DNA of 64,000 nt from Halobacteriovoraceae bacterium. Lineage in GTDB: Bacteria; Bdellovibrionota; Bacteriovoracia; Bacteriovoracales; Bacteriovoracaceae. Location of the stretch: positions 62,001 to 126,000 of the forward strand of contig PASP01000010.1 in NCBI GenBank assembly GCA_002712005.1. Direction: 5' to 3'. A program made the translations under genes and the position numbers. The notes below the pieces were generated by a model, which was given only the letters and a program-made list of their open reading frames with translations, did not search any database and was not told the origin of the DNA. Shown here piece by piece: positions 1-64,000 of this stretch; the stretch's first letter is position 1, and the number at the start of each line of letters is the position of its first letter.

Positions 1-165
1 ATGCTAGGTTGTATGGTTGAAACGAGTTTGGGGATTTCTTGTACCATGAATATTGCCCATGGCGTGGACTACTTTGATCTCGATGGTTTTCTTCTTTTAA
101 AGGAAGACCCATTCCAATATATTTACGAAGAAAAGGGACGACTCTATTACTCTCATCAACAGTAG
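1..165 (+). CDS. C-terminal fragment of an enolase-superfamily dipeptide epimerase-like protein
   Basis: The reading frame is open from base 1 and ends at TAG 163-165, leaving 54 residues; the true start lies outside the window. The fragment begins with a GCMVETSLGISC stretch followed by HGVDYFDLDGFLLLKEDPF. This matches the C-terminal end of L-Ala-D/L-Glu (dipeptide) epimerases of the MR/MLE branch of the enolase superfamily, where G-C-M-x-E-T/S and D-x-D-G-P/F-L-L-L close the barrel. Such enzymes recycle murein peptides in the cytoplasm. The substrate cannot be told from this piece, and other MR/MLE enzymes share the ending. Confidence 0.7.
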   Translation: MLGCMVETSLGISCTMNIAHGVDYFDLDGFLLLKEDPFQYIYEEKGRLYYSHQQ

Positions 166-170
166 AGTTC

Positions 171-1436
171 TTAAAAGAAGAATCTCAACTCAAAGTCAAT
201 TCTTGAATAGCGAGGAGAGTTGAGTCCCCCAATCATTCTTTGGGCCGTGACATTAGCGGCAAAAGGAAGAAAGAAATCGCCGGATTTATATAAGGGAACT
301 GTGGAAAAGTGAGTCCCTATCCTAACAAATTGTTCACTTCTTTCTGTATCTTGAGCATAGATTTCATTGGCCATTGTATATTGGGAATCATAAGCCGATT
401 GAGGTCTATAACTATGGAGATAGGCAGCACTTAGGGCAAACCATCTTGAAAATTGATACTGAGTAGAGGTTTCAAAATTAAGCATATTTCCTAGCTTCTC
501 TTTGAAAACTGCATCTTGAGAGCTGTAGGGAAAATCTTCTGATTCAGGTAGCCTTAGTCTACGATTATGCTCGAATTGATAGGTATATCTTAGGAAAGAA
601 TTAAAACTCAATTGAGTATTAGGTAGGGTAATACCCCCTCCAAACTCGATAAAAGCGTCAGTTTGACCATCTCCAAAAGCAAAGTCCTGGAGCATATCGG
701 GATCATCTTCTCTTCCTGTGGGAAGAACAACTCCTCCTGATAGAGCAAGTCCTGAGTATTCCCAATCGGTGAGACGATAGATCATACCAAATTCAAAATC
801 TCCTGGACCTTGCGCCTGCCAATTTCCAAGAGGCTGATAATTATATCCATTAACAACGGCTGATTGAATCGTTTCCCCTGTAATATTGATATGAGAGATA
901 TCGTTGGCTATATTTTGAATCATTTGGGCATCAGAGGAGTTTCCTGATTTATCCAGCTTTTGGGCTACAGAAGAAAGATTACTCTTCTTTGTTTGCTCCA
1001 TTTGAAGCTCAACTCGAGCATCATAAAATGGAAAAGCACCATAGGCGGTTAAGCGATTGGTAATTCCATAAGCGAGCCCAGCTCCTTTGACCTCAACTTG
1101 GGCATTTCCTTTGGCCTCAAATTCACCCAGAGAGAATTCATTATAAGCCTCTTCATTAATGGCCTTAATTTGCTCAAATACAGTTTGAGAAAAGGAATTA
1201 AAGTTCTCAAGGGCCTGGGGATTGAGATCAATTCGGAAAAAATAAGGTTCATTCTTTCCAGCTCGATTATATGAGGAATTAATTTGGCCCGTCTTAACCT
1301 GCCTCATAACCACCATTCTGACCCCTTTTGGTAGGGTGTCGTAATAAGAGCTATAAGCGTAACTGCTTGATAATAAAGCAGAAATGGCCAATAGTCCCTT
1401 AAAAGAGAATGTTCTTAGCTTTTGATTATGTTGCAT
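171..1436 (-). CDS. Predicted outer-membrane beta-barrel protein
   Basis: 421 residues with a signal peptide (basic start, hydrophobic FKGLLAISALLSSSYAYS, cleavage near residue 28). The mature part is rich in alternating aromatic and polar strands and ends in Phe (FELRFFF), the usual C-terminal signature for outer-membrane barrel insertion. Residues near 115-140 and 210-250 (AYGITNRLTAYGAFPFYDARVE; GDFEFGMIYRLTDWEYSGLALSGGVVLPTG) resemble the strand pattern of the MetA/phenol-degradation and transporter-like outer-membrane families, but no specific substrate can be assigned. It converges closely with the fragment ending at 165. There is no Shine-Dalgarno; a -10-like TACAAT ends 6 nt before the ATG. 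Confidence 0.7.
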   Translation of the reverse strand: MQHNQKLRTFSFKGLLAISALLSSSYAYSSYYDTLPKGVRMVVMRQVKTGQINSSYNRAGKNEPYFFRIDLNPQALENFNSFSQTVFEQIKAINEEAYNEFSLGEFEAKGNAQVEVKGAGLAYGITNRLTAYGAFPFYDARVELQMEQTKKSNLSSVAQKLDKSGNSSDAQMIQNIANDISHINITGETIQSAVVNGYNYQPLGNWQAQGPGDFEFGMIYRLTDWEYSGLALSGGVVLPTGREDDPDMLQDFAFGDGQTDAFIEFGGGITLPNTQLSFNSFLRYTYQFEHNRRLRLPESEDFPYSSQDAVFKEKLGNMLNFETSTQYQFSRWFALSAAYLHSYRPQSAYDSQYTMANEIYAQDTERSEQFVRIGTHFSTVPLYKSGDFFLPFAANVTAQRMIGGLNSPRYSRIDFELRFFF

Positions 1437-1442
1437 ATAGCC

Positions 1443-1448
1443 ATTGTA
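1443..1448 (-). promoter_or_regulatory. -10 box of a predicted leaderless promoter
   Basis: On the minus strand TACAAT is followed by exactly 6 nt and then the ATG at 1436, so transcription would begin at or next to the start codon. No convincing -35 is visible at 17 nt spacing, so this rests on the -10, the missing ribosome binding site and the recurrence of the same geometry elsewhere. Confidence 0.45.
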
Positions 1449-1656
1449 TATAAAAATTGTGGGATGCGGCTAAAATAACCAATTTTTTGCAATCTTTTTA
1501 GGTAGTGTCAAAAGCCTAAACGATTGGTCCACAAGGAGGATGGCCTGTATTCCTTTCATGGCGCATTGAGAAAAATGGCCAAATAGGATATGTTGCGGCG
1601 TATAATTTGGTTTTTTTATCCTCACACTAACTTTGGGCTCATTAGGAGATTATAAG

Positions 1657-2376
1657 GTGAACAGAATTTCTAAAATTTTTGTATTCGCTTGCTTATGCTA
1701 CCAGCTACTAGGCCTCGTTTCTTGTGGAACGAAAGAGTCGATTGAACCTGCTTACGAAGCGGTAAGTATCGATTCTCAACTTGAATCGAGACCGATTGAA
1801 GTGAGTTTGAATATTGATGATTTAGAAATTGAAGAATTCGGCTCAGAGTTTTCATCGGTTTCTCAATTAGGGCCTCTTTTTCAAGAATTGGCCGGGCATT
1901 TGGCCAATCTCGCCATTGCTGATGAAGATGGTCAAATGGTTGAAATAGAGCCCATCATTTATTATGCCAACGAGCTAGATCAAATCGAAGACTGGTCTTA
2001 TTTCAGCAAAGTAGGAATAAAGAGAATCAAGCTCAAGATCCAAGAGTCAGAAGACCTCAAGCTTGCGAACTTAGATTTTATTGAAGACATTAAAATTTAC
2101 GTCGACTTCAAAGAACCTATTCAAGGCCAACTCAAGCGAGAAGAAGGGCAGGGGATATTAGTCGCCAGTTACAATGCTAAAGAGAACTCAGGACTCCTTG
2201 AATGTAATGGAAAATGCATTTCTCTTAAAATTGAGAATATTGATTGGATGGAAATTCTCAAAAATGAGAGAGTTTTTACCATTTATCCGGAATTAGAAGT
2301 TAATCAAATTCCCAAAGTTAAAATGAGTGTGGGTGGAGAATTGGATGTATTTGTTGGTCTTAAGTTAGGACTCTAG
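1657..2376 (+). CDS. Lipoprotein of unknown function
   Basis: 239 residues starting at GTG 1657. This start is preferred over the upstream in-frame TTG at 1633 because AGGAG at 1644-1648 sits 8 nt before it and it places the signal peptide at the N-terminus. The lipobox is LVSC followed by Gly, so the mature protein is probably lipid-anchored and exported to the outer membrane. The rest is acidic with alternating short strands (IDDLEIEEF, IKRIKLKI, IKIYVDF, VKMSVGGELDVFVGLKLGL) and reads as a soluble beta-rich domain. A CNGKC pair near residue 188 could form a disulfide. I recognise no family. Confidence 0.75.
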   Translation: MNRISKIFVFACLCYQLLGLVSCGTKESIEPAYEAVSIDSQLESRPIEVSLNIDDLEIEEFGSEFSSVSQLGPLFQELAGHLANLAIADEDGQMVEIEPIIYYANELDQIEDWSYFSKVGIKRIKLKIQESEDLKLANLDFIEDIKIYVDFKEPIQGQLKREEGQGILVASYNAKENSGLLECNGKCISLKIENIDWMEILKNERVFTIYPELEVNQIPKVKMSVGGELDVFVGLKLGL

Positions 2377-2476
2377 TCAACCCCCCACTTAAATCGTCCG
2401 ACTAGTCATGACGATTTGAGATCTATAATGATTTCGATACAATAGAGAATACGTTACACCAGGAAGGAGTTACTCT

Positions 2477-4057
2477 ATGTCATTGCAGATCAAACACGCC
2501 CTCGTCCTATCGACTCTGCTTATAAGCTCATGTTCATCTATCCGACCTTTGATTATGGGACCAACTGATCAAACAACTCAAGATTCTCAAGGAACCTCTC
2601 TAGAAAATATTGTAGAAATTAAAGAGATGGAAGAGTCTCTAGAGGAAGTTGAAGTCTCTAAGAATTCTTCGATTGAAGAAATTAAGAAAGCTGAAAATAA
2701 AATTGTAGAAGCTTTTGAAGAAAAGGAAGAGCCAAAAGAAGAAGTTGTTCAAGAAGCTGTTGAACAAGGTCCAGCTTTTGAACTCGACTATAAAGAAAAA
2801 CATTTTAAATTTTGGGTCAATTACTTTGAGAAAAGAGAAAATCCTCGCTTCTTAAGACACATTAAAAATGGTGAGAGATTTAAAGAAGTTGTTTGGAGAG
2901 TTTTCGAAGAAGAGGGACTCCCAAAGGATCTTTTCTATGTGGGTCTCATTGAGTCGGGATATAATACTCATATTCGTAGTCATGCCTCAGCTGTTGGTCC
3001 ATGGCAGTTTATCAAAGGAACGGCAAAACGTTACGGCCTAAGAGTTGATTCGTCTTTGGATGAAAGAAGAAATATTCATAAAGCAACTTATGCAGCAGCA
3101 AGCTATTTCAAAGATTTATATAATATTTTTGGAAGTTGGGAATTGGCCCTATGTGCTTACAACGCTGGAGAGTACCGCATTATCAATGCGATTCGTAGAG
3201 GGAATACTAGAGATTATAAAGAGCTTGTTCGCAAGAAGCTCCTTCCAAGAGAAACGATTTTCTATATTCCAAAAGTGGCAGCTGCAAAATATCTAATTGA
3301 AAATAAGAAAATGGGTTCGAGAGGACATAGCGAAGCGAAAATTTATAATGACGCTGTTGCTATTGAAATGGATAAGAGCTTTTCTTTATCAAAGTTTGCA
3401 AAGCAAATTGGTCTCAGTTATTCCACAATGAAGAAGCTTAATCCTGATATGAAAAGAGATTGGATTCATGGATATAGAAGAAGGTCATCTTATGTTTACG
3501 TACCTTCTCAATATAAGACAATTGCAGAATCTAAGGCGAATCATCTCAAGAGTCATCGTATTGCTCAAAGTGGAATTGAACACCATAAAGTGAGAAGAGG
3601 AGATAGTTTATATCGAATTGCCTCTATCTATGGAACTTCGGTTAGAAGAATCAAAGAACTCAATGGGCTTCGTCGAAATCGCATTTATATTGGTCAAAAA
3701 TTAAAAGTAACAGGAACAAAATCTCAAGCGAAGAGAACAGTTGCTTCTCAATCTAAGAGTTCGACAAAGTATTCGAGCCATAGGGTCAGAAGAGGGGAGA
3801 ATCTCTCTTTGATTGCAAGAAAATATGGGATGTCAGTGAGAAGCTTGAAAAAGTTGAATAGAATGCGTTCATCTAAGATTCTCGTTGGACAAAGATTGAA
3901 AGTGAAAATGGCAGGGAAGTTATACACCGTTAAAAGGGGAGATAATCTTTATTTAATCGCCCGTAAATATGGCCTTAGTGTAAATAAAATTGTTCGTGCT
4001 AATTCGTTAAATAGTAAAACGATTCATCCCAATCAAAAAATAATTCTTCCAATTTAA
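2477..4057 (+). CDS. MltD-type membrane-bound lytic murein transglycosylase with three LysM domains
   Basis: 526 residues, lipoprotein signal with lipobox LISSC (Cys19). A long Glu/Lys-rich linker (about 40-95) leads to an SLT transglycosylase domain (about 125-270). Its catalytic Glu is in LIESGYN at residue 159, and the family motifs SHASAVGPWQF and ALCAYNAGEYR follow. Three LysM peptidoglycan-binding modules lie at about 369-412, 435-478 and 483-526, each with (R/K)RG(D/E)xLxxIAxxYG. MltD cleaves the MurNAc-GlcNAc bond of murein, forming 1,6-anhydroMurNAc. An outer-membrane-anchored enzyme fits remodelling of its own wall, or in a predator remodelling of the prey wall. AAGGAG precedes the ATG at good spacing. 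It appears monocistronic. Confidence 0.93.
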   Translation: MSLQIKHALVLSTLLISSCSSIRPLIMGPTDQTTQDSQGTSLENIVEIKEMEESLEEVEVSKNSSIEEIKKAENKIVEAFEEKEEPKEEVVQEAVEQGPAFELDYKEKHFKFWVNYFEKRENPRFLRHIKNGERFKEVVWRVFEEEGLPKDLFYVGLIESGYNTHIRSHASAVGPWQFIKGTAKRYGLRVDSSLDERRNIHKATYAAASYFKDLYNIFGSWELALCAYNAGEYRIINAIRRGNTRDYKELVRKKLLPRETIFYIPKVAAAKYLIENKKMGSRGHSEAKIYNDAVAIEMDKSFSLSKFAKQIGLSYSTMKKLNPDMKRDWIHGYRRRSSYVYVPSQYKTIAESKANHLKSHRIAQSGIEHHKVRRGDSLYRIASIYGTSVRRIKELNGLRRNRIYIGQKLKVTGTKSQAKRTVASQSKSSTKYSSHRVRRGENLSLIARKYGMSVRSLKKLNRMRSSKILVGQRLKVKMAGKLYTVKRGDNLYLIARKYGLSVNKIVRANSLNSKTIHPNQKIILPI

Positions 4058-4081
4058 GCTAACTGCCGGCCATATAAAGGC

Positions 4082-4110
4082 TTGAACAACCTATTGGGAA
4101 AGCATAGAAT
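4082..4110 (+). promoter_or_regulatory. Predicted leaderless promoter for the glycosyltransferase
   Basis: TTGAAC (4082-4087), a 17-nt spacer, TAGAAT (4105-4110), then 6 nt to the ATG at 4117. Both hexamers are near consensus with optimal spacing, and no Shine-Dalgarno precedes the gene, so the mRNA should start at or immediately next to the ATG. Confidence 0.65.
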
Positions 4111-4116
4111 TTTACT

Positions 4117-5247
4117 ATGAGAATAGGTTACGATGCAAAGCGGGCTTTTCACAATTTTCGTGGTCTTGGAAATTACTCCAGAACACTATTGGAAAGCCTT
4201 TTCAAATATTATCCAGATGAAGATTATTATCTCTATACACCAACTTACTCTGATCCAAGATCAACAGAATGGGCCAAGAGGAACGATAGAGCAACGATCA
4301 TAACTCCCAAAACAGGAAAGAATAAAATTATGGGGACCGCTTGGCGATCTCTCTTTCTCACTCCTCAACTTGAAAAGAACCAATTAGATATCTACCATGG
4401 ACTTTCTCATGAGCTTCCACCGGGTATAGGGAAGTCTAAGATTAAATCTGTGGTTACCATACATGATTTGATATTCATGAGATATCCTGAATACTTTCCC
4501 AAAGTTGATCGCTGGGTTTATAAGAAGAAATTTTCTTCTTCAATCGAAATGGCAGATCGAGTAGTCGCTATTTGCGAGCAAACAAAGACAGACTTAATTG
4601 AGCTTCTCAATTGTCCTGAAGAGAAAATTCATGTTGTTCATCAAAGCTGTAATCCCGATTTCTATGGGCCAAAGAGTGAAGAAGAAAAAGAAGCTTTAAA
4701 GAAAAAATTTGATCTGCCGGAGTTCTTTATACTCTATGTGGGAGCTTTGGAAGAGCGTAAGAATGCGCTATCCTTAGTAAAGGCTTTTTCTCGTATAAAA
4801 GATCATATTCCCCATAATCTTATTTTAGTAGGCAGAGGAAAAGAATATAAGAAAGAACTGGAAAAAGAGATTGTCCATCAAGGCCTTCAATTGAGAGTTA
4901 AAATTCTTTCGAATGTAGAAAATGATGATCTCCCTACAATGTATCAAGCAGCAGACCTCTTTGTTTTTCCCTCTTTCTTTGAAGGATGGGGCGTTCCTAT
5001 TGTAGAAGCTCTCTTTAGTGAGACTCCCGTGATTACCTCTAAAGGCTCTTGCTTTCCAGAGTCAGCAGGAAGATATTCTCAGTTCATCGATCCTCATAGC
5101 ATTGAAGATATCGCTGAAAAAATAGAAAAAGTTCTCTTTGATGAATCTCTTCAGAAGGAAATGACATCTCAGGGAAGAATACACGCAGAAAAATTTCACT
5201 GGAAGAATACGAGTGAAAATCTTATGAGTCTTTACCAATCCTTATAA
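4117..5247 (+). CDS. GT4-family glycosyltransferase
   Basis: 376 residues, cytoplasmic, with no signal peptide or membrane segment. The N-terminal Rossmann half starts MRIGYDAKRAFHNFRGLGNYSR, the acceptor-side glycine loop of GT-B enzymes. The C-terminal half carries FILYVGALEERKN and the donor-sugar motif FPSFFEGWGVPIVEAL, where the E-x7-E pair binds the nucleotide sugar. These define GT family 4 retaining transferases acting on cell-surface glycans or glycolipids; donor and acceptor are not predictable. The gene stands alone between the transglycosylase and a terminator. The start is the ATG placed 6 nt after a -10 box. Confidence 0.9.
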   Translation: MRIGYDAKRAFHNFRGLGNYSRTLLESLFKYYPDEDYYLYTPTYSDPRSTEWAKRNDRATIITPKTGKNKIMGTAWRSLFLTPQLEKNQLDIYHGLSHELPPGIGKSKIKSVVTIHDLIFMRYPEYFPKVDRWVYKKKFSSSIEMADRVVAICEQTKTDLIELLNCPEEKIHVVHQSCNPDFYGPKSEEEKEALKKKFDLPEFFILYVGALEERKNALSLVKAFSRIKDHIPHNLILVGRGKEYKKELEKEIVHQGLQLRVKILSNVENDDLPTMYQAADLFVFPSFFEGWGVPIVEALFSETPVITSKGSCFPESAGRYSQFIDPHSIEDIAEKIEKVLFDESLQKEMTSQGRIHAEKFHWKNTSENLMSLYQSL

Positions 5248-5250
5248 TAA

Positions 5251-5279
5251 AAAAAAGAGAGTCTTGGACTCTCTTTTTT
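5251..5279. terminator. Bidirectional intrinsic terminator
   Basis: A 13-bp perfect stem (5251-5263 pairing with 5267-5279) with a TTG loop. The A-run on one arm and the T-run on the other give a U-tract in both directions, serving the glycosyltransferase (+) and exbD (-). Confidence 0.9.
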
Positions 5280-5309
5280 ATTAAATTGAATTTTATTTCA
5301 ATGAAAGGC

Positions 5310-5717
5310 TTATGGGGTGGCCTTTTCATTATTCGTGATGAGAGAGAGATTATTTAAAGAATTCTTCTTCAAATGATCAAGTACCTTAACGACTTTTTCG
5401 TACTTAACATCTTTATCAATTCTCAACTCAATAGGAATATCCTTATTGGTTACCGCCTTAAGTTTATCACCTAACTCATTAGCAACAATAGATTTACCGT
5501 TGTAGGCCATCTTTTCATTAGAGAGTTCTATAGTAATAACTTTATCTGCTGTCCCTTGAGCCTCAGCTTCACTCACTTCAGGTAAATTGAGAAGAAGGGC
5601 AACTTCACTTTTCTTAAATACAGTTGAAACCATAAAAAAGATCAGGAGAAGAAATACCACATCAATAAGGGGGGTAATATCGGGCATTGGGGTATCGCGA
5701 GTTCTTTTTTTACTCAT
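5310..5717 (-). CDS. ExbD/TolR-family biopolymer transport protein
   Basis: 135 residues with one N-terminal membrane segment (PLIDVVFLLLIFFMVSTVF, about 15-33), whose Asp in PLIDVVF is the protonatable residue conserved in ExbD/TolR. The rest is a periplasmic domain. The family partners with ExbB/TolQ to convert proton flow into force on TonB- or TolA-type proteins. It lies 25 bases downstream of the ExbB-like gene in the same direction. No tonB or tolA is in the window, so it is not clear whether this pair energises TonB-dependent uptake, Tol-Pal or another process. AAGG lies about 8 nt before the ATG. Confidence 0.9.
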   Translation of the reverse strand: MSKKRTRDTPMPDITPLIDVVFLLLIFFMVSTVFKKSEVALLLNLPEVSEAEAQGTADKVITIELSNEKMAYNGKSIVANELGDKLKAVTNKDIPIELRIDKDVKYEKVVKVLDHLKKNSLNNLSLITNNEKATP

Positions 5718-5742
5718 GAATGAACCTTATTTTATGGGATGA

Positions 5743-6261
5743 TTATAATATTTTAGAAAGAACTTCTTTTTCTAGCTTGGCCTCTAGGGAGTCAAGCATT
5801 CCCATAAGATAGTTATGACCAACAAAGTGGGGAATCGCAACAATCATCCCTCCAACTGTTGTTATAAGGGCCATAGAAATACCTTTGGCAAAGAAGCTTG
5901 GGTCATTAAGACCTTGCTGGGCCATAACTTGAAAAGCAAGGAGTACACCTATAACCGTTCCCAGTAGTCCTAGAAGAGGTGAAATACCGGCAATGATTCG
6001 TACTGTATTTAAACCTTTTTCAACCTGTGAGATGTAAACTGCGATCTCTTGCTTGGCCAATTCAATCATCGTTTGCGAGTCTTTATTGGCATTCGCTTCT
6101 TTAAGTCTTCCCCCAATTTCTCCTGCCAATTGAGAAGTATTGCTTTTCTCTTTAGAGAAGAGCCAAAACTTAGTTATCATCATGGCAAAACCAATAATAT
6201 TTAAAAGAACCAATATGTACATAATGGTTCCACCTTGCTGAATGTATTCGTATAACTTCAT
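5743..6261 (-). CDS. ExbB/TolQ/MotA-family proton channel protein
   Basis: 172 residues, three predicted membrane segments (IMYILVLLNIIGFAMMITKFWLF near 13-34; IIAGISPLLGLLGTVIGVLLAF near 88-110; ALITTVGGMIVAIPHFVGHNYL near 130-152). The SPLLGLLGTVIG motif and the following Thr-lined helix are the signature of the ExbB/TolQ proton channel. It is shorter than E. coli ExbB (244 residues), lacking much of the cytoplasmic loop. It forms a two-gene operon with the downstream ExbD homologue. AGGA sits 7 nt before the ATG. Confidence 0.92.
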   Translation of the reverse strand: MKLYEYIQQGGTIMYILVLLNIIGFAMMITKFWLFSKEKSNTSQLAGEIGGRLKEANANKDSQTMIELAKQEIAVYISQVEKGLNTVRIIAGISPLLGLLGTVIGVLLAFQVMAQQGLNDPSFFAKGISMALITTVGGMIVAIPHFVGHNYLMGMLDSLEAKLEKEVLSKIL

Positions 6262-6341
6262 GACTGTCCTAATATAAACGTTGCTAATAATGCTTATATT
6301 GTAGCCTTCCGTATGATTTTGTCCACTCGAAGCCGTTAGTT

Positions 6342-6974
6342 TTAAAGAGGTAAAAATTGAGAAGTTAGATTTTCGATGAGAAGATTTTCAAAAGTAGAAC
6401 GGTCAACTTTTTTATTCAATAAAGTTTCAAGATTTGTCATAGAATTTGTAGAAAAACCACAGGGATTAATTCCACTGAAGGCCAAAGGGTCATGATAGAG
6501 ATTGAATGCTAAACCATGAAAGGTTATCCATCTTTTTACAGCAATTCCAATTGAAGCAATTTTCTTCATACCTAACTCTGTACGGACCCAAACCCCAGTG
6601 TAATCTGGTTTACCTCTTTCCTGATTTCCTTCAGCGCTCAGTTCAAAAAAAGAAAGGGTATCGATCATAGACTTTTCCATGGCCTCCAGAAATCCAGAAA
6701 GATTTTGGTTATGCCTCTTAAGATCTAAAATAGGATAAATGACCACTTGTCCTGGTCCATGATAGGTGGCCTTGCCGCCTCTTTCTATTTCTTCAATGGG
6801 CCCTTCCCAGCCAAGAATATCACTTGAGGTAGATTTCTTTCCTAAGGTGACAACCGATGGGTGAGAGCAAATGATAAGAGTTTCTTCCTGCCCTTGGCGC
6901 ACCTCTTCGACCGTTTTTAATTGGGTCTCGTAGGCTTTTCTATAATCGATGAGTCCAAGGTTTAAGACTTTCAT
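6342..6974 (-). CDS. lipB: Octanoyl-ACP:protein N-octanoyltransferase LipB
   Basis: 210 residues, the normal LipB length. LipB transfers octanoate from acyl carrier protein to the lipoyl domains of 2-oxoacid dehydrogenases and the glycine cleavage H protein. Visible signatures are SHPSVVTLGKKS, the substrate-pocket motif ERGGKATYHGPGQVVIYPI, KIASIGIAVKRWITFHGLAFN with its catalytic Lys, and the catalytic Cys in INPCGFSTNSMTNLE. It lies directly downstream of lipA, whose stop is about 8 nt before this ATG. No Shine-Dalgarno is visible, so translation is probably coupled. Confidence 0.95.
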   Translation of the reverse strand: MKVLNLGLIDYRKAYETQLKTVEEVRQGQEETLIICSHPSVVTLGKKSTSSDILGWEGPIEEIERGGKATYHGPGQVVIYPILDLKRHNQNLSGFLEAMEKSMIDTLSFFELSAEGNQERGKPDYTGVWVRTELGMKKIASIGIAVKRWITFHGLAFNLYHDPLAFSGINPCGFSTNSMTNLETLLNKKVDRSTFENLLIENLTSQFLPL

Positions 6975-6982
6975 AATTTTAA

Positions 6983-7942
6983 TTAGGCAGAGGGAAAGGT
7001 TGGTCGACTTTGCTTGAGAAGTTTTTCCTTTTCTCTATTCTTTTCAATAACCCCCTTCATAAAGAATTCACCTGCACGATAAGAACTTCTTACAAGTGGT
7101 CCTGAGGCACAATAGAGAAAGCCCATATCATCTGCGACTTCTTTCCAATAATTAAATCTTTCAGGAGTGGCATAGTCGTGAATAGGGAGGTATTTCTTAT
7201 GTCGGTTGGTAGGAGCAAGGTATTGCCCAAAGGTGACGACATCACATCCCACATCACGTAGATCTTTAAGGGTCTGCATAATCTCATCATCTTTTTCACC
7301 AACTCCTAACATGATTGAAGTTTTTGTGTACTGAGAGGATTTGATTTCCTTGGCCAATTCGAGAGTCTTAAGAGATTTTCTATATTGGCTTCTTCTATCT
7401 CTTACTCTTGGAGTAAGGGACTCTACTGTTTCTACGTTATGGGCAAAGACATCCGGTTGTGCCTCGATGATTCGTTCAACGAGTTCGGGAACAGCATTAA
7501 AATCAGGTGTAAGAACTTCGACAATCATATCGGGACGATTCCGTTTAATGACTTCAATCGTTTCGGCAAAGTGATTCGCTCCTAGATCTTCAAGATCATC
7601 TCTATCCACAGAAGTTAATACTACATAGTCCAACTTCATTTGGGAGATAGCGTATCCAACCTTTTGAGGTTCATCATGATCGAGAATACCTTTTGGATTA
7701 CCTGTTTTTACAGCGCAAAACTTACAGGCCCTCGTACACGTATCACCCATGAGCATGAAAGTAGCCGTTCCCCCGCTCCAACATTCTTCAATATTAGGAC
7801 AAATCGCTTCTTGGCAAACGGTGGCCAGTTTCAGATCACCCAGCATATTTTTAATTTCATGATAGCCTTTAGAAACAGGTGCTCTAACTTTTAGCCAGTC
7901 GGGTCTTTTTAACGGTGTCGTTGGTTTTGGTTGATTTGTCAT
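6983..7942 (-). CDS. lipA: Lipoyl synthase LipA
   Basis: 319 residues. This radical SAM enzyme inserts sulfur at C6 and C8 of protein-bound octanoyl groups. The auxiliary-cluster motif C-x4-C-x5-C is at Cys43/48/54 and the radical SAM C-x3-C-x2-C motif at Cys69/73/76 (CTRACKFC). The C-terminal SSYRAGEF serine ligand of the auxiliary cluster is present. It is first in the lipA-lipB operon. There is no ribosome binding site; TAAAAT ends 6 nt before the ATG. Confidence 0.97.
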   Translation of the reverse strand: MTNQPKPTTPLKRPDWLKVRAPVSKGYHEIKNMLGDLKLATVCQEAICPNIEECWSGGTATFMLMGDTCTRACKFCAVKTGNPKGILDHDEPQKVGYAISQMKLDYVVLTSVDRDDLEDLGANHFAETIEVIKRNRPDMIVEVLTPDFNAVPELVERIIEAQPDVFAHNVETVESLTPRVRDRRSQYRKSLKTLELAKEIKSSQYTKTSIMLGVGEKDDEIMQTLKDLRDVGCDVVTFGQYLAPTNRHKKYLPIHDYATPERFNYWKEVADDMGFLYCASGPLVRSSYRAGEFFMKGVIEKNREKEKLLKQSRPTFPSA

Positions 7943-7948
7943 ACAAGT

Positions 7949-7954
7949 ATTTTA
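7949..7954 (-). promoter_or_regulatory. -10 box of a predicted leaderless promoter (lipA)
   Basis: Minus-strand TAAAAT, then 6 nt, then ATG at 7942. The -35 region is not recognisable at standard spacing. Confidence 0.45.
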
Positions 7955-8023
7955 CTAGATTAAGTTATATAATGGGCCCAATTCATCATGAATACAGCTT
8001 AATGTCTATCGAGCAGGTAGAAT

Positions 8024-8599
8024 TTAGTGAATACACGCTGAATGTTGACGAAAAAAATCAATAATTTTCTTTGTAGAGGCTACTGCTGATTCAAATTGCT
8101 TCTTTGGAATCATTACCCTCAAACTAAATGCAATCTCTTTATCACAGCGCTGATAGTGGCCAAACTCTTTATATTCTCCCTCGGGAACCGAGAATGAGAA
8201 TTCATAACGGAAGAGATTCTTGTCTGATTCAAAGCTAACTATTGGATTTTCCGTAATTAGGCCTTCTTTATCTTTAACCCATTGATTTTTTGATTTAAGA
8301 AATTCCTCCCGAAAAGCCGAAAAGTCCTTGAGAGCTAGGTTAAAGTGGGTTTCTGACAAATTCCCAATAATTCTAGGAGCAGGGGCTGAGGCATCCATAA
8401 AATTGAGAGGATCATGGGGATTCTTTCTTGGTTTTTCAACGGCCCATTTTGGTGAGAACGGTAGTTTGAGAGAAGTATTCTTCCATTTAAAAATATTCAT
8501 CTTATCAGGCTTATCAGCTTTATCTGCTGAGAAGATAGAATTGTTTAAACTCAGAAATAGAGTAAAAAGAAATATCAATTTCATCCAACGTATTTTCAT
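8024..8599 (-). CDS. Small secreted protein of unknown function
   Basis: 191 residues from the ATG at 8599; a GTG and another ATG lie just upstream in frame (8605, 8602). A signal peptide is clear (MKIRWMKLIFLFTLFLSLNNSIFSAD, cleavage near 26). The mature part has two Cys near the C-terminal half (YQRCDKEIAF and HSACIH) that could pair. No family recognised. Minus-strand TACAAT lies 7 nt before ATG 8599, suggesting another leaderless transcript; a weak TTAGAA is 17 nt further up. Its 5' coding end overlaps the predicted 5' coding end of the divergent large gene by about 60 bp. Confidence 0.7.
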   Translation of the reverse strand: MKIRWMKLIFLFTLFLSLNNSIFSADKADKPDKMNIFKWKNTSLKLPFSPKWAVEKPRKNPHDPLNFMDASAPAPRIIGNLSETHFNLALKDFSAFREEFLKSKNQWVKDKEGLITENPIVSFESDKNLFRYEFSFSVPEGEYKEFGHYQRCDKEIAFSLRVMIPKKQFESAVASTKKIIDFFRQHSACIH

Positions 8600-10631
8600 C
8601 ATCACTATTGTAGCGGTAAATTCACTTTTTTCTAATCTTATTTTTGCTCAGGAGCAGGGAAAGACCCATTTTCGTTTCTTGAATCAAAATGAGCAATTTA
8701 ATATTGGAGATTCTTTTTATCGAAATAGTGACTACTTCAAATGCCAGGCCAAGCAGCAATGTCCCGTTATTGAAGATCCAAATGTAGAGCCCAAGCGCTA
8801 TGCTTACTTCTTAGGTCGGGAAGAAGATGGGGTGATTATTCCCGTTTTTCTTCAGTGCTTTAAGAGTGGAAACTCAACGATCACTTCTGCAGAAGATTTG
8901 ATTCCTCTTTTAAATGAAGATGTTCTGCAAAATGGAGATTGTCTTGAAGCAGAAGAATTAGAAGAAACCGTACCTAATCGATTCGTAGAAGATACTTTAA
9001 AAGCTGTGCGAAGTTATGAAGGGAAATGCCCGAAAAATAATGAAGATAAGAATATGGCCATGAGAGTCTTCGATAGTTTCTTTGGTAAGGACTTGAAGAC
9101 TCTTGGCTCAATGATTACGGGTCGTAAAGGTCAGGAAACGAAGACTGGATGTTTAGGAAATATTATTTCAAATATCGCTGATTCTCTCTATCAAACCGTA
9201 AAAATGTTCCTATGGGATTTACCTAAAGGAATCTGGAATATAGGTAGGGCAGGATATAGGTACTTCTTTGGAGCTGAAGAAGAGCGTTCAACCTCAATGC
9301 TCGCTTCAAGTGTGATGAACGAAGATATGGCGAAAGCATTAACGGAGTGGGATCTGACTAAGTTTTATAGTCTTTTGAGAAAGAACTTTTTCGACTTTTT
9401 TGGAAGTGTAAAAGAATATTATACAGAGACCATTGGATGCACTGAGTGGGATGGCATTCCCTATAATTCAAATTGTACCAAGAAAATGAATTGGACATGT
9501 CCAAGTTTGGATAACACCATTTCCTATTTCTGCGGTATGGCCAGTCAATTGGGGACAGGTTTCTTTCTAGGAGCATTACTAGGATCCGCTAAGAGTTTGG
9601 CCAAAATGAAAGGCCTGAGAAGAAGAATTACCGACTCACCAGAAGAGTTTGGGATAGTAGGAAAATCTTTAGAAGAATTAAAGTCGAAGATGAATTCAAA
9701 TGAGCAATTGTCTCGAGTCAGAGATGAAACAAGAAGGGCCCGTTTCAGAATGGCCAGAAAGAATAGAACGATTTCAGACTTTTTAGGAACACAAGTCGCC
9801 GAGATGAAGTTTATTCTCGGTCTTGGAGATAGCTTTAAAAATCTTGTTAAGGCCACTCCTATTACCAACTTCTATCACAAATCTTTTCAAGCTGGTCAGC
9901 AAAGAGGGTGGAAGGCCGTTAATGAGTTTTCTGTAAAGAATGTGGAGAATATGTCTCCAGCGATGAAGATCGCACGTTCAAGAGCATTGAGGCTTGATAA
10001 TATCCAAGAAAAATTTGATGAACTTTTTGCAGACTTTAATAAGTTAAAAGGAGATAAATTTGATCCCATTCTTTTTAAAGAAGTACAAGATGAGCTTTTT
10101 ACTTCCATGAGCTATGAGCTAAGGAAAACTGGTCTTAGAGTAGAGAGACTTCCGGAGGGAAGGGGATTAAAAATTTCGAAAGGCGATGAGAGCTTTAATT
10201 ATGAGCCGAGACTTGAAGAGAAGGTGAGGAATCTTCCCGATAACCTCAGCGATGATAGTTTTAAAGACTCCCTAGTAAATGGTGATCTCATTTTAGGTAA
10301 GCAAAGTTCTGTTTCGTTAGGACCTGATACACCAGACTTTTGGCGAGAGTTTACCCATTCGGCCGAGCAGTCTCGAGGACTCTTTACATTAAAGTCCAAT
10401 GGTATGGATGGTTTTGTATATTTAGGACAATTTTCGGCTCAGACAGGTTCAAAGCCAAGAGTTGAAGACTGTAGTGCAAAGTTAAATAATGTAGAAGTTC
10501 TTCGCTCTCAAGATATTACGGATATTGACACCGACGGTAGGGAACACCCTGTGGAAGAAGAACCTACTGTCGAGGAAGTTCCGGAAAGTAGCGAAGAAAG
10601 TGCGCAAGAAGGAAGCCCTGCCTCTGAATAA
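8541..10631 (+). CDS. Large secreted or envelope protein of unknown function
   Basis: The open frame extends upstream of 8541, but TTG 8541 is the best start. It follows GAGAAG and gives a good signal peptide: basic KLRNRVKRN, a hydrophobic core of about 24 residues, then IFA-Q cleavage. The product is 696 residues. The N-terminal third is Cys-containing (YFKCQAKQQCP, CFKSG, GDCLEAEE). The middle has a Cys-bounded segment (TIGCTEWDG... NCTKKMNWTCPS... YFCGM) followed by one possible membrane helix at about 333-352 (ASQLGTGFFLGALLGSAKSLA). The C-terminal half is charged and probably helical, ending in a Glu/Ser/Pro tail. I recognise no domain. No ATG is available near the signal peptide. Confidence 0.65.
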   Translation: MFKLRNRVKRNINFIQRIFIITIVAVNSLFSNLIFAQEQGKTHFRFLNQNEQFNIGDSFYRNSDYFKCQAKQQCPVIEDPNVEPKRYAYFLGREEDGVIIPVFLQCFKSGNSTITSAEDLIPLLNEDVLQNGDCLEAEELEETVPNRFVEDTLKAVRSYEGKCPKNNEDKNMAMRVFDSFFGKDLKTLGSMITGRKGQETKTGCLGNIISNIADSLYQTVKMFLWDLPKGIWNIGRAGYRYFFGAEEERSTSMLASSVMNEDMAKALTEWDLTKFYSLLRKNFFDFFGSVKEYYTETIGCTEWDGIPYNSNCTKKMNWTCPSLDNTISYFCGMASQLGTGFFLGALLGSAKSLAKMKGLRRRITDSPEEFGIVGKSLEELKSKMNSNEQLSRVRDETRRARFRMARKNRTISDFLGTQVAEMKFILGLGDSFKNLVKATPITNFYHKSFQAGQQRGWKAVNEFSVKNVENMSPAMKIARSRALRLDNIQEKFDELFADFNKLKGDKFDPILFKEVQDELFTSMSYELRKTGLRVERLPEGRGLKISKGDESFNYEPRLEEKVRNLPDNLSDDSFKDSLVNGDLILGKQSSVSLGPDTPDFWREFTHSAEQSRGLFTLKSNGMDGFVYLGQFSAQTGSKPRVEDCSAKLNNVEVLRSQDITDIDTDGREHPVEEEPTVEEVPESSEESAQEGSPASE

Positions 10632-10645
10632 CCTTATTGGCATAT

Positions 10646-10876
10646 TCATTTCTTCTCTTCATCAATTTCAAAAAATTTTATCTTGCTCTTATGTCCATGT
10701 AGAAGTCTGACTTGTGATTTTGATTTTTTAAAATAATGGCATAGAAGAGAATGAATTTTCTTATTGGCCTTTCCGTCTATTGGGGGCTCGTGACATCTCA
10801 CAATATATAGGGTCTCTCTTACTTTTTCGACGCCTTCTTTTTTAGATTTGAGTTTAACCTGAACCGTAATCTTCAT
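10646..10876 (-). CDS. DUF167 (YggU-family) protein
   Basis: 76 residues with the family core: VKLKSKKEGVEKV..., then CHEPPIDGKANKKI and a C-terminal VRLLHGHKSKIKFFEI. In DUF167 these appear as APPxxGKANxxL and GxxSRxKxxxI. The fold is known (E. coli YggU, human C15orf40) but the function is not. It follows the lipoprotein gene by about 9 nt in the same direction and appears to be the last gene of that operon. No Shine-Dalgarno is visible. Confidence 0.88.
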   Translation of the reverse strand: MKITVQVKLKSKKEGVEKVRETLYIVRCHEPPIDGKANKKIHSLLCHYFKKSKSQVRLLHGHKSKIKFFEIDEEKK

Positions 10877-10885
10877 AGGGGATAA

Positions 10886-11209
10886 TTAGAGGTTAAACTC
10901 CTTCGCATTTTCTGGCGCGTGTTCAACGCTTAAAAGAGTACAACCATAACGGGGATCTTCATCCATTTTGGCCATACTGGTGAAATTTACGCCCTTTGCG
11001 ATAACTTTTTGTTCTTCTGGAAAGGCTTCCCATTTTGCCAGGATACGACTTTCTTTGGTTACCATCTTACAGTACTCTTCCGTTTGTTCTGAAATATAGA
11101 GACATGAACACATCTCTTTGGCCAAGCCTGCGGAGGGGGCTTCTGTATATTTACAGGAATTAAAGAAAACGAGACTGGCCATTGCTATAATGAGGGACAG
11201 GTTTTTCAT
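10886..11209 (-). CDS. Small lipoprotein of unknown function
   Basis: 107 residues, lipobox FFNSC (Cys19) followed by Lys. The mature part carries four further Cys (EMCSCLY, EYCKM, YGCTLL), consistent with two disulfides in the periplasm or at the outer membrane. Its ATG overlaps the TGA of the upstream hydrolase gene (ATGA), with GGAG 8 nt upstream inside that gene, so the two are translationally coupled. No family recognised. Confidence 0.75.
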   Translation of the reverse strand: MKNLSLIIAMASLVFFNSCKYTEAPSAGLAKEMCSCLYISEQTEEYCKMVTKESRILAKWEAFPEEQKVIAKGVNFTSMAKMDEDPRYGCTLLSVEHAPENAKEFNL

Positions 11210-12369
11210 TTCGTAACTCCATTAGGCTTTAGAGAGTTCATGAGAAGTTTATAGAATTTGTCTCTCTTAAGTTTCTTCTTTGGTTTTCTTCCATCACTTC
11301 CCATACGAACAATGATGATATTTTGCTCTGGTAGAACGCCCATCGTTTGACCTCGAAATCCCATGGCCTGATAAAGAGTTTCAGGTGCACTTGGATAGGG
11401 TCTCGTTTTATTCATAGGGAGTTTTTTATTGAGCCACCAATAGGCTCCATAGGACTCGACGTTTAGTCTCATTTCCCCATCTTCTGATTTCTTTTTCAAA
11501 AGAGCTGGTGCCACGGTTTGAGTCGCAAATTTAACCCAGCCCTCGGGAAGAATTCTCTTTCCTTCCCAAATGCCGTCTTCCAGCATGAGTAGTCCAAGCT
11601 TAGCGTATTCTTTGGCCACGCCCCAACCCGTAGAGCCACCAAGAAAGGTTCCTGCAAGATCTCTTTCAAAGACGATATTTTTCATACCTAAGGGTTTAAA
11701 AAGAAGTTCCCATGGGAGTTCATCATAAATAGAGGGATTATTAATTGCTTTCTTCAACATTCCCATAGCAAGCATGGGTTGATGAGTTCCATAATTAAAT
11801 TGCTCATCAGGAGCGTATTTCATCTCTAGCGAAGCCACATGCTTTGCGACGTCTTTATATGCTTTTTTTGAGTAGTAAACAAATATAGAATCACTTAAGG
11901 CAATATTAATGGGGTTTTCTTCGTAGAATTTAAAACCTGCACTCATGTTTAAGATATGACGTAGGGTAACATCTTTGGCCTTTTCTCTATTCATTTCTGG
12001 ATAGTAGTCCTTGGCCAAAGCATCGAGTTCAATGTGACCACGATGAATAGCTGCACCGATGATCGTACTCGTTAAACTCTTAGTAAGAGACCAGAACATA
12101 TGTTTTCTTTTTGGGTGGTATCCTCGATCGTATCCTTCATAGACAAGATAACCGTCTTTGATCACGACAAAGGCATCACTTTTGTGATTGCCTTCATCTT
12201 CCCAAACATAGTCTAAAACCTTTTGAAATTTATCGCGATCAAAGCCAGCTTCTTCCAAGCTTCTCGTTTTCCAAGCTTGAGTTGGCCAATAGTCTACTTT
12301 GGCCATGGCCGTGACATTCGAGAATAGGGCAAAGAGCACGACGATTATTTTTATATTGTGCTTAGTCAT
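11206..12369 (-). CDS. Serine beta-lactamase-fold hydrolase (class C / esterase family)
   Basis: 387 residues with a signal peptide (about 1-23). The catalytic SxxK motif is SLTK at Ser94-Lys97. The tyrosine motif position reads FNYGTHQPM, and the third motif is replaced by GFRGQTMGV, common in the EstB / 6-aminohexanoate-dimer-hydrolase branch. This branch (beta-lactamase family, PF00144) hydrolyses esters, amides or D-amino-acid peptides in the periplasm; true beta-lactamase activity is unlikely to be its role. It begins a three-gene operon. AAGG is 7 nt before the ATG. Confidence 0.88.
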   Translation of the reverse strand: MTKHNIKIIVVLFALFSNVTAMAKVDYWPTQAWKTRSLEEAGFDRDKFQKVLDYVWEDEGNHKSDAFVVIKDGYLVYEGYDRGYHPKRKHMFWSLTKSLTSTIIGAAIHRGHIELDALAKDYYPEMNREKAKDVTLRHILNMSAGFKFYEENPINIALSDSIFVYYSKKAYKDVAKHVASLEMKYAPDEQFNYGTHQPMLAMGMLKKAINNPSIYDELPWELLFKPLGMKNIVFERDLAGTFLGGSTGWGVAKEYAKLGLLMLEDGIWEGKRILPEGWVKFATQTVAPALLKKKSEDGEMRLNVESYGAYWWLNKKLPMNKTRPYPSAPETLYQAMGFRGQTMGVLPEQNIIIVRMGSDGRKPKKKLKRDKFYKLLMNSLKPNGVTK

Positions 12370-12414
12370 AAATGAGCCTTTTTAATATTTGAGTAAAACG
12401 TTAGAAAAGCAAGT

Positions 12415-12427
12415 CTTGACGGTCAAG
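12415..12427. promoter_or_regulatory. Palindromic operator-like site in a divergent intergenic region
   Basis: CTTGAC-G-GTCAAG is a perfect 6+6 inverted repeat. It lies between the divergently transcribed hydrolase and the coiled-coil lipoprotein, just upstream of the latter's promoter. It could be a regulator binding site; nothing identifies the regulator. Confidence 0.3.
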
Positions 12428-12453
12428 CACTAAGAGTGAAGTGTTAGGAATTA

Positions 12454-12483
12454 TTGGATTACTAGCTTATATAAAGGTATAAT
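12454..12483 (+). promoter_or_regulatory. Sigma-70-type promoter
   Basis: TTGGAT (12454-12459), an 18-nt spacer and a perfect TATAAT (12478-12483), about 31 nt before the ATG at 12515, which has its own GAGGA ribosome binding site. Confidence 0.6.
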
Positions 12484-12514
12484 TATACGTTTATAAGATA
12501 ATGAGGAATGAAAA

Positions 12515-12949
12515 ATGCTACGAATAAATTGGCAATTCGTCTTAAGCTTATGCTTGAGCCTTGGTTTATTGAGTTGTGCAAACTCACATCGTGACTATCA
12601 AAAAGAACACAAGGACTTTATGAGTCTAGCTGCTCGAGCTAAGGAAGAGTTCAAAGGTCCTGCTTATAAAGACTGGCTCAATAGGAAGTTACAAGAAAAG
12701 CAGTCCCATCTTCAGGCATTGGCGAGCTGGCAAGACCGAGAGGAGAGGATTCATGGACAGCATGAAATGATTGACTCTTCCTCCTCTGCATCTGGCTCTG
12801 CTTCTGGTGGAGCAGGACCAAGTGTACACGATTTTAAAGCTAGGAACTCTGCCCAACAGATGCATCGCTATTCTGAACAAAAAAAGCTTCTAGAAAGAGA
12901 AATCTTTTATCTTAAAAGTCAGCTCTCTGCTCTTGAATCAGAAGGTTAG
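12515..12949 (+). CDS. Small lipoprotein with a C-terminal coiled coil
   Basis: 144 residues, lipobox GLLSC (Cys21) followed by Ala. The mature part is highly charged and helical. A Ser/Gly/Ala-rich hinge (near 88-102) separates two helical stretches; the last (about 112-144) has heptad-like spacing suited to a coiled coil. No family recognised. GAGGA lies about 8 nt before the ATG and a good sigma-70 promoter is present. It ends about 125 nt before the flagellin. Confidence 0.72.
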   Translation: MLRINWQFVLSLCLSLGLLSCANSHRDYQKEHKDFMSLAARAKEEFKGPAYKDWLNRKLQEKQSHLQALASWQDREERIHGQHEMIDSSSSASGSASGGAGPSVHDFKARNSAQQMHRYSEQKKLLEREIFYLKSQLSALESEG

Positions 12950-13074
12950 TAGGCAAATTCTTCCTAGCTGAGGGATTTTTTCCTCATCCTTATCCCATTG
13001 ATCGGTTACTCCCGAAACGAAACTGTAGGGCTGTGTGAAAGCTCCTATAAAAAACGAAGTTCTCGGGAGGAAAG

Positions 13075-13908
13075 CTGGGATTTTCTGTACGTACCAACTC
13101 TGTGGCCATTAATTCAAAGGCCAAGTTGGATAAAAACTTATCTGATGTAGAAAGGCAAAACAGAAGTTTGGCCACGGGGGATCGTATACACGAAGCTGCC
13201 GTTGACCCTTCTGGGCTGATAATCTCAGAGGGAATGAGAGCGCGGATTCGCTCTATGGGACAGGCCCAAAGAAATGCAACAGATTCTATATCACTTATTC
13301 AAGTTGCTGAGTCAGGACTATCGGAAATTCAAAATATGGCCGCACGACTTAAAGAGCTTGCTCTCCAGTCGGCTAACGACACCCTAGGTGATGAAGACCG
13401 TGGAAGATCGAATATAGAGTTTCAACAATTAAAAAGAGAAATCAAAAGAATCATACGTACTTCTGAATTCAACGGGAGAAAGCTTCTCGATGGAAGTGGG
13501 GGCAAATATCAATTTCAAGTGGGTATCCATGATAATGAAGGAGTCGATCAGGTTAACTACGATATGAGTAGGCTCTTACGTTCTGCTGATCAAGTGAGTT
13601 TATCTAATGGAGCTATTACCTCTAAGGGTTCCAGTATGGCGATGCTACCTAAGATCGACAAAATGTTAACTGAGGTAAGTGGTGCTCGGGCCTTTTTAGG
13701 GGGGATTCAAAATAGAGTCGAATCGACGATTTCCAACTTACAGGTTTCCCGAGTAAATACCTCGGCGGCTAATTCCCGTATCAGGGATACGGACGTGGCC
13801 AAAGCGACTGCTGAAAAGGCCATTTCTCAAATAAAAACAGATGCTTCCACCGGTTTTCTGGGGCACGCTAATACGCTTCCTGGAAGAGTTAAACAATTAA
13901 TAGAGTAA
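13075..13908 (+). CDS. Flagellin, predicted to start at CTG
   Basis: 277 residues if read from CTG 13075. Flagellins begin M-G-(x)-(R/S)-(I/V)-x-T-N; reading from this CTG gives MGFSVRTNSVAINSKAKL, whereas the next standard start (GTG 13102) would delete the first nine residues of the conserved D0 helix. GGAGG at 13066-13070 lies 4 nt before the CTG. D0/D1 motifs follow: SLATGDRIHEAAVDPSGLIISEGMR, RNATDSISLIQVAESGLSEI, SEFNGRKLLDG. The C-terminal D1/D0 ends TGFLGHANTLPGRV. With almost no central variable domain it is short (about 275 residues), as in other Bdellovibrio-type flagellins. No sigma-28 box is visible upstream. Confidence 0.88.
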   Translation: MGFSVRTNSVAINSKAKLDKNLSDVERQNRSLATGDRIHEAAVDPSGLIISEGMRARIRSMGQAQRNATDSISLIQVAESGLSEIQNMAARLKELALQSANDTLGDEDRGRSNIEFQQLKREIKRIIRTSEFNGRKLLDGSGGKYQFQVGIHDNEGVDQVNYDMSRLLRSADQVSLSNGAITSKGSSMAMLPKIDKMLTEVSGARAFLGGIQNRVESTISNLQVSRVNTSAANSRIRDTDVAKATAEKAISQIKTDASTGFLGHANTLPGRVKQLIE

Positions 13909-14028
13909 ATATTGTTCATACCTATTGCTATCTTGAGTCATTAAGGATAACTTACTGCCCAATAGCACAAAATATTCCGGATTACCGCATAAGTCTCCGT
14001 GATAATTTTTTAAGTTTACGGAGCTTTC

Positions 14029-14793
14029 TTGAATTCACCTTTACCTTTAAATCAATCTGAACGTAAGAGTTTAGTAAGAAGCCAAAGGACTTTTCAAAAA
14101 GAAAAGGGGCTTCATCCTAGGCTGCATGCGCGTGATTTAGATAAGAAATTAGGTTTCAAGATCAATAGGATTGAAGCTAAGTTACTTCAAAAATATAGAT
14201 CCTATGATGAATATAGTAATGAGGGGGGAACTCAGCATTACGAAGGTACCCAAACCTGGATTGGACTGCCTCCTCAAGTATTACAAACTCCCTATAACGA
14301 TATTTATGAAGCGCTCGAGTCGCTATCTCAATACCCAATCGAAAGAATCGTTGATATTGGTTGTGGTTATGGGAGAGTCGGTTTAGTTATGAACTCCTTA
14401 TTTCCCAATGCAGAGTTCATAGGTTATGAAGTTTTAAAGCAAAGAGCTCGAGAAGCTAATCGTGTTTATGAACAACTTGACTTAGAAAATTGTGAAGTTC
14501 TTTTGGAAAATGTACTCGATGACGCATTTAAGCTACCTAAAGCCCAGATATATTTTATATATGACTTTAGCGAAATGCATGATTTATGTGTTATTTTAGA
14601 CGAGCTGGTAAAGCGAGTGAATGATTATCAATTTTATCTGATCACCGTAGGGGAAAGAATTGATTATCTTATAGAAAGAAAATATAAACCTTTTTGGATA
14701 ACAAACGGGTTTATTAAACGAGGGGCTCTAAAGATTTATAGCTCTTTAAATAATATTGAAAATCGTAACGATGGTAACTCTAACAAAGGATAA
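14029..14793 (+). CDS. Class I SAM-dependent methyltransferase
   Basis: 254 residues from TTG 14029, which has GGAG 5 nt upstream. The SAM-binding motif I is IVDIGCGYGRVGLVM (about 105-118), followed by the acidic strand-2 end FIGYEV and by IYFIYDFSEMHDL at motif IV. The N-terminal 90 residues are basic and lack a known domain. The substrate is unknown; position after the flagellin makes flagellin or envelope modification a possibility only. Its last codons contain the ribosome binding site of the next gene. Confidence 0.75.
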   Translation: MNSPLPLNQSERKSLVRSQRTFQKEKGLHPRLHARDLDKKLGFKINRIEAKLLQKYRSYDEYSNEGGTQHYEGTQTWIGLPPQVLQTPYNDIYEALESLSQYPIERIVDIGCGYGRVGLVMNSLFPNAEFIGYEVLKQRAREANRVYEQLDLENCEVLLENVLDDAFKLPKAQIYFIYDFSEMHDLCVILDELVKRVNDYQFYLITVGERIDYLIERKYKPFWITNGFIKRGALKIYSSLNNIENRNDGNSNKG

Positions 14794-14797
14794 AAGA

Positions 14798-14998
14798 ATG
14801 GCCACAGGTACAGTAAAGTTTTTTAACGAAGAAAAAGGTTTTGGATTTATTACTCCTGATGATGGTGGACAAGATATTTTTGTACACGTAACAGGAATCG
14901 TAAGTGGTGGAACTCTTAGAGATGATGAGAAAGTAAACTACGAAGTAGGCGAAGGAAGAAAAGGTCCTTGTGCTGTAAACGTATCTGCACAATCTTAA
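14798..14998 (+). CDS. Cold-shock domain protein (CspA family)
   Basis: 66 residues, a complete CspA-type OB fold. RNP1 is KGFGFITPDD and RNP2 is DIFVHVTGI, preceded by GTVKFFNEE. These proteins bind single-stranded RNA or DNA and melt RNA structure. The start is ATG 14798, giving the standard MATGTVKFF beginning, with AAGGA inside the end of the methyltransferase gene; only 4 nt separate the two genes. A longer frame from 14756 exists but would add a non-conserved tail. Confidence 0.95.
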   Translation: MATGTVKFFNEEKGFGFITPDDGGQDIFVHVTGIVSGGTLRDDEKVNYEVGEGRKGPCAVNVSAQS

Positions 14999-15010
14999 TT
15001 AGCTAAAAAA

Positions 15011-16813
15011 TTAGTAGTGGGAAGGAATTTTAACGGTAAACGTGGTTCCTTCCCCCTCTTTAGAATCAACTGAAATTTTACCGTTATGAATTTGGACAAT
15101 ATGCTTAACAATGGCGAGTCCCAGTCCAGTTCCTCCCATCTCTCTAGAGCGCGAATAATCAACTCTATAAAATCTTTCAAATAAACGAGAATGATGATTT
15201 TTAGGAATACCGATTCCGGAATCTTTCACCTTAATGATATCCCATTTCTTTTCTTCTTTTAGACTTTGCGTCCACTCAATACTTACTTCTCCTCCTTGAA
15301 AAGTGTACTTGTGAGCATTATCAACGAGGTTAGTTAAGAGTTGTTCAAAGAATTGGGGGTTGGCCCATATTTTATCGACATCGTATTGGGTCTTTACTTT
15401 AATATTCTTACCTAAGTAAGACTGCTTAACATTCGTTATAACGGATTCCGTGATCTCTTCCGGAATAATCGTCTCTTTAGCTACCTTATGCTTAGATTCA
15501 ATAACTGAGAGTTGTAAAATATCATTAAATAGATTCGTTAAACGATCGGCATTACTTTCAAGTTTATCAAAGAACGGTCTCACCGTATCCATTTGCTCAG
15601 CAGGGGTATCGCGAATAACTTGAGCAAATCCTTTAATTGCAGTTAGGGGAGTTCTAATTTCATGGCTAACATTGGCCACAAAATCTTCTCTCATCTGCTC
15701 GGCCAATTTTCTTTCCGTTACGTCATGGAAAACACCAACTGCACCAAAGACTTCTCCTTTTTGGTCAATAAGGGGATTAACTTTTAGGTCGAAGAAGGAA
15801 TTTCTTTTTCCCCCTTTAATCGCCAATTCCATATTTCTCTTCTTGACTCCGGCACCTTGGAGTAAGCATTCATTAAAAAGTGTTTGGAGTTCAAGATCTC
15901 TTGTGATTTCCCAGATCTTGAAATGAGCAATTTCTTTCTTTTTAATTTCTTTGGCGAGAAAGTTCTTTTTAAAGTGATGATTGGCAAAGAGGATTTCTTC
16001 ATTGAGTCCAATGGCCAAAATTGAGTCCGTAATGGATTCCATAACAGTGGCCATCTTTTCGTTTTCATTATAGAGCTGTTCAATATAGCGCTCAAGACCT
16101 TCTTGAGCTCTATCTAATGTCTTTTCCACAATGGTCCATTCATCGCTGGGATCAAAGAGATAGCTGGAAGAATCATCTTTCGTTACTCGTTTCATTTCAT
16201 CTACTTTCTTAAGAATAGACCTGAGCGGAAAGGAAACTTGTAAGGAACCCCATAGAGAAACTAGGGAAGTGAGGATAAGCAAAGGAAAGAGAAAGATAAT
16301 GATCGAATGATCGAGTTCTTTCATTGCTTTATCTAACTTATTTAAGGGCACGGTCTGACGAATAATGTAGCGGGTTTTTAAACCATTCACCATACTATCA
16401 ATACTGACTGCTCCATAGATTAAATTTGAATTGGCCACTTTATCAAAACGTATTTGACTTCCAAAACCAGCTCTTAAGGCATCTTGAATTTCAGGAAAGT
16501 GTAATTGGTCTTCCATCCTCTTGGGATCGACAAAATTATCACAGAGGACATTTCCCTGAGCATTGATCAGAGTATAACGAGTGGTCCAGTTGAGCTTGAG
16601 CGAACGGCACCATTTGATGGGAGAAATATTTTGAGTTTGGATGGACTCTCTAATTAAACTTAGGGATTCCCGTAACTGTTCTTGAGCTTGGGTAGTAATA
16701 TAGGTCTTAAGGTAATAGCGGGCCATCCAAGCGGTAGCAATGATAACAAGTGAGGTCACTATGATTTGCATCATGGCAAGTTTTCGAAAAAACCGCCAAG
16801 GCAATGAATCCAT
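15011..16813 (-). CDS. PhoR-type sensor histidine kinase
   Basis: 600 residues from ATG 16813. TM1 is MMQIIVTSLVIIATAWM, followed by a periplasmic domain of about 130 residues and TM2 SIIIFLFPLLILTSLVSLWG. Then come a HAMP-like linker, a PAS domain (ESITDSILAIGLNEEILFANHHF) and a HisKA box with phospho-acceptor His384 (NVSHEIRTPLTAIKGF). The ATPase has N, G1 and G2 boxes (NLVDNAHKYT, DSGIGIPK, GGTGLGLAIVKHI). It is downstream of the PhoB-type regulator. An in-frame TTG at 16930 would overlap the regulator by 47 nt; AAGGAG lies 24 nt before ATG 16813, so the start is uncertain. Confidence 0.88.
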   Translation of the reverse strand: MDSLPWRFFRKLAMMQIIVTSLVIIATAWMARYYLKTYITTQAQEQLRESLSLIRESIQTQNISPIKWCRSLKLNWTTRYTLINAQGNVLCDNFVDPKRMEDQLHFPEIQDALRAGFGSQIRFDKVANSNLIYGAVSIDSMVNGLKTRYIIRQTVPLNKLDKAMKELDHSIIIFLFPLLILTSLVSLWGSLQVSFPLRSILKKVDEMKRVTKDDSSSYLFDPSDEWTIVEKTLDRAQEGLERYIEQLYNENEKMATVMESITDSILAIGLNEEILFANHHFKKNFLAKEIKKKEIAHFKIWEITRDLELQTLFNECLLQGAGVKKRNMELAIKGGKRNSFFDLKVNPLIDQKGEVFGAVGVFHDVTERKLAEQMREDFVANVSHEIRTPLTAIKGFAQVIRDTPAEQMDTVRPFFDKLESNADRLTNLFNDILQLSVIESKHKVAKETIIPEEITESVITNVKQSYLGKNIKVKTQYDVDKIWANPQFFEQLLTNLVDNAHKYTFQGGEVSIEWTQSLKEEKKWDIIKVKDSGIGIPKNHHSRLFERFYRVDYSRSREMGGTGLGLAIVKHIVQIHNGKISVDSKEGEGTTFTVKIPSHY

Positions 16814-16883
16814 TACGGCAGAGAAGCTTGAAGGAAGCTCCTTACTCTTCTTTTGGCCAGATGGAGGAGTGGGGAGTCTCTCT

Positions 16884-17591
16884 TTAAGACTCTGCGGCCA
16901 CGCGATAACCGATTCCTCTAATTGTTTCAATGAGCTTTGAATATTCTTTTAGTTTTTTCCTTAGCCCAAAGATATGGGTATCAATGGTTCTGTCTGTCAC
17001 ATGAACGGGTCCATCTTGAATAAAGTCGACAAGTTGATTTCTAGTTAGAACTTTTCCAGGTTGCTTGAGAAAGGCAACAAGTAATTTATATTCGGAAAGA
17101 GTCAGGTCTAACTCTCTATCTTCAATCCAGGCCTTACATTGATTCGTATCGACCTTTAATGAATTCACTTTGTAGATACCTTGATCTTTTTCTTGTTCTG
17201 CTTTTTGCAAAGTTTCTGTTCTTCTGAGAAGAGCGCGAACTCTTGCTAAGAGAATAGTGGTATCAAAGGGTTTGGTTACATAATCATCAGCCCCAGCATC
17301 AAGCCCCTCCACAATATCTTCAGGACGAGTCATTGCTGTCAGCATGAGAATGGGAAGGTCTTTCGTCTTTTTGAACATTCTTAAGAATTTACAAATTTCT
17401 GATCCTGATGTGCCCGGAAGCATGCGATCAAGAATAAAGAGGTCGATTTCTTCATTTTGACCTTGGATATATTCTAGAGCTTCAGAGCCGTCGGCTATAA
17501 CTCTCACATCATGGCCCTTATTTCTAAGCTGTACACTTAAGATATCTGAGATATCTTTTTCGTCTTCTACGACTAGAATTTTTGAACTCAT
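16884..17591 (-). CDS. OmpR/PhoB-family response regulator
   Basis: 235 residues. The receiver domain (1-120) has the acidic pair ED10-11, phospho-acceptor Asp55 (FILDRMLPG), a conserved Thr in LMLTAMT and Lys in YVTKPFD. The winged-helix DNA-binding domain (about 135-232) carries LTLSEYKLLVAFLKQPGKVLTRNQL and TIDTHIFGLRKKL. It pairs with the kinase immediately downstream, and the architecture (two-TM kinase with PAS) resembles PhoR/PhoB, which answers phosphate limitation. The signal is not provable here because no pst genes are in the window. GAGG precedes the ATG by 8 nt. Confidence 0.92.
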   Translation of the reverse strand: MSSKILVVEDEKDISDILSVQLRNKGHDVRVIADGSEALEYIQGQNEEIDLFILDRMLPGTSGSEICKFLRMFKKTKDLPILMLTAMTRPEDIVEGLDAGADDYVTKPFDTTILLARVRALLRRTETLQKAEQEKDQGIYKVNSLKVDTNQCKAWIEDRELDLTLSEYKLLVAFLKQPGKVLTRNQLVDFIQDGPVHVTDRTIDTHIFGLRKKLKEYSKLIETIRGIGYRVAAES

Positions 17592-17826
17592 ATTTGTAAC
17601 CTCACATTGGAATTCAAGCCATTGATATCATAGTCTCCCCAATATGAGAGCCCTTTTAGAGTATTCTTAAGGGACTTTTTCCAATCTTAATCATTCCGTA
17701 ACATTTCTTGGTTGTGATCCCAATATAAGAGATAGCTGTGCGTTATAAATGCTTTTGCTGCACTGCTGATGATAAAAGCTAAGAATGCTCCTATAATTGG
17801 GAAGTTGAATTTTTCAGAGGAATAGA

Positions 17827-19566
17827 ATGATGTTTAAAGCACCTAAGTTATTTATTTTATTGTCATCCTTTTGGGTACTGAGCTGCTCTGGTCCGCAGTT
17901 TAAATATAGAACTGTGCCTATGGCCCCTGGTGAATCATTTGAAGATCATGTCTTTGAAGGACAGGACTATGTGGTGACTGCCCAAGGAGATTATTCCACC
18001 AAGGCCGGAGTTAAAATGTACGAACTGGGTGGAAATGCAATCGATGCCGCTGCAGCTGTGAGCTTCTGTATCTCAGTAGAGCGACCTCAGTCCACTGGAA
18101 TTGGAGGAGGAGGATTTCTCGTTTTTAAGTCACCTGAGATGGAAAAACCTGTGACATTTGATTTCAGAGAAAAAGCACCTTTATTGGCCGACTCAAAGAT
18201 GTACTTGGATAAAGAGGGAAAGGAAATTAAAGGTAAGTCTTTGAACGGTATTTTTGCCGGAGGAGTACCAGGTCTCGTTGCAGGGATTGTTGAAATACAC
18301 AAAGAATATGGAAGCTTACCTCTAGCGACTGTCATGCAGCCTGCAATTGATCTGGCAGAGAAAGGCTTTAAGGTCTATCCCGAACTGGCCTTCGCTCTAA
18401 GAGTGAGAGAAGAGACACTTCGTAAATTCCCTGCTTCAGTAAAAATCTTCTTTGATAAGAATAAACATATTCTCAAAGAGGGAGATCTTCTCGTTCAATC
18501 TGATTTGGCCAAAACTCTGAAGAGCATCGCTAAAAAAGGAAGAGATGGTTTTTACAAAGGTTGGGTGGCCGATGCTATTGTAGCTGAAGAGAGAAGAAGA
18601 GGGGGATTGATTCGATACAACGACTTAAGTCGATATAATATGATCAAGCGTAAGCCAGTTGAAGGAAAGTATAAAGACTATGAAATCTACTCAATGGGGC
18701 CACCGAGCTCTGGAGGAATTCACGTCATTCAAATTCTTAATATTTTAGAGCCTCTCAATTTAGGTCATTACGGAATTCAGGATGCTAAAACGATTCACTA
18801 TACGGCATCAGCTATGCAACAGGCTTTTGCAGATAGGGCCCGTTACTTAGGAGATATGGATTTTGTTAAGGTTCCTCTACGAGAATTAACTTCTAAGGAA
18901 TACGCAAAGAAAATTAGAGAAAAGATTCCCCATCACCGGGCCTTGAAAAAGGATGAAGTTCTTCCTGGTCAATTCGATGGTTATGAATCAACTGAGACGA
19001 CTCACTTTTCAATAATGGACAAGTTGGGGAATATGGTCTCTTCTACTCAAACGATTAATGGTTTTATGGGATCAGGTTTAGTTATTCCTGGAACAGGAAT
19101 TCTTCTTAATAATGAAATGGATGATTTCGCGACAAAGGTGGGAGCAAAGAATTTATTTGGTGCTGTCGGTGGCGAAAATAATCTTGTAGAGTCAGAGAAG
19201 AGACCTCTTTCGAGTATGTCACCCACACTTGTTCTTAAAAAGGGGAAACCCGTTATGGCGGTAGGTACTCCATCGGGAACAAGAATTCTTACCTGCGTTG
19301 CTCAAACTATTTTAAATTATATTGAACACAACGAACCCCTTCTCAATGCCGTTTCAGCCGTTCGTTTTCATCAGCAATGGTATCCCGATGAATTGCGAGT
19401 AGGAACACTTGGACTAAAGAAGGAAGAGGAAGATGAGCTGAGAGATATGGGCTATAAAATCAACCACAAGAATCTTGGGTGTAGAATTCAAGCAATTGCC
19501 ATGGAAAAAGGGCAGTTCATTGGAGTTTCAGACCCTAGAGGGCTAGGACTTGCCGCAGGAAAGTAA
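17827..19566 (+). CDS. ggt: Gamma-glutamyltransferase, lipoprotein form
   Basis: 579 residues. The enzyme hydrolyses or transfers the gamma-glutamyl group of glutathione and related compounds and self-cleaves at a Thr. The small-subunit start is at ESTETTHFSIMDKLGN, with nucleophile Thr391, followed by NNEMDDF and RPLSSMSPTLVLK. The large subunit has GGNAIDAAAAVSF, STGIGGGGFLVF and DFREKAP. Instead of a simple signal peptide the N-terminus has a lipobox (WVLSC-S), so the protein should be membrane-anchored, most likely facing the periplasm. GAGG lies 6-9 nt before the ATG pair. The gene is followed closely by the radical SAM gene. Confidence 0.96.
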   Translation: MMFKAPKLFILLSSFWVLSCSGPQFKYRTVPMAPGESFEDHVFEGQDYVVTAQGDYSTKAGVKMYELGGNAIDAAAAVSFCISVERPQSTGIGGGGFLVFKSPEMEKPVTFDFREKAPLLADSKMYLDKEGKEIKGKSLNGIFAGGVPGLVAGIVEIHKEYGSLPLATVMQPAIDLAEKGFKVYPELAFALRVREETLRKFPASVKIFFDKNKHILKEGDLLVQSDLAKTLKSIAKKGRDGFYKGWVADAIVAEERRRGGLIRYNDLSRYNMIKRKPVEGKYKDYEIYSMGPPSSGGIHVIQILNILEPLNLGHYGIQDAKTIHYTASAMQQAFADRARYLGDMDFVKVPLRELTSKEYAKKIREKIPHHRALKKDEVLPGQFDGYESTETTHFSIMDKLGNMVSSTQTINGFMGSGLVIPGTGILLNNEMDDFATKVGAKNLFGAVGGENNLVESEKRPLSSMSPTLVLKKGKPVMAVGTPSGTRILTCVAQTILNYIEHNEPLLNAVSAVRFHQQWYPDELRVGTLGLKKEEEDELRDMGYKINHKNLGCRIQAIAMEKGQFIGVSDPRGLGLAAGK

Positions 19567-19591
19567 GCACAATTGATCTTTGAACTTTGTG

Positions 19592-19597
19592 TATAAT
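19592..19597 (+). promoter_or_regulatory. -10 box of a predicted leaderless promoter (radical SAM gene)
   Basis: A perfect TATAAT followed by 6 nt and ATG 19604, with no Shine-Dalgarno. A TTGATC lies upstream but at only 14 nt, so the -35 is uncertain. Confidence 0.5.
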
Positions 19598-19603
19598 AAG
19601 CCT

Positions 19604-20758
19604 ATGGCAAAGAAACCTCCCTTTCGTGGCAAAATATGTCGCAAGCCATTTGAATACTTTGAAATAGGAACTCCCCGAGAAGGGAGAGTTCCTTGTTATT
19701 CTTGTTGTCCGACAATCCTTCCCAATATTACTGGAGATCTTGCAAAACAATCCCTAGATGAAATTTGGAACTCTGAGGAATATAAGAAAATTAGGGCTTC
19801 GATTCTTGATGGGAGTTATAAGTATTGCCGCACGGATCTTTGTCCTGAAATTCAAAGTGATAATCTCTTAGATATTGGAGCTATTGAGGATCCTAGTATT
19901 TTGGATGCTTATTTTAACCAGAAACTAGAGCTTGAAAGTCGCCCTAAAGAAATAAATCTATCCTATGACCAATCCTGTAATTTAGCTTGTCCCAGTTGTA
20001 GAGAAGACTTTATAACTTCTCCTGAGGAATCTCAAAAAGCTCACCTCGATAAAATTACAAATGAGCTTTTAAACCGAGATCTTTCTGATACTAAAGTCAT
20101 CGCTTGCTCCTCCGGAGATCCCTTTGTGGGAGAATATTTTAAAAAATTTCTTTATGAGCTAGAAGGCTCTGAGCATGAAGGCTTAAAAATTCAAATCATG
20201 ACCAATGGAGTTCTCTTCAATAAAAGAGCTTGGGAAAAAATGTATAAAATCCACTCTCAGATAGAGATGGTTTGTATTTCCATTGATGCTGCAACAGAAG
20301 AGACTTATGGCATTACTCGAAAAGGGGGGAGTTGGAAGCTTTTAATGGAGAATCTCCAGTTCTTATCTCTCTTAAGAGAAAGAGGAGAGATTCCTTTTCT
20401 CAGAATCGATTTTGTTGTTCAAGATCATAACTATCAAGAGATTCCTGCTTTTATTAAGTTGGGAGAGAAATTAAAAGTTGATCAAGTCTTCTTTCAAAAA
20501 GTTGCAAATTGGGGAACCTTTTCCCAAGAAGAATATGAGAAGCGTTGTATATATAGTGAATCTCATCCGCAGTTCAATGAGTTCTATAAAGTCATCACCT
20601 CTAAAGAATTAAAGAAACCGATTGTTAATCCTGGAAATTTTGGTCACTGGATTGGACCTGTTCATAAAGATCATCGTTTCAATTGGAGAAATGCTATTAT
20701 TCATTCTCTTCGTAAACGACTTAGGCTTTGGAAAGTTATGGGATTAAAAAGAGAGTAA
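19604..20758 (+). CDS. Radical SAM protein with an N-terminal SPASM-like segment
   Basis: 384 residues. The radical SAM cluster motif is C-x3-C-x2-C in YDQSCNLACPSCRED (about residue 125), followed by the IMTNGVLFNK strand and MVCISIDAATEETYG typical of the AdoMet barrel. Ahead of it, residues 8-85 hold Cys-rich features of a SPASM cluster domain: CRKPFEYFEI, VPCYSCCP, SLDEIWNSEEYKKIRASILDG, CRTDLCP. SPASM normally follows the barrel, so the order is reversed. Such proteins modify peptides or glycans; no precursor peptide was found next to it. The start is ATG 19604, 6 nt after TATAAT; an in-frame TTG at 19580 is less likely. Confidence 0.82.
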   Translation: MAKKPPFRGKICRKPFEYFEIGTPREGRVPCYSCCPTILPNITGDLAKQSLDEIWNSEEYKKIRASILDGSYKYCRTDLCPEIQSDNLLDIGAIEDPSILDAYFNQKLELESRPKEINLSYDQSCNLACPSCREDFITSPEESQKAHLDKITNELLNRDLSDTKVIACSSGDPFVGEYFKKFLYELEGSEHEGLKIQIMTNGVLFNKRAWEKMYKIHSQIEMVCISIDAATEETYGITRKGGSWKLLMENLQFLSLLRERGEIPFLRIDFVVQDHNYQEIPAFIKLGEKLKVDQVFFQKVANWGTFSQEEYEKRCIYSESHPQFNEFYKVITSKELKKPIVNPGNFGHWIGPVHKDHRFNWRNAIIHSLRKRLRLWKVMGLKRE

Positions 20759-20762
20759 AAAA

Positions 20763-20788
20763 AACCCACTAAAGAGTGGGTTTTTTTA
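20763..20788. terminator. Bidirectional intrinsic terminator
   Basis: Stem AACCCACT / AGTGGGTT (20763-20770 with 20775-20782) and loop AAAG, with an A-run before and a T-run after. It separates the convergent radical SAM gene and the small gene ending at 20791. Confidence 0.92.
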
Positions 20789-20790
20789 TA

Positions 20791-21012
20791 TTAATTAAGT
20801 GTAGTTGTGACATAGAGTCTAAAGATCTTGTCTCTGGAACGGCGGATGGTACATTGGCCATCGTTCTTTCTGTCGATAAGAAAGTCATAATAATCAGGTA
20901 GAGTATCGGCAATCTCTAAAATACTCTTTCCCTCATGATCACCAAAGTCAATAAACACTTGGTCCTCTTCGATAATTCCAGTAACAGGACTTACTTCTTG
21001 TGGTTGGGCCAT
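20791..21012 (-). CDS. Small protein with a DUF3820-like motif
   Basis: 73 residues from ATG 21012, chosen because AAGGAGGG lies directly upstream at ideal spacing; an in-frame upstream ATG lacks one. Residues 19-48 (FIDFGDHEGKSILEIADTLPDYYDFLI) resemble the FGKYKGKxxxEIxxxDPxYLxWL motif of DUF3820, also found at the C-terminus of some exonuclease-like proteins. A basic C-terminus follows (CTIRRSRDKIFRL). Function unknown; the strong ribosome binding site implies high translation. Confidence 0.7.
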   Translation of the reverse strand: MAQPQEVSPVTGIIEEDQVFIDFGDHEGKSILEIADTLPDYYDFLIDRKNDGQCTIRRSRDKIFRLYVTTTLN

Positions 21013-21209
21013 GATTTCCCTCCTTAGAATATTCGATGGCAATATTTAAAAATGAACTTTGTAATTATTCGTAAGAGTTAAGATCTTTCCCTAATCATAA
21101 CCCTGTGAAAATTGTTACAATCTCGAAACGATTTGAAAAGAAAAAATAAATTGAAAAAGAAAAATATTGCCTGTGAGAAACTGTCGGACTTTAATCCATA
21201 ATGCTCTAA

Positions 21210-22235
21210 CTACCGATCAATAAAGAAGTTTTTAAAATAACTGACGATAAGTCGAAACTCCTGAGGGTATTGGTCGGCAATTAAGATTTTTATTAAATCA
21301 AGGGCTTCGAAAATTTTAGTAGGCTTTCTAAACGGTCGACCTGTAATCATCGCCGAAATAACATCCATAACGGTTACTAGCATTGTTTCAAAACCAGCAA
21401 TGATTTCACCTTCTTTTTGTTTCTCTCTTAGATTTAATTGTAGCTTATTGGTGAGAAGACTAAAGGTATGATGGTGTTCAATAATACTGAGATGGTTAGG
21501 GGATAAAGGCAGTCTACCTTTTAAAATTTGAACTGAGTTGGTTGCATGTGCACTTAGAATTTCTTTTTCTTTATCGGATAGTTCCTCTTGATCATATTTC
21601 TCAGTAGGGATTGAAGACATTCCTATATCTTTAAAATAGGAAGTAATAAAAAGATTTTCAATTTCTTGATCACTATAGAGTTGTGAGTATTTCATCAGTC
21701 CAATGAGAAAAACAGAAGCGATTAAGGGCTGAGCTAAAACGAAGTGATGCTTTTGTTTAATGTATTCTCTTTGCAAAGGAACGAGTAAATCAATCTTGTT
21801 CAAAAGAAAGTAAGCTAAATTCTTAGCGCACTGATGCTGAAGTTTTAGGATCGTATCATCAGTTGGGTTTTGATAAAGATAACCCATATTAATGGTTAAA
21901 AGATTCATTTGCGCTTTCCCCTTTTCTAAAGGATTGCCTAGAGAAAGGGAGCGTGTAACTTGAAGAAGGTTTTTCTGTACCGTTTCGATGATGAGAGAGC
22001 GGTCTTCTCGATGAACGAATAAATAGATCTGGCCTTTAGCTATTAGCTCTCTTAATAGATTCTTATTGGTAAATACACCTCTTCTAAGGGCCCTATAAAA
22101 GATTCCATCCTTTATTCCATAAATGTCACAAGGAGCAGTAGAGAGAAAGAGAAGCTCTCTAATACTTATGGGAATAACTTGGTAAGTTAGTCGGTTTTGA
22201 AGGAGTGATGGAGATACTGTATTGGCCAATGTCAT
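21210..22235 (-). CDS. Degenerate HD-GYP domain protein
   Basis: 341 residues, no membrane segment. The C-terminal half follows the HD-GYP layout. YFKDIGMSSIP aligns with the LLHDIGKIGIP motif, but the first His is Lys. SAHATNSVQIL aligns with the H-P-x-x-G-x-x-I-L helix, IIEHHHTF aligns with HHE, and VMDVISAMITGRPFRKP aligns with VDVFDALTSDRPYRKA. The GYP loop itself is missing. With the metal-binding HD pair and GYP lost, hydrolysis of cyclic di-GMP is unlikely; a binding or scaffold role is possible. The N-terminal 170 residues have no recognisable domain. It has a predicted leaderless promoter. Confidence 0.75.
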   Translation of the reverse strand: MTLANTVSPSLLQNRLTYQVIPISIRELLFLSTAPCDIYGIKDGIFYRALRRGVFTNKNLLRELIAKGQIYLFVHREDRSLIIETVQKNLLQVTRSLSLGNPLEKGKAQMNLLTINMGYLYQNPTDDTILKLQHQCAKNLAYFLLNKIDLLVPLQREYIKQKHHFVLAQPLIASVFLIGLMKYSQLYSDQEIENLFITSYFKDIGMSSIPTEKYDQEELSDKEKEILSAHATNSVQILKGRLPLSPNHLSIIEHHHTFSLLTNKLQLNLREKQKEGEIIAGFETMLVTVMDVISAMITGRPFRKPTKIFEALDLIKILIADQYPQEFRLIVSYFKNFFIDR

Positions 22236-22241
22236 ACTTCT

Positions 22242-22271
22242 ATTTTAGGTAAATAACTCATTTTATTCTAA
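22242..22271 (-). promoter_or_regulatory. Predicted leaderless promoter (HD-GYP-like gene)
   Basis: Minus strand: TTAGAA (22271-22266), 18-nt spacer, TAAAAT (22247-22242), then 6 nt to the ATG at 22235. No Shine-Dalgarno. Confidence 0.5.
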
Positions 22272-22417
22272 TCTTTTATAAGGGGGAAAACTTTGAAGCC
22301 CTTTGTTTAATATCTTAGAGAATGTCTAAAAAATCGACAGAGAATCACGGCTAATTAACCATTTATCGACTTCTAAACCGTTATATTTTGGCCTGAATTT
22401 TGAATTAATAAGGGTCT

Positions 22418-24112
22418 ATGCATTTATTTAAAATAATAAGATTTATTTGTACCAGATTCTTTTTGGGGATTTTTTTTCTTCATAGCGCTATGGGGGGAGA
22501 AGCTATATCAAATGATTCAAAGTTTTATTTAGATGAAGACAACTCTAAGAGAGAAAAAAGAGTACTAGAGCTTATATCAATCGCAGAAAAACAGGCATCT
22601 TGGAGGATGGATATCCTCAAACTCTATAATAAAATGAGTACTTTCTCTGAAGAGAATAATGGAAAAATTTTAGCGCGTGATCTTGATCATTTAAGAAGTT
22701 CTATTAAACGTTTTACCCATCATATATCTAAACCACTCAATCTTCTTAAGTCTAAATCTTTAGCGGATATCGACTTTTTAAATCCTGATCATATTGTGCT
22801 TCTTGAAACCAAAGAGCCTAGTCAAATTGATAAAAACTTTTCGAGAATTGCCAGAGCAAATGATTTGAGAGATAGGAGAGGGCGTAGAGTCTACCGTAAA
22901 ATAGTAACTAGGATTTCGATTAATCCATTTGATCAGCTTGGTGTTGAACTTTTAGAGGAATTAACTTTCCAAGTGGTTCAACGACTTGTCACTCTTGATA
23001 ATATTTCCATAGGCTTAATTCCCTTTATGAAAAATAGTGAATTGAGGATGACGTTAATTCATGATTTGGAAAATGATGAGTCAAGGACAGTTGAGGCAAG
23101 CTGGCATGATTATATGAATACTCTCTATAAGAGTAATAATTTAGGAAAGCTTTATAAAATCATTTCGACCTATAAAACTTATATAAAAAAACAAAATCAA
23201 CTTAATCTTACTCTTTTTAAACTTTTAGATGAAAGCCTTGTTGGAAGTTATATTAAAAGAAAAACTGACAGCTTTACCTTCTTCACCGACATGTTCAAAC
23301 AGATGGGCTTCATGGCGAAAAGAAGGTGGGATATTTATACAAAAATAGGAGTGAAATCTATTTATGAAGCTTCTAAGATTTTTGGTAATACTGTGGGCTT
23401 AGTGCAGTCTAGACACGGTTACCTCTATGATATGAGCAAGGAAGAGGAAGAGAAGTTGGCCGCACGATTAAGGCCATTAGATGTGCTCTTTGAAAAAACT
23501 CCTTTTCGATTAACTGATCGATTTATTCCCGGATATTTTGGCCACAATGCGATTTGGACGGGAACAGAAGAAGAACTAAAAGAGCTTGGTGTCTGGGACG
23601 CTTTGCCCGAAATTTATATGAATGCTGTAGAAAAATTTGGCTATGCGGGGCCTTCATTTCAACAAGATATTAGAAATGGAGTACGGATTATTGAAGCCCT
23701 AAGACCTGGTGTCCAAATTAATACCTTAAGACACTTCTTAGATATTGATGACTTTGCGGCCATGAGAGCTAGAGAATGTGAGAGCATGAATAAAGAAAGA
23801 GGGTTTTGTTTAACTCCAGAGTTGAAGAAAGAGTACCTCCTCATGGCCTTCTCTCAGATAGGTAAAGATTATGATTTTGCTTTTGATGTAAATACTGAAG
23901 AAACAATAGTATGTTCGGAACTCTTATATCGTACTTTCCTAGATATCGACTTTGAGACACGTCTTACCGTAGGAAGTTTTAATATCAGCCCTGATCAGGT
24001 TGCCTACCAAGGGGATGAGGAAGGCGATATTTTTACACCCTTTATTATTATTCATAATGGAGAAGAGGTAACAGAGGATCTACAAGGTTTCTTCTATGAT
24101 CTTCTTCATTAG
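22418..24112 (+). CDS. YiiX/YebB-type permuted papain-like cysteine amidase
   Basis: 564 residues with a signal peptide (hydrophobic TRFFLGIFFLHSAMGGEA, cleavage near 30). The first about 360 residues are charged, mostly helical and unassigned. The C-terminal 190 residues have the permuted NlpC/P60-like (YiiX) active site: His376 in GYFGHNAIWTG precedes Cys499 in ETIVCSELLYRTF, with an intervening acidic stretch. Members hydrolyse amide bonds in lipids or peptidoglycan-linked peptides. The target is unknown; export suggests an envelope or secreted substrate. The stop codon overlaps that of the convergent DUF962 gene by 4 nt. The Shine-Dalgarno is weak (AAGGG, 3 nt). Confidence 0.8.
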   Translation: MHLFKIIRFICTRFFLGIFFLHSAMGGEAISNDSKFYLDEDNSKREKRVLELISIAEKQASWRMDILKLYNKMSTFSEENNGKILARDLDHLRSSIKRFTHHISKPLNLLKSKSLADIDFLNPDHIVLLETKEPSQIDKNFSRIARANDLRDRRGRRVYRKIVTRISINPFDQLGVELLEELTFQVVQRLVTLDNISIGLIPFMKNSELRMTLIHDLENDESRTVEASWHDYMNTLYKSNNLGKLYKIISTYKTYIKKQNQLNLTLFKLLDESLVGSYIKRKTDSFTFFTDMFKQMGFMAKRRWDIYTKIGVKSIYEASKIFGNTVGLVQSRHGYLYDMSKEEEEKLAARLRPLDVLFEKTPFRLTDRFIPGYFGHNAIWTGTEEELKELGVWDALPEIYMNAVEKFGYAGPSFQQDIRNGVRIIEALRPGVQINTLRHFLDIDDFAAMRARECESMNKERGFCLTPELKKEYLLMAFSQIGKDYDFAFDVNTEETIVCSELLYRTFLDIDFETRLTVGSFNISPDQVAYQGDEEGDIFTPFIIIHNGEEVTEDLQGFFYDLLH

Positions 24113-24549
24113 AAGAGCTTTTGAAATACCCACAATGGACCAATAAGAAGAAATTGAAGATCCGTTAAGAAACTTGGCTTTTGACCTTCAATCTTATGAC
24201 CGATGAATTGTCCAATCCATGCCAAAATAAAAATCGTTACACATGAAGGAATGAGATAAGGCGTTTTCTCTAATTGAATAATGAGGAAGTATTGAATCGT
24301 GACATTGATGAGCATGATGAGTGCCACTTTGATATTTAGACTGATATAGAAAAAGAGAGCTAGCAAGGAAAATAGGGTGGACCAATTGAGATAGGGAACA
24401 AGTATAAAAAAGGATGGAGTGGGGATTGCCCATAAGAGTCCAAGCAAGCTAAACATGATAAGAGGGACGCAAATATGATGTATTTTCTTATTGGTTGGGT
24501 TTTGATGGTCTTTTGAATAGGCGTCTAACCATTGCTCTAATGTTCTCAT
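24109..24549 (-). CDS. DUF962 / Mpo1-like membrane protein
   Basis: 146 residues with four predicted membrane segments. The family signature is visible: NPTNKKIHHICVPLIMF near the start, and WIGQFIGHKIEGQKPSFLTDLQFLLIGPLWVFQKLF at the end, matching H-x3-N-x3-H-xx-G-x-P and Q-x-IGH-xx-E-xx-P of DUF962. Yeast Mpo1 is a dioxygenase for alpha-oxidation of 2-hydroxy fatty acids with Fe bound by such His; the bacterial role is inferred only. GAGAAGG precedes the ATG. Confidence 0.88.
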   Translation of the reverse strand: MRTLEQWLDAYSKDHQNPTNKKIHHICVPLIMFSLLGLLWAIPTPSFFILVPYLNWSTLFSLLALFFYISLNIKVALIMLINVTIQYFLIIQLEKTPYLIPSCVTIFILAWIGQFIGHKIEGQKPSFLTDLQFLLIGPLWVFQKLF

Positions 24550-24612
24550 AATCCTTCTCCCTTAAATATATATACTTATTCTAGGTCAAAGTAGAAGGAT
24601 ACGACAAACATC

Positions 24613-24972
24613 CTATTTGGAATTGAGAATCTCATCGATTAAACTCTCTAAATTATCAAAATGGGGCTTATTAATGAAGCCTCTGGCTCCATATTTCAAT
24701 GATTCGATCATTAGAGTTTCGTTACCGTGTCCAGTAAAAAAGATAAAAGGCGTTTCGTTACCGGATGAACGTGCCTTTTTGATTACCCCAATCCCATCAA
24801 GCCTAGGCATATTAAGATCACATACCACAAGGGAATACTTGTTCTTTGAGAGTTTTTCAATCCCTTCAATTCCATCATTGGCCGTATCAACATTATGACC
24901 CTTTTTGGTGAGAAGCATGCAAATGAGTTTTAAAAGCTGTTGTTCGTCATCAATCACTAAAATCGGGTTCAT
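24613..24972 (-). CDS. Single-domain (CheY-like) response regulator
   Basis: 119 residues, a complete receiver and nothing else. It has acidic pair Asp8-Asp9, phospho-acceptor Asp52 (VVCDLNMPRLDG), Thr in IFFTGHG and Lys in FINKPHF. With no output domain it must act by protein contact. It is the last gene of a three-gene operon, 9 nt after the pseudo-receiver protein, and is the likely partner of the histidine kinase two genes upstream. AGGA precedes the ATG. Confidence 0.92.
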   Translation of the reverse strand: MNPILVIDDEQQLLKLICMLLTKKGHNVDTANDGIEGIEKLSKNKYSLVVCDLNMPRLDGIGVIKKARSSGNETPFIFFTGHGNETLMIESLKYGARGFINKPHFDNLESLIDEILNSK

Positions 24973-24981
24973 AATACTTTC

Positions 24982-26571
24982 CTAATTTGATTTTGCTTTA
25001 TTATAGTTCTCGTCTTTATTTCCTTCAACTGTTTCTAAAGACAACTGTGCTCTTTTAATATAACGATCTATCTGGGAAAAGGCTTCATGGGGATCGTCGT
25101 AACAAAGGTTGATAAAAATCCTTAAAAAAGACTCTTGTAATCCTTGTAAACCCATGATCCTAGCTTTATATGCCGTCATCTTTTCTGGAGCTGGTTTCTG
25201 GGGCAAACTCTTGGTCACCACTAGACTTAATTCACAGGGAAGCTTTACATGAATCCAAGTCATAGGAGGGATTTCTCCTTCATAGAAAAATTCAATAGAG
25301 TCTTCATTGAGACGATCAAGAGTAAGCTCTTTTTTGATCCAAAAGATACGATCGGGAGAATCAACTTTTACGAATTGGGACGATGAGTAGGTTAAAGGTG
25401 TCGTAAAACTATGGTTATACTTATCGATGATTCCAATGAGAACCTCTCGTGTCATCTTTTGTTGAAAGGCCATAAGCTTTTCATATTGAAAAACTTGCTG
25501 GAGTGCCAAGGAATGGGAAGGGGAATTAAGAATAATGATGATAGGAGAGAAGTTCGTTTGGCGTTTAATTAGAGCAATAAGCTGAGGGATCTCTTCAAAT
25601 TTAAATCCTTCTTTTTCATTTTCATGTTTTTGATCGGCAATAGGATCATCAATATTCAAAAAAATTAAGTCAGGGAGTTCAAGATGGGTGACATCTTTTA
25701 CTTCATTAAAGGTTTTAAACCAATGAACGACACTACAAGATTCTATGTCTAGAAGCTTACTTATTCTTTTTATTTTACGATCGGGACCAAAGGCCCAAAT
25801 GGTATTCATTTTTTGAATGAAGTTCTTACCATGGGTATTTATAACTTCTTCAAAATGACTTTTGGAGACCTTTTCCCCGTAAAGATCATTTTGAGTCAGT
25901 CCTTGATTATGCTTAATAATTGGAGTGTGAAAAGCATATTGATAAGGGTAGTAATAAGGTTTATCAGTATTCTTTTCTTGGGAGAGGCTAATTTTTCTTA
26001 GGCCAAGATCATTGATGAGACCTCCATCAATCTCTGTTTTTTCCATCAGGGGTAAGGCTATGGATGATTCAATATTGGACATTTTACTGCTGATATTTCT
26101 AAAACTGGCAGGAAACCAACATGGAATAGTGGAATCAATTTTGTTAAGAGTTGCAAACTCTGTAATGTCAGGTGGATCCTGATCAAGAAGCTCTAAGATC
26201 GTTCTAAAGAATAATTTTTCATCTCCCCCCCAAATATAATAGGAGTGTACACCACAAGAGTGATAGAGACCTAGTTGTTCTATCGTGGGATGTTTTCGAG
26301 CAGCTAATATAATCTTAGTATGGGTAAGTTGATTCTCTTCTTGTAACATGAGAAGACTTGGACAAACTTTTGGAGCAAGGAGATCATCGAGAGGTGAAAT
26401 ATCTAAGATGATTGTTGATGCCGAAGTATCTTCATTAAATGTGAAGTCATTAAGATCTTCAATAGAGCCGTTGTGAATCTCCAGTTGATTGGATTCAACA
26501 AGTGAGTAAAACTCTTCTTTTAGAGTTTCAACAAAGCTTTGTCGTGATCCAAAATAATGGAGTCTTTTCAT
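24982..26571 (-). CDS. Signalling protein with two pseudo-receiver-like regions
   Basis: 529 residues, soluble. Residues 1-130 follow a receiver-like alternation (MKRLHYFGSR; STIILDISPLDDLL; TKIILAARKHP; HSYYIWGG). Residues about 230-370 repeat the pattern (NTIWAFGPDRKIKRISKLLD; DLIFLNIDDP; SPIIIILNSPSHS). Neither keeps the full acidic pocket plus Thr and Lys set. The last 150 residues may form a PilZ-like barrel (DRIFWIKKELTLDRL, SIEFFYEGEIPPMTWIHVKLPCELSLVV) but lack a clear RxxxR motif. It sits between a PAS kinase and a CheY-like regulator, so it is probably an adaptor or output of that pathway. AAAGGA precedes the ATG. Confidence 0.6.
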   Translation of the reverse strand: MKRLHYFGSRQSFVETLKEEFYSLVESNQLEIHNGSIEDLNDFTFNEDTSASTIILDISPLDDLLAPKVCPSLLMLQEENQLTHTKIILAARKHPTIEQLGLYHSCGVHSYYIWGGDEKLFFRTILELLDQDPPDITEFATLNKIDSTIPCWFPASFRNISSKMSNIESSIALPLMEKTEIDGGLINDLGLRKISLSQEKNTDKPYYYPYQYAFHTPIIKHNQGLTQNDLYGEKVSKSHFEEVINTHGKNFIQKMNTIWAFGPDRKIKRISKLLDIESCSVVHWFKTFNEVKDVTHLELPDLIFLNIDDPIADQKHENEKEGFKFEEIPQLIALIKRQTNFSPIIIILNSPSHSLALQQVFQYEKLMAFQQKMTREVLIGIIDKYNHSFTTPLTYSSSQFVKVDSPDRIFWIKKELTLDRLNEDSIEFFYEGEIPPMTWIHVKLPCELSLVVTKSLPQKPAPEKMTAYKARIMGLQGLQESFLRIFINLCYDDPHEAFSQIDRYIKRAQLSLETVEGNKDENYNKAKSN

Positions 26572-26581
26572 TAATCATCCT

Positions 26582-27712
26582 TTACTCAATTTGAGTGGAC
26601 TGATTTTTATTCTGAACTCGCGGTATATTGATTATAAATTGGGTATTTGGATTATCGTGATTAATATAAAATTGTCCGTTATGTCTTCTAATGATCGCCT
26701 TAGAAAGGCTTAGACCTAATCCCGTACCTTTTCCTATATCTTTGGTTGTATAGAAAGGATTAAACATTTTATCTGCAACTTCTTTTGAGATTCCTTTACC
26801 TGAATCGGTAACTTTAATCTCGATACGATCCTCTTTCTCATCGTATTGAATATCCACATCAATCCACAACTTTTCTTCTAAGGTCTTGGGGTTTTGAATA
26901 GCGTCAAAGGAATTATTGAGTAGGTTGAGTAGAACCTGACTCAATTGAATTTTTAAGATTTCCAGTGGGAGATCCTTAAAGGGAGTTAGCGGACTAATTT
27001 TTAAATCAATTCCATGTCCTTTAAATTTTTCACCACAAAGGGCTAAGACATCCTCTAAGATATCTTCCATAAAGGCCATCTCAAACTCGTCTTTACTAGG
27101 GTCTCTTGAAATATTTCTTAAACCTTGGATGATTTTACTTATTCTCTTAACAGTGTCATTAACGTCATCCATGATCGTTGATATAAAGCTTCGGTCGACT
27201 TCAGAATCACCTTGTATTGTTTTATTCACTAAAGTAGCGCTTGTTGAAATGATCGCTAAAGGATTATTTATTTCATGAGCAATCCCCGATGCCATTTCTC
27301 CAAGGGCAGAAAATTGAGATTGGGTGAAGAGTTGCTGTTGTTGCAATTTAATAATTTCTTCATTCTTCTTTCTTTCGGAAATATCAAAGCCTAGAAGGAG
27401 TATCTTATTTTGGTCTTCTAAAAGTGCGAGATTCATATCAAGCCAAAATTCATTATCTTGATAGCTCATTCTAATTTCATCTCGCCAGGTAAAGCCCTGA
27501 GAGATATGGACAAGAATCCTCTCATAATAATCTTTGTCAAACTGGCCGCTTTCAAAATGATAGATATGAAAATCTTCGGGTAATTTCGAGAGGGAGCAAT
27601 TAAGTAGAAAGAGAGGATTGGCCTCTACAATTTGTCCATCGAAGTCGAGTAACAAGGAATAAGCTACTTGTTCCATGGCCTTTCTATATGAGTCGGATAT
27701 TTTTTCTGTCAT
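26582..27712 (-). CDS. PAS-domain histidine kinase (cytoplasmic)
   Basis: 376 residues without membrane segments. The N-terminal PAS domain spans about 10-115 (LLLDFDGQIVEANPLFLLNCS ... WLDMNLALLEDQNKILLLGFDISERKK). A short coiled linker leads to HisKA with His146 (LGEMASGIAHEINNPLAIIST) and an HATPase domain with LLNNSFDAIQNP, VTDSGKGISKE and GTGLGLSLSKAIIRRHNG. This is the NtrB-like soluble kinase class. It starts the operon with the two following signalling genes. There is no Shine-Dalgarno; TAAAAT ends 6 nt before the ATG. Confidence 0.9.
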   Translation of the reverse strand: MTEKISDSYRKAMEQVAYSLLLDFDGQIVEANPLFLLNCSLSKLPEDFHIYHFESGQFDKDYYERILVHISQGFTWRDEIRMSYQDNEFWLDMNLALLEDQNKILLLGFDISERKKNEEIIKLQQQQLFTQSQFSALGEMASGIAHEINNPLAIISTSATLVNKTIQGDSEVDRSFISTIMDDVNDTVKRISKIIQGLRNISRDPSKDEFEMAFMEDILEDVLALCGEKFKGHGIDLKISPLTPFKDLPLEILKIQLSQVLLNLLNNSFDAIQNPKTLEEKLWIDVDIQYDEKEDRIEIKVTDSGKGISKEVADKMFNPFYTTKDIGKGTGLGLSLSKAIIRRHNGQFYINHDNPNTQFIINIPRVQNKNQSTQIE

Positions 27713-27718
27713 AGATCT

Positions 27719-27724
27719 ATTTTA
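27719..27724 (-). promoter_or_regulatory. -10 box of a predicted leaderless promoter (PAS kinase operon)
   Basis: Minus-strand TAAAAT, 6 nt, ATG at 27712. The -35 is weak. Confidence 0.45.
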
Positions 27725-28054
27725 AAGGGGGATGATGAAGTTAATAAAATGAATTTCAATAAAGTTTTTATTTAATAAAAAGAATGAACTTATTAAGTAA
27801 CTAGTATTACATTGTATTTTGATGGATTTAGTGATTTTTCGCTATAAAAATTTTTAAGTTTTCCATCTAAAAAGAATCGCTATTGATCGTTTTTCTATTT
27901 GTATAGAAACTTTCACGAATAAGCTCTTATTTTTGCCTTTATTTTGAGGCGATTTTGAAGAAATGGGATTCACTAAATCTTATTTTAAAATCGTCCTAAC
28001 TAGTTAACTTTAAAAGTAAAAGATTTAAATTATGATTAATTCTTTATATTTTTC

Positions 28055-28078
28055 CTCTAGATGCTAGAGTCAGCTCTA
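28055..28078. repeat. Overlapping inverted repeats sharing one arm
   Basis: CTCTAG (28055-28060), ATG, CTAGAG (28064-28069), TCAG, CTCTA (28074-28078). The middle arm can pair with either neighbour, so either two mutually exclusive hairpins or a triple half-site operator would result. It lies about 70 nt before the 28148 start. Confidence 0.4.
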
Positions 28079-28147
28079 ATGTACGAAAATTTTAGTTAAG
28101 CTCCCCACAGGAGTTGAGTTGGTCAACAAACTTGTGAAGGATAGAAT

Positions 28148-29053
28148 ATGACTCATTTAAAACATAAAACGAGAGAAAGACTTAATCACTATCTAAGTAG
28201 TACAAAGTTGAATGAGTCCTGTTATTTTTCTGAGAATCAAGTTGTTGGCTTCCATTGGGCTAATGATAAAATTTCATCTGATTACTTTAAAAATCTTTAT
28301 TCGAGTTCGGATCAAAAATTTAAAGAAAGAGTCGAACATCTTAGAGGTGAATTAGAAAACTTAAAGAATTTTAATATTTGGCTGATGAGTAAAAGAGGTC
28401 AGCTAAAAACTAATATCTATAATTTGTACGAATCTTATCTTGATCCACGTCTAAAGCATCAGTGGTTTGACCTTGAAGATATCTTAGTTTCCACGCAGCA
28501 TGAAGCAGGGCCATTTTGTAGTGTTAAATCAATGAGATGGTTTGATAAAGGTATTTATTCCAAATTTGTATATTTGAAAATGTTAGAAAATTGGGTACCT
28601 CAAAGACAGTTTCGTTTAAGTTTTAATATCCCTATTGAAATGCGAGCTGATGGTTCTCCCTTTGGCGCAATTCAAGCTCAAATCTGCCAAATGAATAGTA
28701 ACGGAATATTAATTAATTTTTCAAATGGCAACCCTATAAAAGAATGGTCGAACCGAGAAGTTTTCTTTATTAAAAAGCCCTTCGGTATTGTAGAAGAGGG
28801 AGGGATTAATGAAGTCTTTAAAGCTCAGGAATGGTTAAGCGCTCTTGAAAACTTTACTATGAGTGGCGATACTCTTTCTCAAAAGGTTGGAGACTCTCTT
28901 AAAAAGCAAGGCGAAAATAATCACTTTGTTTATATTGGATTTGATGAAATGACGATGCTTTCCTTAAAGAGTCATGATAATTCGATAGCCCAGTTAAAAG
29001 ATCTATTTAGTGAAGTTAAGGACTCTATTCAGTCCCATGTGAAAGCAGCCTAG
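28148..29053 (+). CDS. Hypothetical protein, possible PilZ-like C-terminal region
   Basis: 301 residues, soluble. The N-terminal 150 residues are charged and helical. Residues about 155-220 (RQFRLSFNIPIEMRADGS ... AQICQMNSNGILINFSNGNPI) resemble a PilZ domain, where R-x3-R is followed by (D/N)-x-S-x-x-G; here the first motif is R-x3-L and the second reads NSNG. Cyclic di-GMP binding is therefore doubtful. It is divergent from the PAS kinase operon. GAAGGA precedes the ATG. Its TAG stop interlocks with the stop of dsbD. Confidence 0.6.
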   Translation: MTHLKHKTRERLNHYLSSTKLNESCYFSENQVVGFHWANDKISSDYFKNLYSSSDQKFKERVEHLRGELENLKNFNIWLMSKRGQLKTNIYNLYESYLDPRLKHQWFDLEDILVSTQHEAGPFCSVKSMRWFDKGIYSKFVYLKMLENWVPQRQFRLSFNIPIEMRADGSPFGAIQAQICQMNSNGILINFSNGNPIKEWSNREVFFIKKPFGIVEEGGINEVFKAQEWLSALENFTMSGDTLSQKVGDSLKKQGENNHFVYIGFDEMTMLSLKSHDNSIAQLKDLFSEVKDSIQSHVKAA

Positions 29054-29063
29054 AAAGCTGCTT
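29043..29063. terminator. Hairpin over two interlocked stop codons
   Basis: AAGCAGC (29043-29049), a 7-nt loop containing CTAG where the two convergent stops overlap, and GCTGCTT (29057-29063). There is only a weak T-rich tail, so it may be a poor terminator or reflect coding constraints. Confidence 0.4.
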
Positions 29064-31311
29064 CTATTTCACTTAGACTGATGGTTTCACCTAATTTGAC
29101 GAGAGTTCCATCAGCTTTTTGTACAAAATAGGCAGGGACTCCCACATGTCCATTTTTCTTTAGATATTCTCCAATAACGGGATCATACTTGGTCCAGTCA
29201 CCAAGTAAAAGTTTTGCTTGTTTTTTAGCAATGATCTCTTTGAAGCCTTCCGTATCAATAACAAGTTTCTCGTTTACTTTACAAGTAATACACCACTTTG
29301 CGGTGAAATCGATGAAAAGAGGAGTACGACTTTGAGCATAGTCCTTCATCTTTTCCTCTGACCACATTTCCCATTGAAGATTACTATGGCCATTCTTCTC
29401 ATTTAATAGATCAGAACCACTTGAATTTTGAGAGCTGATCATCATAAGAGGAGAGAAGAAAAGCTTAATTAGAAGAAGCAAAGGGATAGCAAAAAAGAGA
29501 GCTTTCCAGAATTTAGAGCGCCCTATATTTTTTTGAAAATAGAAAGCAAAGAATAGAAAAATTAAAGAAGAGAGAAGAAAGAGGAATGGGATATTTCCAT
29601 TGGTTAAAGATAGGAAGACGTCGACCAGCCATAATGTCGTAAGAATTAAAGTTAGCCCAAGGAACTTTTTAACATGCTCCATCCACATACCAGGCTTGGG
29701 AAGTAGTTTTACAGCACTAGGAAAGAATCCCGTTAGAAGAAAAGGGAAGGCCAATCCCAAACCAATGGACTGAAAAATAAGTATGATGGTTATAGGAGAA
29801 GAAGAAAAAGCAAATGTAAGCGCCGTTCCGAGAAAAGGAGCACTACAGGGGGTCGATAGAATTGTGGCCAAAACGCCGCCAATAAAGTCTCCCGATACAC
29901 CTTTTTTCAACTCCATATTTCCTAATGTCTTTCCACCAGGAGTCATGAACTCAAAGAGGCCAAAGAGATTAAGAGAGAAGATGAAGAGGATCAGAATCAT
30001 TATCGCTACAAAGATCGGACTTTGTAATTGAAAGCCCCAACCGACATTTTCACCTGTCGCTTTGAGCACTAAAATTGAAGCAGCAAGAAGAAGAAAGGTA
30101 AATAACACCCCTAGTGTATAGAATAAGTTATGACGTAAAATACTCGCTTTCGACTCGTCTGAATGGGCCACAAGTCCAAAGAGTTTTAGAGAGATAACAG
30201 GAAGCACGCAAGGCATAATATTTAAAATTAAACCTCCGAGGAAAGCAAAGAGAAGAATTCCCAATAATGAATCTGAGCTTTCCTTTTGCGTTTCTTGCTC
30301 AGTAACGGTTTCTGAGTCATTTTTAGCTTCTTCAGTATTTGGAGTTTCAACTTTTCCATTAGGGTTAATGAAGTTCATTGTGCCCATTAAAGATTCAATT
30401 GTCGTACCTTGATTAATATCAAATGAGTTGAAGGTCTTGGTTATGATACTAAATTCTTGAGACTGAGGATCTTGAAAGAGAAAGCTAAGGGTAATGGGAT
30501 CTTTGAATACTCCGTCCGTAGGAAAGGGAACTTCGGGTTCAGCATATTCTCCGTCCCAGCCCATATTGATTTTTCCAAAGTAGGTACCTGCTTTATTTTG
30601 ATAAAGCTTCTCTCTACGAATATCAAGTAGGCCGTGACGATAGGGGGTGAGTAAACCAAGAGGATGAAAGAGTGGTTTTCCGCCTTGATTGGTAAAATTA
30701 TAGTAGAGATTAAGTTCTAGGTCTTCAGAGCCCTTCTTTAAAACGAGATCAAGGGAGCTTGGCCAGATTTTTTTTTTGGGGAGAGCTTGATAACGATTCA
30801 AGATCTCTTCATTAGAAAGAGTAAAATCTTGAGCATTTGATGAAATCACCTGACCTTGAGAGTCGAGTTTTGCAGTGATTTCAACTTTTCCCGGTATACA
30901 AATATGTTTACAAACGAGCCATGTGGATTTGATTTTAAGCTCTTCTGGTGATTTTCCTTCAAGTGTAAAAAAACGAGAATACTGATCGGAATAGCCATAG
31001 GCCAAGATATCACCTTCTTCAATATAGCGAGTAGGGACAGGCCAATTGAATTCCTTTATTTCTAGGTTGGGAGTTTCTATTTCTATCTTGGTAGGAAGAC
31101 CTGCATCTCCTGGGTTCTTCCAATAGGTATGCCAATGGGGAAAGTTCTTATAGTTGATGACATAAACAACTTTTCCTTGGTCGATAAATGAATTAAAAAA
31201 GGTTTCAACGGGCTTGGCCGGAATTTTCTCATCAGCTAGGACCGAAAAGGATAGGAGTCCTAAGTTTACTAGTATTATAAAGAGGAGATTTGTTTTAAAA
31301 AGCTTCTTCAT
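29050..31311 (-). CDS. dsbD: Thiol:disulfide interchange protein DsbD
   Basis: 753 residues, full length. A signal peptide is followed by an N-terminal periplasmic DsbD-type domain (about 25-300). A Ser/Thr/Glu linker leads to an eight-helix membrane domain holding the two redox Cys in NIMPCVLPVISLK and STPCSAPFLG. The C-terminal thioredoxin domain has WCITCK. DsbD carries electrons from cytoplasmic thioredoxin to periplasmic isomerases, cytochrome maturation or methionine sulfoxide reductases. The many Cys-bearing secreted proteins of this window are plausible beneficiaries. A weak AGGGA is 9 nt before the ATG. Confidence 0.95.
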   Translation of the reverse strand: MKKLFKTNLLFIILVNLGLLSFSVLADEKIPAKPVETFFNSFIDQGKVVYVINYKNFPHWHTYWKNPGDAGLPTKIEIETPNLEIKEFNWPVPTRYIEEGDILAYGYSDQYSRFFTLEGKSPEELKIKSTWLVCKHICIPGKVEITAKLDSQGQVISSNAQDFTLSNEEILNRYQALPKKKIWPSSLDLVLKKGSEDLELNLYYNFTNQGGKPLFHPLGLLTPYRHGLLDIRREKLYQNKAGTYFGKINMGWDGEYAEPEVPFPTDGVFKDPITLSFLFQDPQSQEFSIITKTFNSFDINQGTTIESLMGTMNFINPNGKVETPNTEEAKNDSETVTEQETQKESSDSLLGILLFAFLGGLILNIMPCVLPVISLKLFGLVAHSDESKASILRHNLFYTLGVLFTFLLLAASILVLKATGENVGWGFQLQSPIFVAIMILILFIFSLNLFGLFEFMTPGGKTLGNMELKKGVSGDFIGGVLATILSTPCSAPFLGTALTFAFSSSPITIILIFQSIGLGLAFPFLLTGFFPSAVKLLPKPGMWMEHVKKFLGLTLILTTLWLVDVFLSLTNGNIPFLFLLSSLIFLFFAFYFQKNIGRSKFWKALFFAIPLLLLIKLFFSPLMMISSQNSSGSDLLNEKNGHSNLQWEMWSEEKMKDYAQSRTPLFIDFTAKWCITCKVNEKLVIDTEGFKEIIAKKQAKLLLGDWTKYDPVIGEYLKKNGHVGVPAYFVQKADGTLVKLGETISLSEIEAAF

Positions 31312-31456
31312 GAATCCATTTCCCTAAATTCTAAAAATAATATTTCATTATGATAATGAAGTTATTTGATATTCTCTATAACTTTATCCACTACACTCAA
31401 TGAAACTCTATGTATTTCTCGTACTATCGTAATGATTGTGTCTTCACTGTAATATA

Positions 31457-31485
31457 TTGGAAATATATCTCAAATTAGGTAATCT
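31457..31485 (+). promoter_or_regulatory. Predicted leaderless promoter
   Basis: TTGGAA (31457-31462), 17-nt spacer, TAATCT (31480-31485), then 6 nt to ATG 31492. No Shine-Dalgarno is present. Confidence 0.55.
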
Positions 31486-31491
31486 TTTGTC

Positions 31492-32301
31492 ATGAAATTG
31501 CCAACTTTGCCCCATCGAATCATTTGTTTAACCGAAGAAGCAGCGGAACTGCTTTATTTACTCGGTGAGCAAGATCGTATTATTGGAATATCTGCCTTTG
31601 CGCTAAGGCCTACTGGAATTAAGAAGAATCACCCTGTCGTTTCAGTTTTTACCCACACCCAGATTGAAAAAGTGGGGGATTTAAAACCTGATTTGATTAT
31701 TGGATATTCTGACATCCAAAAGGATATTGCTCGCGAGCTTATTGAAAAAGGGCATAATGTATTTATATCCAATCATCGCTCACTTCAAGAAGTCATTAAT
31801 TACTGTGCAACAATTGCTTCTTTAGTGGATGCGAATTCTCGTTTTGAAAAAATCGTGGAGAGATGGCTAGAGAAAATCGAAGAGGCCAAAAGATTTGCTC
31901 GCAAATTAAAAGAGCAGGGTCATTCGCTTAAGGTTTATATCGAAGAGTGGGATGAGCCAAGAATATCGGGAATTCACTACTTTTCTGAATTAGTCGAATT
32001 ATGTGGACTTGAAGATATAAACTCACATCTACGAACTGGATTTTTGGCCAAAGAGCGCTTCCCCGATGAGAAATATATCATCGAGTCTGATCCCGACTTA
32101 ATCCTTGCTTGCTGGTGTGGCAAGAAAGTGGAGCTGGATTCTTTTTCCCAAAGAGAGGGATGGTCTTCTCTAAAGTCGGTTCGTAATAAACAAATCTATG
32201 AACTTCCTCCTGAAATCTTTCTTCAGCCGGGTCCGGCCTTATTTGAAGAGGGGATCGATTACCTGATTGAATTAGTCGAGAAAATGACTCGATCGTCCTG
32301 A
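31492..32301 (+). CDS. Cobalamin-binding-type periplasmic-binding-fold protein lacking a signal peptide
   Basis: 269 residues of the BtuF/FepB-like fold: RIICLTEEAAELLYLLGEQDRIIGIS, VGDLKPDLIIGYSDI, KGHNVFISNH, ISGIHYFSELVELCG, ESDPDLILACWCGKK and NKQIYELPPEIFLQPGPAL. The start MKLPTLPHRI has no signal peptide or lipobox, and no ABC permease or ATPase lies next to it. A group of annotated cobalamin-binding proteins has this cytoplasmic form; the real ligand is unknown. It ends with TGA, showing that TGA is a working stop codon here. Confidence 0.82.
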   Translation: MKLPTLPHRIICLTEEAAELLYLLGEQDRIIGISAFALRPTGIKKNHPVVSVFTHTQIEKVGDLKPDLIIGYSDIQKDIARELIEKGHNVFISNHRSLQEVINYCATIASLVDANSRFEKIVERWLEKIEEAKRFARKLKEQGHSLKVYIEEWDEPRISGIHYFSELVELCGLEDINSHLRTGFLAKERFPDEKYIIESDPDLILACWCGKKVELDSFSQREGWSSLKSVRNKQIYELPPEIFLQPGPALFEEGIDYLIELVEKMTRSS

Positions 32302-32357
32302 TTTAAATTGCTTAAGTCGTAATTTTGCCCTTTATCTTTCTTTATTTCCTAGAAAAT

Positions 32358-32384
32358 TAAACTTTCCAGAACTTTGGTCGATAA
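32358..32384 (+). promoter_or_regulatory. Sigma-28 (FliA)-type flagellar promoter
   Basis: TAAACTTT at 32358-32365, 11 nt, GTCGATAA at 32377-32384. The enterobacterial consensus is TAAAGTTT-N11-GCCGATAA, so 14 of 16 positions match with exact spacing. Predicted transcription begins near 32391, about 46 nt before the ATG at 32437. A second copy of the -10 in inverse orientation (TTATCGAC, 32405-32412) makes an inverted repeat. Confidence 0.7.
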
Positions 32385-32436
32385 GTTGAGAGAAGACGTG
32401 TGCTTTATCGACTTTTAAACAAGAACGGATACGTTT

Positions 32437-33207
32437 ATGAAATGGATTAAATCGAGAAATTTGTCATTATTGATTTTAGCTGGAACTGCAATCTCTTTGA
32501 ACTCATGTGAGAGCATAGAGCGTTTTGAAGCAAAGGCTGAAAAAATTAATCGTTACGAAAGAGTTTCCCTTCATCTTTCAAAAGAGAATCGTGATTTGAA
32601 GGCTCAGATAGGGCGTTTACAAGATCAAGTCCAAGTTTTGAAATCTGAAAAAAACTTTCTTCAAATTAAGTTAGATAAGTACGCTGGAGATAAGCCTACA
32701 ATGGCTTCTGTTAAATCGTCACCAAGTAGTAGTCGCTCTATTGCTAGTGTTGCTCCAAAATTTTCAGTGGCTCCCTCTCAAGATCTTGTAAAGTTTGATG
32801 TATATAAGTGGACTCCTTCTCAAATTCTCGCAATGGCGGAAAAAGAATTTGAGGCAAAGAACTACGAAAAGTCTGCGCAATTTTTTACGACATTTTCTCA
32901 TCAATTCCCAGGGCACGAAAGAATTAATGATGCCTTTCTCTTTCAAGCCGGAGTGGCTGCATATGAATCGGGAAAGCATCAAGATTGGACTTTAAGTCAC
33001 CTTGAAAAGCTCGTTCAAGAGTACCCAACTTCAAAATATTACCGAGGCGCAAAACTTTGGATGGCATTGACTTATTTAGAACAAGGAAAAGAATCCAAGT
33101 TTTTTCACACTGTAGAAGAGTTTAGAAAGAAGTACCGCAATACAGATGAGTGGAAAGTGTTAAGCCCTCACTATGAAAAAATTGTTCAAAAGTATAAAAG
33201 GAACTAA
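32437..33207 (+). CDS. Lipoprotein with coiled coil and TPR-like repeats (CpoB/YbgF-like)
   Basis: 256 residues, lipobox SLNSC (near Cys24) followed by Glu. Residues about 35-85 are a coiled coil (ENRDLKAQIGRLQDQVQVLKSEKNFLQIKLDKY), then a Ser-rich linker. The C-terminal TPR-type repeats (AEKEFEAKNYEKSAQFFTTFSHQFPGH, DAFLFQAGVAAYESGKHQ, KLVQEYPTSKYYRGAKLWMALTYLEQG) are of the kind seen in YbgF/CpoB and BamD. Coiled coil plus TPR is the CpoB arrangement, but the lipid anchor differs. It heads a two-gene operon with the FecR protein behind a flagellar-type promoter, so a motility-linked envelope role is inferred. Confidence 0.8.
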   Translation: MKWIKSRNLSLLILAGTAISLNSCESIERFEAKAEKINRYERVSLHLSKENRDLKAQIGRLQDQVQVLKSEKNFLQIKLDKYAGDKPTMASVKSSPSSSRSIASVAPKFSVAPSQDLVKFDVYKWTPSQILAMAEKEFEAKNYEKSAQFFTTFSHQFPGHERINDAFLFQAGVAAYESGKHQDWTLSHLEKLVQEYPTSKYYRGAKLWMALTYLEQGKESKFFHTVEEFRKKYRNTDEWKVLSPHYEKIVQKYKRN

Positions 33208-33210
33208 AGC

Positions 33211-34449
33211 ATGACTCGTATCATTCTTTTTATGGCCATTGTTCTATTTAATATTGCTAGCTTTGCAGCTTCTAACAAACTTATTGTGGTGGTTAGCGAA
33301 GTAAAGGGGAATGCTTTTTATTCTCTAGGTGGCAAAACAAAGGTTTTAAAAGAGGGAGTTCATCTTCCTGCAAGTGCAGAGATATTTACTGAAGTAGGTT
33401 CTCAAATCGCTTTCAATGACTACTATGACCATGTATTCTATCTTTCCGGTGGAGCGCATTTAATTGTTTATCCTAATTTAGTGGAACTTAAAGAGGGTTA
33501 TCTTTGGATTAAATCTCTTTCCTATGATCCTCTAAGAGGACCATTAAAAGTAACAACGGCTAACTCACTGATTGAAAATAAGAAAGGTGAGGGAATCTTA
33601 AGTTTTGATTCTTATTCAGGAAAGACTCAAGTTCTATCTATTAAAGGTGACTTCGACTTAAAAAATATTCGTCAAGAATTCCAGTGGACCCAAGTGGGAG
33701 ATGGACAATTTTCTTTCATCCAAGATGAATACAATAAGGGTGTACCACGTAGAGCGACGCCTATTGGATACTCAAGTTATAAGAAGGTGACTTCCCTTTT
33801 TTCTGGAGTCGAGGCCTTTGATGAAAAGAAGATGGAAAGAAGTCAAAAACTACGTCCTACGATAACAAGAACGGCATCCCATTCTACAGAGGATAGTCGC
33901 TCTCATACAAGTGAAAGTGCTTCCAAAAGATCAATAGCATCTGTTTCTAATGTTGATCCTTTTGAAAAGGCCCTCCAAAACTCTAAAGGAGAAGTGACAA
34001 TTATAAAACTTCGTGATCCTGAAAAAGAGAAAGCTCATGAAAAAAATTTAATGAATTTTTATAAGAATAAAGTGACAGAACTTGGAAAGCCTAAACCAAA
34101 AAAGAAGTGGTCTCCCAGTTATTCTGATAAGAGTAACGTTAAAGTGATGGTCTTTGGATCGGGAAGTTCACATAAGAAGACTTCTCCTACACATGAAGTA
34201 AGAAAGACTCGCTCATTACGAATGCCTGCATCAATAAAACCGGCCAAAACTAATGAAGAAGTAAATTCCTATAAGAAAAAGTATAGAACACCGGCTAGTA
34301 TTGGCAAGATGGTGCCTACTGTTAAAAATAGTGCCTTTGAAAGCGAGCTTGTAGATCAGTACAAGAAACAAATGCGCCACGAAGACGAGGTTAATCAGTT
34401 AATAGATCAGCTAAAGTCTATTGATATGGATTACAAAAAAGAATATTAA
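33211..34449 (+). CDS. FecR-domain exported protein
   Basis: 412 residues with a signal peptide (MTRIILFMAIVLFNIASFAAS, cleavage near 20). Residues about 25-185 form a FecR domain (VVVSEVKGNAFYSLGGKTKVLKEGVHLPASAEIFTEVGSQIAF, LKVTTANSLIENKKGEGILSF, WTQVGDGQFSFI). The remaining 200 residues are basic, Ser/Lys-rich and low in complexity, ending with a charged helix. FecR domains outside iron signalling often bind peptidoglycan or act in envelope complexes. It is 3 nt after the TPR lipoprotein gene, with AAGGA inside that gene's end, so the two are co-translated. Confidence 0.82.
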   Translation: MTRIILFMAIVLFNIASFAASNKLIVVVSEVKGNAFYSLGGKTKVLKEGVHLPASAEIFTEVGSQIAFNDYYDHVFYLSGGAHLIVYPNLVELKEGYLWIKSLSYDPLRGPLKVTTANSLIENKKGEGILSFDSYSGKTQVLSIKGDFDLKNIRQEFQWTQVGDGQFSFIQDEYNKGVPRRATPIGYSSYKKVTSLFSGVEAFDEKKMERSQKLRPTITRTASHSTEDSRSHTSESASKRSIASVSNVDPFEKALQNSKGEVTIIKLRDPEKEKAHEKNLMNFYKNKVTELGKPKPKKKWSPSYSDKSNVKVMVFGSGSSHKKTSPTHEVRKTRSLRMPASIKPAKTNEEVNSYKKKYRTPASIGKMVPTVKNSAFESELVDQYKKQMRHEDEVNQLIDQLKSIDMDYKKEY

Positions 34450-34527
34450 TTAGGCGTATTCCTTCTCGTAAAAATCCAAAAAGATAATTATAATAGATCA
34501 AGTTTCACATTTTACTTGGAGTCATCC

Positions 34528-36009
34528 ATGTCTCAAAAGTCTAAACCTTTAGAAATCGAATCCTATCTCACTTATGACGATGTTCTACTTACCCCTGGAT
34601 ATTCGGAGAATCTTCCGAGTGAAACTGAGCTAAATACTCGGTTTACTCGAAATATTTCTTTGCGTATTCCGATTGTTTCAGCAGCTATGGATACAGTTAC
34701 GGAAAGCGATACAGCTATAACCATGGCCCAGAACGGAGGAATTGGTGTCATCCATAAGAATATGGATGCAGAGAAACAAGCTAAAGAGGTTCGTAAAGTA
34801 AAAAAATATGAGTCGGGAATGATTTTAGATCCTGTGACCATTGGCCCTGAAGAGTCACTTCATCAAGTTAGGTCGATTACTCATCAGCATAAAATTACTG
34901 GTATGCCTGTAGTCGATAAGAATAAAGTTCTTGTCGGAATACTAACGGGTAGAGATATGCGATTTGAATCAAATTTTGATCAGAAAGTAGCAGAGGTTAT
35001 GACCCCCCTTGATCGATTAATTACGGCCGATGAGGGGATTAGTATTGAAGAAGCAAAAGAAACTCTTCATAAGAATAGAATTGAAAAACTTCCCGTCGTT
35101 AATAAAGAAGGGAAGTTAAAAGGACTTATCACCATAAAAGATATTTTAAAAGGAATTGATTTTCCTGATTCAAATAAAGACTCCTTAGGAAGGCTACGTG
35201 TTGCGGCAGCCGTCGGAGTTGGGCCAAAAGAAGAACATAGAGCAGCTTGTTTGGCCCAAGCTGGAGTTGACGCCATCATTATTGATACGGCCCACGGTCA
35301 TTCTTTAGGCGTAATTAATATGGTTAAAAAATTAAAAGCAGAATTAAAAGGCGTAGATATTGTTGCGGGAAATGTTGCAACGGCTGCAGCCTGTGAAGAT
35401 TTAATCAAAGCGGGAGTTGATGGAATTAAAGTTGGAATTGGTCCCGGCTCTATTTGTACAACTCGAGTTGTTGCAGGAATAGGTGTTCCTCAGTTATCTG
35501 CTGTAATGGAATGCGCTCGTGTTTGTCGAGGGGCAGGAGTTCCCTTCATCGCAGACGGAGGGATTAAATATTCTGGAGATATCGTAAAGGCCCTTGCAGC
35601 AGGAGCCAGCACCGTTATGATTGGATCTCTTTTTGCTGGGACAGATGAAACTCCTGGAGAGAGAATTCTCTATCAAGGACGCTCGTATAAAGTTTATCGT
35701 GGGATGGGCTCATTAGGAGCTATGGTTCTTGGTTCTAAAGACCGTTACGGACAAGGAGCTGTAGATGATCTTGGTAAATTAGTTCCTGAGGGAATTGAAG
35801 GTCAAGTTCCTTACAGAGGGTCTCTTGCTTCTAATATTTATCAACTGGTGGGAGGACTTAGGGCAGGTATGGGATATGTCGGCGCTAAAACTCTAGATGA
35901 GCTAGTGAAGAAAGCAAAATTTATAAAAATAACTTCAGCTTCTCTTAGAGAAAGTCATCCTCACGATGTACTTATAACTAAAGAAGCTCCAAATTATTCT
36001 AAAAGTTAA
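34528..36009 (+). CDS. guaB: Inosine-5'-monophosphate dehydrogenase
   Basis: 493 residues. Oxidises IMP to XMP with NAD, the first committed step to GMP. It has the N-terminal [13 protein letters not shown], a CBS-domain pair (about 95-215), [14 protein letters not shown], the catalytic loop [13 protein letters not shown] with Cys310, the flap [10 protein letters not shown] and a second-site YRG near the end. The start is ATG 34528, with TTGGAG 7 nt upstream; a longer frame from 34516 is not preferred. A TATAAT at 34489-34494 may be its -10. It forms an operon with guaA (19 nt gap). Confidence 0.97.
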
Positions 36010-36028
36010 TTAGTTTTAAAGGTTCTAT

Positions 36029-37591
36029 ATGAAGATTGATGAGCATCAAAGACAAATATGGATTGTCGACTTTGGATCCCAGTACACCCAATTGATTACT
36101 CGAAAAACAAGAGAGTTAGGGCACAGTTCTGCGATTATTACACTAGATGAAGTTAGAGAAAAATTTGATTCTGGTGAAAAGCCAGAGTGTCTTGTTCTCA
36201 GTGGAGGACCAGATTCTATTTCAACTGATGAAACCGACTATTCGTTTCTCTTTGATAAGGATCTTCCTATTTTAGGAATATGTTACGGTTTACAAGTGAT
36301 GGCCGATTATTTCGGTGGCAAGGTTTCTCCTGGAACTCAAGCAGAATATGGACACGCGGAAATCTTTTTAAAAAATAAATTCGAACTTCCTGGTTGCCCA
36401 GAGCACTTTCATGTTTGGATGAGCCATTTTGATCATGTGGAAAAAGTTCCAGAAGGATTTACTCTCATAATGGAGAGTCATAATGGAATGGTTGCGGGAA
36501 TTAGAGATAAAGATAGAAAGATGATGGGACTTCAGTTTCACCCTGAAGTTGAACATTCAAGCTATGGAAAAGAAATTCTAAAATATTTCTACTCTGAAGT
36601 CGCTAAGTTAGATGAAGATTGGGGTAAGGGGGCCATGTTAGAAGAGGCTACCGAACTTGTTAAAAAAGTAGGAGACCGAAAAGTCCTCTGTGCTTTTAGT
36701 GGGGGAGTGGACTCTCTCGTCGCAGCTACAATCGCTCATGAGGTAATCGGTGATAACCTGTATTGCTTCTTTGTTGATCATGGACTCTTAAGACCACAAG
36801 ACTATGGTCATATTAAAACTCTTCAAAAAGAAACACCATTGAATATAGAAATCATTGATGCAAGAGATGATTTTATGAGTAAGCTCAAAGGAGTCTCTGA
36901 CCCCGAAGAGAAGCGAAAAATCATTGGCCATACTTTTATCGAAGTTTTTGAAAAGAAAGTTCATGACTTTGAAAATGAAAAAGGGATTAACTTTGAATTT
37001 CTCCTTCAAGGAACTCTCTATCCTGATGTCATCGAAAGTACTTCTCCTCATAAGAAAGGTGGAAAGTCTGTAACGATCAAGTCTCATCACAATGTGGGAG
37101 GCTTACCTGAGAGAATGAAATTAGAGTTATTAGAGCCCTTAAGATTTATGTTTAAGGATGAAGGTCGAAAGATTGGTGAAGAACTTGGTCTAAAACATGA
37201 ATGGGTTTACCGTCATCCTTTTCCAGGACCAGGAATTGGTATTCGTGTCTTAGGAGAACTCTTTGATGATTCCATTCGCAAAGTTGGCGAGAGTGATCAA
37301 ATTCTTTTTGAAGAACTTCATGCATACAAAATTTATGAATCAGTGGCCCAAGCATTTACAGTTTTACTTCCAGTGAAAACAGTTGGAGTTAAAGGTGATG
37401 GGCGAGCTTATGAAGAAGTGATTTGTTTAAGACTCGTTTCAACAACAGATTATATGACGGCCACTTGGTCAGACCTTCCAAGAGAGTTTCTCTCTAGGGT
37501 ATCTTCTCGTATTACGAATGAAGTCAAAGGGGTGACAAGAGTTGTATATGATATTACCTCTAAGCCCCCAGGAACTATAGAGTGGGAATAA
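36029..37591 (+). CDS. guaA: GMP synthase (glutamine-hydrolysing)
   Basis: 520 residues. Converts XMP to GMP using glutamine and ATP. The class I amidotransferase domain (1-200) has VLSGGPDSI, the nucleophile Cys85 in GICYGLQVM and the His/Glu of GLQFHPEVEH. The ATP-pyrophosphatase domain has the P-loop FSGGVDSLVAA (about 224-233). The dimerisation domain ends with the conserved PPGTIEWE. AAAGG lies 7 nt before the ATG. Confidence 0.97.
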   Translation: MKIDEHQRQIWIVDFGSQYTQLITRKTRELGHSSAIITLDEVREKFDSGEKPECLVLSGGPDSISTDETDYSFLFDKDLPILGICYGLQVMADYFGGKVSPGTQAEYGHAEIFLKNKFELPGCPEHFHVWMSHFDHVEKVPEGFTLIMESHNGMVAGIRDKDRKMMGLQFHPEVEHSSYGKEILKYFYSEVAKLDEDWGKGAMLEEATELVKKVGDRKVLCAFSGGVDSLVAATIAHEVIGDNLYCFFVDHGLLRPQDYGHIKTLQKETPLNIEIIDARDDFMSKLKGVSDPEEKRKIIGHTFIEVFEKKVHDFENEKGINFEFLLQGTLYPDVIESTSPHKKGGKSVTIKSHHNVGGLPERMKLELLEPLRFMFKDEGRKIGEELGLKHEWVYRHPFPGPGIGIRVLGELFDDSIRKVGESDQILFEELHAYKIYESVAQAFTVLLPVKTVGVKGDGRAYEEVICLRLVSTTDYMTATWSDLPREFLSRVSSRITNEVKGVTRVVYDITSKPPGTIEWE

Positions 37592-37598
37592 GGAAAGG

Positions 37599-37624
37599 CA
37601 AGCTTCTATTTAGTGAGAAGCTTG
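37599..37624. terminator. Strong hairpin at the guaA 3' end
   Basis: CAAGCTTCT (37599-37607) pairs with AGAAGCTTG (37616-37624), loop 8 nt. It overlaps the last codons of the convergent small gene. Only a T-rich tail follows, not a clean T-run, so terminator function is likely but not certain. Confidence 0.5.
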
Positions 37625-37806
37625 TTCACTTTCTTCAGTAATTCTACACATTGTTCTTCATCTAAGGCATGAAGTTTATGGCTCTCTCTCAGAGAAGTTG
37701 CGTTGTCTCCGTGTTGCTTAAAATGAGCAATTCTATTATTGAGATTATTTCTAAGAGTTCTCAATTTCTTAGGGCCATAAGTTTCTAGATCATCAAATTT
37801 TTTCAT
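37606..37806 (-). CDS. Small basic protein of unknown function
   Basis: 66 residues, highly charged and probably all-helical (KKLRTLRNNLNNRIAHFKQHG; ALDEEQCVELLKKVNKLLTK), no signal peptide. No family recognised. It converges with guaA. The Shine-Dalgarno is weak (AGAGA). The length and even charge pattern support a real gene, but it could be spurious. Confidence 0.5.
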   Translation of the reverse strand: MKKFDDLETYGPKKLRTLRNNLNNRIAHFKQHGDNATSLRESHKLHALDEEQCVELLKKVNKLLTK

Positions 37807-37843
37807 AATTTCTCTGGTTCAATTAAAGTGCTGGGAAAATAGC

Positions 37844-37892
37844 AAAAAAGCCTGAAGCACGCAATAACTCTTATTCTTATCGTGGTTCAGGC
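37844..37892 (-). terminator. Intrinsic terminator, minus strand
   Basis: On the minus strand GCCTGAA and CACG arms pair with CGTG and TTCAGGC (one mismatch, loop of about 19 nt), followed by a run of six T. It would end transcription from the gene at 38024-38977 after a 3' UTR of about 130 nt. Confidence 0.75.
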
Positions 37893-38023
37893 CTTCGTCG
37901 AAATGTTAATTTATGAAGAGATAATAGCTGTTTTGAGAAAAATAAGTTGAAGACTGAAATTTTTATCTTCTTGTTATGATGTGAATTTAACTATTTACAA
38001 ATCTTTGTCAGAAAAGTTTAGAT

Positions 38024-38977
38024 TTAGAGTGATCCAAAAACGGCCTCGAGTCTCAAATTAAGGGCAAGGACTCTGGCCCATTGTCTTGTCTCCGGCCATG
38101 TAATGGAAGGGTTGATGGAGAGATAAACCCAATTGGAGTAAATTTTCTTTCTGTAACTTGCGCCAAAAGAATATTGATGAACATAGTATTTTGGCTTATT
38201 CCGAGCAAAGGCGAGAAGATAGAATTGAATGGCCGACTTATCACTAAGACCTAGGAAGAAATTAGGTCCATGAGTGGTAAATACCTCATCTTGTTGATCA
38301 GTCCAATTAAGTGAATTGGTAATCCTTAAAAGACCCCAATCTGATACCTGATAATCTAGATCATTGGACATATTGTATCCAAGTCCTTCTTCAAGAAACC
38401 AATTGAGTTCTTGAGTAGGATTGAATTCAAATTTAGAAAAGGCAAAAGTGCGTCTAAGTCGACTTCTTATATATGGGTTAGGGGGAATCGCAACTTTTAC
38501 TCCTGTAGAGATACCATAGTTCCATTTACGAAAAAGATTGCGAGGAATATCGAGTAGGCTTTTTTCTTCTTCTTTATCTAAAGGTATAGTCTGAGATTCT
38601 TCTTTCTTTACACTAGGAGAATGTTGAGGATCTTTTTTTTCAAATTTAAATTTAAAGAGCTTCTCCAGTTGGGGGAGTTTTAAGGTAAAGCGCAGGTCCA
38701 CTCGTGACTGATCATTTTCATATTCTCGAAAATTATGATCCACATAGACTCGAAGTTTAGAGCCGTTGGCCTCTTCATCTCCTCTTTGCGTCCCAAAGAA
38801 AGAGTCGACTCGATTTGTGAATAAAAGGATCGTATCACTCACTGTTTTATGGGTGTCATCGATGAGATTTGTTGGGGCGGAAGACTCTGGTTTTTTGAGT
38901 CCATCCGCTGCCGCCTGGATGGTTGAAAGAGATCCCAAGCAAAGTAAGGTGAGAAGTATAACTATTGGTTTTTTCAT
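38024..38977 (-). CDS. Predicted outer-membrane beta-barrel protein
   Basis: 317 residues from ATG 38977, chosen because GAGGAAA precedes it and a signal peptide starts there (MKKPIVILLTLLCLGSLSTIQAAA). The mature part has long amphipathic strands (LRVYVDHNFREYENDQSRVDLRFTLKLPQL; LNWFLEEGLGYNMSNDL; WGLLRITNSLNW; WVYLSINPSITWPE; LALNLRLEAVFGSL). A Lys/Glu-rich insert lies near residues 115-160, probably an exposed loop. Function unknown. It is transcribed divergently from the small lipoprotein at 39072. Confidence 0.65.
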   Translation of the reverse strand: MKKPIVILLTLLCLGSLSTIQAAADGLKKPESSAPTNLIDDTHKTVSDTILLFTNRVDSFFGTQRGDEEANGSKLRVYVDHNFREYENDQSRVDLRFTLKLPQLEKLFKFKFEKKDPQHSPSVKKEESQTIPLDKEEEKSLLDIPRNLFRKWNYGISTGVKVAIPPNPYIRSRLRRTFAFSKFEFNPTQELNWFLEEGLGYNMSNDLDYQVSDWGLLRITNSLNWTDQQDEVFTTHGPNFFLGLSDKSAIQFYLLAFARNKPKYYVHQYSFGASYRKKIYSNWVYLSINPSITWPETRQWARVLALNLRLEAVFGSL

Positions 38978-39036
38978 GGTTATTTCCTCTAGTATATCCT
39001 CTTGGCCTTCCTTTTTACACTTAAAACTATCCTTTG

Positions 39037-39065
39037 TTGACGCATTGAGAATTAATGGATAAACC
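39037..39065 (+). promoter_or_regulatory. Possible leaderless promoter of the 39072 lipoprotein
   Basis: TTGACG (39037-39042), 17-nt spacer, a poor TAAACC (39060-39065), then 6 nt to ATG 39072. The -35 is excellent and the -10 weak. Confidence 0.35.
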
Positions 39066-39071
39066 TTGCTC

Positions 39072-39380
39072 ATGAAAAATTTAGGAACGATTTTATTTTG
39101 TTTGGCCTACTTTGTAGGGTGTTCAACTGCAACAGTTAAAGAGCTTCGTCTTAGCAATGGCAACAAAGGTTTCGATCTTAAATGCCTCGGAAGTGAGATG
39201 AAATGTGAGGAAAGAGCACGAATTCTCTGTGATGGAAAATACCGTGTACACAATTTCTTCGAAGATGATCCCCTTTCTTATTCTCTTGAAAAAGGTCTTA
39301 CAATGAGACTCGAATGTCTCGAAGAGACGGCGCAAGTTTATAAAGAGTGCTCACAGCCTGGTGTAAGCTGTCGTCTTTAA
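39072..39380 (+). CDS. Small Cys-rich lipoprotein of unknown function
   Basis: 102 residues, lipobox YFVGC (Cys17) followed by Ser. The mature part contains seven further Cys (LKCLGSEMKCEERARILC, LECLEE, YKECSQPGVSCRL), implying several disulfides. No family recognised. The start is ATG 39072; no ribosome binding site is visible. Confidence 0.7.
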   Translation: MKNLGTILFCLAYFVGCSTATVKELRLSNGNKGFDLKCLGSEMKCEERARILCDGKYRVHNFFEDDPLSYSLEKGLTMRLECLEETAQVYKECSQPGVSCRL

Positions 39381-39437
39381 TTCTTTCAAATTCATTTAAG
39401 AGAGATAAGAGTTAGAGTGATATAAAAAGAGAAGTTA

Positions 39438-40367
39438 TTAGAATAGCTTCAACTGGGGTTGGGAAGGCTTAGTTAGGTTTTGAAGTTTTCCCTTACCTGC
39501 ATTTCTTGTTTTCTGTTCAAGAATTTCCGTTTTCACATATGAATCTTCAAAGGTTTGAATCACAAAGAAAGACATTTCAGGATAAATCTTTTTCAATTCT
39601 TTCATTTCAGTCGTAATTAACTCAACATTCTTAGGATCGTCATCAGACATGCCGAATCGATGATGGGGATTATTTCCATATTTCTCAATCGCTTTTTCAA
39701 CACTATTGCGAATGGCCTCTCTCTTGAGATCAGCTACAGAGAGCTTCAATTCTGGATCATTGAGTTCTTGCTTTCTGATTTCAGGATTGGTTACGGGATA
39801 AACACTTAAGTAGTTTGGTCCATGGGGGAGATGTCCGTTACGAACGATGACATCAATTCCATCTTGAATGGTTTCTATTTGGTGGCCTCTGGCCGTGATC
39901 ACAGAGATAGGTCTATGGTTGTAGGTCGCATGGTAGAAACAATTCCAAGAGGGAGCTTTCCAAGAGTAATCCGCTTGCTGAAGTGCTTTTTCAATATCAC
40001 TGAGGAAGGTTTGTTTCTTACGAACAATCTTATCAATAAAGGTGTGTTTTTGATCTCTAAAGTAGCGAAAGGTTCCGTGCTCATCATCATAATCTATAAA
40101 GTAATCCTTAAGGGGACCTTCTTTACCAATAGTGTGGTGATAGCTGGCCCATTCTCCTGAGCTCATCGTTCTTTCTGCACCTGTCTTTTTGTTAAAAATA
40201 ACGATGGGTGTAGTGAGGTAGGCAACGTTGTCATCAAAATCAAAGAAATAAAAGCTTCTTCCCCCTAAATGGTGGTTTCTATCTTTTTCTAGCGGTCGCT
40301 GAAAAGAGAGTTCCATTTGCGCCTGATTAAGAGGCACTTTCTTTCTCTTTAGGCGGATTTTGATCAT
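39438..40367 (-). CDS. HAD-superfamily-like hydrolase of unknown substrate
   Basis: 309 residues, cytoplasmic. The HAD motif I appears as YFFDFDDNVAYL with Asp43 and Asp45, motif II as ISVITARGHQ, and a motif-IV-like acidic cluster as GMSDDDPKNVEL. This order fits a HAD phosphatase with a long cap (about 60-150). The first 30 residues are basic. The substrate is unknown. GGAG is 9 nt before the ATG. Confidence 0.7.
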   Translation of the reverse strand: MIKIRLKRKKVPLNQAQMELSFQRPLEKDRNHHLGGRSFYFFDFDDNVAYLTTPIVIFNKKTGAERTMSSGEWASYHHTIGKEGPLKDYFIDYDDEHGTFRYFRDQKHTFIDKIVRKKQTFLSDIEKALQQADYSWKAPSWNCFYHATYNHRPISVITARGHQIETIQDGIDVIVRNGHLPHGPNYLSVYPVTNPEIRKQELNDPELKLSVADLKREAIRNSVEKAIEKYGNNPHHRFGMSDDDPKNVELITTEMKELKKIYPEMSFFVIQTFEDSYVKTEILEQKTRNAGKGKLQNLTKPSQPQLKLF

Positions 40368-40477
40368 GAATCATTCTCCAAGAATAACCTTACAAGGTCA
40401 TCATAGAGGGTTTTAAACGATAATCAAGTGGTGTGTAAAGATAACTCGAACAAGATTTGATGAGAGAAATGAGACAA

Positions 40478-40510
40478 ACAAAAAGGCCACTTTTCTAGGA
40501 AAAGTGGCCT
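40478..40510 (-). terminator. Intrinsic terminator, minus strand
   Basis: A 12-bp perfect stem (40484-40495 with 40499-40510), loop of 3 nt, then a T-rich tract on the minus strand. It terminates the interrupted repeat gene upstream. Confidence 0.85.
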
Positions 40511-40547
40511 CTGATGCATTTTTATAAGTTTCTGATTTTACAATATT

Positions 40548-41285
40548 TTATGGCTTAATATCCCCAGCTTTGGGAAGTTGGCAATTTAAGAGATTGGCCT
40601 CAACCCAATCTTTTGCATAATTTTCAGCTTGTACCCAGTTCATTCCTAATTCATGATCTGCGTATTGGTTAATTTCTCTAGCTGACTGAACTAAGGTCGT
40701 AGCATCACAAAGAAGGTCCACTTTTTCTTTTGCATAGTTACCAGCTTGAACCCAATTTAATCCAAGATAGTTGTCTGAGGCACTATTTAAAGCCTTCGCA
40801 TTGGCTGCATAAGTATCTGCAACTTCACAAGGATATTTTTGCATTCACTGTGCTGCAAAGTTCTCGGCTTGAAGCCAATTCATTTCAAATTCATCATCAG
40901 CGATATCATTGATAAGAGCAGTCACTCTTTTCTTTGTTGCAAAGTCTAAGTTCTTAGTTGTTTCTTCGTCACAGGATAAATACTTCTCAACAGGACGAGG
41001 AGGAGTAGGGACTGGATTTGGAATATTTCTACCTCTTAGAATACGCTTAGAAGATTGAAGAGCATCTTTCAAGGCATCAAGGTCAGCATCATCAAGTGTG
41101 ATAATTCGAGAAGCCGTCAGTACAGAAACCTGAAGGGCCAGTTCTTTAATTTGTTCAATTTTCTGTTCTCTTGCAAATTCTCTTCTTCTATTGAGAACAT
41201 CGTCGCGGTCAACACGGTTTGATTGGGCGAAACTTGTAGCAGTTATAAGTGTACAGATCCCAACTAAGGCAGCTTTTTTCATCAT
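40548..41285 (-). pseudogene. Secreted three-repeat protein interrupted by in-frame TGA
   Basis: Starts at ATG 41285 (GGAGG 5 nt upstream; a second ATG follows at once) with signal peptide MKKAALVGICTLITATSFAQ. The frame runs to TGA at 40847-40845 and continues open, in the same frame, from ATG 40844 to 40548. Three modules of about 40-50 residues, each Cys-bounded, share (D/N)xxxxxNW(L/V)QAxN(F/Y)A: EMNWLQAENFA, GLNWVQAGNYA, GMNWVQAENYA. The TGA lies in the first module where the third has Trp (AKDWVE). Either a nonsense mutation, recoding or sequencing error. Read through, it would be about 245 residues with a signal peptide. Function unknown. Confidence 0.7.
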
Positions 41286-41383
41286 AAATTCCTCCAAGAA
41301 CTTTTTTCTGTAAAAGAGGAATATCATAAATGGGTTTGGGATAGATAGAATTTGTAGAGCTTACACGGGGGTGCAAAAAGATA

Positions 41384-42037
41384 CTACATTCCTTTGCGAT
41401 GAACGACTTTCTTTATCTGTTCTGGATAAGAAGAAGTATCAAAACTTTCACCTTTATTCTTGGCGAGAACAACTCGATTATAGAGGCAAAGGGATCGAAT
41501 AGAGTTGGGGTATTCATTATAACTTGCACATTGTTCATAGAAACTTTGAGCTTCTTTTTGTACTTCCGATTGATCGGGATACCGAAGAGTGTAGGACTTA
41601 AAGCGACCAAGCTCTTGTCCAGCTTTGATCATTTGAGGGGATAGGCCGACATGAGCCGTTTTCTCATTTAGTTTAGAGAGATCTTCTTTTTTTGGAATGG
41701 CGGCCAAGACATCATTTTTTATCTCCATTAGCTCTTTCAGTTCTCCTTTATATTGGGAGAGGTTGACCGGTGTTAGAGAGATTGGGGTTTTCTGTGTGAT
41801 CTTGGCTTTCGTTTCCTTTGAATTTTCTTTGGGATGATTTTCTTGTGTCTGCTTGTTTAGAGGGGTGGCCTCAGCTTTGGGAGGCGCTTTTTCTTTATGC
41901 TGATGTTCTGTATTCTTTGAGATTTTATTGTGATTAGACGAATCATGAGGGGTGGGGACTTCGTACCTACGCCCAAATTTGTAGAACACAACAGAAGCGA
42001 AAAAGATAAAAACGACAATAAAGAGATTTCTTTTCAT
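41384..42037 (-). CDS. Single-pass or exported protein of unknown function
   Basis: 217 residues. An N-terminal hydrophobic segment (LFIVVFIFFASVVFYKFG) acts as signal anchor or uncleaved signal. A Lys/Thr/Glu/His-rich low-complexity linker (about 30-90) follows, then a compact helical domain with two Cys (YEQCASYNEYPNSIRSLCLYNRVV) that could pair in the periplasm. No family recognised. It lies 30 nt downstream of the HEXXH protein gene with TAAAAT 6 nt before its ATG. Confidence 0.6.
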   Translation of the reverse strand: MKRNLFIVVFIFFASVVFYKFGRRYEVPTPHDSSNHNKISKNTEHQHKEKAPPKAEATPLNKQTQENHPKENSKETKAKITQKTPISLTPVNLSQYKGELKELMEIKNDVLAAIPKKEDLSKLNEKTAHVGLSPQMIKAGQELGRFKSYTLRYPDQSEVQKEAQSFYEQCASYNEYPNSIRSLCLYNRVVLAKNKGESFDTSSYPEQIKKVVHRKGM

Positions 42038-42043
42038 TTCGTT

Positions 42044-42071
42044 ATTTTAGCTCAATTAAAGATTTTATTAA
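42044..42071 (-). promoter_or_regulatory. Predicted leaderless promoter
   Basis: Minus strand: TTAATA (42071-42066), 16-nt spacer, TAAAAT (42049-42044), then 6 nt to ATG 42037. It sits at the very end of the upstream gene. Confidence 0.4.
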
Positions 42072-43072
42072 ATACTTATATCGCTATATTCGGGTGTCGG
42101 ATCCCAGTAGGTATTATTTTTTAATTCTGTATTTTGCAAATGATTAAGTCGTGTCTCTAGAATTGAAATCTTTCTTTTAAGAATAAGGATAGAGACAAAG
42201 TTTTGTACAGGAGCTTGGTTTTTATAATATTTTTCTTCGTACAAAGAATCGAGTTGATTTTGAATATCATTAATTTCATTCTTCTTTTTGAGAGTCATGG
42301 CATTGTCATTAATAATCCTACCTTGAAAATCAAAGTACATAAGTTGAAGAACTTCTTTTTCAACGTCAGAACATGAATGGCATTGAGAAATCAAATGATC
42401 AAGAACTTCTGCCGAAATAGCATAGGGACCATTGTAGGAAGCATCACAAACTTTTAGTCCTACATAGTCAGAGGACTCAGGACAGGTTGTATGAGAAAAG
42501 CCTAAGCTCTCATGATTTCCATCTGAGTGTCTGGCTTCATGAAAGAGAAGGGAGAGCATTGAAACATAGTCGGCTTCTTTGTCTCCTGTATCGGATATCT
42601 TATTCTCTTTAGAAAAGTAATGTTGAGATACAGACACAATTCCAACTCTCGGGGAATTAATAACAAGCTTATTATCTTCGAGAGATAAGAAATGATCCTC
42701 TAGAGAATAGAGGGGAGTTTCCTTTCTTTGTTTAGAATCACTATAAAGCTTCGCTCCCAAGTTACTCATTAAAGGCAGCATCTGACTTGTTTCAAATGTT
42801 TTTTGCCCTGGGATGAGATAGCTGATTCTTTTTTCTAACCACTCTTTTGGTGGTTCGCTTTCTAAAAGAAATTGAAGCTTAGGTGAATCTTCCCAAGGTT
42901 CGTTTACGGAAATTTCAGATAAATAGAGAAGCGTGCTTTCGGTGAAAGTGCGGTCTTCATATTTAAATTTTTCTGAAATCTGTTGAGCGAGTAATGCGCT
43001 CTGTCCTAATAGAAGATAGAGGGAGAGAATTAAGAATGGAGTGAGCCTTTTGGCATCCTTAATTAAGCGCAT
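42068..43072 (-). CDS. Exported protein with an HEXXH zinc-protease-like motif
   Basis: 334 residues with a signal peptide (KRLTPFLILSLYLLLGQSALLAQ, cleavage near 30). Residues 174-188 read LLFHEARHSDGNHES: His178-Glu179 and His182 form HEXXH, with His187 close by as a possible third ligand. Four Cys nearby (HTTCPESS, KVCDAS, QCHSC) could stabilise the domain. A helical coiled region follows (about 260-320). The motif suggests a secreted metallopeptidase, but no known peptidase family is recognised. Confidence 0.65.
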   Translation of the reverse strand: MRLIKDAKRLTPFLILSLYLLLGQSALLAQQISEKFKYEDRTFTESTLLYLSEISVNEPWEDSPKLQFLLESEPPKEWLEKRISYLIPGQKTFETSQMLPLMSNLGAKLYSDSKQRKETPLYSLEDHFLSLEDNKLVINSPRVGIVSVSQHYFSKENKISDTGDKEADYVSMLSLLFHEARHSDGNHESLGFSHTTCPESSDYVGLKVCDASYNGPYAISAEVLDHLISQCHSCSDVEKEVLQLMYFDFQGRIINDNAMTLKKKNEINDIQNQLDSLYEEKYYKNQAPVQNFVSILILKRKISILETRLNHLQNTELKNNTYWDPTPEYSDISI

Positions 43073-43159
43073 AACTACCTAAGATTACATTTATATGGCA
43101 TCTGTCTCAATGATGTGTGTAGCTTTTTCACTGACTTTAAGTAATCGTCTAAAGACTGC

Positions 43160-43194
43160 ACACAGAAAATGGGGCCATTGGGCACCTCCTGTGT
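43160..43194. repeat. Nested inverted repeats in a divergent intergenic region
   Basis: Outer arms ACACAG (43160-43165) and CTGTGT (43189-43194) enclose AATGG-GG-CCATT (43168-43179). It could be an RNA element or regulator site for the Cys-repeat gene or the HEXXH gene; no known riboswitch class matches. Confidence 0.3.
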
Positions 43195-43308
43195 ATTTTA
43201 TTCAAAATGAGGGTTATTTATACGAAGATTTGCTAAAAAGACCGTCAAGATAACTTAGAAATATAAATTGGTTAAAGTTCTTTAGATATTTAAATAGGAG
43301 AAAAGGCA

Positions 43309-43998
43309 ATGAAAAAGCTCTTAGTATTACTTGCAGTAGGTTTAACGATTACCTCCGCATATGCTCAAAGAAGAAATCGTCCAGTATTCACTAGGCCAGC
43401 CCCAGTTTATCCGTCACAATGTTCTTATGATCTTCAAAGAAAAGGCTTCTTTGATTCTCAATGGTCATTTGTTGAGAGAATTACAGAGTATGGTTGTTTT
43501 GAGGCCCAAGATGAGTGTGAGTATAGAAGATCTCTTCGTCCGGATCCCTACAATTTTAGATGTGTTTTCACAACGACGCCCGCTCCAGTTCCTAATCCTC
43601 CACCAAGACCAAGATCTTGTGAATACAGAATTGAAACTCGTTTTGGATATGAGCCTGAGAGATTTACGGCAACTGGATTTAATGCTTGTGAGCAAGCAGA
43701 AATTCAATGTGATCGTGTATTAAGAATTAAGAGAAGCCGAGGACAAGTGGGAAGAGAAGCGACTTGTGTTAACACTGCTACAAGACCAACTCCACGTCCT
43801 CCTCGTTCTGTAACGGCCCATTGTACGGTTGAGCAATATTTCAACTCCAATTCAGGAAGTCGTCCTACAGGAAATCGCTTTAATGCCACAGGTATGGGAA
43901 GAACGTATGATGCAGCTCGAAATGCAGCTTGTTCTCAAGCCTTTAACCAGTGTAGCCAAGTGAGTTCTGGTCGTTTTTACTGTGTTGAATTAAATTAA
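43309..43998 (+). CDS. Secreted protein with three Cys-rich repeats
   Basis: 229 residues with a signal peptide (MKKLLVLLAVGLTITSAYA-Q). Three modules of about 50 residues, each with four Cys, share the pattern C ... (F)xxxGxxACxxAxxxC ... C: TEYGCFEAQDECEY, TATGFNACEQAEIQCDR and ARNAACSQAFNQCSQ. Pro-rich linkers (TTTPAPVPNPPPRPR; TATRPTPRPPR) separate them. All 12 Cys probably form disulfides after export. The protein is very basic. No family recognised. AGGAG lies 9 nt before the ATG. A strong terminator follows. Confidence 0.75.
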   Translation: MKKLLVLLAVGLTITSAYAQRRNRPVFTRPAPVYPSQCSYDLQRKGFFDSQWSFVERITEYGCFEAQDECEYRRSLRPDPYNFRCVFTTTPAPVPNPPPRPRSCEYRIETRFGYEPERFTATGFNACEQAEIQCDRVLRIKRSRGQVGREATCVNTATRPTPRPPRSVTAHCTVEQYFNSNSGSRPTGNRFNATGMGRTYDAARNAACSQAFNQCSQVSSGRFYCVELN

Positions 43999-44022
43999 TT
44001 AAATTTTATTCATAAATAAGGG

Positions 44023-44059
44023 AAGGCCCGTCAAGATTGCGATTTTGACGGGCCTTTTT
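44023..44059 (+). terminator. Intrinsic terminator
   Basis: AAGGCCCGTCAA (44023-44034) pairs with TTGACGGGCCTT (44045-44056), loop 10 nt, followed by T5. It ends the Cys-repeat gene transcript before dnaE. Confidence 0.9.
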
Positions 44060-44174
44060 GCGTTTTTGCGACTAGTCAAGAGGTAGGCAAATGGCCTTAA
44101 ATTTGATTAAATAAAGGAACACACACACAACCAGAGAATTTATTCAAATTCTCAGCATTTAATAGGGACGATCC

Positions 44175-47100
44175 ATGAGTACAGAAGCCGGTACAGACTC
44201 AGCAGCTACTGAACATTCAGATAAGAAAGGATTGGTGGAAACCCATCCTGATAGTTTCGTGCATCTTCATTTACATACTCAATATTCACTCCTCGATGGA
44301 GCGATTCGCCTAAAAGATCTGATACCTAAAGCTGAGGAACTGGGTGTGCCTGCGATTGCGCAAACAGACCATGGAAATATGTTTGGTGCGATCGATTTCT
44401 ATACTCGTTGTAAGAAAGCAGGAATCAAACCCATTCTTGGCTCTGAAGTTTACTTCACACCAGGAAGCCGCTTTGATCGAAAAGCAGCAAAACGAGCAAA
44501 GTCAGTTAGTTCTCAAGATGCAGAAGAGTCGAGTAGGCAAATCCACCATCTTATTTTACTGGCAAAGAATAATACTGGTTATAAGAACTTGTGTAAGTTG
44601 CTAAGTCAGGCTTACTTAGAAGGCTTCTATTATAAACCGAGAACGGATCTTGAACTTCTGCGTGAATATAGTGAAGGTCTTGTCTGTACAACAGCATGTC
44701 TTAAAGGCGAGGTTGGTTATAACTTTTTTACCGGTCAAGACGAGAGGGCCAATAGGGCGATAACAAAGCTTCATGAAATTTTTGGTGATGACTTCTATCT
44801 TGAGATTCAAGAAAATGGTATTCCCGAGCAAAGAATCGTTAATGAAAAAGTAATTGCTTACGCAAAAGAAAATGGAATGCAATTAGTAGCGACAAATGAT
44901 TGCCATTATATGACCCCTGAAGATGCGCAAGCACAAGAAGTACTCCTCTGTGTTCAAACGGGAAAGACATACGCTGATGAAAATCGTATGCGTATGACTT
45001 CTCAAGAATTCTATTACAAATCTCCAGCAGAAATGCGCGAAGCCTTCTCTTATATTCCAGAAGCATGTGACAATACTCTCGTTATCGCGGACAAATGTAA
45101 TGTTGAACTTTCTTGGACAGATGAAGAAGGGAATCAGATTTATCATCTTCCTGATTTTCCCATTGATACTGGAGAAACAGATGCTGAATTCTTTGAAAGG
45201 ATGTCGCGAGAGGGATTAGAAAACCGTTTTGCTGGTCCTCACTTCACAAAAATTATTCAAGAGCCTAACTGGGAAACTGAACTCAAACCTAAGTACTATG
45301 AACGTCTCGATTACGAAATTGGGATGATTAAGCAAATGGGCTTTTGTGGTTACTTTCTCATCGTTTCTGACTTTATTAAATGGTCTAAAGAAAATGGTGT
45401 ACCGGTTGGCCCAGGTCGTGGTTCTGGAGCAGGTTCTATCGTGGCCTATGCCATGGAGATTACCAATATTAATCCACTTCCTTACGATCTTCTCTTTGAG
45501 CGTTTTATCAATCCAGAACGTATTTCAATGCCCGACTTTGATGTGGACTTTTGTCAGTACGGTCGTCCAAGAGTTATCGAATATGTGACTCACAAATATG
45601 GGCAAGATAAAGTGGGCCAGATTATTACCTTCGGAAAGCTTCAAGCTAAGGCCGTGGTAAAAGATGTGTCTCGAGTCTTTGGTCTCAGTTTTGCTGAGGC
45701 GAATATGCTCTCTAAGCTAATTCCAGATGAAATTGGAATTACTCTAGATAAAGCGCTTGAAATGGAGCCTAAGCTTACCGAGCTGATTGAGTCCGATAAG
45801 AAAATTCGTCAAATCTTTTCAATTTCTAAGCGTCTTGAAGGTCTCTATCGTCATGCGGGTATCCACGCCGCTGGTGTTGTGATTACCAATGAACCGCTTG
45901 TGGAATATTGTCCTCTTTTTAAAGGGGCGAAAGGCGAGAAGGTTATCCAGTTTGATAAGGACTTTGGAGAACTCATTGGCCTTGTAAAGTTTGACTTCTT
46001 AGGATTAAAGACTCTTACCGTTATTGATCAGGCCGTTAAATTTATTCAAAGAGATCATGTTCCTGACTTTGATATCGAAGGTATCGATATGGAAGACAAG
46101 AATGTTTATGACTTTGTTTCAAGAGGGGAGACTATTGGAGTTTTCCAGCTTGAATCTTCGGGAATGATTGACCTCTGTAAGCGCTTGAGTCCTGATAATA
46201 TTGAAGATATTACTGCTGTAAACGCTCTCTATCGACCAGGTCCTCTTAACTCGGGGATGGTGGATGACTTTATCGATATTAAGCATGGTCGTAAAGATAT
46301 GACCTTCCCTTTCCCTATTCTCGAGCCGGTTCTTAAAGATACCTATGGAATTATTGTGTATCAGGAACAGGTTATGAAGATTGCTCAAGAGTTAGCGGGC
46401 TATTCTTTGGGACAAGCCGATATTTTACGTAAGGCGATGGGGAAGAAGAAGATTAGCCTTATTGAAGAGCACCGTGAGATCTTTTTAAAAGGAGCTCGCG
46501 AAAGAGGTTATGATGAAAAAATAGCTGGAGATCTCTATCAGCTGATGGCGAACTTTGCTGAGTACGGATTCAATAAGTCACACGCTGTTGCCTATGCCTT
46601 CATTGCTTATCAAACGGCATTTTTGAAGTACTACTATCCGGCAGCTTTCTTTGCAGCTCTTCTTTCTACTGAATTATCGAATACGGATAAAGTCACCATC
46701 TATATCAACGATGCTAAGAATTATGACATTGAAGTTCTGCCGCCAGATGTGAATGAATCTCTATGGCTATTTAATGTTGTTGAAGGAAATATTCGCTTTG
46801 GTATGGGTGCGGTAAAGAACGTGGGTGAAAATGCTGTGAATTCTCTTGTACGTGAAAGAGAAGAAAACGGCGCATTTACGGGCTTTATAGATTTTTGTGA
46901 ACGAGTGGATCTTAAGTTAGTTAACAAGAGGATGATTGAATCCCTTATTAAAGTTGGAGCTTTTGACTCATGTGAAAAAATGAATCGAAAGACCCTCTAT
47001 GAAAACCTAGAACTCATCGTTGCTTATGCTTCAAAAAAACAGGAAGAAAAGCTTCTCGGACAAGTTTCACTTTTTGATGTTGAAGAGACAGATGATGAAA

Positions 47101-47819
47101 CCACTAAAGCTAGACTTGATATTCAAGAAGTTGCTGAATATGACGATCGTGAAAAGCTAGGCTTTGAACAATCTCTTATGGGAATCTTTGTTTCTGGTCA
47201 TCCCTTGGATCGATTCAGAGATATTATGAATCAACTTTCTTCCATGGAAATCAATCAAGTCAACGACATGATGGGGGAAGGTAAAAGGGAGATGACCCTT
47301 TCAGGTATGATCAATGGAATGCGTCCTATTCTTACTAAGAAAGGGGATAGAATGTGTTTTGCTAACCTCGAAGACTTATCCGGAAAGATTGAGTGTATTG
47401 TCTTTCCTAAAGTTTTCGCAGAATTTGAAGAACTCATATCAAGTGATGAGCCTTTGATCATTAGTGGTCATGTGAATCTCTCTGAAGATCCGAGAAAATT
47501 CTTTCCTACGAAATTCCAGAAATTAAAAGATGAAGCGGAAGAACGGGTGAGTGGAGTAAGGATTAATCTCAATATGGACGATCTTCCTTCTCATAAACTT
47601 GAGAAATTTAAACAGGTACTTCTGAGTTATCGCGGCTCTGTTCCTGCTCACTTAATTTTTGAAGGGAGAGACGGACGTGCTAGAATGCCCTTAGGGGATG
47701 AGTATTTAGTTAACCCAACTCCGCAAATGGCCGCTAAAATAAATGAAGTCTTCAATGCAAACTCTGTCCAGTTTGTAGTAGATGGCCGCTTGGAAGAAGT
47801 AGAACAGAAAACACATTAA
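44175..47819 (+). CDS. dnaE: DNA polymerase III alpha subunit
   Basis: 1214 residues, the replicative polymerase. It has an N-terminal PHP domain (FVHLHLHTQYSLLDGAI), then the polymerase core with GPGRGSGAGSIVAYAM and the catalytic Asp pair in PDFDVDFC. Also present are YRPGPLNSGMVDDFI, GKKK and AEYGFNKSHAVAYAFIAYQTA. A helix-hairpin-helix and OB-fold region (about 975-1100) precedes the tau-binding tail. The first 25 residues are acidic and not conserved. AGGGA precedes the ATG. Confidence 0.97.
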   Translation: MSTEAGTDSAATEHSDKKGLVETHPDSFVHLHLHTQYSLLDGAIRLKDLIPKAEELGVPAIAQTDHGNMFGAIDFYTRCKKAGIKPILGSEVYFTPGSRFDRKAAKRAKSVSSQDAEESSRQIHHLILLAKNNTGYKNLCKLLSQAYLEGFYYKPRTDLELLREYSEGLVCTTACLKGEVGYNFFTGQDERANRAITKLHEIFGDDFYLEIQENGIPEQRIVNEKVIAYAKENGMQLVATNDCHYMTPEDAQAQEVLLCVQTGKTYADENRMRMTSQEFYYKSPAEMREAFSYIPEACDNTLVIADKCNVELSWTDEEGNQIYHLPDFPIDTGETDAEFFERMSREGLENRFAGPHFTKIIQEPNWETELKPKYYERLDYEIGMIKQMGFCGYFLIVSDFIKWSKENGVPVGPGRGSGAGSIVAYAMEITNINPLPYDLLFERFINPERISMPDFDVDFCQYGRPRVIEYVTHKYGQDKVGQIITFGKLQAKAVVKDVSRVFGLSFAEANMLSKLIPDEIGITLDKALEMEPKLTELIESDKKIRQIFSISKRLEGLYRHAGIHAAGVVITNEPLVEYCPLFKGAKGEKVIQFDKDFGELIGLVKFDFLGLKTLTVIDQAVKFIQRDHVPDFDIEGIDMEDKNVYDFVSRGETIGVFQLESSGMIDLCKRLSPDNIEDITAVNALYRPGPLNSGMVDDFIDIKHGRKDMTFPFPILEPVLKDTYGIIVYQEQVMKIAQELAGYSLGQADILRKAMGKKKISLIEEHREIFLKGARERGYDEKIAGDLYQLMANFAEYGFNKSHAVAYAFIAYQTAFLKYYYPAAFFAALLSTELSNTDKVTIYINDAKNYDIEVLPPDVNESLWLFNVVEGNIRFGMGAVKNVGENAVNSLVREREENGAFTGFIDFCERVDLKLVNKRMIESLIKVGAFDSCEKMNRKTLYENLELIVAYASKKQEEKLLGQVSLFDVEETDDETTKARLDIQEVAEYDDREKLGFEQSLMGIFVSGHPLDRFRDIMNQLSSMEINQVNDMMGEGKREMTLSGMINGMRPILTKKGDRMCFANLEDLSGKIECIVFPKVFAEFEELISSDEPLIISGHVNLSEDPRKFFPTKFQKLKDEAEERVSGVRINLNMDDLPSHKLEKFKQVLLSYRGSVPAHLIFEGRDGRARMPLGDEYLVNPTPQMAAKINEVFNANSVQFVVDGRLEEVEQKTH

Positions 47820-47845
47820 AATATATTATTTAAAGCGAGGAAAAC

Positions 47846-49297
47846 GTGAAAGGAATCACGAAACATACACTAGCTCTTATTTGCTTACTCTTTAATCTTT
47901 CTCTTATGGCCCAAGTAAGTACGGTTACTGGTGATGGGCGATTCTATTCTCGAGATGATGACTCTCTAAGTTTTATTAAGAAACAGCTTTTGGCCAACGC
48001 TATTCGCGATGTATTTACAAAAGAAATGAAAGAGATGGGACTCGATAGTGATAAGTTTTGGCGTAACTATGAAGAGAAGTTTCAAGCTTACTTTGATAAA
48101 GTAAAATCAGGTTTGATGACTAAGCATGGGGTTACGGAAGAAACGGCGGCCAATAATAGTGACTACCAGAAAGCTCTTCGACACGAGAGATTAAGGCTCA
48201 AGGCCAGATATGGAAGAATCAGCAGGGCCCTTATGCAACACTCCATTAATAAAATGTCTCGTTCACCTCAAGTTCCCAATAGCCGTTATATAAGAATCAA
48301 GGCAAAGGTTAATCGTAAAGAATTGCACAAGATTTACCTTTCTTTCACCAGTGAGCAAACCGATAAGCACTATTCTTCTTTATATGTTTCTGGAGATTTT
48401 AATCTTGTGGATACTTCATGGTCAGAAATTGGGATTGAAGTTGAAAGTGATTTTACTGATGTTCTTAAAAATAATTGGAAAGACAAAATTGCAGCATCCC
48501 TGCAAGGAAAAGTGGATAGAGTTGTCTTTGTAGATAGCGCTGAGGCAAACGAAATAAAGAAATTCTCTGGACTTAATCTGGAAGCGGTAAAACAGGTTCA
48601 AGAAGAAAATGAGGTGGCTTCTGCTGATGGAGAAGTCGCTGTAAATGAAGATACACCTTTAAGTAATGATTACGCGTCTTCTCTATGGCTTAAATTAAAT
48701 TTTAAAATAAAGAAAATAAGAGAGAACGAGGATGCCAAAAGAAGAAGTTTTGAAATTTCTGGTGATCTCTTCTTACAAGATCTCAGCTCTCAGAAAATTG
48801 TCTATTTCACTGACTTTGATGAAATGGAAAAAGACTATAGTTATGAAGATCCTAAGAATTTAAGTAATGGTCTTGCGAATGCAGTTTATCAAATCCCCAT
48901 GTCTTCTTTTAAATCATTTGAGCGTTCTATTGATGGGGCCAAAACACATCTTAAGCGCGTAACTCTAGAAGTTTCCGAATATGAGAATATGGCCGACCTC
49001 GTTAGTCTGACAAAATTTTTGAGTAATAAAGGTGTGACCAAGCAATTTAGTCCTATGATCAAGAGTTTTAGCCCAAATAATGCTAAAATAGAGTTGGAAT
49101 ACTCTGGAGATGATCAAGATATGGTAACGATGCTTAAGTCTTTATCAGGGATGATGATCGACCAGGAGAGTAAGGTCTTTTTTCCTAGTGCAGACAATCC
49201 CTTTCAGGTGATTGTAAAAAGAAATGCCAAGCAAGAAGCTCGCGATGAGGGAGCAACTTCACAAGTAGGTAAGCAGCAAAAGGGAAGAAGATCGTAG
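47846..49297 (+). CDS. Exported protein resembling the N-terminal part of FlgT
   Basis: 483 residues from GTG 47846 (GAGG 5 nt upstream). A signal peptide is present (TLALICLLFNLSLMAQ). The mature start VSTVTGDGRFYSRDDDSLSFIKKQLLANAIRDVF resembles the FlgT N-terminal pattern, in which a short beta strand is followed by a helix built from an Ala-rich repeat over many gene products. The rest is mixed alpha/beta with a low-complexity linker near 255-280. FlgT belongs to the H-ring of sodium-driven flagellar motors. The assignment is weak alone and rests partly on the next gene. Confidence 0.5.
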   Translation: MKGITKHTLALICLLFNLSLMAQVSTVTGDGRFYSRDDDSLSFIKKQLLANAIRDVFTKEMKEMGLDSDKFWRNYEEKFQAYFDKVKSGLMTKHGVTEETAANNSDYQKALRHERLRLKARYGRISRALMQHSINKMSRSPQVPNSRYIRIKAKVNRKELHKIYLSFTSEQTDKHYSSLYVSGDFNLVDTSWSEIGIEVESDFTDVLKNNWKDKIAASLQGKVDRVVFVDSAEANEIKKFSGLNLEAVKQVQEENEVASADGEVAVNEDTPLSNDYASSLWLKLNFKIKKIRENEDAKRRSFEISGDLFLQDLSSQKIVYFTDFDEMEKDYSYEDPKNLSNGLANAVYQIPMSSFKSFERSIDGAKTHLKRVTLEVSEYENMADLVSLTKFLSNKGVTKQFSPMIKSFSPNNAKIELEYSGDDQDMVTMLKSLSGMMIDQESKVFFPSADNPFQVIVKRNAKQEARDEGATSQVGKQQKGRRS

Positions 49298-49315
49298 AAC
49301 GGTTGGAGAACCTTG

Positions 49316-50248
49316 ATGTTTAAGATGAAGTTTATGCGTGCTCTATTTCTAGTCATCCTTTCCTTTCTTATGGCCTGTGCTGGTCCTGTGATCGATAGAC
49401 AGTCATCAGGTCAAAGGCCAAGAGCAACTGAGAGAAAATACTTTAACGGAGTTAAGAAGAAAGTCGCTCTTTTGACTTTCTTTAATGAATCTCCCTATGG
49501 GGGAGATGACCTGGGAATAACTGCCACAGAAGAACTTAGAAAAGAGCTATCTCGAACTGGAGAGTATATTATCGATCCAATGGCCAAGAAGATATTTGGA
49601 TCATCAAAAGAGATCTATGCAGGTGGTGGAGTAAAACTAGTTCAACTGGCAAGAAAGGCGAAAATCTCTGGCTTAAATTTTGTTATTTTTGGAAGAATCA
49701 AAGATGCACGTATTCGAGAAAAGACCGATGAAATAGGCTTGGTAAGAGAAACAAAGTCTTACACAGAAAGTAAGGTGGAAATTAGGCTCTTTGATGTAAA
49801 TAGTAATAAAGAGATTTATACAGATGAGATAAGAGGTTTCGCTGACGATTCCTCTTTTCGTTTCTTTAATGGTGATAGGGAAAGTAAGCTCACTTATAGA
49901 AGAGAGCTCCTTCGATACGCAGTTAGAGTAGCAGTAAGAAAGTCTATTCCGCGAATTCTTGAAGTCTCTACTAAACTGGATTGGGTGGGACGCGTAGCGA
50001 GAATCATTGGAAATAAGATCTATATTAATGCTGGTCGAGCATCTGGTATTCAGATTTCTGATATTCTAAAAGTGGTTACAGAGGGACAAGAAATTTACGA
50101 TCCTGAAACGGGTGCTTTGATAGGTGTATCTAAGGGAGAAGTGAAGGGAACAGTTGAAGTCATCGATTACTTTGGTCCCGATGGTGCTATCGCTATTCTT
50201 CACTCTGGAGGATCAGTTGTCGAAGGTGACTTTGTTCAACTATACTAG
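49316..50248 (+). CDS. Lipoprotein with FlgT C-terminal-like domain
   Basis: 310 residues from ATG 49316 (GGAG 8 nt upstream). The lipobox is FLMAC (followed by Ala). The middle part (KKKVALLTFFNESPYGGDDLGITATEELRKEL ... VIFGRIKDARI) is of the CsgG/TolB-N type seen in FlgT and LpoB-like proteins. The last 80 residues (WVGRVARIIGNKIYINAGRASGIQISDILKVV ... DPETGALIG ... VEGDFVQLY) match the FlgT C-terminal domain pattern. With the preceding gene this looks like FlgT divided over two proteins, suggesting a flagellar motor ring or outer-membrane complex. Confidence 0.72.
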   Translation: MFKMKFMRALFLVILSFLMACAGPVIDRQSSGQRPRATERKYFNGVKKKVALLTFFNESPYGGDDLGITATEELRKELSRTGEYIIDPMAKKIFGSSKEIYAGGGVKLVQLARKAKISGLNFVIFGRIKDARIREKTDEIGLVRETKSYTESKVEIRLFDVNSNKEIYTDEIRGFADDSSFRFFNGDRESKLTYRRELLRYAVRVAVRKSIPRILEVSTKLDWVGRVARIIGNKIYINAGRASGIQISDILKVVTEGQEIYDPETGALIGVSKGEVKGTVEVIDYFGPDGAIAILHSGGSVVEGDFVQLY

Positions 50249-50275
50249 TTCAAACATTTAAGAATCGGACATCCT

Positions 50276-51355
50276 TTGAATTATTATAATCTTTTTAAGA
50301 ATATTGCTTTTCGATTAGATCCTGAACTGGCCCATAATCAAAGTCTATCCTTACTTTCTAAGTTTCCTAAACAATCATCTAAGCTCTTTAAATCAATGCG
50401 TAGAATTAGTGATTTCGATTTGGAAAAGTATGATCTTTCCCTGACCCTCAATGACGGGAACTTTTGGACCTTTCCTGTTGGATTAGCGGCCGGACTTGAT
50501 AAGAATGCTGAGGCGATCGATTTCTTTACTCGAATTCCCTTTGGAGCGGTTGAAGTGGGAACGGTGACCCCAAAAGCTCAAATCGGAAACCCTAAGCCAA
50601 GAATGTTTCGTTTAATAGAGGAAGAAAGTCTTCTCAATAGAATGGGCTTTAATAATCAGGGAATGAATGAAATATATGAAAATGTAGTCAAGGCCAAACG
50701 AAACGGAAAGGTTGTTGGAGTTAATTTAGGAAAGAATAAAATTACCCCAGCCGATAAAGCGTGTGAAGACTATCAAATACTTTTTAAAAAATTTAAAGAA
50801 ACTGCTAATTATATTGTCATCAATGTGAGTTCTCCGAATACTCCAGGTCTAAGAGACCTCCAGAATATTGAGGCCCTAAGAGAAATCTTCTCTGCTTTGA
50901 GTCCGCTTAGAAATGAAGAGGCTCCACCTCTATATTTGAAAATTGCCCCAGATCTCTCGTTTGAAGATATTCCTGGAATTGTACAATTGGCCCATGACTT
51001 CAATCTTGCCGGTATATTGGCCACCAATACAACGATCATGCCTGAAAAAGGGCAAGGAGGAATATCGGGTAAGCTTCTTAAGGAAAGAGCGACTAAGATG
51101 AGAAAACATGTCTTGGAGGTTATAGGTAGTGGTTCATCTCTTGAAATGATAGGCATAGGAGGAATCTCTAATTCTGAAGACCTTTTTTCTTTTTGGAAAA
51201 TGGGCGGTAAGGTAGCCCAGATTTACACGTCTTTTATCTATCAAGGACCTCAAATCCTCTTTGATATGGAAGCTGAAATCGTAGACCTTCTTAAAAGAAA
51301 TGATATGACTAGATTAATGGACTTATTTGAAAATAGAGAAAAGGTTCGCTTCTAA
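50276..51355 (+). CDS. pyrD: Dihydroorotate dehydrogenase (quinone), class 2
   Basis: 359 residues from TTG 50276. Oxidises dihydroorotate to orotate using FMN and passes electrons to quinone, at the inner membrane. It has the N-terminal amphipathic helix of class 2 (YNLFKNIAFRLDPELAHN), PVGLAAGLDKNAEAID, GAVEVGTVTPKAQIGNPKPR, the NRMGFNN FMN site, the catalytic Ser in VSSPNTPGLRDLQ, LKIAPDLS and GIGGISNSEDLFSFW. No Shine-Dalgarno is visible before the TTG, so the start is uncertain by a few residues; the full class 2 N-terminus is present from here. Confidence 0.95.
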   Translation: MNYYNLFKNIAFRLDPELAHNQSLSLLSKFPKQSSKLFKSMRRISDFDLEKYDLSLTLNDGNFWTFPVGLAAGLDKNAEAIDFFTRIPFGAVEVGTVTPKAQIGNPKPRMFRLIEEESLLNRMGFNNQGMNEIYENVVKAKRNGKVVGVNLGKNKITPADKACEDYQILFKKFKETANYIVINVSSPNTPGLRDLQNIEALREIFSALSPLRNEEAPPLYLKIAPDLSFEDIPGIVQLAHDFNLAGILATNTTIMPEKGQGGISGKLLKERATKMRKHVLEVIGSGSSLEMIGIGGISNSEDLFSFWKMGGKVAQIYTSFIYQGPQILFDMEAEIVDLLKRNDMTRLMDLFENREKVRF

Positions 51356-51356
51356 G

Positions 51357-53450
51357 ATGAAAGGGAAGTTTTTACTACTTCTTAGTCTACCTTGTATAGT
51401 ATTAACGATTCTTAATCCTTTCTTTTTTCATGCTTCTAAAATTGAATTAATCTCTCTTATCATGTGGTTTTACCAATACTCTATGATTGGTATTTTATTA
51501 TTCCCAACGGTTGCCACAATCTTCCCTAAGCTTCCTGATAAAGGCTACTCCCTTTCCAAACTTTTTTCGATTATTCTCCTCTTCTATATAAATTGGATTT
51601 TTACATCATTAGGCCTAATGGAATTTAGTGCACCGTCGCTGTCTTTCTCTTTACTTTTACTGATGATTCTTTCTCATATTATTCCTCATAAAGACGAGGA
51701 TCTCTTTGCTCTCATTTATGAGAAGAAGAAATTTATTTTTAAAGCAGAATTTTTGTACCTCTTAGTTTTCTCTTCTTTCTTAGTTATCCAGTCTCAGCAT
51801 CCTGATATCTATTGGGGAGAAAAACCAATGGATTACACTCTTCTCAATTTTAATATTAGAAATACAAGTCTTCCTCTTCAGGACCCATGGTTTGCTGGTA
51901 ATGAAATGCATTACTATTATCTGGGCTATTATTTCTATGCGGGAATGGCGAAGATGACTGGAGTAGGGGGAGAGTTGGGATATGCTCTTTCCGTAGTTAC
52001 CTCTGCTGCACTCTTTGCGATTAGTTTATTTGGATTACTCGTTTATCTTACCAAGAGGGCCTGGACTTCATTTTGGGGCGTACTCCTTATCCTTTATGCC
52101 GGAAACCTAAAGTCGTTTGTTTCTATTGTTATTGATAAAAAGAAAATAGATTTTTATTCCTTTTGGTCTTCTGCACGAGTCTTTAGGGGTGATGGTTTTG
52201 CTGAGTTTCCAAGCTGGTCTTTTCTCTTTGCAGATCTTCACCCGCATGTCATGAGCTATGCGTATTCAATGCTCTACTTACTTGTCATGATCTATTGTGT
52301 GGAACACTTGTGGAATAAAAAAATATCAAGTTCAACACTATCTGGGGTTATTACCCTTTCGCTATGTTTCGGAGTTTTATTAGGTATTAATGGGTGGGAC
52401 TTTATCATCTATGCACTCTTTAGTTGTTGCTACTTTCTATTGTCTTGGAAAAGGCTGCATTTTGATTTAAAGGCGGCATTTCTTCACTTTGTCTCCCATG
52501 CCCTTTCTCTTCTCTTCTTTCTTCCCATGTTACTTACCCTACAGTCAGGAAAGGAGATGAAATGGGGCTACTATCAAGGAGCTCTTAATACTTGGAAGTC
52601 TCATTTCTTATTTCACGGGCATTGGTGGTTGATTATCCTCTTCATGGTTGCCCCTGTCTTATTTTTACATCGAAAAGGTGTGAGATGGAATGTGCTCTTT
52701 CGTTCAATAGGCTTTCGATTTGCTTTGACCAGTTTCATACTCGCTTTTATTGCAGAATTCTTTTTCTTTAGTGATCGTATAAATACGATATTCAAGAGTT
52801 TTACCAATATTTATATTTGGGGGGGAATAGCTACAGTTATTTCTTTTCGATTTTTTAAATTCTATATTACGCGAAAGAATCTTGTTGGATTTGCGCTTTC
52901 GAGTATCTTTATCGTTAATCTCGTTTTAGTGGGGAGTTATTTTAACTTTAAAGGAATTATTAATAAGCACTATTTCTCAAAGGTCAGCAAAGGGCTAAGA
53001 GGTGGTGCTTATTTGAATCAATACGATGAAAATGAATATAAAATGATTGGATGGATAAATGAGAATATAAGAGGAACTCCCACTGTCGTTGAGCGCTATT
53101 CTAAATCATTTGATACAAGAGCAGCACGTGTATCTATGCATACAGGACTGCCAACCTATCTTGGCTGGGATGGACATGTCTATCTTAGAGGAGCCCCTTG
53201 GCATAAGATTCAACAAAGGAAACGAGATATCGACTTTATCTTCAGTGGGAGCGACCCTATTGCCACTGTAGACTTCTTAGATCGCAAGAATATCCATTTC
53301 ATAGTTGTTGGGGGCTTAGAGAGAAGGTACTATTCTAAAGTAGGTTTAGATAAATTTTCAGATAATAGTGAAATGTTTAAACTTCTCTTTAAGAGTGGCA
53401 ACTCTGCTCTTTATGGAGTTGGACAATATAAGAACTTTCTTATCGAGTAG
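51357..53450 (+). CDS. DUF2298 (YYY-domain) polytopic membrane protein
   Basis: 697 residues from ATG 51357, directly after the pyrD stop. About 14-16 membrane segments. The family signature is clear: GEKPMDYTLLNFNIRNTSLPLQDPWFAGNEMHYYYLGYYFYAG, then DGFAEFPSWSFLFADLHPHVMSYAYSMLYL, LGINGWDFIIYALF and a C-terminal globular domain with GTPTVVERYSKSFD and DFIFSGSDPIATVDFLDRKNIHFIVVGGLERRYY. DUF2298 proteins resemble membrane glycosyltransferases of the GT-C type, and are best known from Chloroflexi and archaea. Lipid-linked sugar transfer is inferred. Confidence 0.88.
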   Translation: MKGKFLLLLSLPCIVLTILNPFFFHASKIELISLIMWFYQYSMIGILLFPTVATIFPKLPDKGYSLSKLFSIILLFYINWIFTSLGLMEFSAPSLSFSLLLLMILSHIIPHKDEDLFALIYEKKKFIFKAEFLYLLVFSSFLVIQSQHPDIYWGEKPMDYTLLNFNIRNTSLPLQDPWFAGNEMHYYYLGYYFYAGMAKMTGVGGELGYALSVVTSAALFAISLFGLLVYLTKRAWTSFWGVLLILYAGNLKSFVSIVIDKKKIDFYSFWSSARVFRGDGFAEFPSWSFLFADLHPHVMSYAYSMLYLLVMIYCVEHLWNKKISSSTLSGVITLSLCFGVLLGINGWDFIIYALFSCCYFLLSWKRLHFDLKAAFLHFVSHALSLLFFLPMLLTLQSGKEMKWGYYQGALNTWKSHFLFHGHWWLIILFMVAPVLFLHRKGVRWNVLFRSIGFRFALTSFILAFIAEFFFFSDRINTIFKSFTNIYIWGGIATVISFRFFKFYITRKNLVGFALSSIFIVNLVLVGSYFNFKGIINKHYFSKVSKGLRGGAYLNQYDENEYKMIGWINENIRGTPTVVERYSKSFDTRAARVSMHTGLPTYLGWDGHVYLRGAPWHKIQQRKRDIDFIFSGSDPIATVDFLDRKNIHFIVVGGLERRYYSKVGLDKFSDNSEMFKLLFKSGNSALYGVGQYKNFLIE

Positions 53451-53461
53451 AAAGGTAAAGC

Positions 53462-54034
53462 ATGGGCATTATAAAAGATTTTCCCTTTAATATGAACTAC
53501 AGCTATGGAGAGGACTTGAGAGAAGTTCCCGATGATGCTGTGGCCATGAAGAGGGGACTTGAGTGGCTACAGGATCAATTAATAGAAATTCCTGAAGAAG
53601 ATAAAGTTCAACAGACGATTCTTCTGTCTCAAATATCAGGTTTCGCTAGAATTATTGGTGATCTCGATCTTGCAGAGCAATCTTTAATTCAGGCGATTGA
53701 GCTTTTAAAAGACTTTAAAAGAGAAGATCAAATCTTTGCAATGAAATTAAGATTGGCCATCGTTTATCAATATCGAGAGAGTTTTACTAAAGCTGAACGA
53801 ATTTACAGTGATTCCCTTAAGGCAATTGGTACGACTACTGACTCTAGGATTAAGAAGTATCATGACTTTGTCTTCCAGCATTATGGGAAATTAAAATATG
53901 ATCAAGGCTTTTATAAAGAGGCCCTCGACTTTTTTATGAGGGCCTATGAAGAAAGAATTATAAAGGGTGATCTTGAATTGGTTAGCTCGACCGAGTTTGC
54001 TATTGCCCAGACAAGAAAGAAGTTAGAGCTTTAG
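53462..54034 (+). CDS. TPR-like helical repeat protein
   Basis: 190 residues, soluble. Helical hairpins with TPR spacing fill the chain: QTILLSQISGFARIIGDLDLAEQSLIQAIELL, QIFAMKLRLAIVYQYRESFTKAERIYSDSLKAI and YHDFVFQHYGKLKYDQGFYKEALDFFMRAYEERI. Such proteins scaffold complexes; the partner is unknown. It is 11 nt after the DUF2298 gene in the same direction (AAAGG upstream), so probably the same transcript. Its stop interlocks with that of queC. Confidence 0.8.
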   Translation: MGIIKDFPFNMNYSYGEDLREVPDDAVAMKRGLEWLQDQLIEIPEEDKVQQTILLSQISGFARIIGDLDLAEQSLIQAIELLKDFKREDQIFAMKLRLAIVYQYRESFTKAERIYSDSLKAIGTTTDSRIKKYHDFVFQHYGKLKYDQGFYKEALDFFMRAYEERIIKGDLELVSSTEFAIAQTRKKLEL

Positions 54035-54732
54035 GTATATTTAGGTCTCTGATGATATTCGATTGGGTCTTCAAGTCCCGCTTTTTCAAATCCTCTTAGT
54101 CTTAAAGCACATGAATCACAAACACCACAGGCCTTATCTTCTTTTTCATAACAAGACCAACTGGCAGCTATTGGAGCTTTGAGTTCGACGGCCTTTTTCA
54201 CGATTTGATCTTTGCTCAAGTCAATGACAGGAGTAATGACCTCAATATCACCATCTTTTGTTCCTTGCTTGATTAGAGCATTCATCGCTTGATAATAAGA
54301 GGGGCGACAATCAGGATAGCCAGAGCTATCTTCTTCCACTGCACCAATATAAATCTTCTTAGCACCTATGACTTCTGCCCAGCTAACCGCCATGGATATA
54401 ATATGGGTATTTCTAAAGGGAACATAGCTATCGGGTATCTCTTCTGAATCTCCATGATACTTCTTCACTTCAATCTGATCATCCGTTAGAGAACTTCCAC
54501 CAATCTGTTTAAGAAAGGTTATATCAATAACTTTCTGTAGAGACTCAGGGACGTTGTAGAATTCAGCTATTTTTTGAAAGCATTCAAATTCTTTATCCTC
54601 AGTATTTTGACCATAGTTTAAATGAAGAAAGGCCAAGGATTCGTGAGCTTCATTTGCAATCGCTGCACTGACAAGTGAATCCATACCACCACTTACTAAA
54701 ACAACGGCCAGCTCTGTACTCTTTGATTTCAT
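54031..54732 (-). CDS. queC: 7-cyano-7-deazaguanine synthase QueC
   Basis: 233 residues. Makes preQ0 from 7-carboxy-7-deazaguanine, ammonia and ATP in queuosine biosynthesis. It has a PP-loop ATPase motif VLVSGGMDSLVSA at about 11-23, FRNTHIISMAVSWAE, GAVEEDSSGYPDCRPSYYQAMN and the C-terminal zinc-binding Cys set in SCYEKEDKACGVCDSCALR. It is last in an operon after the phosphohexomutase. No other que gene is in the window. Confidence 0.96.
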   Translation of the reverse strand: MKSKSTELAVVLVSGGMDSLVSAAIANEAHESLAFLHLNYGQNTEDKEFECFQKIAEFYNVPESLQKVIDITFLKQIGGSSLTDDQIEVKKYHGDSEEIPDSYVPFRNTHIISMAVSWAEVIGAKKIYIGAVEEDSSGYPDCRPSYYQAMNALIKQGTKDGDIEVITPVIDLSKDQIVKKAVELKAPIAASWSCYEKEDKACGVCDSCALRLRGFEKAGLEDPIEYHQRPKYT

Positions 54733-54742
54733 ATTTACCTAC

Positions 54743-56509
54743 TTATGCTTGCTCAGACTCTTCTTTTACAAAACTGACGATTTGGGAAGCAAGTTCGTGT
54801 GCTTTCTTCTTTTTCTCTTCTAACGAACCTTCTGCCTCTTGAATCATAATATAGAATTTTATTTTAGGCTCTGTACCTGAAGGTCTAAGAAAGAGTTTGT
54901 TTCCATTCTTGAAGTTAAAGCCAAGTACATTACTTTTAATAAAATCGATAGGCTTGATTTCTTCGTTGATAAAACTCTTATTCGTTGAGTTCTTATAATC
55001 TGTCAGGGATTCAATTTCTTGTGAACAGATTGATTTCTCACTGAATTGGCGGAAGTTTTCCATAATGCGATTGATTTTGTCTGCCCCTTCTTTCCCATAG
55101 TAATTCAAACTTACGAGGGTCTCATTGGCGAAACCATATTCTTCATAAATATCGTCAAGAGCTTGTGCTAAGTTCTTTCCTTGTACTTTATTATAGAGAG
55201 CGATTTCACAAAGAAGAGCGATAGAAGCCACACCATCTTTATCTCTAACTTTATTGTGGTTGAGATAGCCGAAAGATTCTTCAGTAGCGAAGACAAAATT
55301 TCTCTCTGGCTGTGTCTCTTCGATTTGCTTCATCTTTCCACAGATCCACTTAAATCCAGTCAGTGTATTTTCCACATCAACCCCAAAGCTTTGTGCAACT
55401 TTGGCCTGAAGATCTGTTGTTACAATTGTTTTTACATAATAAGGATTCTTAGGCATTGAACCCTTTTTCTTATGTTGGGTAAGAATATAGTGAAGCATGA
55501 GTAGACCGATTTGATTTCCATTGAGATAAATCGTTTCCCCTTCATGATTGAAAGCAACACCTACACGGTCTGTATCAGGATCTGTTCCCAAGGCCAAGTC
55601 AGCTTTTTCTTTATTCATGAGTTCTACTGCCATGGCCAAAGCTTCTGCATTTTCAGGATTGGGAGAGCTCACTGTAGGAAAACTTCCATCAGGCTGATCT
55701 TGATCCTTAACGGTCAGTAGATTTGTTAAACCCAAGTCATTTAAAGCACGAGTACAAGGATAGAGCCCCGTTCCATGAAGAGCTGTATAGACAATCTTTA
55801 AGTGATCCCCATCTTTCTTACAAAGATCTCTACCAAGAGAGTTTTCAAGAATAGTATTGTAATAAGCATTCTCGGTTTCTTCTCCAATCCACTCAATAAG
55901 ACCATTCTCAATCCCTTTATCAAATTCAAGATAGGGGATCGTTCCGTAGTCTGAAATGCCATTGAAATTAGAGATAATATTTTGATCATTTGGAGGTGTG
56001 ACCTGAGCACCATCGGCCCAAAAAACTTTGAATCCATTATATTCAGGAGGATTATGGCTAGCTGTGACCATAACTCCAGCGCTACAATTGTGGTGGCGAA
56101 TAGCAAAGGAGACAAGGGCCACAGGATTGAGCCTCTTATAAATAAGGGCCTTGATACCGTTTGCAGCAAAGACACTTGCAGCTTCTTTTGCGAATTCAAA
56201 GGAGAAGTGGCGAGAATCATAGCTAATGGCAGCTTTAGGCTCGCTAGGCTTTGATTCAAGAACGGCTAAGGAAACGGCATGGGCAGCTTTACGAATATTA
56301 TACTTATTAAGGCGATTTGTTCCTTGGCCTAGAACAGCTCTCATGCCTCCGGTACCAAACTCAAGATCTTTATAAAAACGCTCTTCGATTTCTTTTTCGT
56401 CGTTCTTTTCAAGAAGATCAATAATCTCCTGGCGTGAGTTCTTATCGAAAGCAGTATTCTCTGCCCAGTTTTTGGCCTTGCTTAAATAATCAGAATTTGT
56501 ATTCGGCAC
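54743..56509 (-). CDS. Phosphoglucomutase/phosphomannomutase family enzyme
   Basis: 588 residues, from GTG 56509 with GGAG 8 nt upstream. It has four alpha-D-phosphohexomutase domains. The active-site phosphoserine loop is VMVTASHNPPEYNGFKVFW, the metal loop is GTDPDTDRVGVA, the sugar-specificity loop is FATEESFGYL and the phosphate loop is RPSGTEPKIKFY. The length and the N-terminal extension (AKNWAENTAFDKNSRQEII) match the PgcA/PGM2-type enzymes, which interconvert hexose-1- and hexose-6-phosphates. Glucose is the likely substrate, but the sugar cannot be read with certainty. Confidence 0.94.
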   Translation of the reverse strand: MPNTNSDYLSKAKNWAENTAFDKNSRQEIIDLLEKNDEKEIEERFYKDLEFGTGGMRAVLGQGTNRLNKYNIRKAAHAVSLAVLESKPSEPKAAISYDSRHFSFEFAKEAASVFAANGIKALIYKRLNPVALVSFAIRHHNCSAGVMVTASHNPPEYNGFKVFWADGAQVTPPNDQNIISNFNGISDYGTIPYLEFDKGIENGLIEWIGEETENAYYNTILENSLGRDLCKKDGDHLKIVYTALHGTGLYPCTRALNDLGLTNLLTVKDQDQPDGSFPTVSSPNPENAEALAMAVELMNKEKADLALGTDPDTDRVGVAFNHEGETIYLNGNQIGLLMLHYILTQHKKKGSMPKNPYYVKTIVTTDLQAKVAQSFGVDVENTLTGFKWICGKMKQIEETQPERNFVFATEESFGYLNHNKVRDKDGVASIALLCEIALYNKVQGKNLAQALDDIYEEYGFANETLVSLNYYGKEGADKINRIMENFRQFSEKSICSQEIESLTDYKNSTNKSFINEEIKPIDFIKSNVLGFNFKNGNKLFLRPSGTEPKIKFYIMIQEAEGSLEEKKKKAHELASQIVSFVKEESEQA

Positions 56510-56870
56510 TTTTAGTCTCCAAAAGTTATATTTACGGTCTAATTCTTATTTTTAGGGCCATGGGATGAAAAGAAGAGCTCTCTTTAATCAGTAAATAGGC
56601 ATATCGATACCTAAGATTAGGGAAGCTCGGATATTCCATCTTTTGTGGCCTAAGTCATTAAAAGGGCATTTTCTCAAAATCATCTCTCATAGGCAATAAA
56701 CTATCCGGTCTTATTGAAGCTAAACCTAATAGGAATGGGTAAAAATTTAAGAATTGATTCATGTCGTAATATAATTAATGGATTAGTTGCAAAAAAATGG
56801 GTAATATCCACCCGATAAATCACTATTTTGTTGATATGAGCTAGTAACCATAGATGACGAAGGAGGCCAC
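56510..56870. other. Divergent intergenic region
   Basis: About 360 A/T-rich bases between the mutase (-) and the ferredoxin (+), without a credible gene or tRNA. A CCCGATAA (56811-56818) resembles a sigma-28 -10, but its -35 is poor (A-run). A candidate sigma-70 pair close to the ferredoxin is only moderate. Apart from the GAAGGAGG ribosome binding site of the ferredoxin I see nothing else certain. Confidence 0.5.
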
Positions 56871-57119
56871 GTGGCAAATCCTAATATGAAACACCCCCAA
56901 AATGTTGCAGGGAGTTGGTATTGTACTGATCCTGATGATGACAATGGAGAAGGATGCATTGCATGTAACGTATGTTACACAGGCGCACCTGATTTCTTCG
57001 AAGAAGATGAAGATGGAAATGCTTTTGTAAAAAAACAGCCAGAGTCAGAAGAGGATAAAGAGCTTTGCATGGAACAGTTAGAAGCTTGTCCTGTTGGTTC
57101 AATTGGTTTTGATGGTTAA
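56871..57119 (+). CDS. Ferredoxin-like iron-sulfur protein
   Basis: 82 residues from GTG 56871, with GAAGGAGG upstream. Cys29, Cys32 and Cys35 in EGCIACNVCYTGAP and the Cys of EACPVGSIGFDG provide the C-x2-C-x2-C ... C-P pattern of a single [4Fe-4S] (or [3Fe-4S]) ferredoxin. Two further Cys (WYCTD and ELCME) fall outside. The protein is acidic, fitting a soluble electron carrier. The redox partner is not known; no oxidoreductase lies next to it. A strong terminator follows. Confidence 0.88.
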   Translation: MANPNMKHPQNVAGSWYCTDPDDDNGEGCIACNVCYTGAPDFFEEDEDGNAFVKKQPESEEDKELCMEQLEACPVGSIGFDG

Positions 57120-57146
57120 TTTTTTGAAATCATAATGCCAAAAAGT

Positions 57147-57173
57147 AAGGCCAGTATGTACTGGCCTTTTTTT
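57147..57173. terminator. Intrinsic terminator
   Basis: A 10-bp perfect stem AAGGCCAGTA / TACTGGCCTT (57147-57156 with 57159-57168), whose innermost pairs probably open to form the loop, followed by a T-run. It ends the ferredoxin transcript and lies between convergent genes. Confidence 0.9.
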
Positions 57174-57188
57174 ATTGTGTGTCTTTTT

Positions 57189-57992
57189 TTATTCCGCTTG
57201 CGCTTCTTCTGTAGGGGATTCTTTTTCTACTTTGAGTTCTTTCAATTCCCTAAGTTCTTCAAAAATTTTCAGATTTTTTAATTCTTTTAAACTTTTGAGC
57301 TCTTTAAGATTCTTTAGACCTTCAAGCTCTGAGAGTTTTTCAAGTTTTTCTAGATCGCTCAAACCTTCAATTTCACCTTCTAGATTTTTTAGATTTTCTA
57401 TCAATTTGATTTGATCTTCTTTAAGTTGATCTCCATCAACTTTGATTTCAATATTTGGACTTTCTTTATCACCATCAACATTTATTTCAACGTGCTTTTC
57501 TTTACCTTGATCTGTTCCCGAGAATTTGAGGTGAGCTTTAATTTTTTTATCTTTGTGCTTCTTTCCTTTATTTTTGGAAGTCATGTCCTCTTGAACATTA
57601 ATCAGACCACCTAGGATACGAACTTTTCCCTCTTCCTCTTGTACTTCTACTAAGGGGGAGAAGAAAGTCATAATAAAAATAGCAAAGGCTATTGAGAGTC
57701 CAAATGAGCCCAGAAAAGCGATGGTTAGCCATTTACCGGTTTCACTCTTTTGGCCAGAAAGTTTGGGCATACTTAGACTTAGGCCTCTTTCTTCTAAATA
57801 TCTTCTTGCCGCCTCTTCAGGAGTTCCTAAGTTATTTAAAACTTCCTCAACATCTTTATTTCCATTTTGTAAGCTATCTTGAATATGAGCATTGAGTTCC
57901 AGAATGATTTCCGCTTTTTCTGTCGCAGGAATGTGAGCAAGATATTGGTCGAGTTGAGACATATATCTTTCAATAAGGTTCTGAGTTTTCAT
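57189..57992 (-). CDS. HAAS/DUF1700-type membrane protein with leucine-triplet tail
   Basis: 267 residues. The N-terminal helical domain (MKTQNLIERYMSQLDQYLAHIPATEKAEIILELNAHIQDSL ... LGTPEEAARRYLEERG) matches the HAAS/DUF1700 signalling domain that is regularly partnered with PadR regulators. One membrane segment (WLTIAFLGSFGLSIAFAIFIMTFF) follows, then a Lys/Asp-rich region. The tail of about 75 residues has Leu at nearly every third position (LEKLEKLSELEGLKNLKELKSL). The tail is odd: period 3 does not suit a normal coiled coil. Its ATG overlaps the PadR stop (ATGA). Confidence 0.8.
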   Translation of the reverse strand: MKTQNLIERYMSQLDQYLAHIPATEKAEIILELNAHIQDSLQNGNKDVEEVLNNLGTPEEAARRYLEERGLSLSMPKLSGQKSETGKWLTIAFLGSFGLSIAFAIFIMTFFSPLVEVQEEEGKVRILGGLINVQEDMTSKNKGKKHKDKKIKAHLKFSGTDQGKEKHVEINVDGDKESPNIEIKVDGDQLKEDQIKLIENLKNLEGEIEGLSDLEKLEKLSELEGLKNLKELKSLKELKNLKIFEELRELKELKVEKESPTEEAQAE

Positions 57993-58381
57993 GATGGTTT
58001 CTCCGTTTGTTCTTCTTCTTTACTTGGCTGAGTTAGTATTTTTTCGATGGTGCATGCTTTATGAAAGGTTTCATTCATATCTTCAAATTCGGCTTTCATA
58101 CGCCCAAAAAGTTCCCTTCCTTGGGGAGTTATGGAGTAGAACTTTCTGGGGTGGCCTTGGACATTTTGAATATCCCAATTCGCACTTAAGTGACCTTCTT
58201 TAGTCATGCGATTGAGAATAGGGTAGAGGGTTCCCTCTTTTATGGAGAGCCCCAGGGTTTCGGCAGTCGAGATAATCTCAAACCCATAGGTTTTTTCCAG
58301 TCTGATAATCAAAGCAAATATACAGAGCTCGAGGTAACCTCTTCGTATTTGTCCAATCCATTTATTAAAGTAGTTTTCCAT
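57989..58381 (-). CDS. PadR-family transcriptional regulator
   Basis: 130 residues from ATG 58381 (MENYFNKWIGQIRRGYLELCIFALI), the usual PadR start; an in-frame ATG at 58393 adds four residues. The winged helix is seen in YGFEIISTAETLGLSIKEGTLYPILNRMTKEGHLSANWDIQNVQGHPRKFYSITPQGRELF, the classic PadR pattern with G-T-L-Y-P-x-L-x-R and RKFYxIT. A C-terminal helix dimerises. It is the first gene of an operon with the HAAS protein. No ribosome binding site is visible; a palindrome overlaps the promoter -10. Confidence 0.92.
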   Translation of the reverse strand: MENYFNKWIGQIRRGYLELCIFALIIRLEKTYGFEIISTAETLGLSIKEGTLYPILNRMTKEGHLSANWDIQNVQGHPRKFYSITPQGRELFGRMKAEFEDMNETFHKACTIEKILTQPSKEEEQTEKPS

Positions 58382-58388
58382 AACCATA

Positions 58389-58418
58389 TACATAGCACTA
58401 CTATGTAAGTAGGGTCAA
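58389..58418 (-). promoter_or_regulatory. PadR promoter with overlapping palindromic operator
   Basis: Minus strand: TTGACC (58418-58413), 18-nt spacer, TATGTA (58394-58389), 7 nt, ATG 58381. The inverted repeat TACATAG-N5-CTATGTA (58389-58395, 58401-58407) covers the -10, as expected for an autorepressing PadR protein, whose operators typically contain ATGT/ACAT half-sites. Confidence 0.6.
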
Positions 58419-58615
58419 TATGTACTTTGCTTAAAATGAGCTCAAATTCGAATAAAAAGAATCTTTTTTAAGTAAAATTAGGCACTTATGTCAGATAATA
58501 GAAATTAACTAGGCGAATTCGGCTTTTTGACAATTTATTTTGTGTGAAATCTATCTTGCTGATATTATTTAACTATTATTCAATTTAACGTTTATCTTAT
58601 GGAAGAGGAGAACGC

Positions 58616-59932
58616 ATGAATCCATCTACTATAGAATTGGTGGGGACCATATTATTTGCTTTGGCCATTGCCCACACCTTTCTTGTTTCTAAATTTCAAA
58701 GTTTGGCCCATCACTACCCAGAAGGCTCTATGGGGGAAAACCTATTTCACTTCCTTGGAGAAGTTGAAGCGGTTTTTGGAATTTGGGCCGCTATTTTTAT
58801 CGGCTTTAGAACCTGTGTTGAAGGCTTTGCTCAATACGATGATTCTCATCATGTTGTGGGAGGAGCTCTTCATTATCTAGAGTCTCTAAACTTTACTGAA
58901 CCAGCTTTTGTTTTCGTTATCATGTGTATGGCCGGGACGCGACCTATCATTATGCTTGCTGAAAAGCTTATCACCTTGGTTGCTAAGATTATTCCTCTTC
59001 CTGGAAAGATGGCCTTCTATGTAGCAGCTCTAATTTTTGGTCCTATTTTAGGCTCCTTTATTACTGAACCGGCTGCGATGACGGTTACAGCTCTTATTCT
59101 TTTAGATTATTTTTATTCTGGAGAAATGAGTACTAAATTTAAGTATGCAACGATTGGACTTCTTTTTGTGAATGTTTCCATCGGGGGAACACTCTCTCAC
59201 TTTGCGGCTCCACCAGTTCTTATGGTTGCTGGTAAATGGCATTGGGGATTAATGCATATGCTGACAAATTTCGGTTATAAGTCAGTTATTGCTATTATCA
59301 TTTCAACTCTTATTGTTGCTTTTATGTTTAAAAAAGAACTTTCAGGTAAACTTGAAATCAAGCAAAAGCATGATAATTTCATGGTTCCTACATGGTGGAT
59401 GACATTCATTCATATTATCTTCTTAGCTCTTGTTGTTTATACGGCCCATCATATGGTTTTCTTTATGGCCTTATTTCTCTTCTTTCTTGGTTTCACTACG
59501 GTAACCAATGAATATCAAGATCAAATAAAACTTAAAGAATCTCTTCTCGTAGGTTTCTTCTTAGGTGGACTTGTTACTCTTGGAGGAGTACAGGCTTGGT
59601 GGCTTCAGCCGATCCTGACGACAATGCCAGATCTTCCTCTATTCTTTGGAGCAACTGGACTAACGGCCATTACAGACAATGCAGCTTTAACTTACTTAGG
59701 TTCACTTGTAGAGTTAACTGATTCGGCTAAATATAATCTTGTGGCCGGTGCTGTTGCTGGTGGGGGTTTAACGGTTATTGCCAATGCTCCAAACCCAGCA
59801 GGATTTGGTATTCTAAAGGGAACTTTTGGAGAAAAAGGGATTTCACCTCTAGGGATTCTAGCAGGAGCCATTGGGCCAACAATTGTCGCCCTAATTTGTC
59901 TTCAGCTCTTTCCTAGTCTAGGCGGACACTAA
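58616..59932 (+). CDS. Putative Na+/H+ antiporter (Na_H_antiport_3 family)
   Basis: 438 residues with about 11 membrane segments. The start NPSTIELVGTILFALAIAHTFLVSKFQSLAHHYPEGSMGENLFHFLGEVEAVFGIWAA and the core GPILGSFITEPAAMTVTALILLDYF, GGTLSHFAAPPVLMVAGKW and TGLTAITDNAALTYLGSLV ... VIANAPNPAGFGIL match the putative Na+/H+ antiporter family PF07399. It presumably exchanges cations across the inner membrane; transport was not shown by sequence. AGGAG lies close before the ATG. Confidence 0.9.
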   Translation: MNPSTIELVGTILFALAIAHTFLVSKFQSLAHHYPEGSMGENLFHFLGEVEAVFGIWAAIFIGFRTCVEGFAQYDDSHHVVGGALHYLESLNFTEPAFVFVIMCMAGTRPIIMLAEKLITLVAKIIPLPGKMAFYVAALIFGPILGSFITEPAAMTVTALILLDYFYSGEMSTKFKYATIGLLFVNVSIGGTLSHFAAPPVLMVAGKWHWGLMHMLTNFGYKSVIAIIISTLIVAFMFKKELSGKLEIKQKHDNFMVPTWWMTFIHIIFLALVVYTAHHMVFFMALFLFFLGFTTVTNEYQDQIKLKESLLVGFFLGGLVTLGGVQAWWLQPILTTMPDLPLFFGATGLTAITDNAALTYLGSLVELTDSAKYNLVAGAVAGGGLTVIANAPNPAGFGILKGTFGEKGISPLGILAGAIGPTIVALICLQLFPSLGGH

Positions 59933-59956
59933 GAAATAAAAAAATTAATCAAAAGA

Positions 59957-59985
59957 AAGGCCGAATTAATTTCGGCCTTTTTTTA
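59957..59985. terminator. Bidirectional intrinsic terminator
   Basis: AAGGCCGAA (59957-59965), 5-nt loop, TTCGGCCTT (59971-59979), then a T-run of seven. It lies between the convergent antiporter and ilvE; the T-run extends into the last codons of ilvE. Confidence 0.9.
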
Positions 59986-61053
59986 TACGCTCAGTCTCCA
60001 TCCAAAGGGATCTTCCGATCGACCTTCTTGAAGATCAAGTAATTCTTGTCGTAGCTCTTTGGTAATATTTCCGTAATCATTGGCCAACTGAGCAGTTGTG
60101 GATTCACTCGCTAGAGATTTGATAGGCGTGATTATAACGGCCGTTCCACACGCAAAACATTCGGTGCATTTTCCCGATTGAATATCTTTCAATAACTCAA
60201 GATAGCTTATTGAGGTTTCTTCAACTTGATAGCCCTTATGCTTAGCGAGTTCAATTACTGACTTTCTTGTTACACCGTGAAGAATCGTTTGAGTCAATTT
60301 GGGAGTCTTAATTACATTATTTTCATAAACAGCAAAGAAGTTCATCCCACTCATTTCTTCAATATTCACTTTGTTCTTAGCATCTAGCCATAGAACTTGG
60401 TCATAGCCTTTCTCTTTGGCCGCAATCATCGCCAATAAACTAGCTGCATAATTTCCGCCTGTCTTAGCGGCGCCAATACCACCTTCTGCTGCTCTAATAT
60501 TGTCAGTTTCAATCCAAACTTTTACAGAGTCACTCTTGAAATAGGCTTGAGAAGGTGAAGCTACGATCATGAATTTAAAGGTTTCACTTGGCTTCATTCC
60601 GAGATGAATATCTGTCGCAATCATGAAGGGACGAATATAAAGGCTAGCTTCACTTTGAATTGGGATAAGGTCTTTAGAAAATGAGACCATGGCCCTTAGA
60701 CCTTCGAGAGCTAATTCTTCGTCAACTTCAGGCATGGCCATTCTTTTTGCTGAAAGGTTGAAGCGCTTGATATTTTCGAGAGGTCTAAAGAGGAAAGGTC
60801 CATTTCCATTTGCACGATAGGCTTTCATACCTTCGAAGATTTCTTGTCCATAATGAAGGACTTTGGCCGTGGGATCGAGAGTGAGTTGACGATAGGGGAT
60901 GAGCTTCATCTGTCCCCATTTCCCATCAGCATAATCCATTTCAATCATAATGGGAGACATAACGGTTCCAAATCCTAGCTCGTCTGGAAGATTAAAGTCT
61001 CCAAGAATCTGAGTGATTTGGGGGTCAATTTCAAGGTTTTTGAATGTATCCAA
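59983..61053 (-). CDS. ilvE: Branched-chain amino acid aminotransferase
   Basis: 356 residues from TTG 61053, with AAGGA 8 nt upstream. This PLP-dependent fold-type IV transaminase interconverts Leu, Ile or Val and their 2-oxoacids with glutamate. It has YGQEIFEGMKAYR, RPLENIKRFNLSAKRMAMPEV, YIRPFMIATD, the Schiff-base Lys197 in GAAKTGGNYAASL, EEMSGMNFFAVYEN and the EC(F)ACGTA cofactor loop near the end. The length matches the eukaryotic-like class of IlvE (about 360), longer than E. coli IlvE (309). Confidence 0.95.
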   Translation of the reverse strand: MDTFKNLEIDPQITQILGDFNLPDELGFGTVMSPIMIEMDYADGKWGQMKLIPYRQLTLDPTAKVLHYGQEIFEGMKAYRANGNGPFLFRPLENIKRFNLSAKRMAMPEVDEELALEGLRAMVSFSKDLIPIQSEASLYIRPFMIATDIHLGMKPSETFKFMIVASPSQAYFKSDSVKVWIETDNIRAAEGGIGAAKTGGNYAASLLAMIAAKEKGYDQVLWLDAKNKVNIEEMSGMNFFAVYENNVIKTPKLTQTILHGVTRKSVIELAKHKGYQVEETSISYLELLKDIQSGKCTECFACGTAVIITPIKSLASESTTAQLANDYGNITKELRQELLDLQEGRSEDPFGWRLSV

Positions 61054-61200
61054 AACGAATCCTTTTTATGATTTTAATTTAGACGAAAATAACGGCCGTA
61101 ACGAGGTTTGTCATCTGAATGAGGTGATTTGAGCCGAGATATTCCTCCTTTGTGCTATAATGTCTAAGTAAATTATCTGAAAATACAAGGACTTGTATTC

Positions 61201-62442
61201 ATGGGCCGAGGAAGGATTCTTCTATTCACTCTTACAATACTATTGAGTTTGAGCAATCACGCTCAAATTGTTGAACGCGATTTTGCTGTTTCTCTCTCTG
61301 GTGATCTCAATTATTTAAAAAGTTTTCAACTGAGAGCAGAATTAAAGCTAGCGCGGAGTACAGACTTTTGCCGTGGTTTCACCATACCTTCCCTGAAAGG
61401 AAAATGGAGTTGCGAAAGAGTAGGAGGAGGAGAAGCCAAGTGTAAAGGTGCTTTTACTTGTGCCATGATCAAAAAAGGATTTTCCAGAAAGAGTGAAACC
61501 ATTAGGCTGAGCAGGGCCATTAAAAATCTAGGCCTTCCCAAAAAGAAATTTTCCATGATTGTCTCTAAACGACCATTTAAAAATATTGATCGTTATAAAT
61601 TGGCCAAAGAAGTAGAGGAACAAAGAAAGAAGGCAATACTCGATAACCAGCAAAAGGCCATAGAAAAGAAGAGACAAGAGCAGGCCCTTTTACAGAAGCA
61701 AATTAAGCTTCGTGCCAATAGATTAAAGAATGAGATGGTTGAACTCGATGAATTTTCTCAATTAGAACAAGAACTCGATGAAGCTACTCAAAGAAATAAA
61801 ACCGATGCATCAATTGCAGACTCTCGTATTGAAACCGTCGAACAATTGGAAGCTGAGGCCATGGCCGCTGACGAAAGAGAGATGAGCGCTTCTCAGAGGG
61901 ACGTACTTGATACAAACTCCAGTGATGAAGATAGTGATGAATTGGCCCAACTTGAAGTATCAGATGAGTCGTCAAGTAATGAGCCTCAATCAAGGGAAAG
62001 CCGGTGGACCTTTCTTTCATTTGGAGCAGGGATGTTTTCCATAAGTGATGAAGAAGAAAATTCGGTGACCACTTTTGGAATCATGTGGAGTCCATTATGG
62101 AAGTTGACAAGAAATTGGGATATCAAAGGAAATCTCTCTTGGCATCCTTTCAGTGCTGTTGTTGAAACTGGAGAAGAAGCGGAGAGTTTTAATATTATAG
62201 AGATTGGAGCTCAGCTTGAGTGGCGTGTTTTTGAAGAAGGTCTCTATCTCAGTTTAGGTTATGGAATTCAAAATTGGGGCTCCTCTGTGGGAGGATCCTT
62301 TTCGGCACTCTCAATTGGTGGGGGTTATTATTTTGAAAAGAAGAAAGACCGTCTTATCGACTATCTCTTTGTGAAACAGGTAAGTGTGAGTAATGAAACT
62401 TCAAATGTTGAGTTAGTTGGGGGCCTTGGCTTTATATTTTAG
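61201..62442 (+). CDS. Exported protein with coiled coil and C-terminal beta-barrel-like domain
   Basis: 413 residues with a signal peptide (RILLFTLTILLSLSNHA-Q, cleavage near 21). Residues 25-120 contain four Cys (DFCRGFT, WSCERVGGGEAKCKGAFTCAM). A long charged coiled coil (about 135-200) and an acidic Ser/Asp linker follow. The last 140 residues are alternating strands (WTFLSFGAGMFSI, FGIMWSPLW, WDIKGNLSWHPF, IIEIGAQLEWRVF, LYLSLGYGIQNWG, ALSIGGGYYF) ending in GLGFIF with terminal Phe. This looks like an eight-stranded outer-membrane barrel holding a periplasmic domain. AAGGA precedes the ATG. Confidence 0.65.
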   Translation: MGRGRILLFTLTILLSLSNHAQIVERDFAVSLSGDLNYLKSFQLRAELKLARSTDFCRGFTIPSLKGKWSCERVGGGEAKCKGAFTCAMIKKGFSRKSETIRLSRAIKNLGLPKKKFSMIVSKRPFKNIDRYKLAKEVEEQRKKAILDNQQKAIEKKRQEQALLQKQIKLRANRLKNEMVELDEFSQLEQELDEATQRNKTDASIADSRIETVEQLEAEAMAADEREMSASQRDVLDTNSSDEDSDELAQLEVSDESSSNEPQSRESRWTFLSFGAGMFSISDEEENSVTTFGIMWSPLWKLTRNWDIKGNLSWHPFSAVVETGEEAESFNIIEIGAQLEWRVFEEGLYLSLGYGIQNWGSSVGGSFSALSIGGGYYFEKKKDRLIDYLFVKQVSVSNETSNVELVGGLGFIF

Positions 62443-62475
62443 GATGAAGCAGATATTTATAGAGGAAGTATGAAA

Positions 62476-62550
62476 TGGTGCGGCCGACTGGGATTGAACC
62501 AGTGACCCCCTGCGTGTCGGGCAGGTGCTCTCCCACTGAGCTACGGCCGC
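62476..62550 (-). tRNA. tRNA-Val (anticodon GAC)
   Basis: 72 nt plus encoded CCA. Cloverleaf: acceptor GCGGCCG pairs with CGGCCGC, D-arm GCTC/GAGC, anticodon stem CCTGC/GCAGG with loop CCGACAC (anticodon GAC), T-arm ACTGG-TTCAATC-CCAGT, discriminator A. All stems are fully paired. The loop has C at position 33 where U is almost universal. A35, C36 and A73 fit valine identity. Confidence 0.95.
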
Positions 62551-62603
62551 ATGAGGGATTAGTCTACGAGAGGATGGTTCTCATCGTCAATAATAAAAAG
62601 ATT

Positions 62604-63458
62604 TCAAACCGAAATATACTCTTTTAATTTCTTCCATTTAAAGAATATAGGTAAGTAAATAGGCCACATAAATATAAAATTTATGTCCATAATGATCCAA
62701 GTCGACAAGTGGAAAATTATAGCTGCAATGCCATAAAAAGAGGGCCTTAGCCAATAGATAATGACTCCAAAGAATTCAAAGAGAAATGTCATCCAACCTA
62801 TGGCCTTAAAAACAAGAGGATGACCTGTAATGTAAATACCTAAAGGGGTTCCCGAAATTAAGGTATGAATTCTGATGAAACGGCCATCTATAAACCAAGC
62901 AAAACTGGAAATAAAAATCTTCGATATAGCAGATTGAAAGAACATATTGATGACATAAATCTGAAAGAAAAATAAGAAGAAAGCGTCAGAAGGTTTTGGA
63001 CTCATCTCACTATCTTGAGGAGTTTGAGAGAGAGGCTTGAGCCTCCAGGAGTAAGCATCTGTCTTACAAAAGAGTTGAGCGATAATAAAAGTAGGGAGGT
63101 AAGCCGAGTAGAACCAAATGGGTTCTGTTACTTGGACGAGATGATGATCTAAGTAATAGAGGTAGGGAAGCATGGATACAGCGACAAGAATCTTCGTCAA
63201 TTGATGAAAGTATCCCGTAAAATAAACCGCTACCAAGAAGAGATTGAAACCTTTCCAATAATCAAAATAAGGTGCATACCACGCTGATGTTTTAAAATAG
63301 TAATTATCAAAATAGAAAAGATATCTAAACTTTGAGTCTTCGGTGACTATAACAAAGATGAGAAGTCCTGCAAAAATCATCCTAAAAAGGGAAAGCCTAA
63401 GTAATATATTCTCTTGAGATAGAATGAATATTTTAATTCTCTTTAAAAGTAATTTCAT
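62604..63458 (-). CDS. HTTM-domain (vitamin K carboxylase-like) membrane protein
   Basis: 284 residues with about six to seven membrane segments. It has LLRLSLFRMIFAGLLIFVIV, LFLVAVYFTGYFHQLTKILVAVSML, FFLFFFQIYVINMFFQSAISKIFISSFAWFIDGRFIRIHT, FKAIGWMTFLFEFFGVIIYW and FHLSTWIIMDINFIFMWPIYLPIFF. The Q-x-x-I-x-K ... W-x-x-G segment and the F-H-x4-W/I helix fit the HTTM family, which includes gamma-glutamyl carboxylase-like membrane proteins; the bacterial substrates are not known. It is 2 nt after the preceding gene, an operon. Confidence 0.75.
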   Translation of the reverse strand: MKLLLKRIKIFILSQENILLRLSLFRMIFAGLLIFVIVTEDSKFRYLFYFDNYYFKTSAWYAPYFDYWKGFNLFLVAVYFTGYFHQLTKILVAVSMLPYLYYLDHHLVQVTEPIWFYSAYLPTFIIAQLFCKTDAYSWRLKPLSQTPQDSEMSPKPSDAFFLFFFQIYVINMFFQSAISKIFISSFAWFIDGRFIRIHTLISGTPLGIYITGHPLVFKAIGWMTFLFEFFGVIIYWLRPSFYGIAAIIFHLSTWIIMDINFIFMWPIYLPIFFKWKKLKEYISV

Positions 63459-63460
63459 TT

Positions 63461-63928
63461 CTAACCACTAATTAAGCTATTCGCCATTTCATTAGAAACT
63501 TCATAAGTGTAGATGGGCACTGCTTTTTGTAAATAATCTTTGTCTGTTTTGAGAGAAGGAAGATCATGGACATTGATGGATAGTACTTCGACTGATTTTG
63601 TGATCATCTCATATTCATTCCATTTAAGAAGGGTCTTGATGAATAAAGGCTTTTGAGCAAAGTAGCGTGACTTCGGCTCATAGAAAGTCTTTCTCACAAA
63701 GATAAGGCTCTTATAATAATCAGTAGGTAAGAGTTTTAGTGGAGATTGGTAGAGGGTTCTTCCATCTTTGAGATTGATTTTAAAAATGGGTACTTGATTA
63801 TGAAAAATCAACGATTCCGAATACATGGCAAAAGATGAGAGTGGCCAGGAATTCTTTCTAGCGAAGGTTTGGCTCCAGTGAATACTGAAATATACTACTG
63901 CTATAAGCAATAACTTATTTAGGGTCAT
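63461..63928 (-). CDS. Partner protein of the HTTM membrane protein
   Basis: 155 residues. One N-terminal membrane helix (MTLNKLLLIAVVYFSIHWSQ), then RKNSWPLSSFAMYSES, a stretch commonly seen in small proteins encoded beside HTTM genes (W-P-(F/L)-S-x-(F/Y)-x-M-(F/Y)-S). The rest is a periplasmic mixed domain (KINLKDGRTLYQSPLKLLPTDYYKSLIF). It lies immediately upstream of the HTTM gene in the same direction. No clear ribosome binding site is visible. Confidence 0.65.
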   Translation of the reverse strand: MTLNKLLLIAVVYFSIHWSQTFARKNSWPLSSFAMYSESLIFHNQVPIFKINLKDGRTLYQSPLKLLPTDYYKSLIFVRKTFYEPKSRYFAQKPLFIKTLLKWNEYEMITKSVEVLSINVHDLPSLKTDKDYLQKAVPIYTYEVSNEMANSLISG

Positions 63929-63944
63929 GGGCGACTCTTGGGGT

Positions 63945-64000
63945 TAATTTTGTATAGGGTCTCCGCAGGTCATTTTGGGGGAATTTCCTTGGCGGTCTTC
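63945..64000 (-). CDS. Possible C-terminal end of an upstream operon gene
   Basis: On the minus strand a frame enters from the window edge and ends at TAA 63947-63945, encoding DRQGNSPKMTCGDPIQN. It is only 16 nt before the 63928 start, so it may be the tail of the preceding operon gene. Too short to identify, and it could be chance. Confidence 0.3.

Follow-up and report, generated by a model that had tools for sequence, protein, structure and literature searches.

Why is a gene for an apparently secreted repeat protein interrupted by an in-frame TGA? The gene lies in a stretch of 64,000 nucleotides from a draft assembly of a Halobacteriovoraceae bacterium, here called the window, and an earlier reading of its letters (the sequence-only reading) offered four options in no order of preference, i.e. 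a recent nonsense mutation, a sequence error, programmed readthrough, or two coupled products. The comparisons described below allow these to be ranked: sequence error comes out best, nonsense mutation is its main rival, and the other two fare poorly. We consider it likely that the TGA is a single-base sequence error in the draft assembly, and that the locus is one ordinary gene.

The interrupted gene

The features of the locus are listed below in window coordinates.

40548..41285, minus strand: interrupted gene, predicted to encode an exported three-repeat Cys-containing protein; 245 codons including the TGA, start ATG at 41285-41283
41225..41285, minus strand: putative signal-peptide-like N terminus (MMKKAALVGICTLITATSFA), from direct reading
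40845..40847, minus strand: in-frame TGA; homologues have TGG (10/12) or TTC/TTT (2/12)
40842..40844, minus strand: ATG right after the TGA; internal Met codon in the same-genus homologues L003 and L005
40482..40512, minus strand: terminator-like hairpin and T tract, 3' of the second half

Read directly, the minus strand around the stop is TTT GCA GCA CAG TGA ATG CAA AAA TAT CCT TGT, which confirms that two in-phase frames are parted only by the TGA (40847-40845) followed at once by ATG. The upstream ORF (40845-41327) has 146 codons before the TGA if counted from the start used here, the ATG at 41285, just 5' of which stands a GGAGGA ribosome-binding site; the downstream ORF (40548-40844) has 98 codons in the same phase, with the TGA as the sole separator. 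Both flanks of the TGA score highly as coding sequence (about 1.1 bits per codon), and in profile and protein searches both halves align with homologues as one protein, so that a chance in-phase match is excluded. The hairpin and T tract are consistent with one transcription unit. The source genome has one copy of the gene.

If the TGA is read as Trp, a 245-residue protein is obtained that combines a signal-like N terminus, a linker rich in Pro, and three repeats with Cys at their ends. The TGA falls in the first of the three Cys-bounded repeats (NWLQAENFAAQ*MQKYPC, the asterisk marking the stop), and the matching position is occupied by Lys in repeat 2 (NWVQAGNYAKEKVDLLC) and by Trp in repeat 3 (NWVQAENYAKDWVEANLLNC), just as the sequence-only reading had it. 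AlphaFold gives a helical repeat model with a mean pLDDT of 68, the helices from residue 115 on being mostly above 80. The modelled helices span residues 115-131, 137-150, 153-173, 178-191, 195-211 and 217-231, i.e. two per repeat. The TGA corresponds in this model to residue 147, within the second helix of repeat 1 (137-150), so neither half would form the whole domain.

The TGA codon in homologues

A profile search of 129 Bacteriovoracaceae genomes found 12 full-length homologues (L002-L008, L017 and L020-L023), each of them a single uninterrupted gene, with an internal stop in 0 of 12. A search at protein level in related genomes found a clear match in 7 of 58 other genomes, plus one marginal match, and a single-protein search of the genome-contig collection gave no match. 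It had been proposed that related genomes be inspected for TGG at this codon, and TGG is indeed what 10 of the 12 homologues carry, while the other two have Phe (TTC in L020, TTT in L021). In the first eight-sequence alignment, into which the query TGA was itself entered as Trp, Trp at this site is one of 14 invariant columns. As all 12 homologues are single genes and not two separate ones, the interruption stands.

The codon that follows is also instructive. In both same-genus homologues (records JASBRV010000003.1 and CATLOT010000012.1, metagenome-assembled genomes of Bacteriovoracales/Bacteriovoracaceae) it is ATG, within the motif W-M-x-K-Y-P-C. Since these genes carry it as an internal Met, the ATG at 40844-40842 is, judging from the aligned codons, an internal codon of long standing rather than a start that arose with the stop.

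Single in-frame stops across the assembly

We scanned 1.22 Mb of the same assembly (contigs C3, C15 and C7, about 31% of the genome) for single stops with in-frame coding signal on both flanks, a target that covers stop-making substitutions only. A case was called firm if a family alignment or a Pfam domain spans the stop; adjacent genes were set aside. At least 12 firm single in-frame stops were found in intact-looking genes in the 1.22 Mb (5 TGA, 4 TAG and 3 TAA), as follows.

Dus enzyme: TAA
Epimerase: TAG
Response-regulator domain: TGA
LolD-like protein: TGA, at G000:C15:377954 (L073, position 7954)
S13 carboxypeptidase: TAG
Succinate-semialdehyde dehydrogenase: TAA; the best match has Glu there
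MurA: TGA, at G000:C15:424671 (L136)
CusB-like protein: TAA
CHASE2 cyclase: TAG
Penicillin amidase: TGA
Solute-binding protein: TAG
Window gene (40548..41285): TGA, at C3:102847

The window itself contains one clear interruption only, about 0.6 being expected per 64 kb. Two of the other genes are of special interest, as a cell is not expected to survive the loss of murA or lolD. In the lolD-like gene the stop lies within Walker A (GASGS*KSTL), at a site where 2pcj, the closest LolD of known structure, carries Gly; the gene adjoins a LolC/E-like gene and lies upstream of a BamA-like gene, these neighbours being named from translations alone. The murA gene is single-copy in the genome, its weak second match being probably AroA, and its stop aligns with a Gly of MurA structures. 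Overall, one of 39 ABC domains and one of 63 response-regulator domains are broken in the source genome.

Relatives present a different picture. The same scan in 400 kb of one relative (G020) gave no interruption, only apparent adjacent-gene pairs, although about 3.9 interruptions would be expected there at the rate of the source genome (Poisson P of none = 0.02). Eight relatives, for which approximately 150 ABC domains were listed, showed no stop in any of these.

TGA makes up 5 of the 12 firm cases, no significant departure from the 25.5% expected from random substitutions given the codon use (P = 0.20). As Gly and Glu codons have become stops in several cases, a G-to-T error bias was considered, but the counts are too low to support one, and GAA and GGA would often be hit in any event.

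Besides those in the lolD-like gene and murA, single in-frame stops (TAA, TAG, TGA) in intact-looking genes lie at C15:82858, 122453, 392474 and 417905, at C3:250602 and 310071, and at C7:42971 and 85453. Other sites resemble interruptions and have no spanning domain (C7:47165, C7:238143, C15:26030, C3:305525, C15:134724 and C3:248344). The candidates at C15:157976 (CheA/CheW) and C7:77224, together with most of those that have a nearby start codon, were judged to be adjacent genes and were left uncounted.

Isolated Ns in the assembly

The assembly also contains unresolved bases, isolated single Ns that are confined to some stretches; other sampled stretches, the window included, are without Ns. 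There are 56 single Ns in C3:157158-302706 (3.9e-4 per base, about one per 2.6 kb), and C7 has 11 in two small clusters (30043-33301 and 243671-249484). Where the reading frame is clear, the Ns of C3 fall on codon positions 1, 2 and 3 in 16, 14 and 23 cases respectively, i.e. nearly at random; set against an assumed 75% third-position share of real polymorphism, this distribution has a P of about 1e-6. Wrong bases at the density of these Ns elsewhere would predict 13.6 nonsense changes for 820 kb, where about 14 were seen (10 firm and 4 probable), and 20 for 1.22 Mb, where about 18 were seen (firm plus probable). The agreement is suggestive, on the assumption that Ns and wrong bases have one cause.

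Sequence error or nonsense mutation

Sequence error appears the best of the options because single-base stops recur throughout the assembly, in essential genes as well, and are of all three types. Against this reading count the presence of Ns in some stretches only, the window with its one clear interruption having none, and the indirect way in which wrong bases are connected with Ns. On balance we infer that sequence error, rather than mutation, is most likely the cause of the TGA. A Trp codon TGG would have been deposited falsely as TGA in the gene for an exported, all-helical, three-repeat protein containing Cys, either as one among many substitution errors or as an unresolved ambiguous site that was called as one base. 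The error density of the assembly would be roughly one per 2-3 kb where the Ns allow it to be gauged, and living cells would then produce the complete protein of 245 residues from this gene.

The main rival is a real and recent nonsense mutation of TGG to TGA, after which the product would end at 146 residues and the gene would be a fresh pseudogene. It requires a one-base change at a conserved Trp, both flanks being still intact, and the error rate of the assembly with which it competes is an inferred figure. Moreover, the family is patchy: being absent from most relatives, the protein looks dispensable, and a cell could tolerate a true nonsense mutation in it. However, the background of stops also strikes indispensable genes, the single-copy murA and lolD among them, so that a source of false stops exists already and accounts for the TGA of the window without any special event. 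We therefore hold a nonsense mutation to be rather unlikely, if far from negligible.

Premature stops caused by assembly errors are a known problem (Kastor, PMC12007338). The case treated there is similar to ours in that premature stops split genes in one assembly while the relatives are intact; it differs in that the Kastor abstract is concerned with long-read errors, frameshifts and premature stops, whereas here stop-making substitutions only are considered.

If sequence error is the cause, the TGA in the window gene probably means nothing as biology. The case does serve as a warning: a single-base stop in this assembly can pass for recoding, a pseudogene or a split gene, and any other conspicuous feature of one codon in the source genome should first be compared with relatives.

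Decoding of UGA

Could UGA be read as an amino acid in this organism? The sequence-only reading had deemed full reassignment unlikely on the grounds that TGA serves as the stop of other window ORFs, as it indeed does for long ones at 11206, 32301 and 57989, and this judgement is reinforced by several observations. The stops of the 54 window ORFs, the present one included, are 34 TAA, 15 TAG and 5 TGA. The RF2 gene (prfB) is intact in the source genome. Among the 34 tRNAs found, the anticodon UCA occurs in none of the 30 that were read, and the other four are 82-85 bases long, which is class II length. Reassignment of UGA to Trp was rejected on these grounds. A genome-wide reassignment of UGA was rejected as well, for genes are interrupted just as often by TAA and by TAG, and TGA itself is found at both Trp and Gly sites, so that no single decoding rule fits. 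Selenocysteine insertion was also discarded, since a tRNA-Sec above the cut-off was not found in the genome and the RNA around the TGA has no stable structure, being no more structured than shuffled sequences (z = -0.27).

It is useful to compare these features with the known variant codes. In NCBI code 4 (UGA to Trp) and code 25 (UGA to Gly), internal UGA codons likewise occupy Trp or Gly sites. The source genome is different in that it has RF2, uses UGA to end normal genes, and also contains genes interrupted by TAA or TAG; the likeness does not imply recoding.

A more limited form of decoding would be programmed or ambiguous readthrough that inserts Trp at the UGA, giving a short exported form and a little full-length protein. 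The coding signal is kept in both halves, the TGA is at a Trp position, and a UGA with A as the next base counts as a leaky context. Against this, TGA stands at Gly positions and TAA and TAG interrupt genes elsewhere in the same genome, RF2 is intact, no tRNA that decodes UGA was found, and neither was a tRNA-Sec over the cut-off. Only one tRNA-Trp was found; its anticodon is CCA and, by manual reading, its D-arm has the normal base G at position 24, so a Hirsh-type tRNA-Trp was not found. With unstructured surroundings and a stop in none of the 12 full-length homologues, readthrough is very improbable.

Even less credible is the idea of two translationally coupled products, the second starting at the ATG that, directly after the TGA, might serve for a restart: this codon is an internal Met in both intact same-genus homologues, it has no AGGA/GGAG-type ribosome-binding motif 5' of it, the break would fall inside the predicted helix 137-150 and leave a second half without a signal sequence, and, the homologues being always one gene, a pair of genes is rejected in favour of a single interrupted one. 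Finally, we give hardly any credence to the possibility that this bacterium has many real TGA, TAG and TAA nonsense codons, also in essential genes, and tolerates them by general readthrough, the window gene being one example; were the stops real, it would be remarkable for a cell to live with murA and lolD both interrupted in this way.

The three-repeat family

The window gene resembles its homologues in the signal-like N terminus, the three repeats and the Cys at the repeat borders; most members also have the Pro-rich linker, and Trp or Phe is found at the position of the TGA. It differs from them as the sole copy with a stop, and its identity to the eight aligned relatives is 24-33%. Searches with the window protein gave no convincing family in Pfam, NCBIfam or PHROGs, and Foldseek found no significant match to its model in the PDB. 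With these negatives covering the window member, the exported three-repeat family of the Bacteriovoracaceae is an undescribed one. At most, to judge by its sequence, the protein can be described as putatively exported, i.e. of the cell envelope or extracellular, which is the furthest assignment that is supported. The repeats of the homologues L002, L004, L006-L008, L017 and L020-L023 are of the type KxFAYSxSGLDLSSxxAxxFA followed by Cys.
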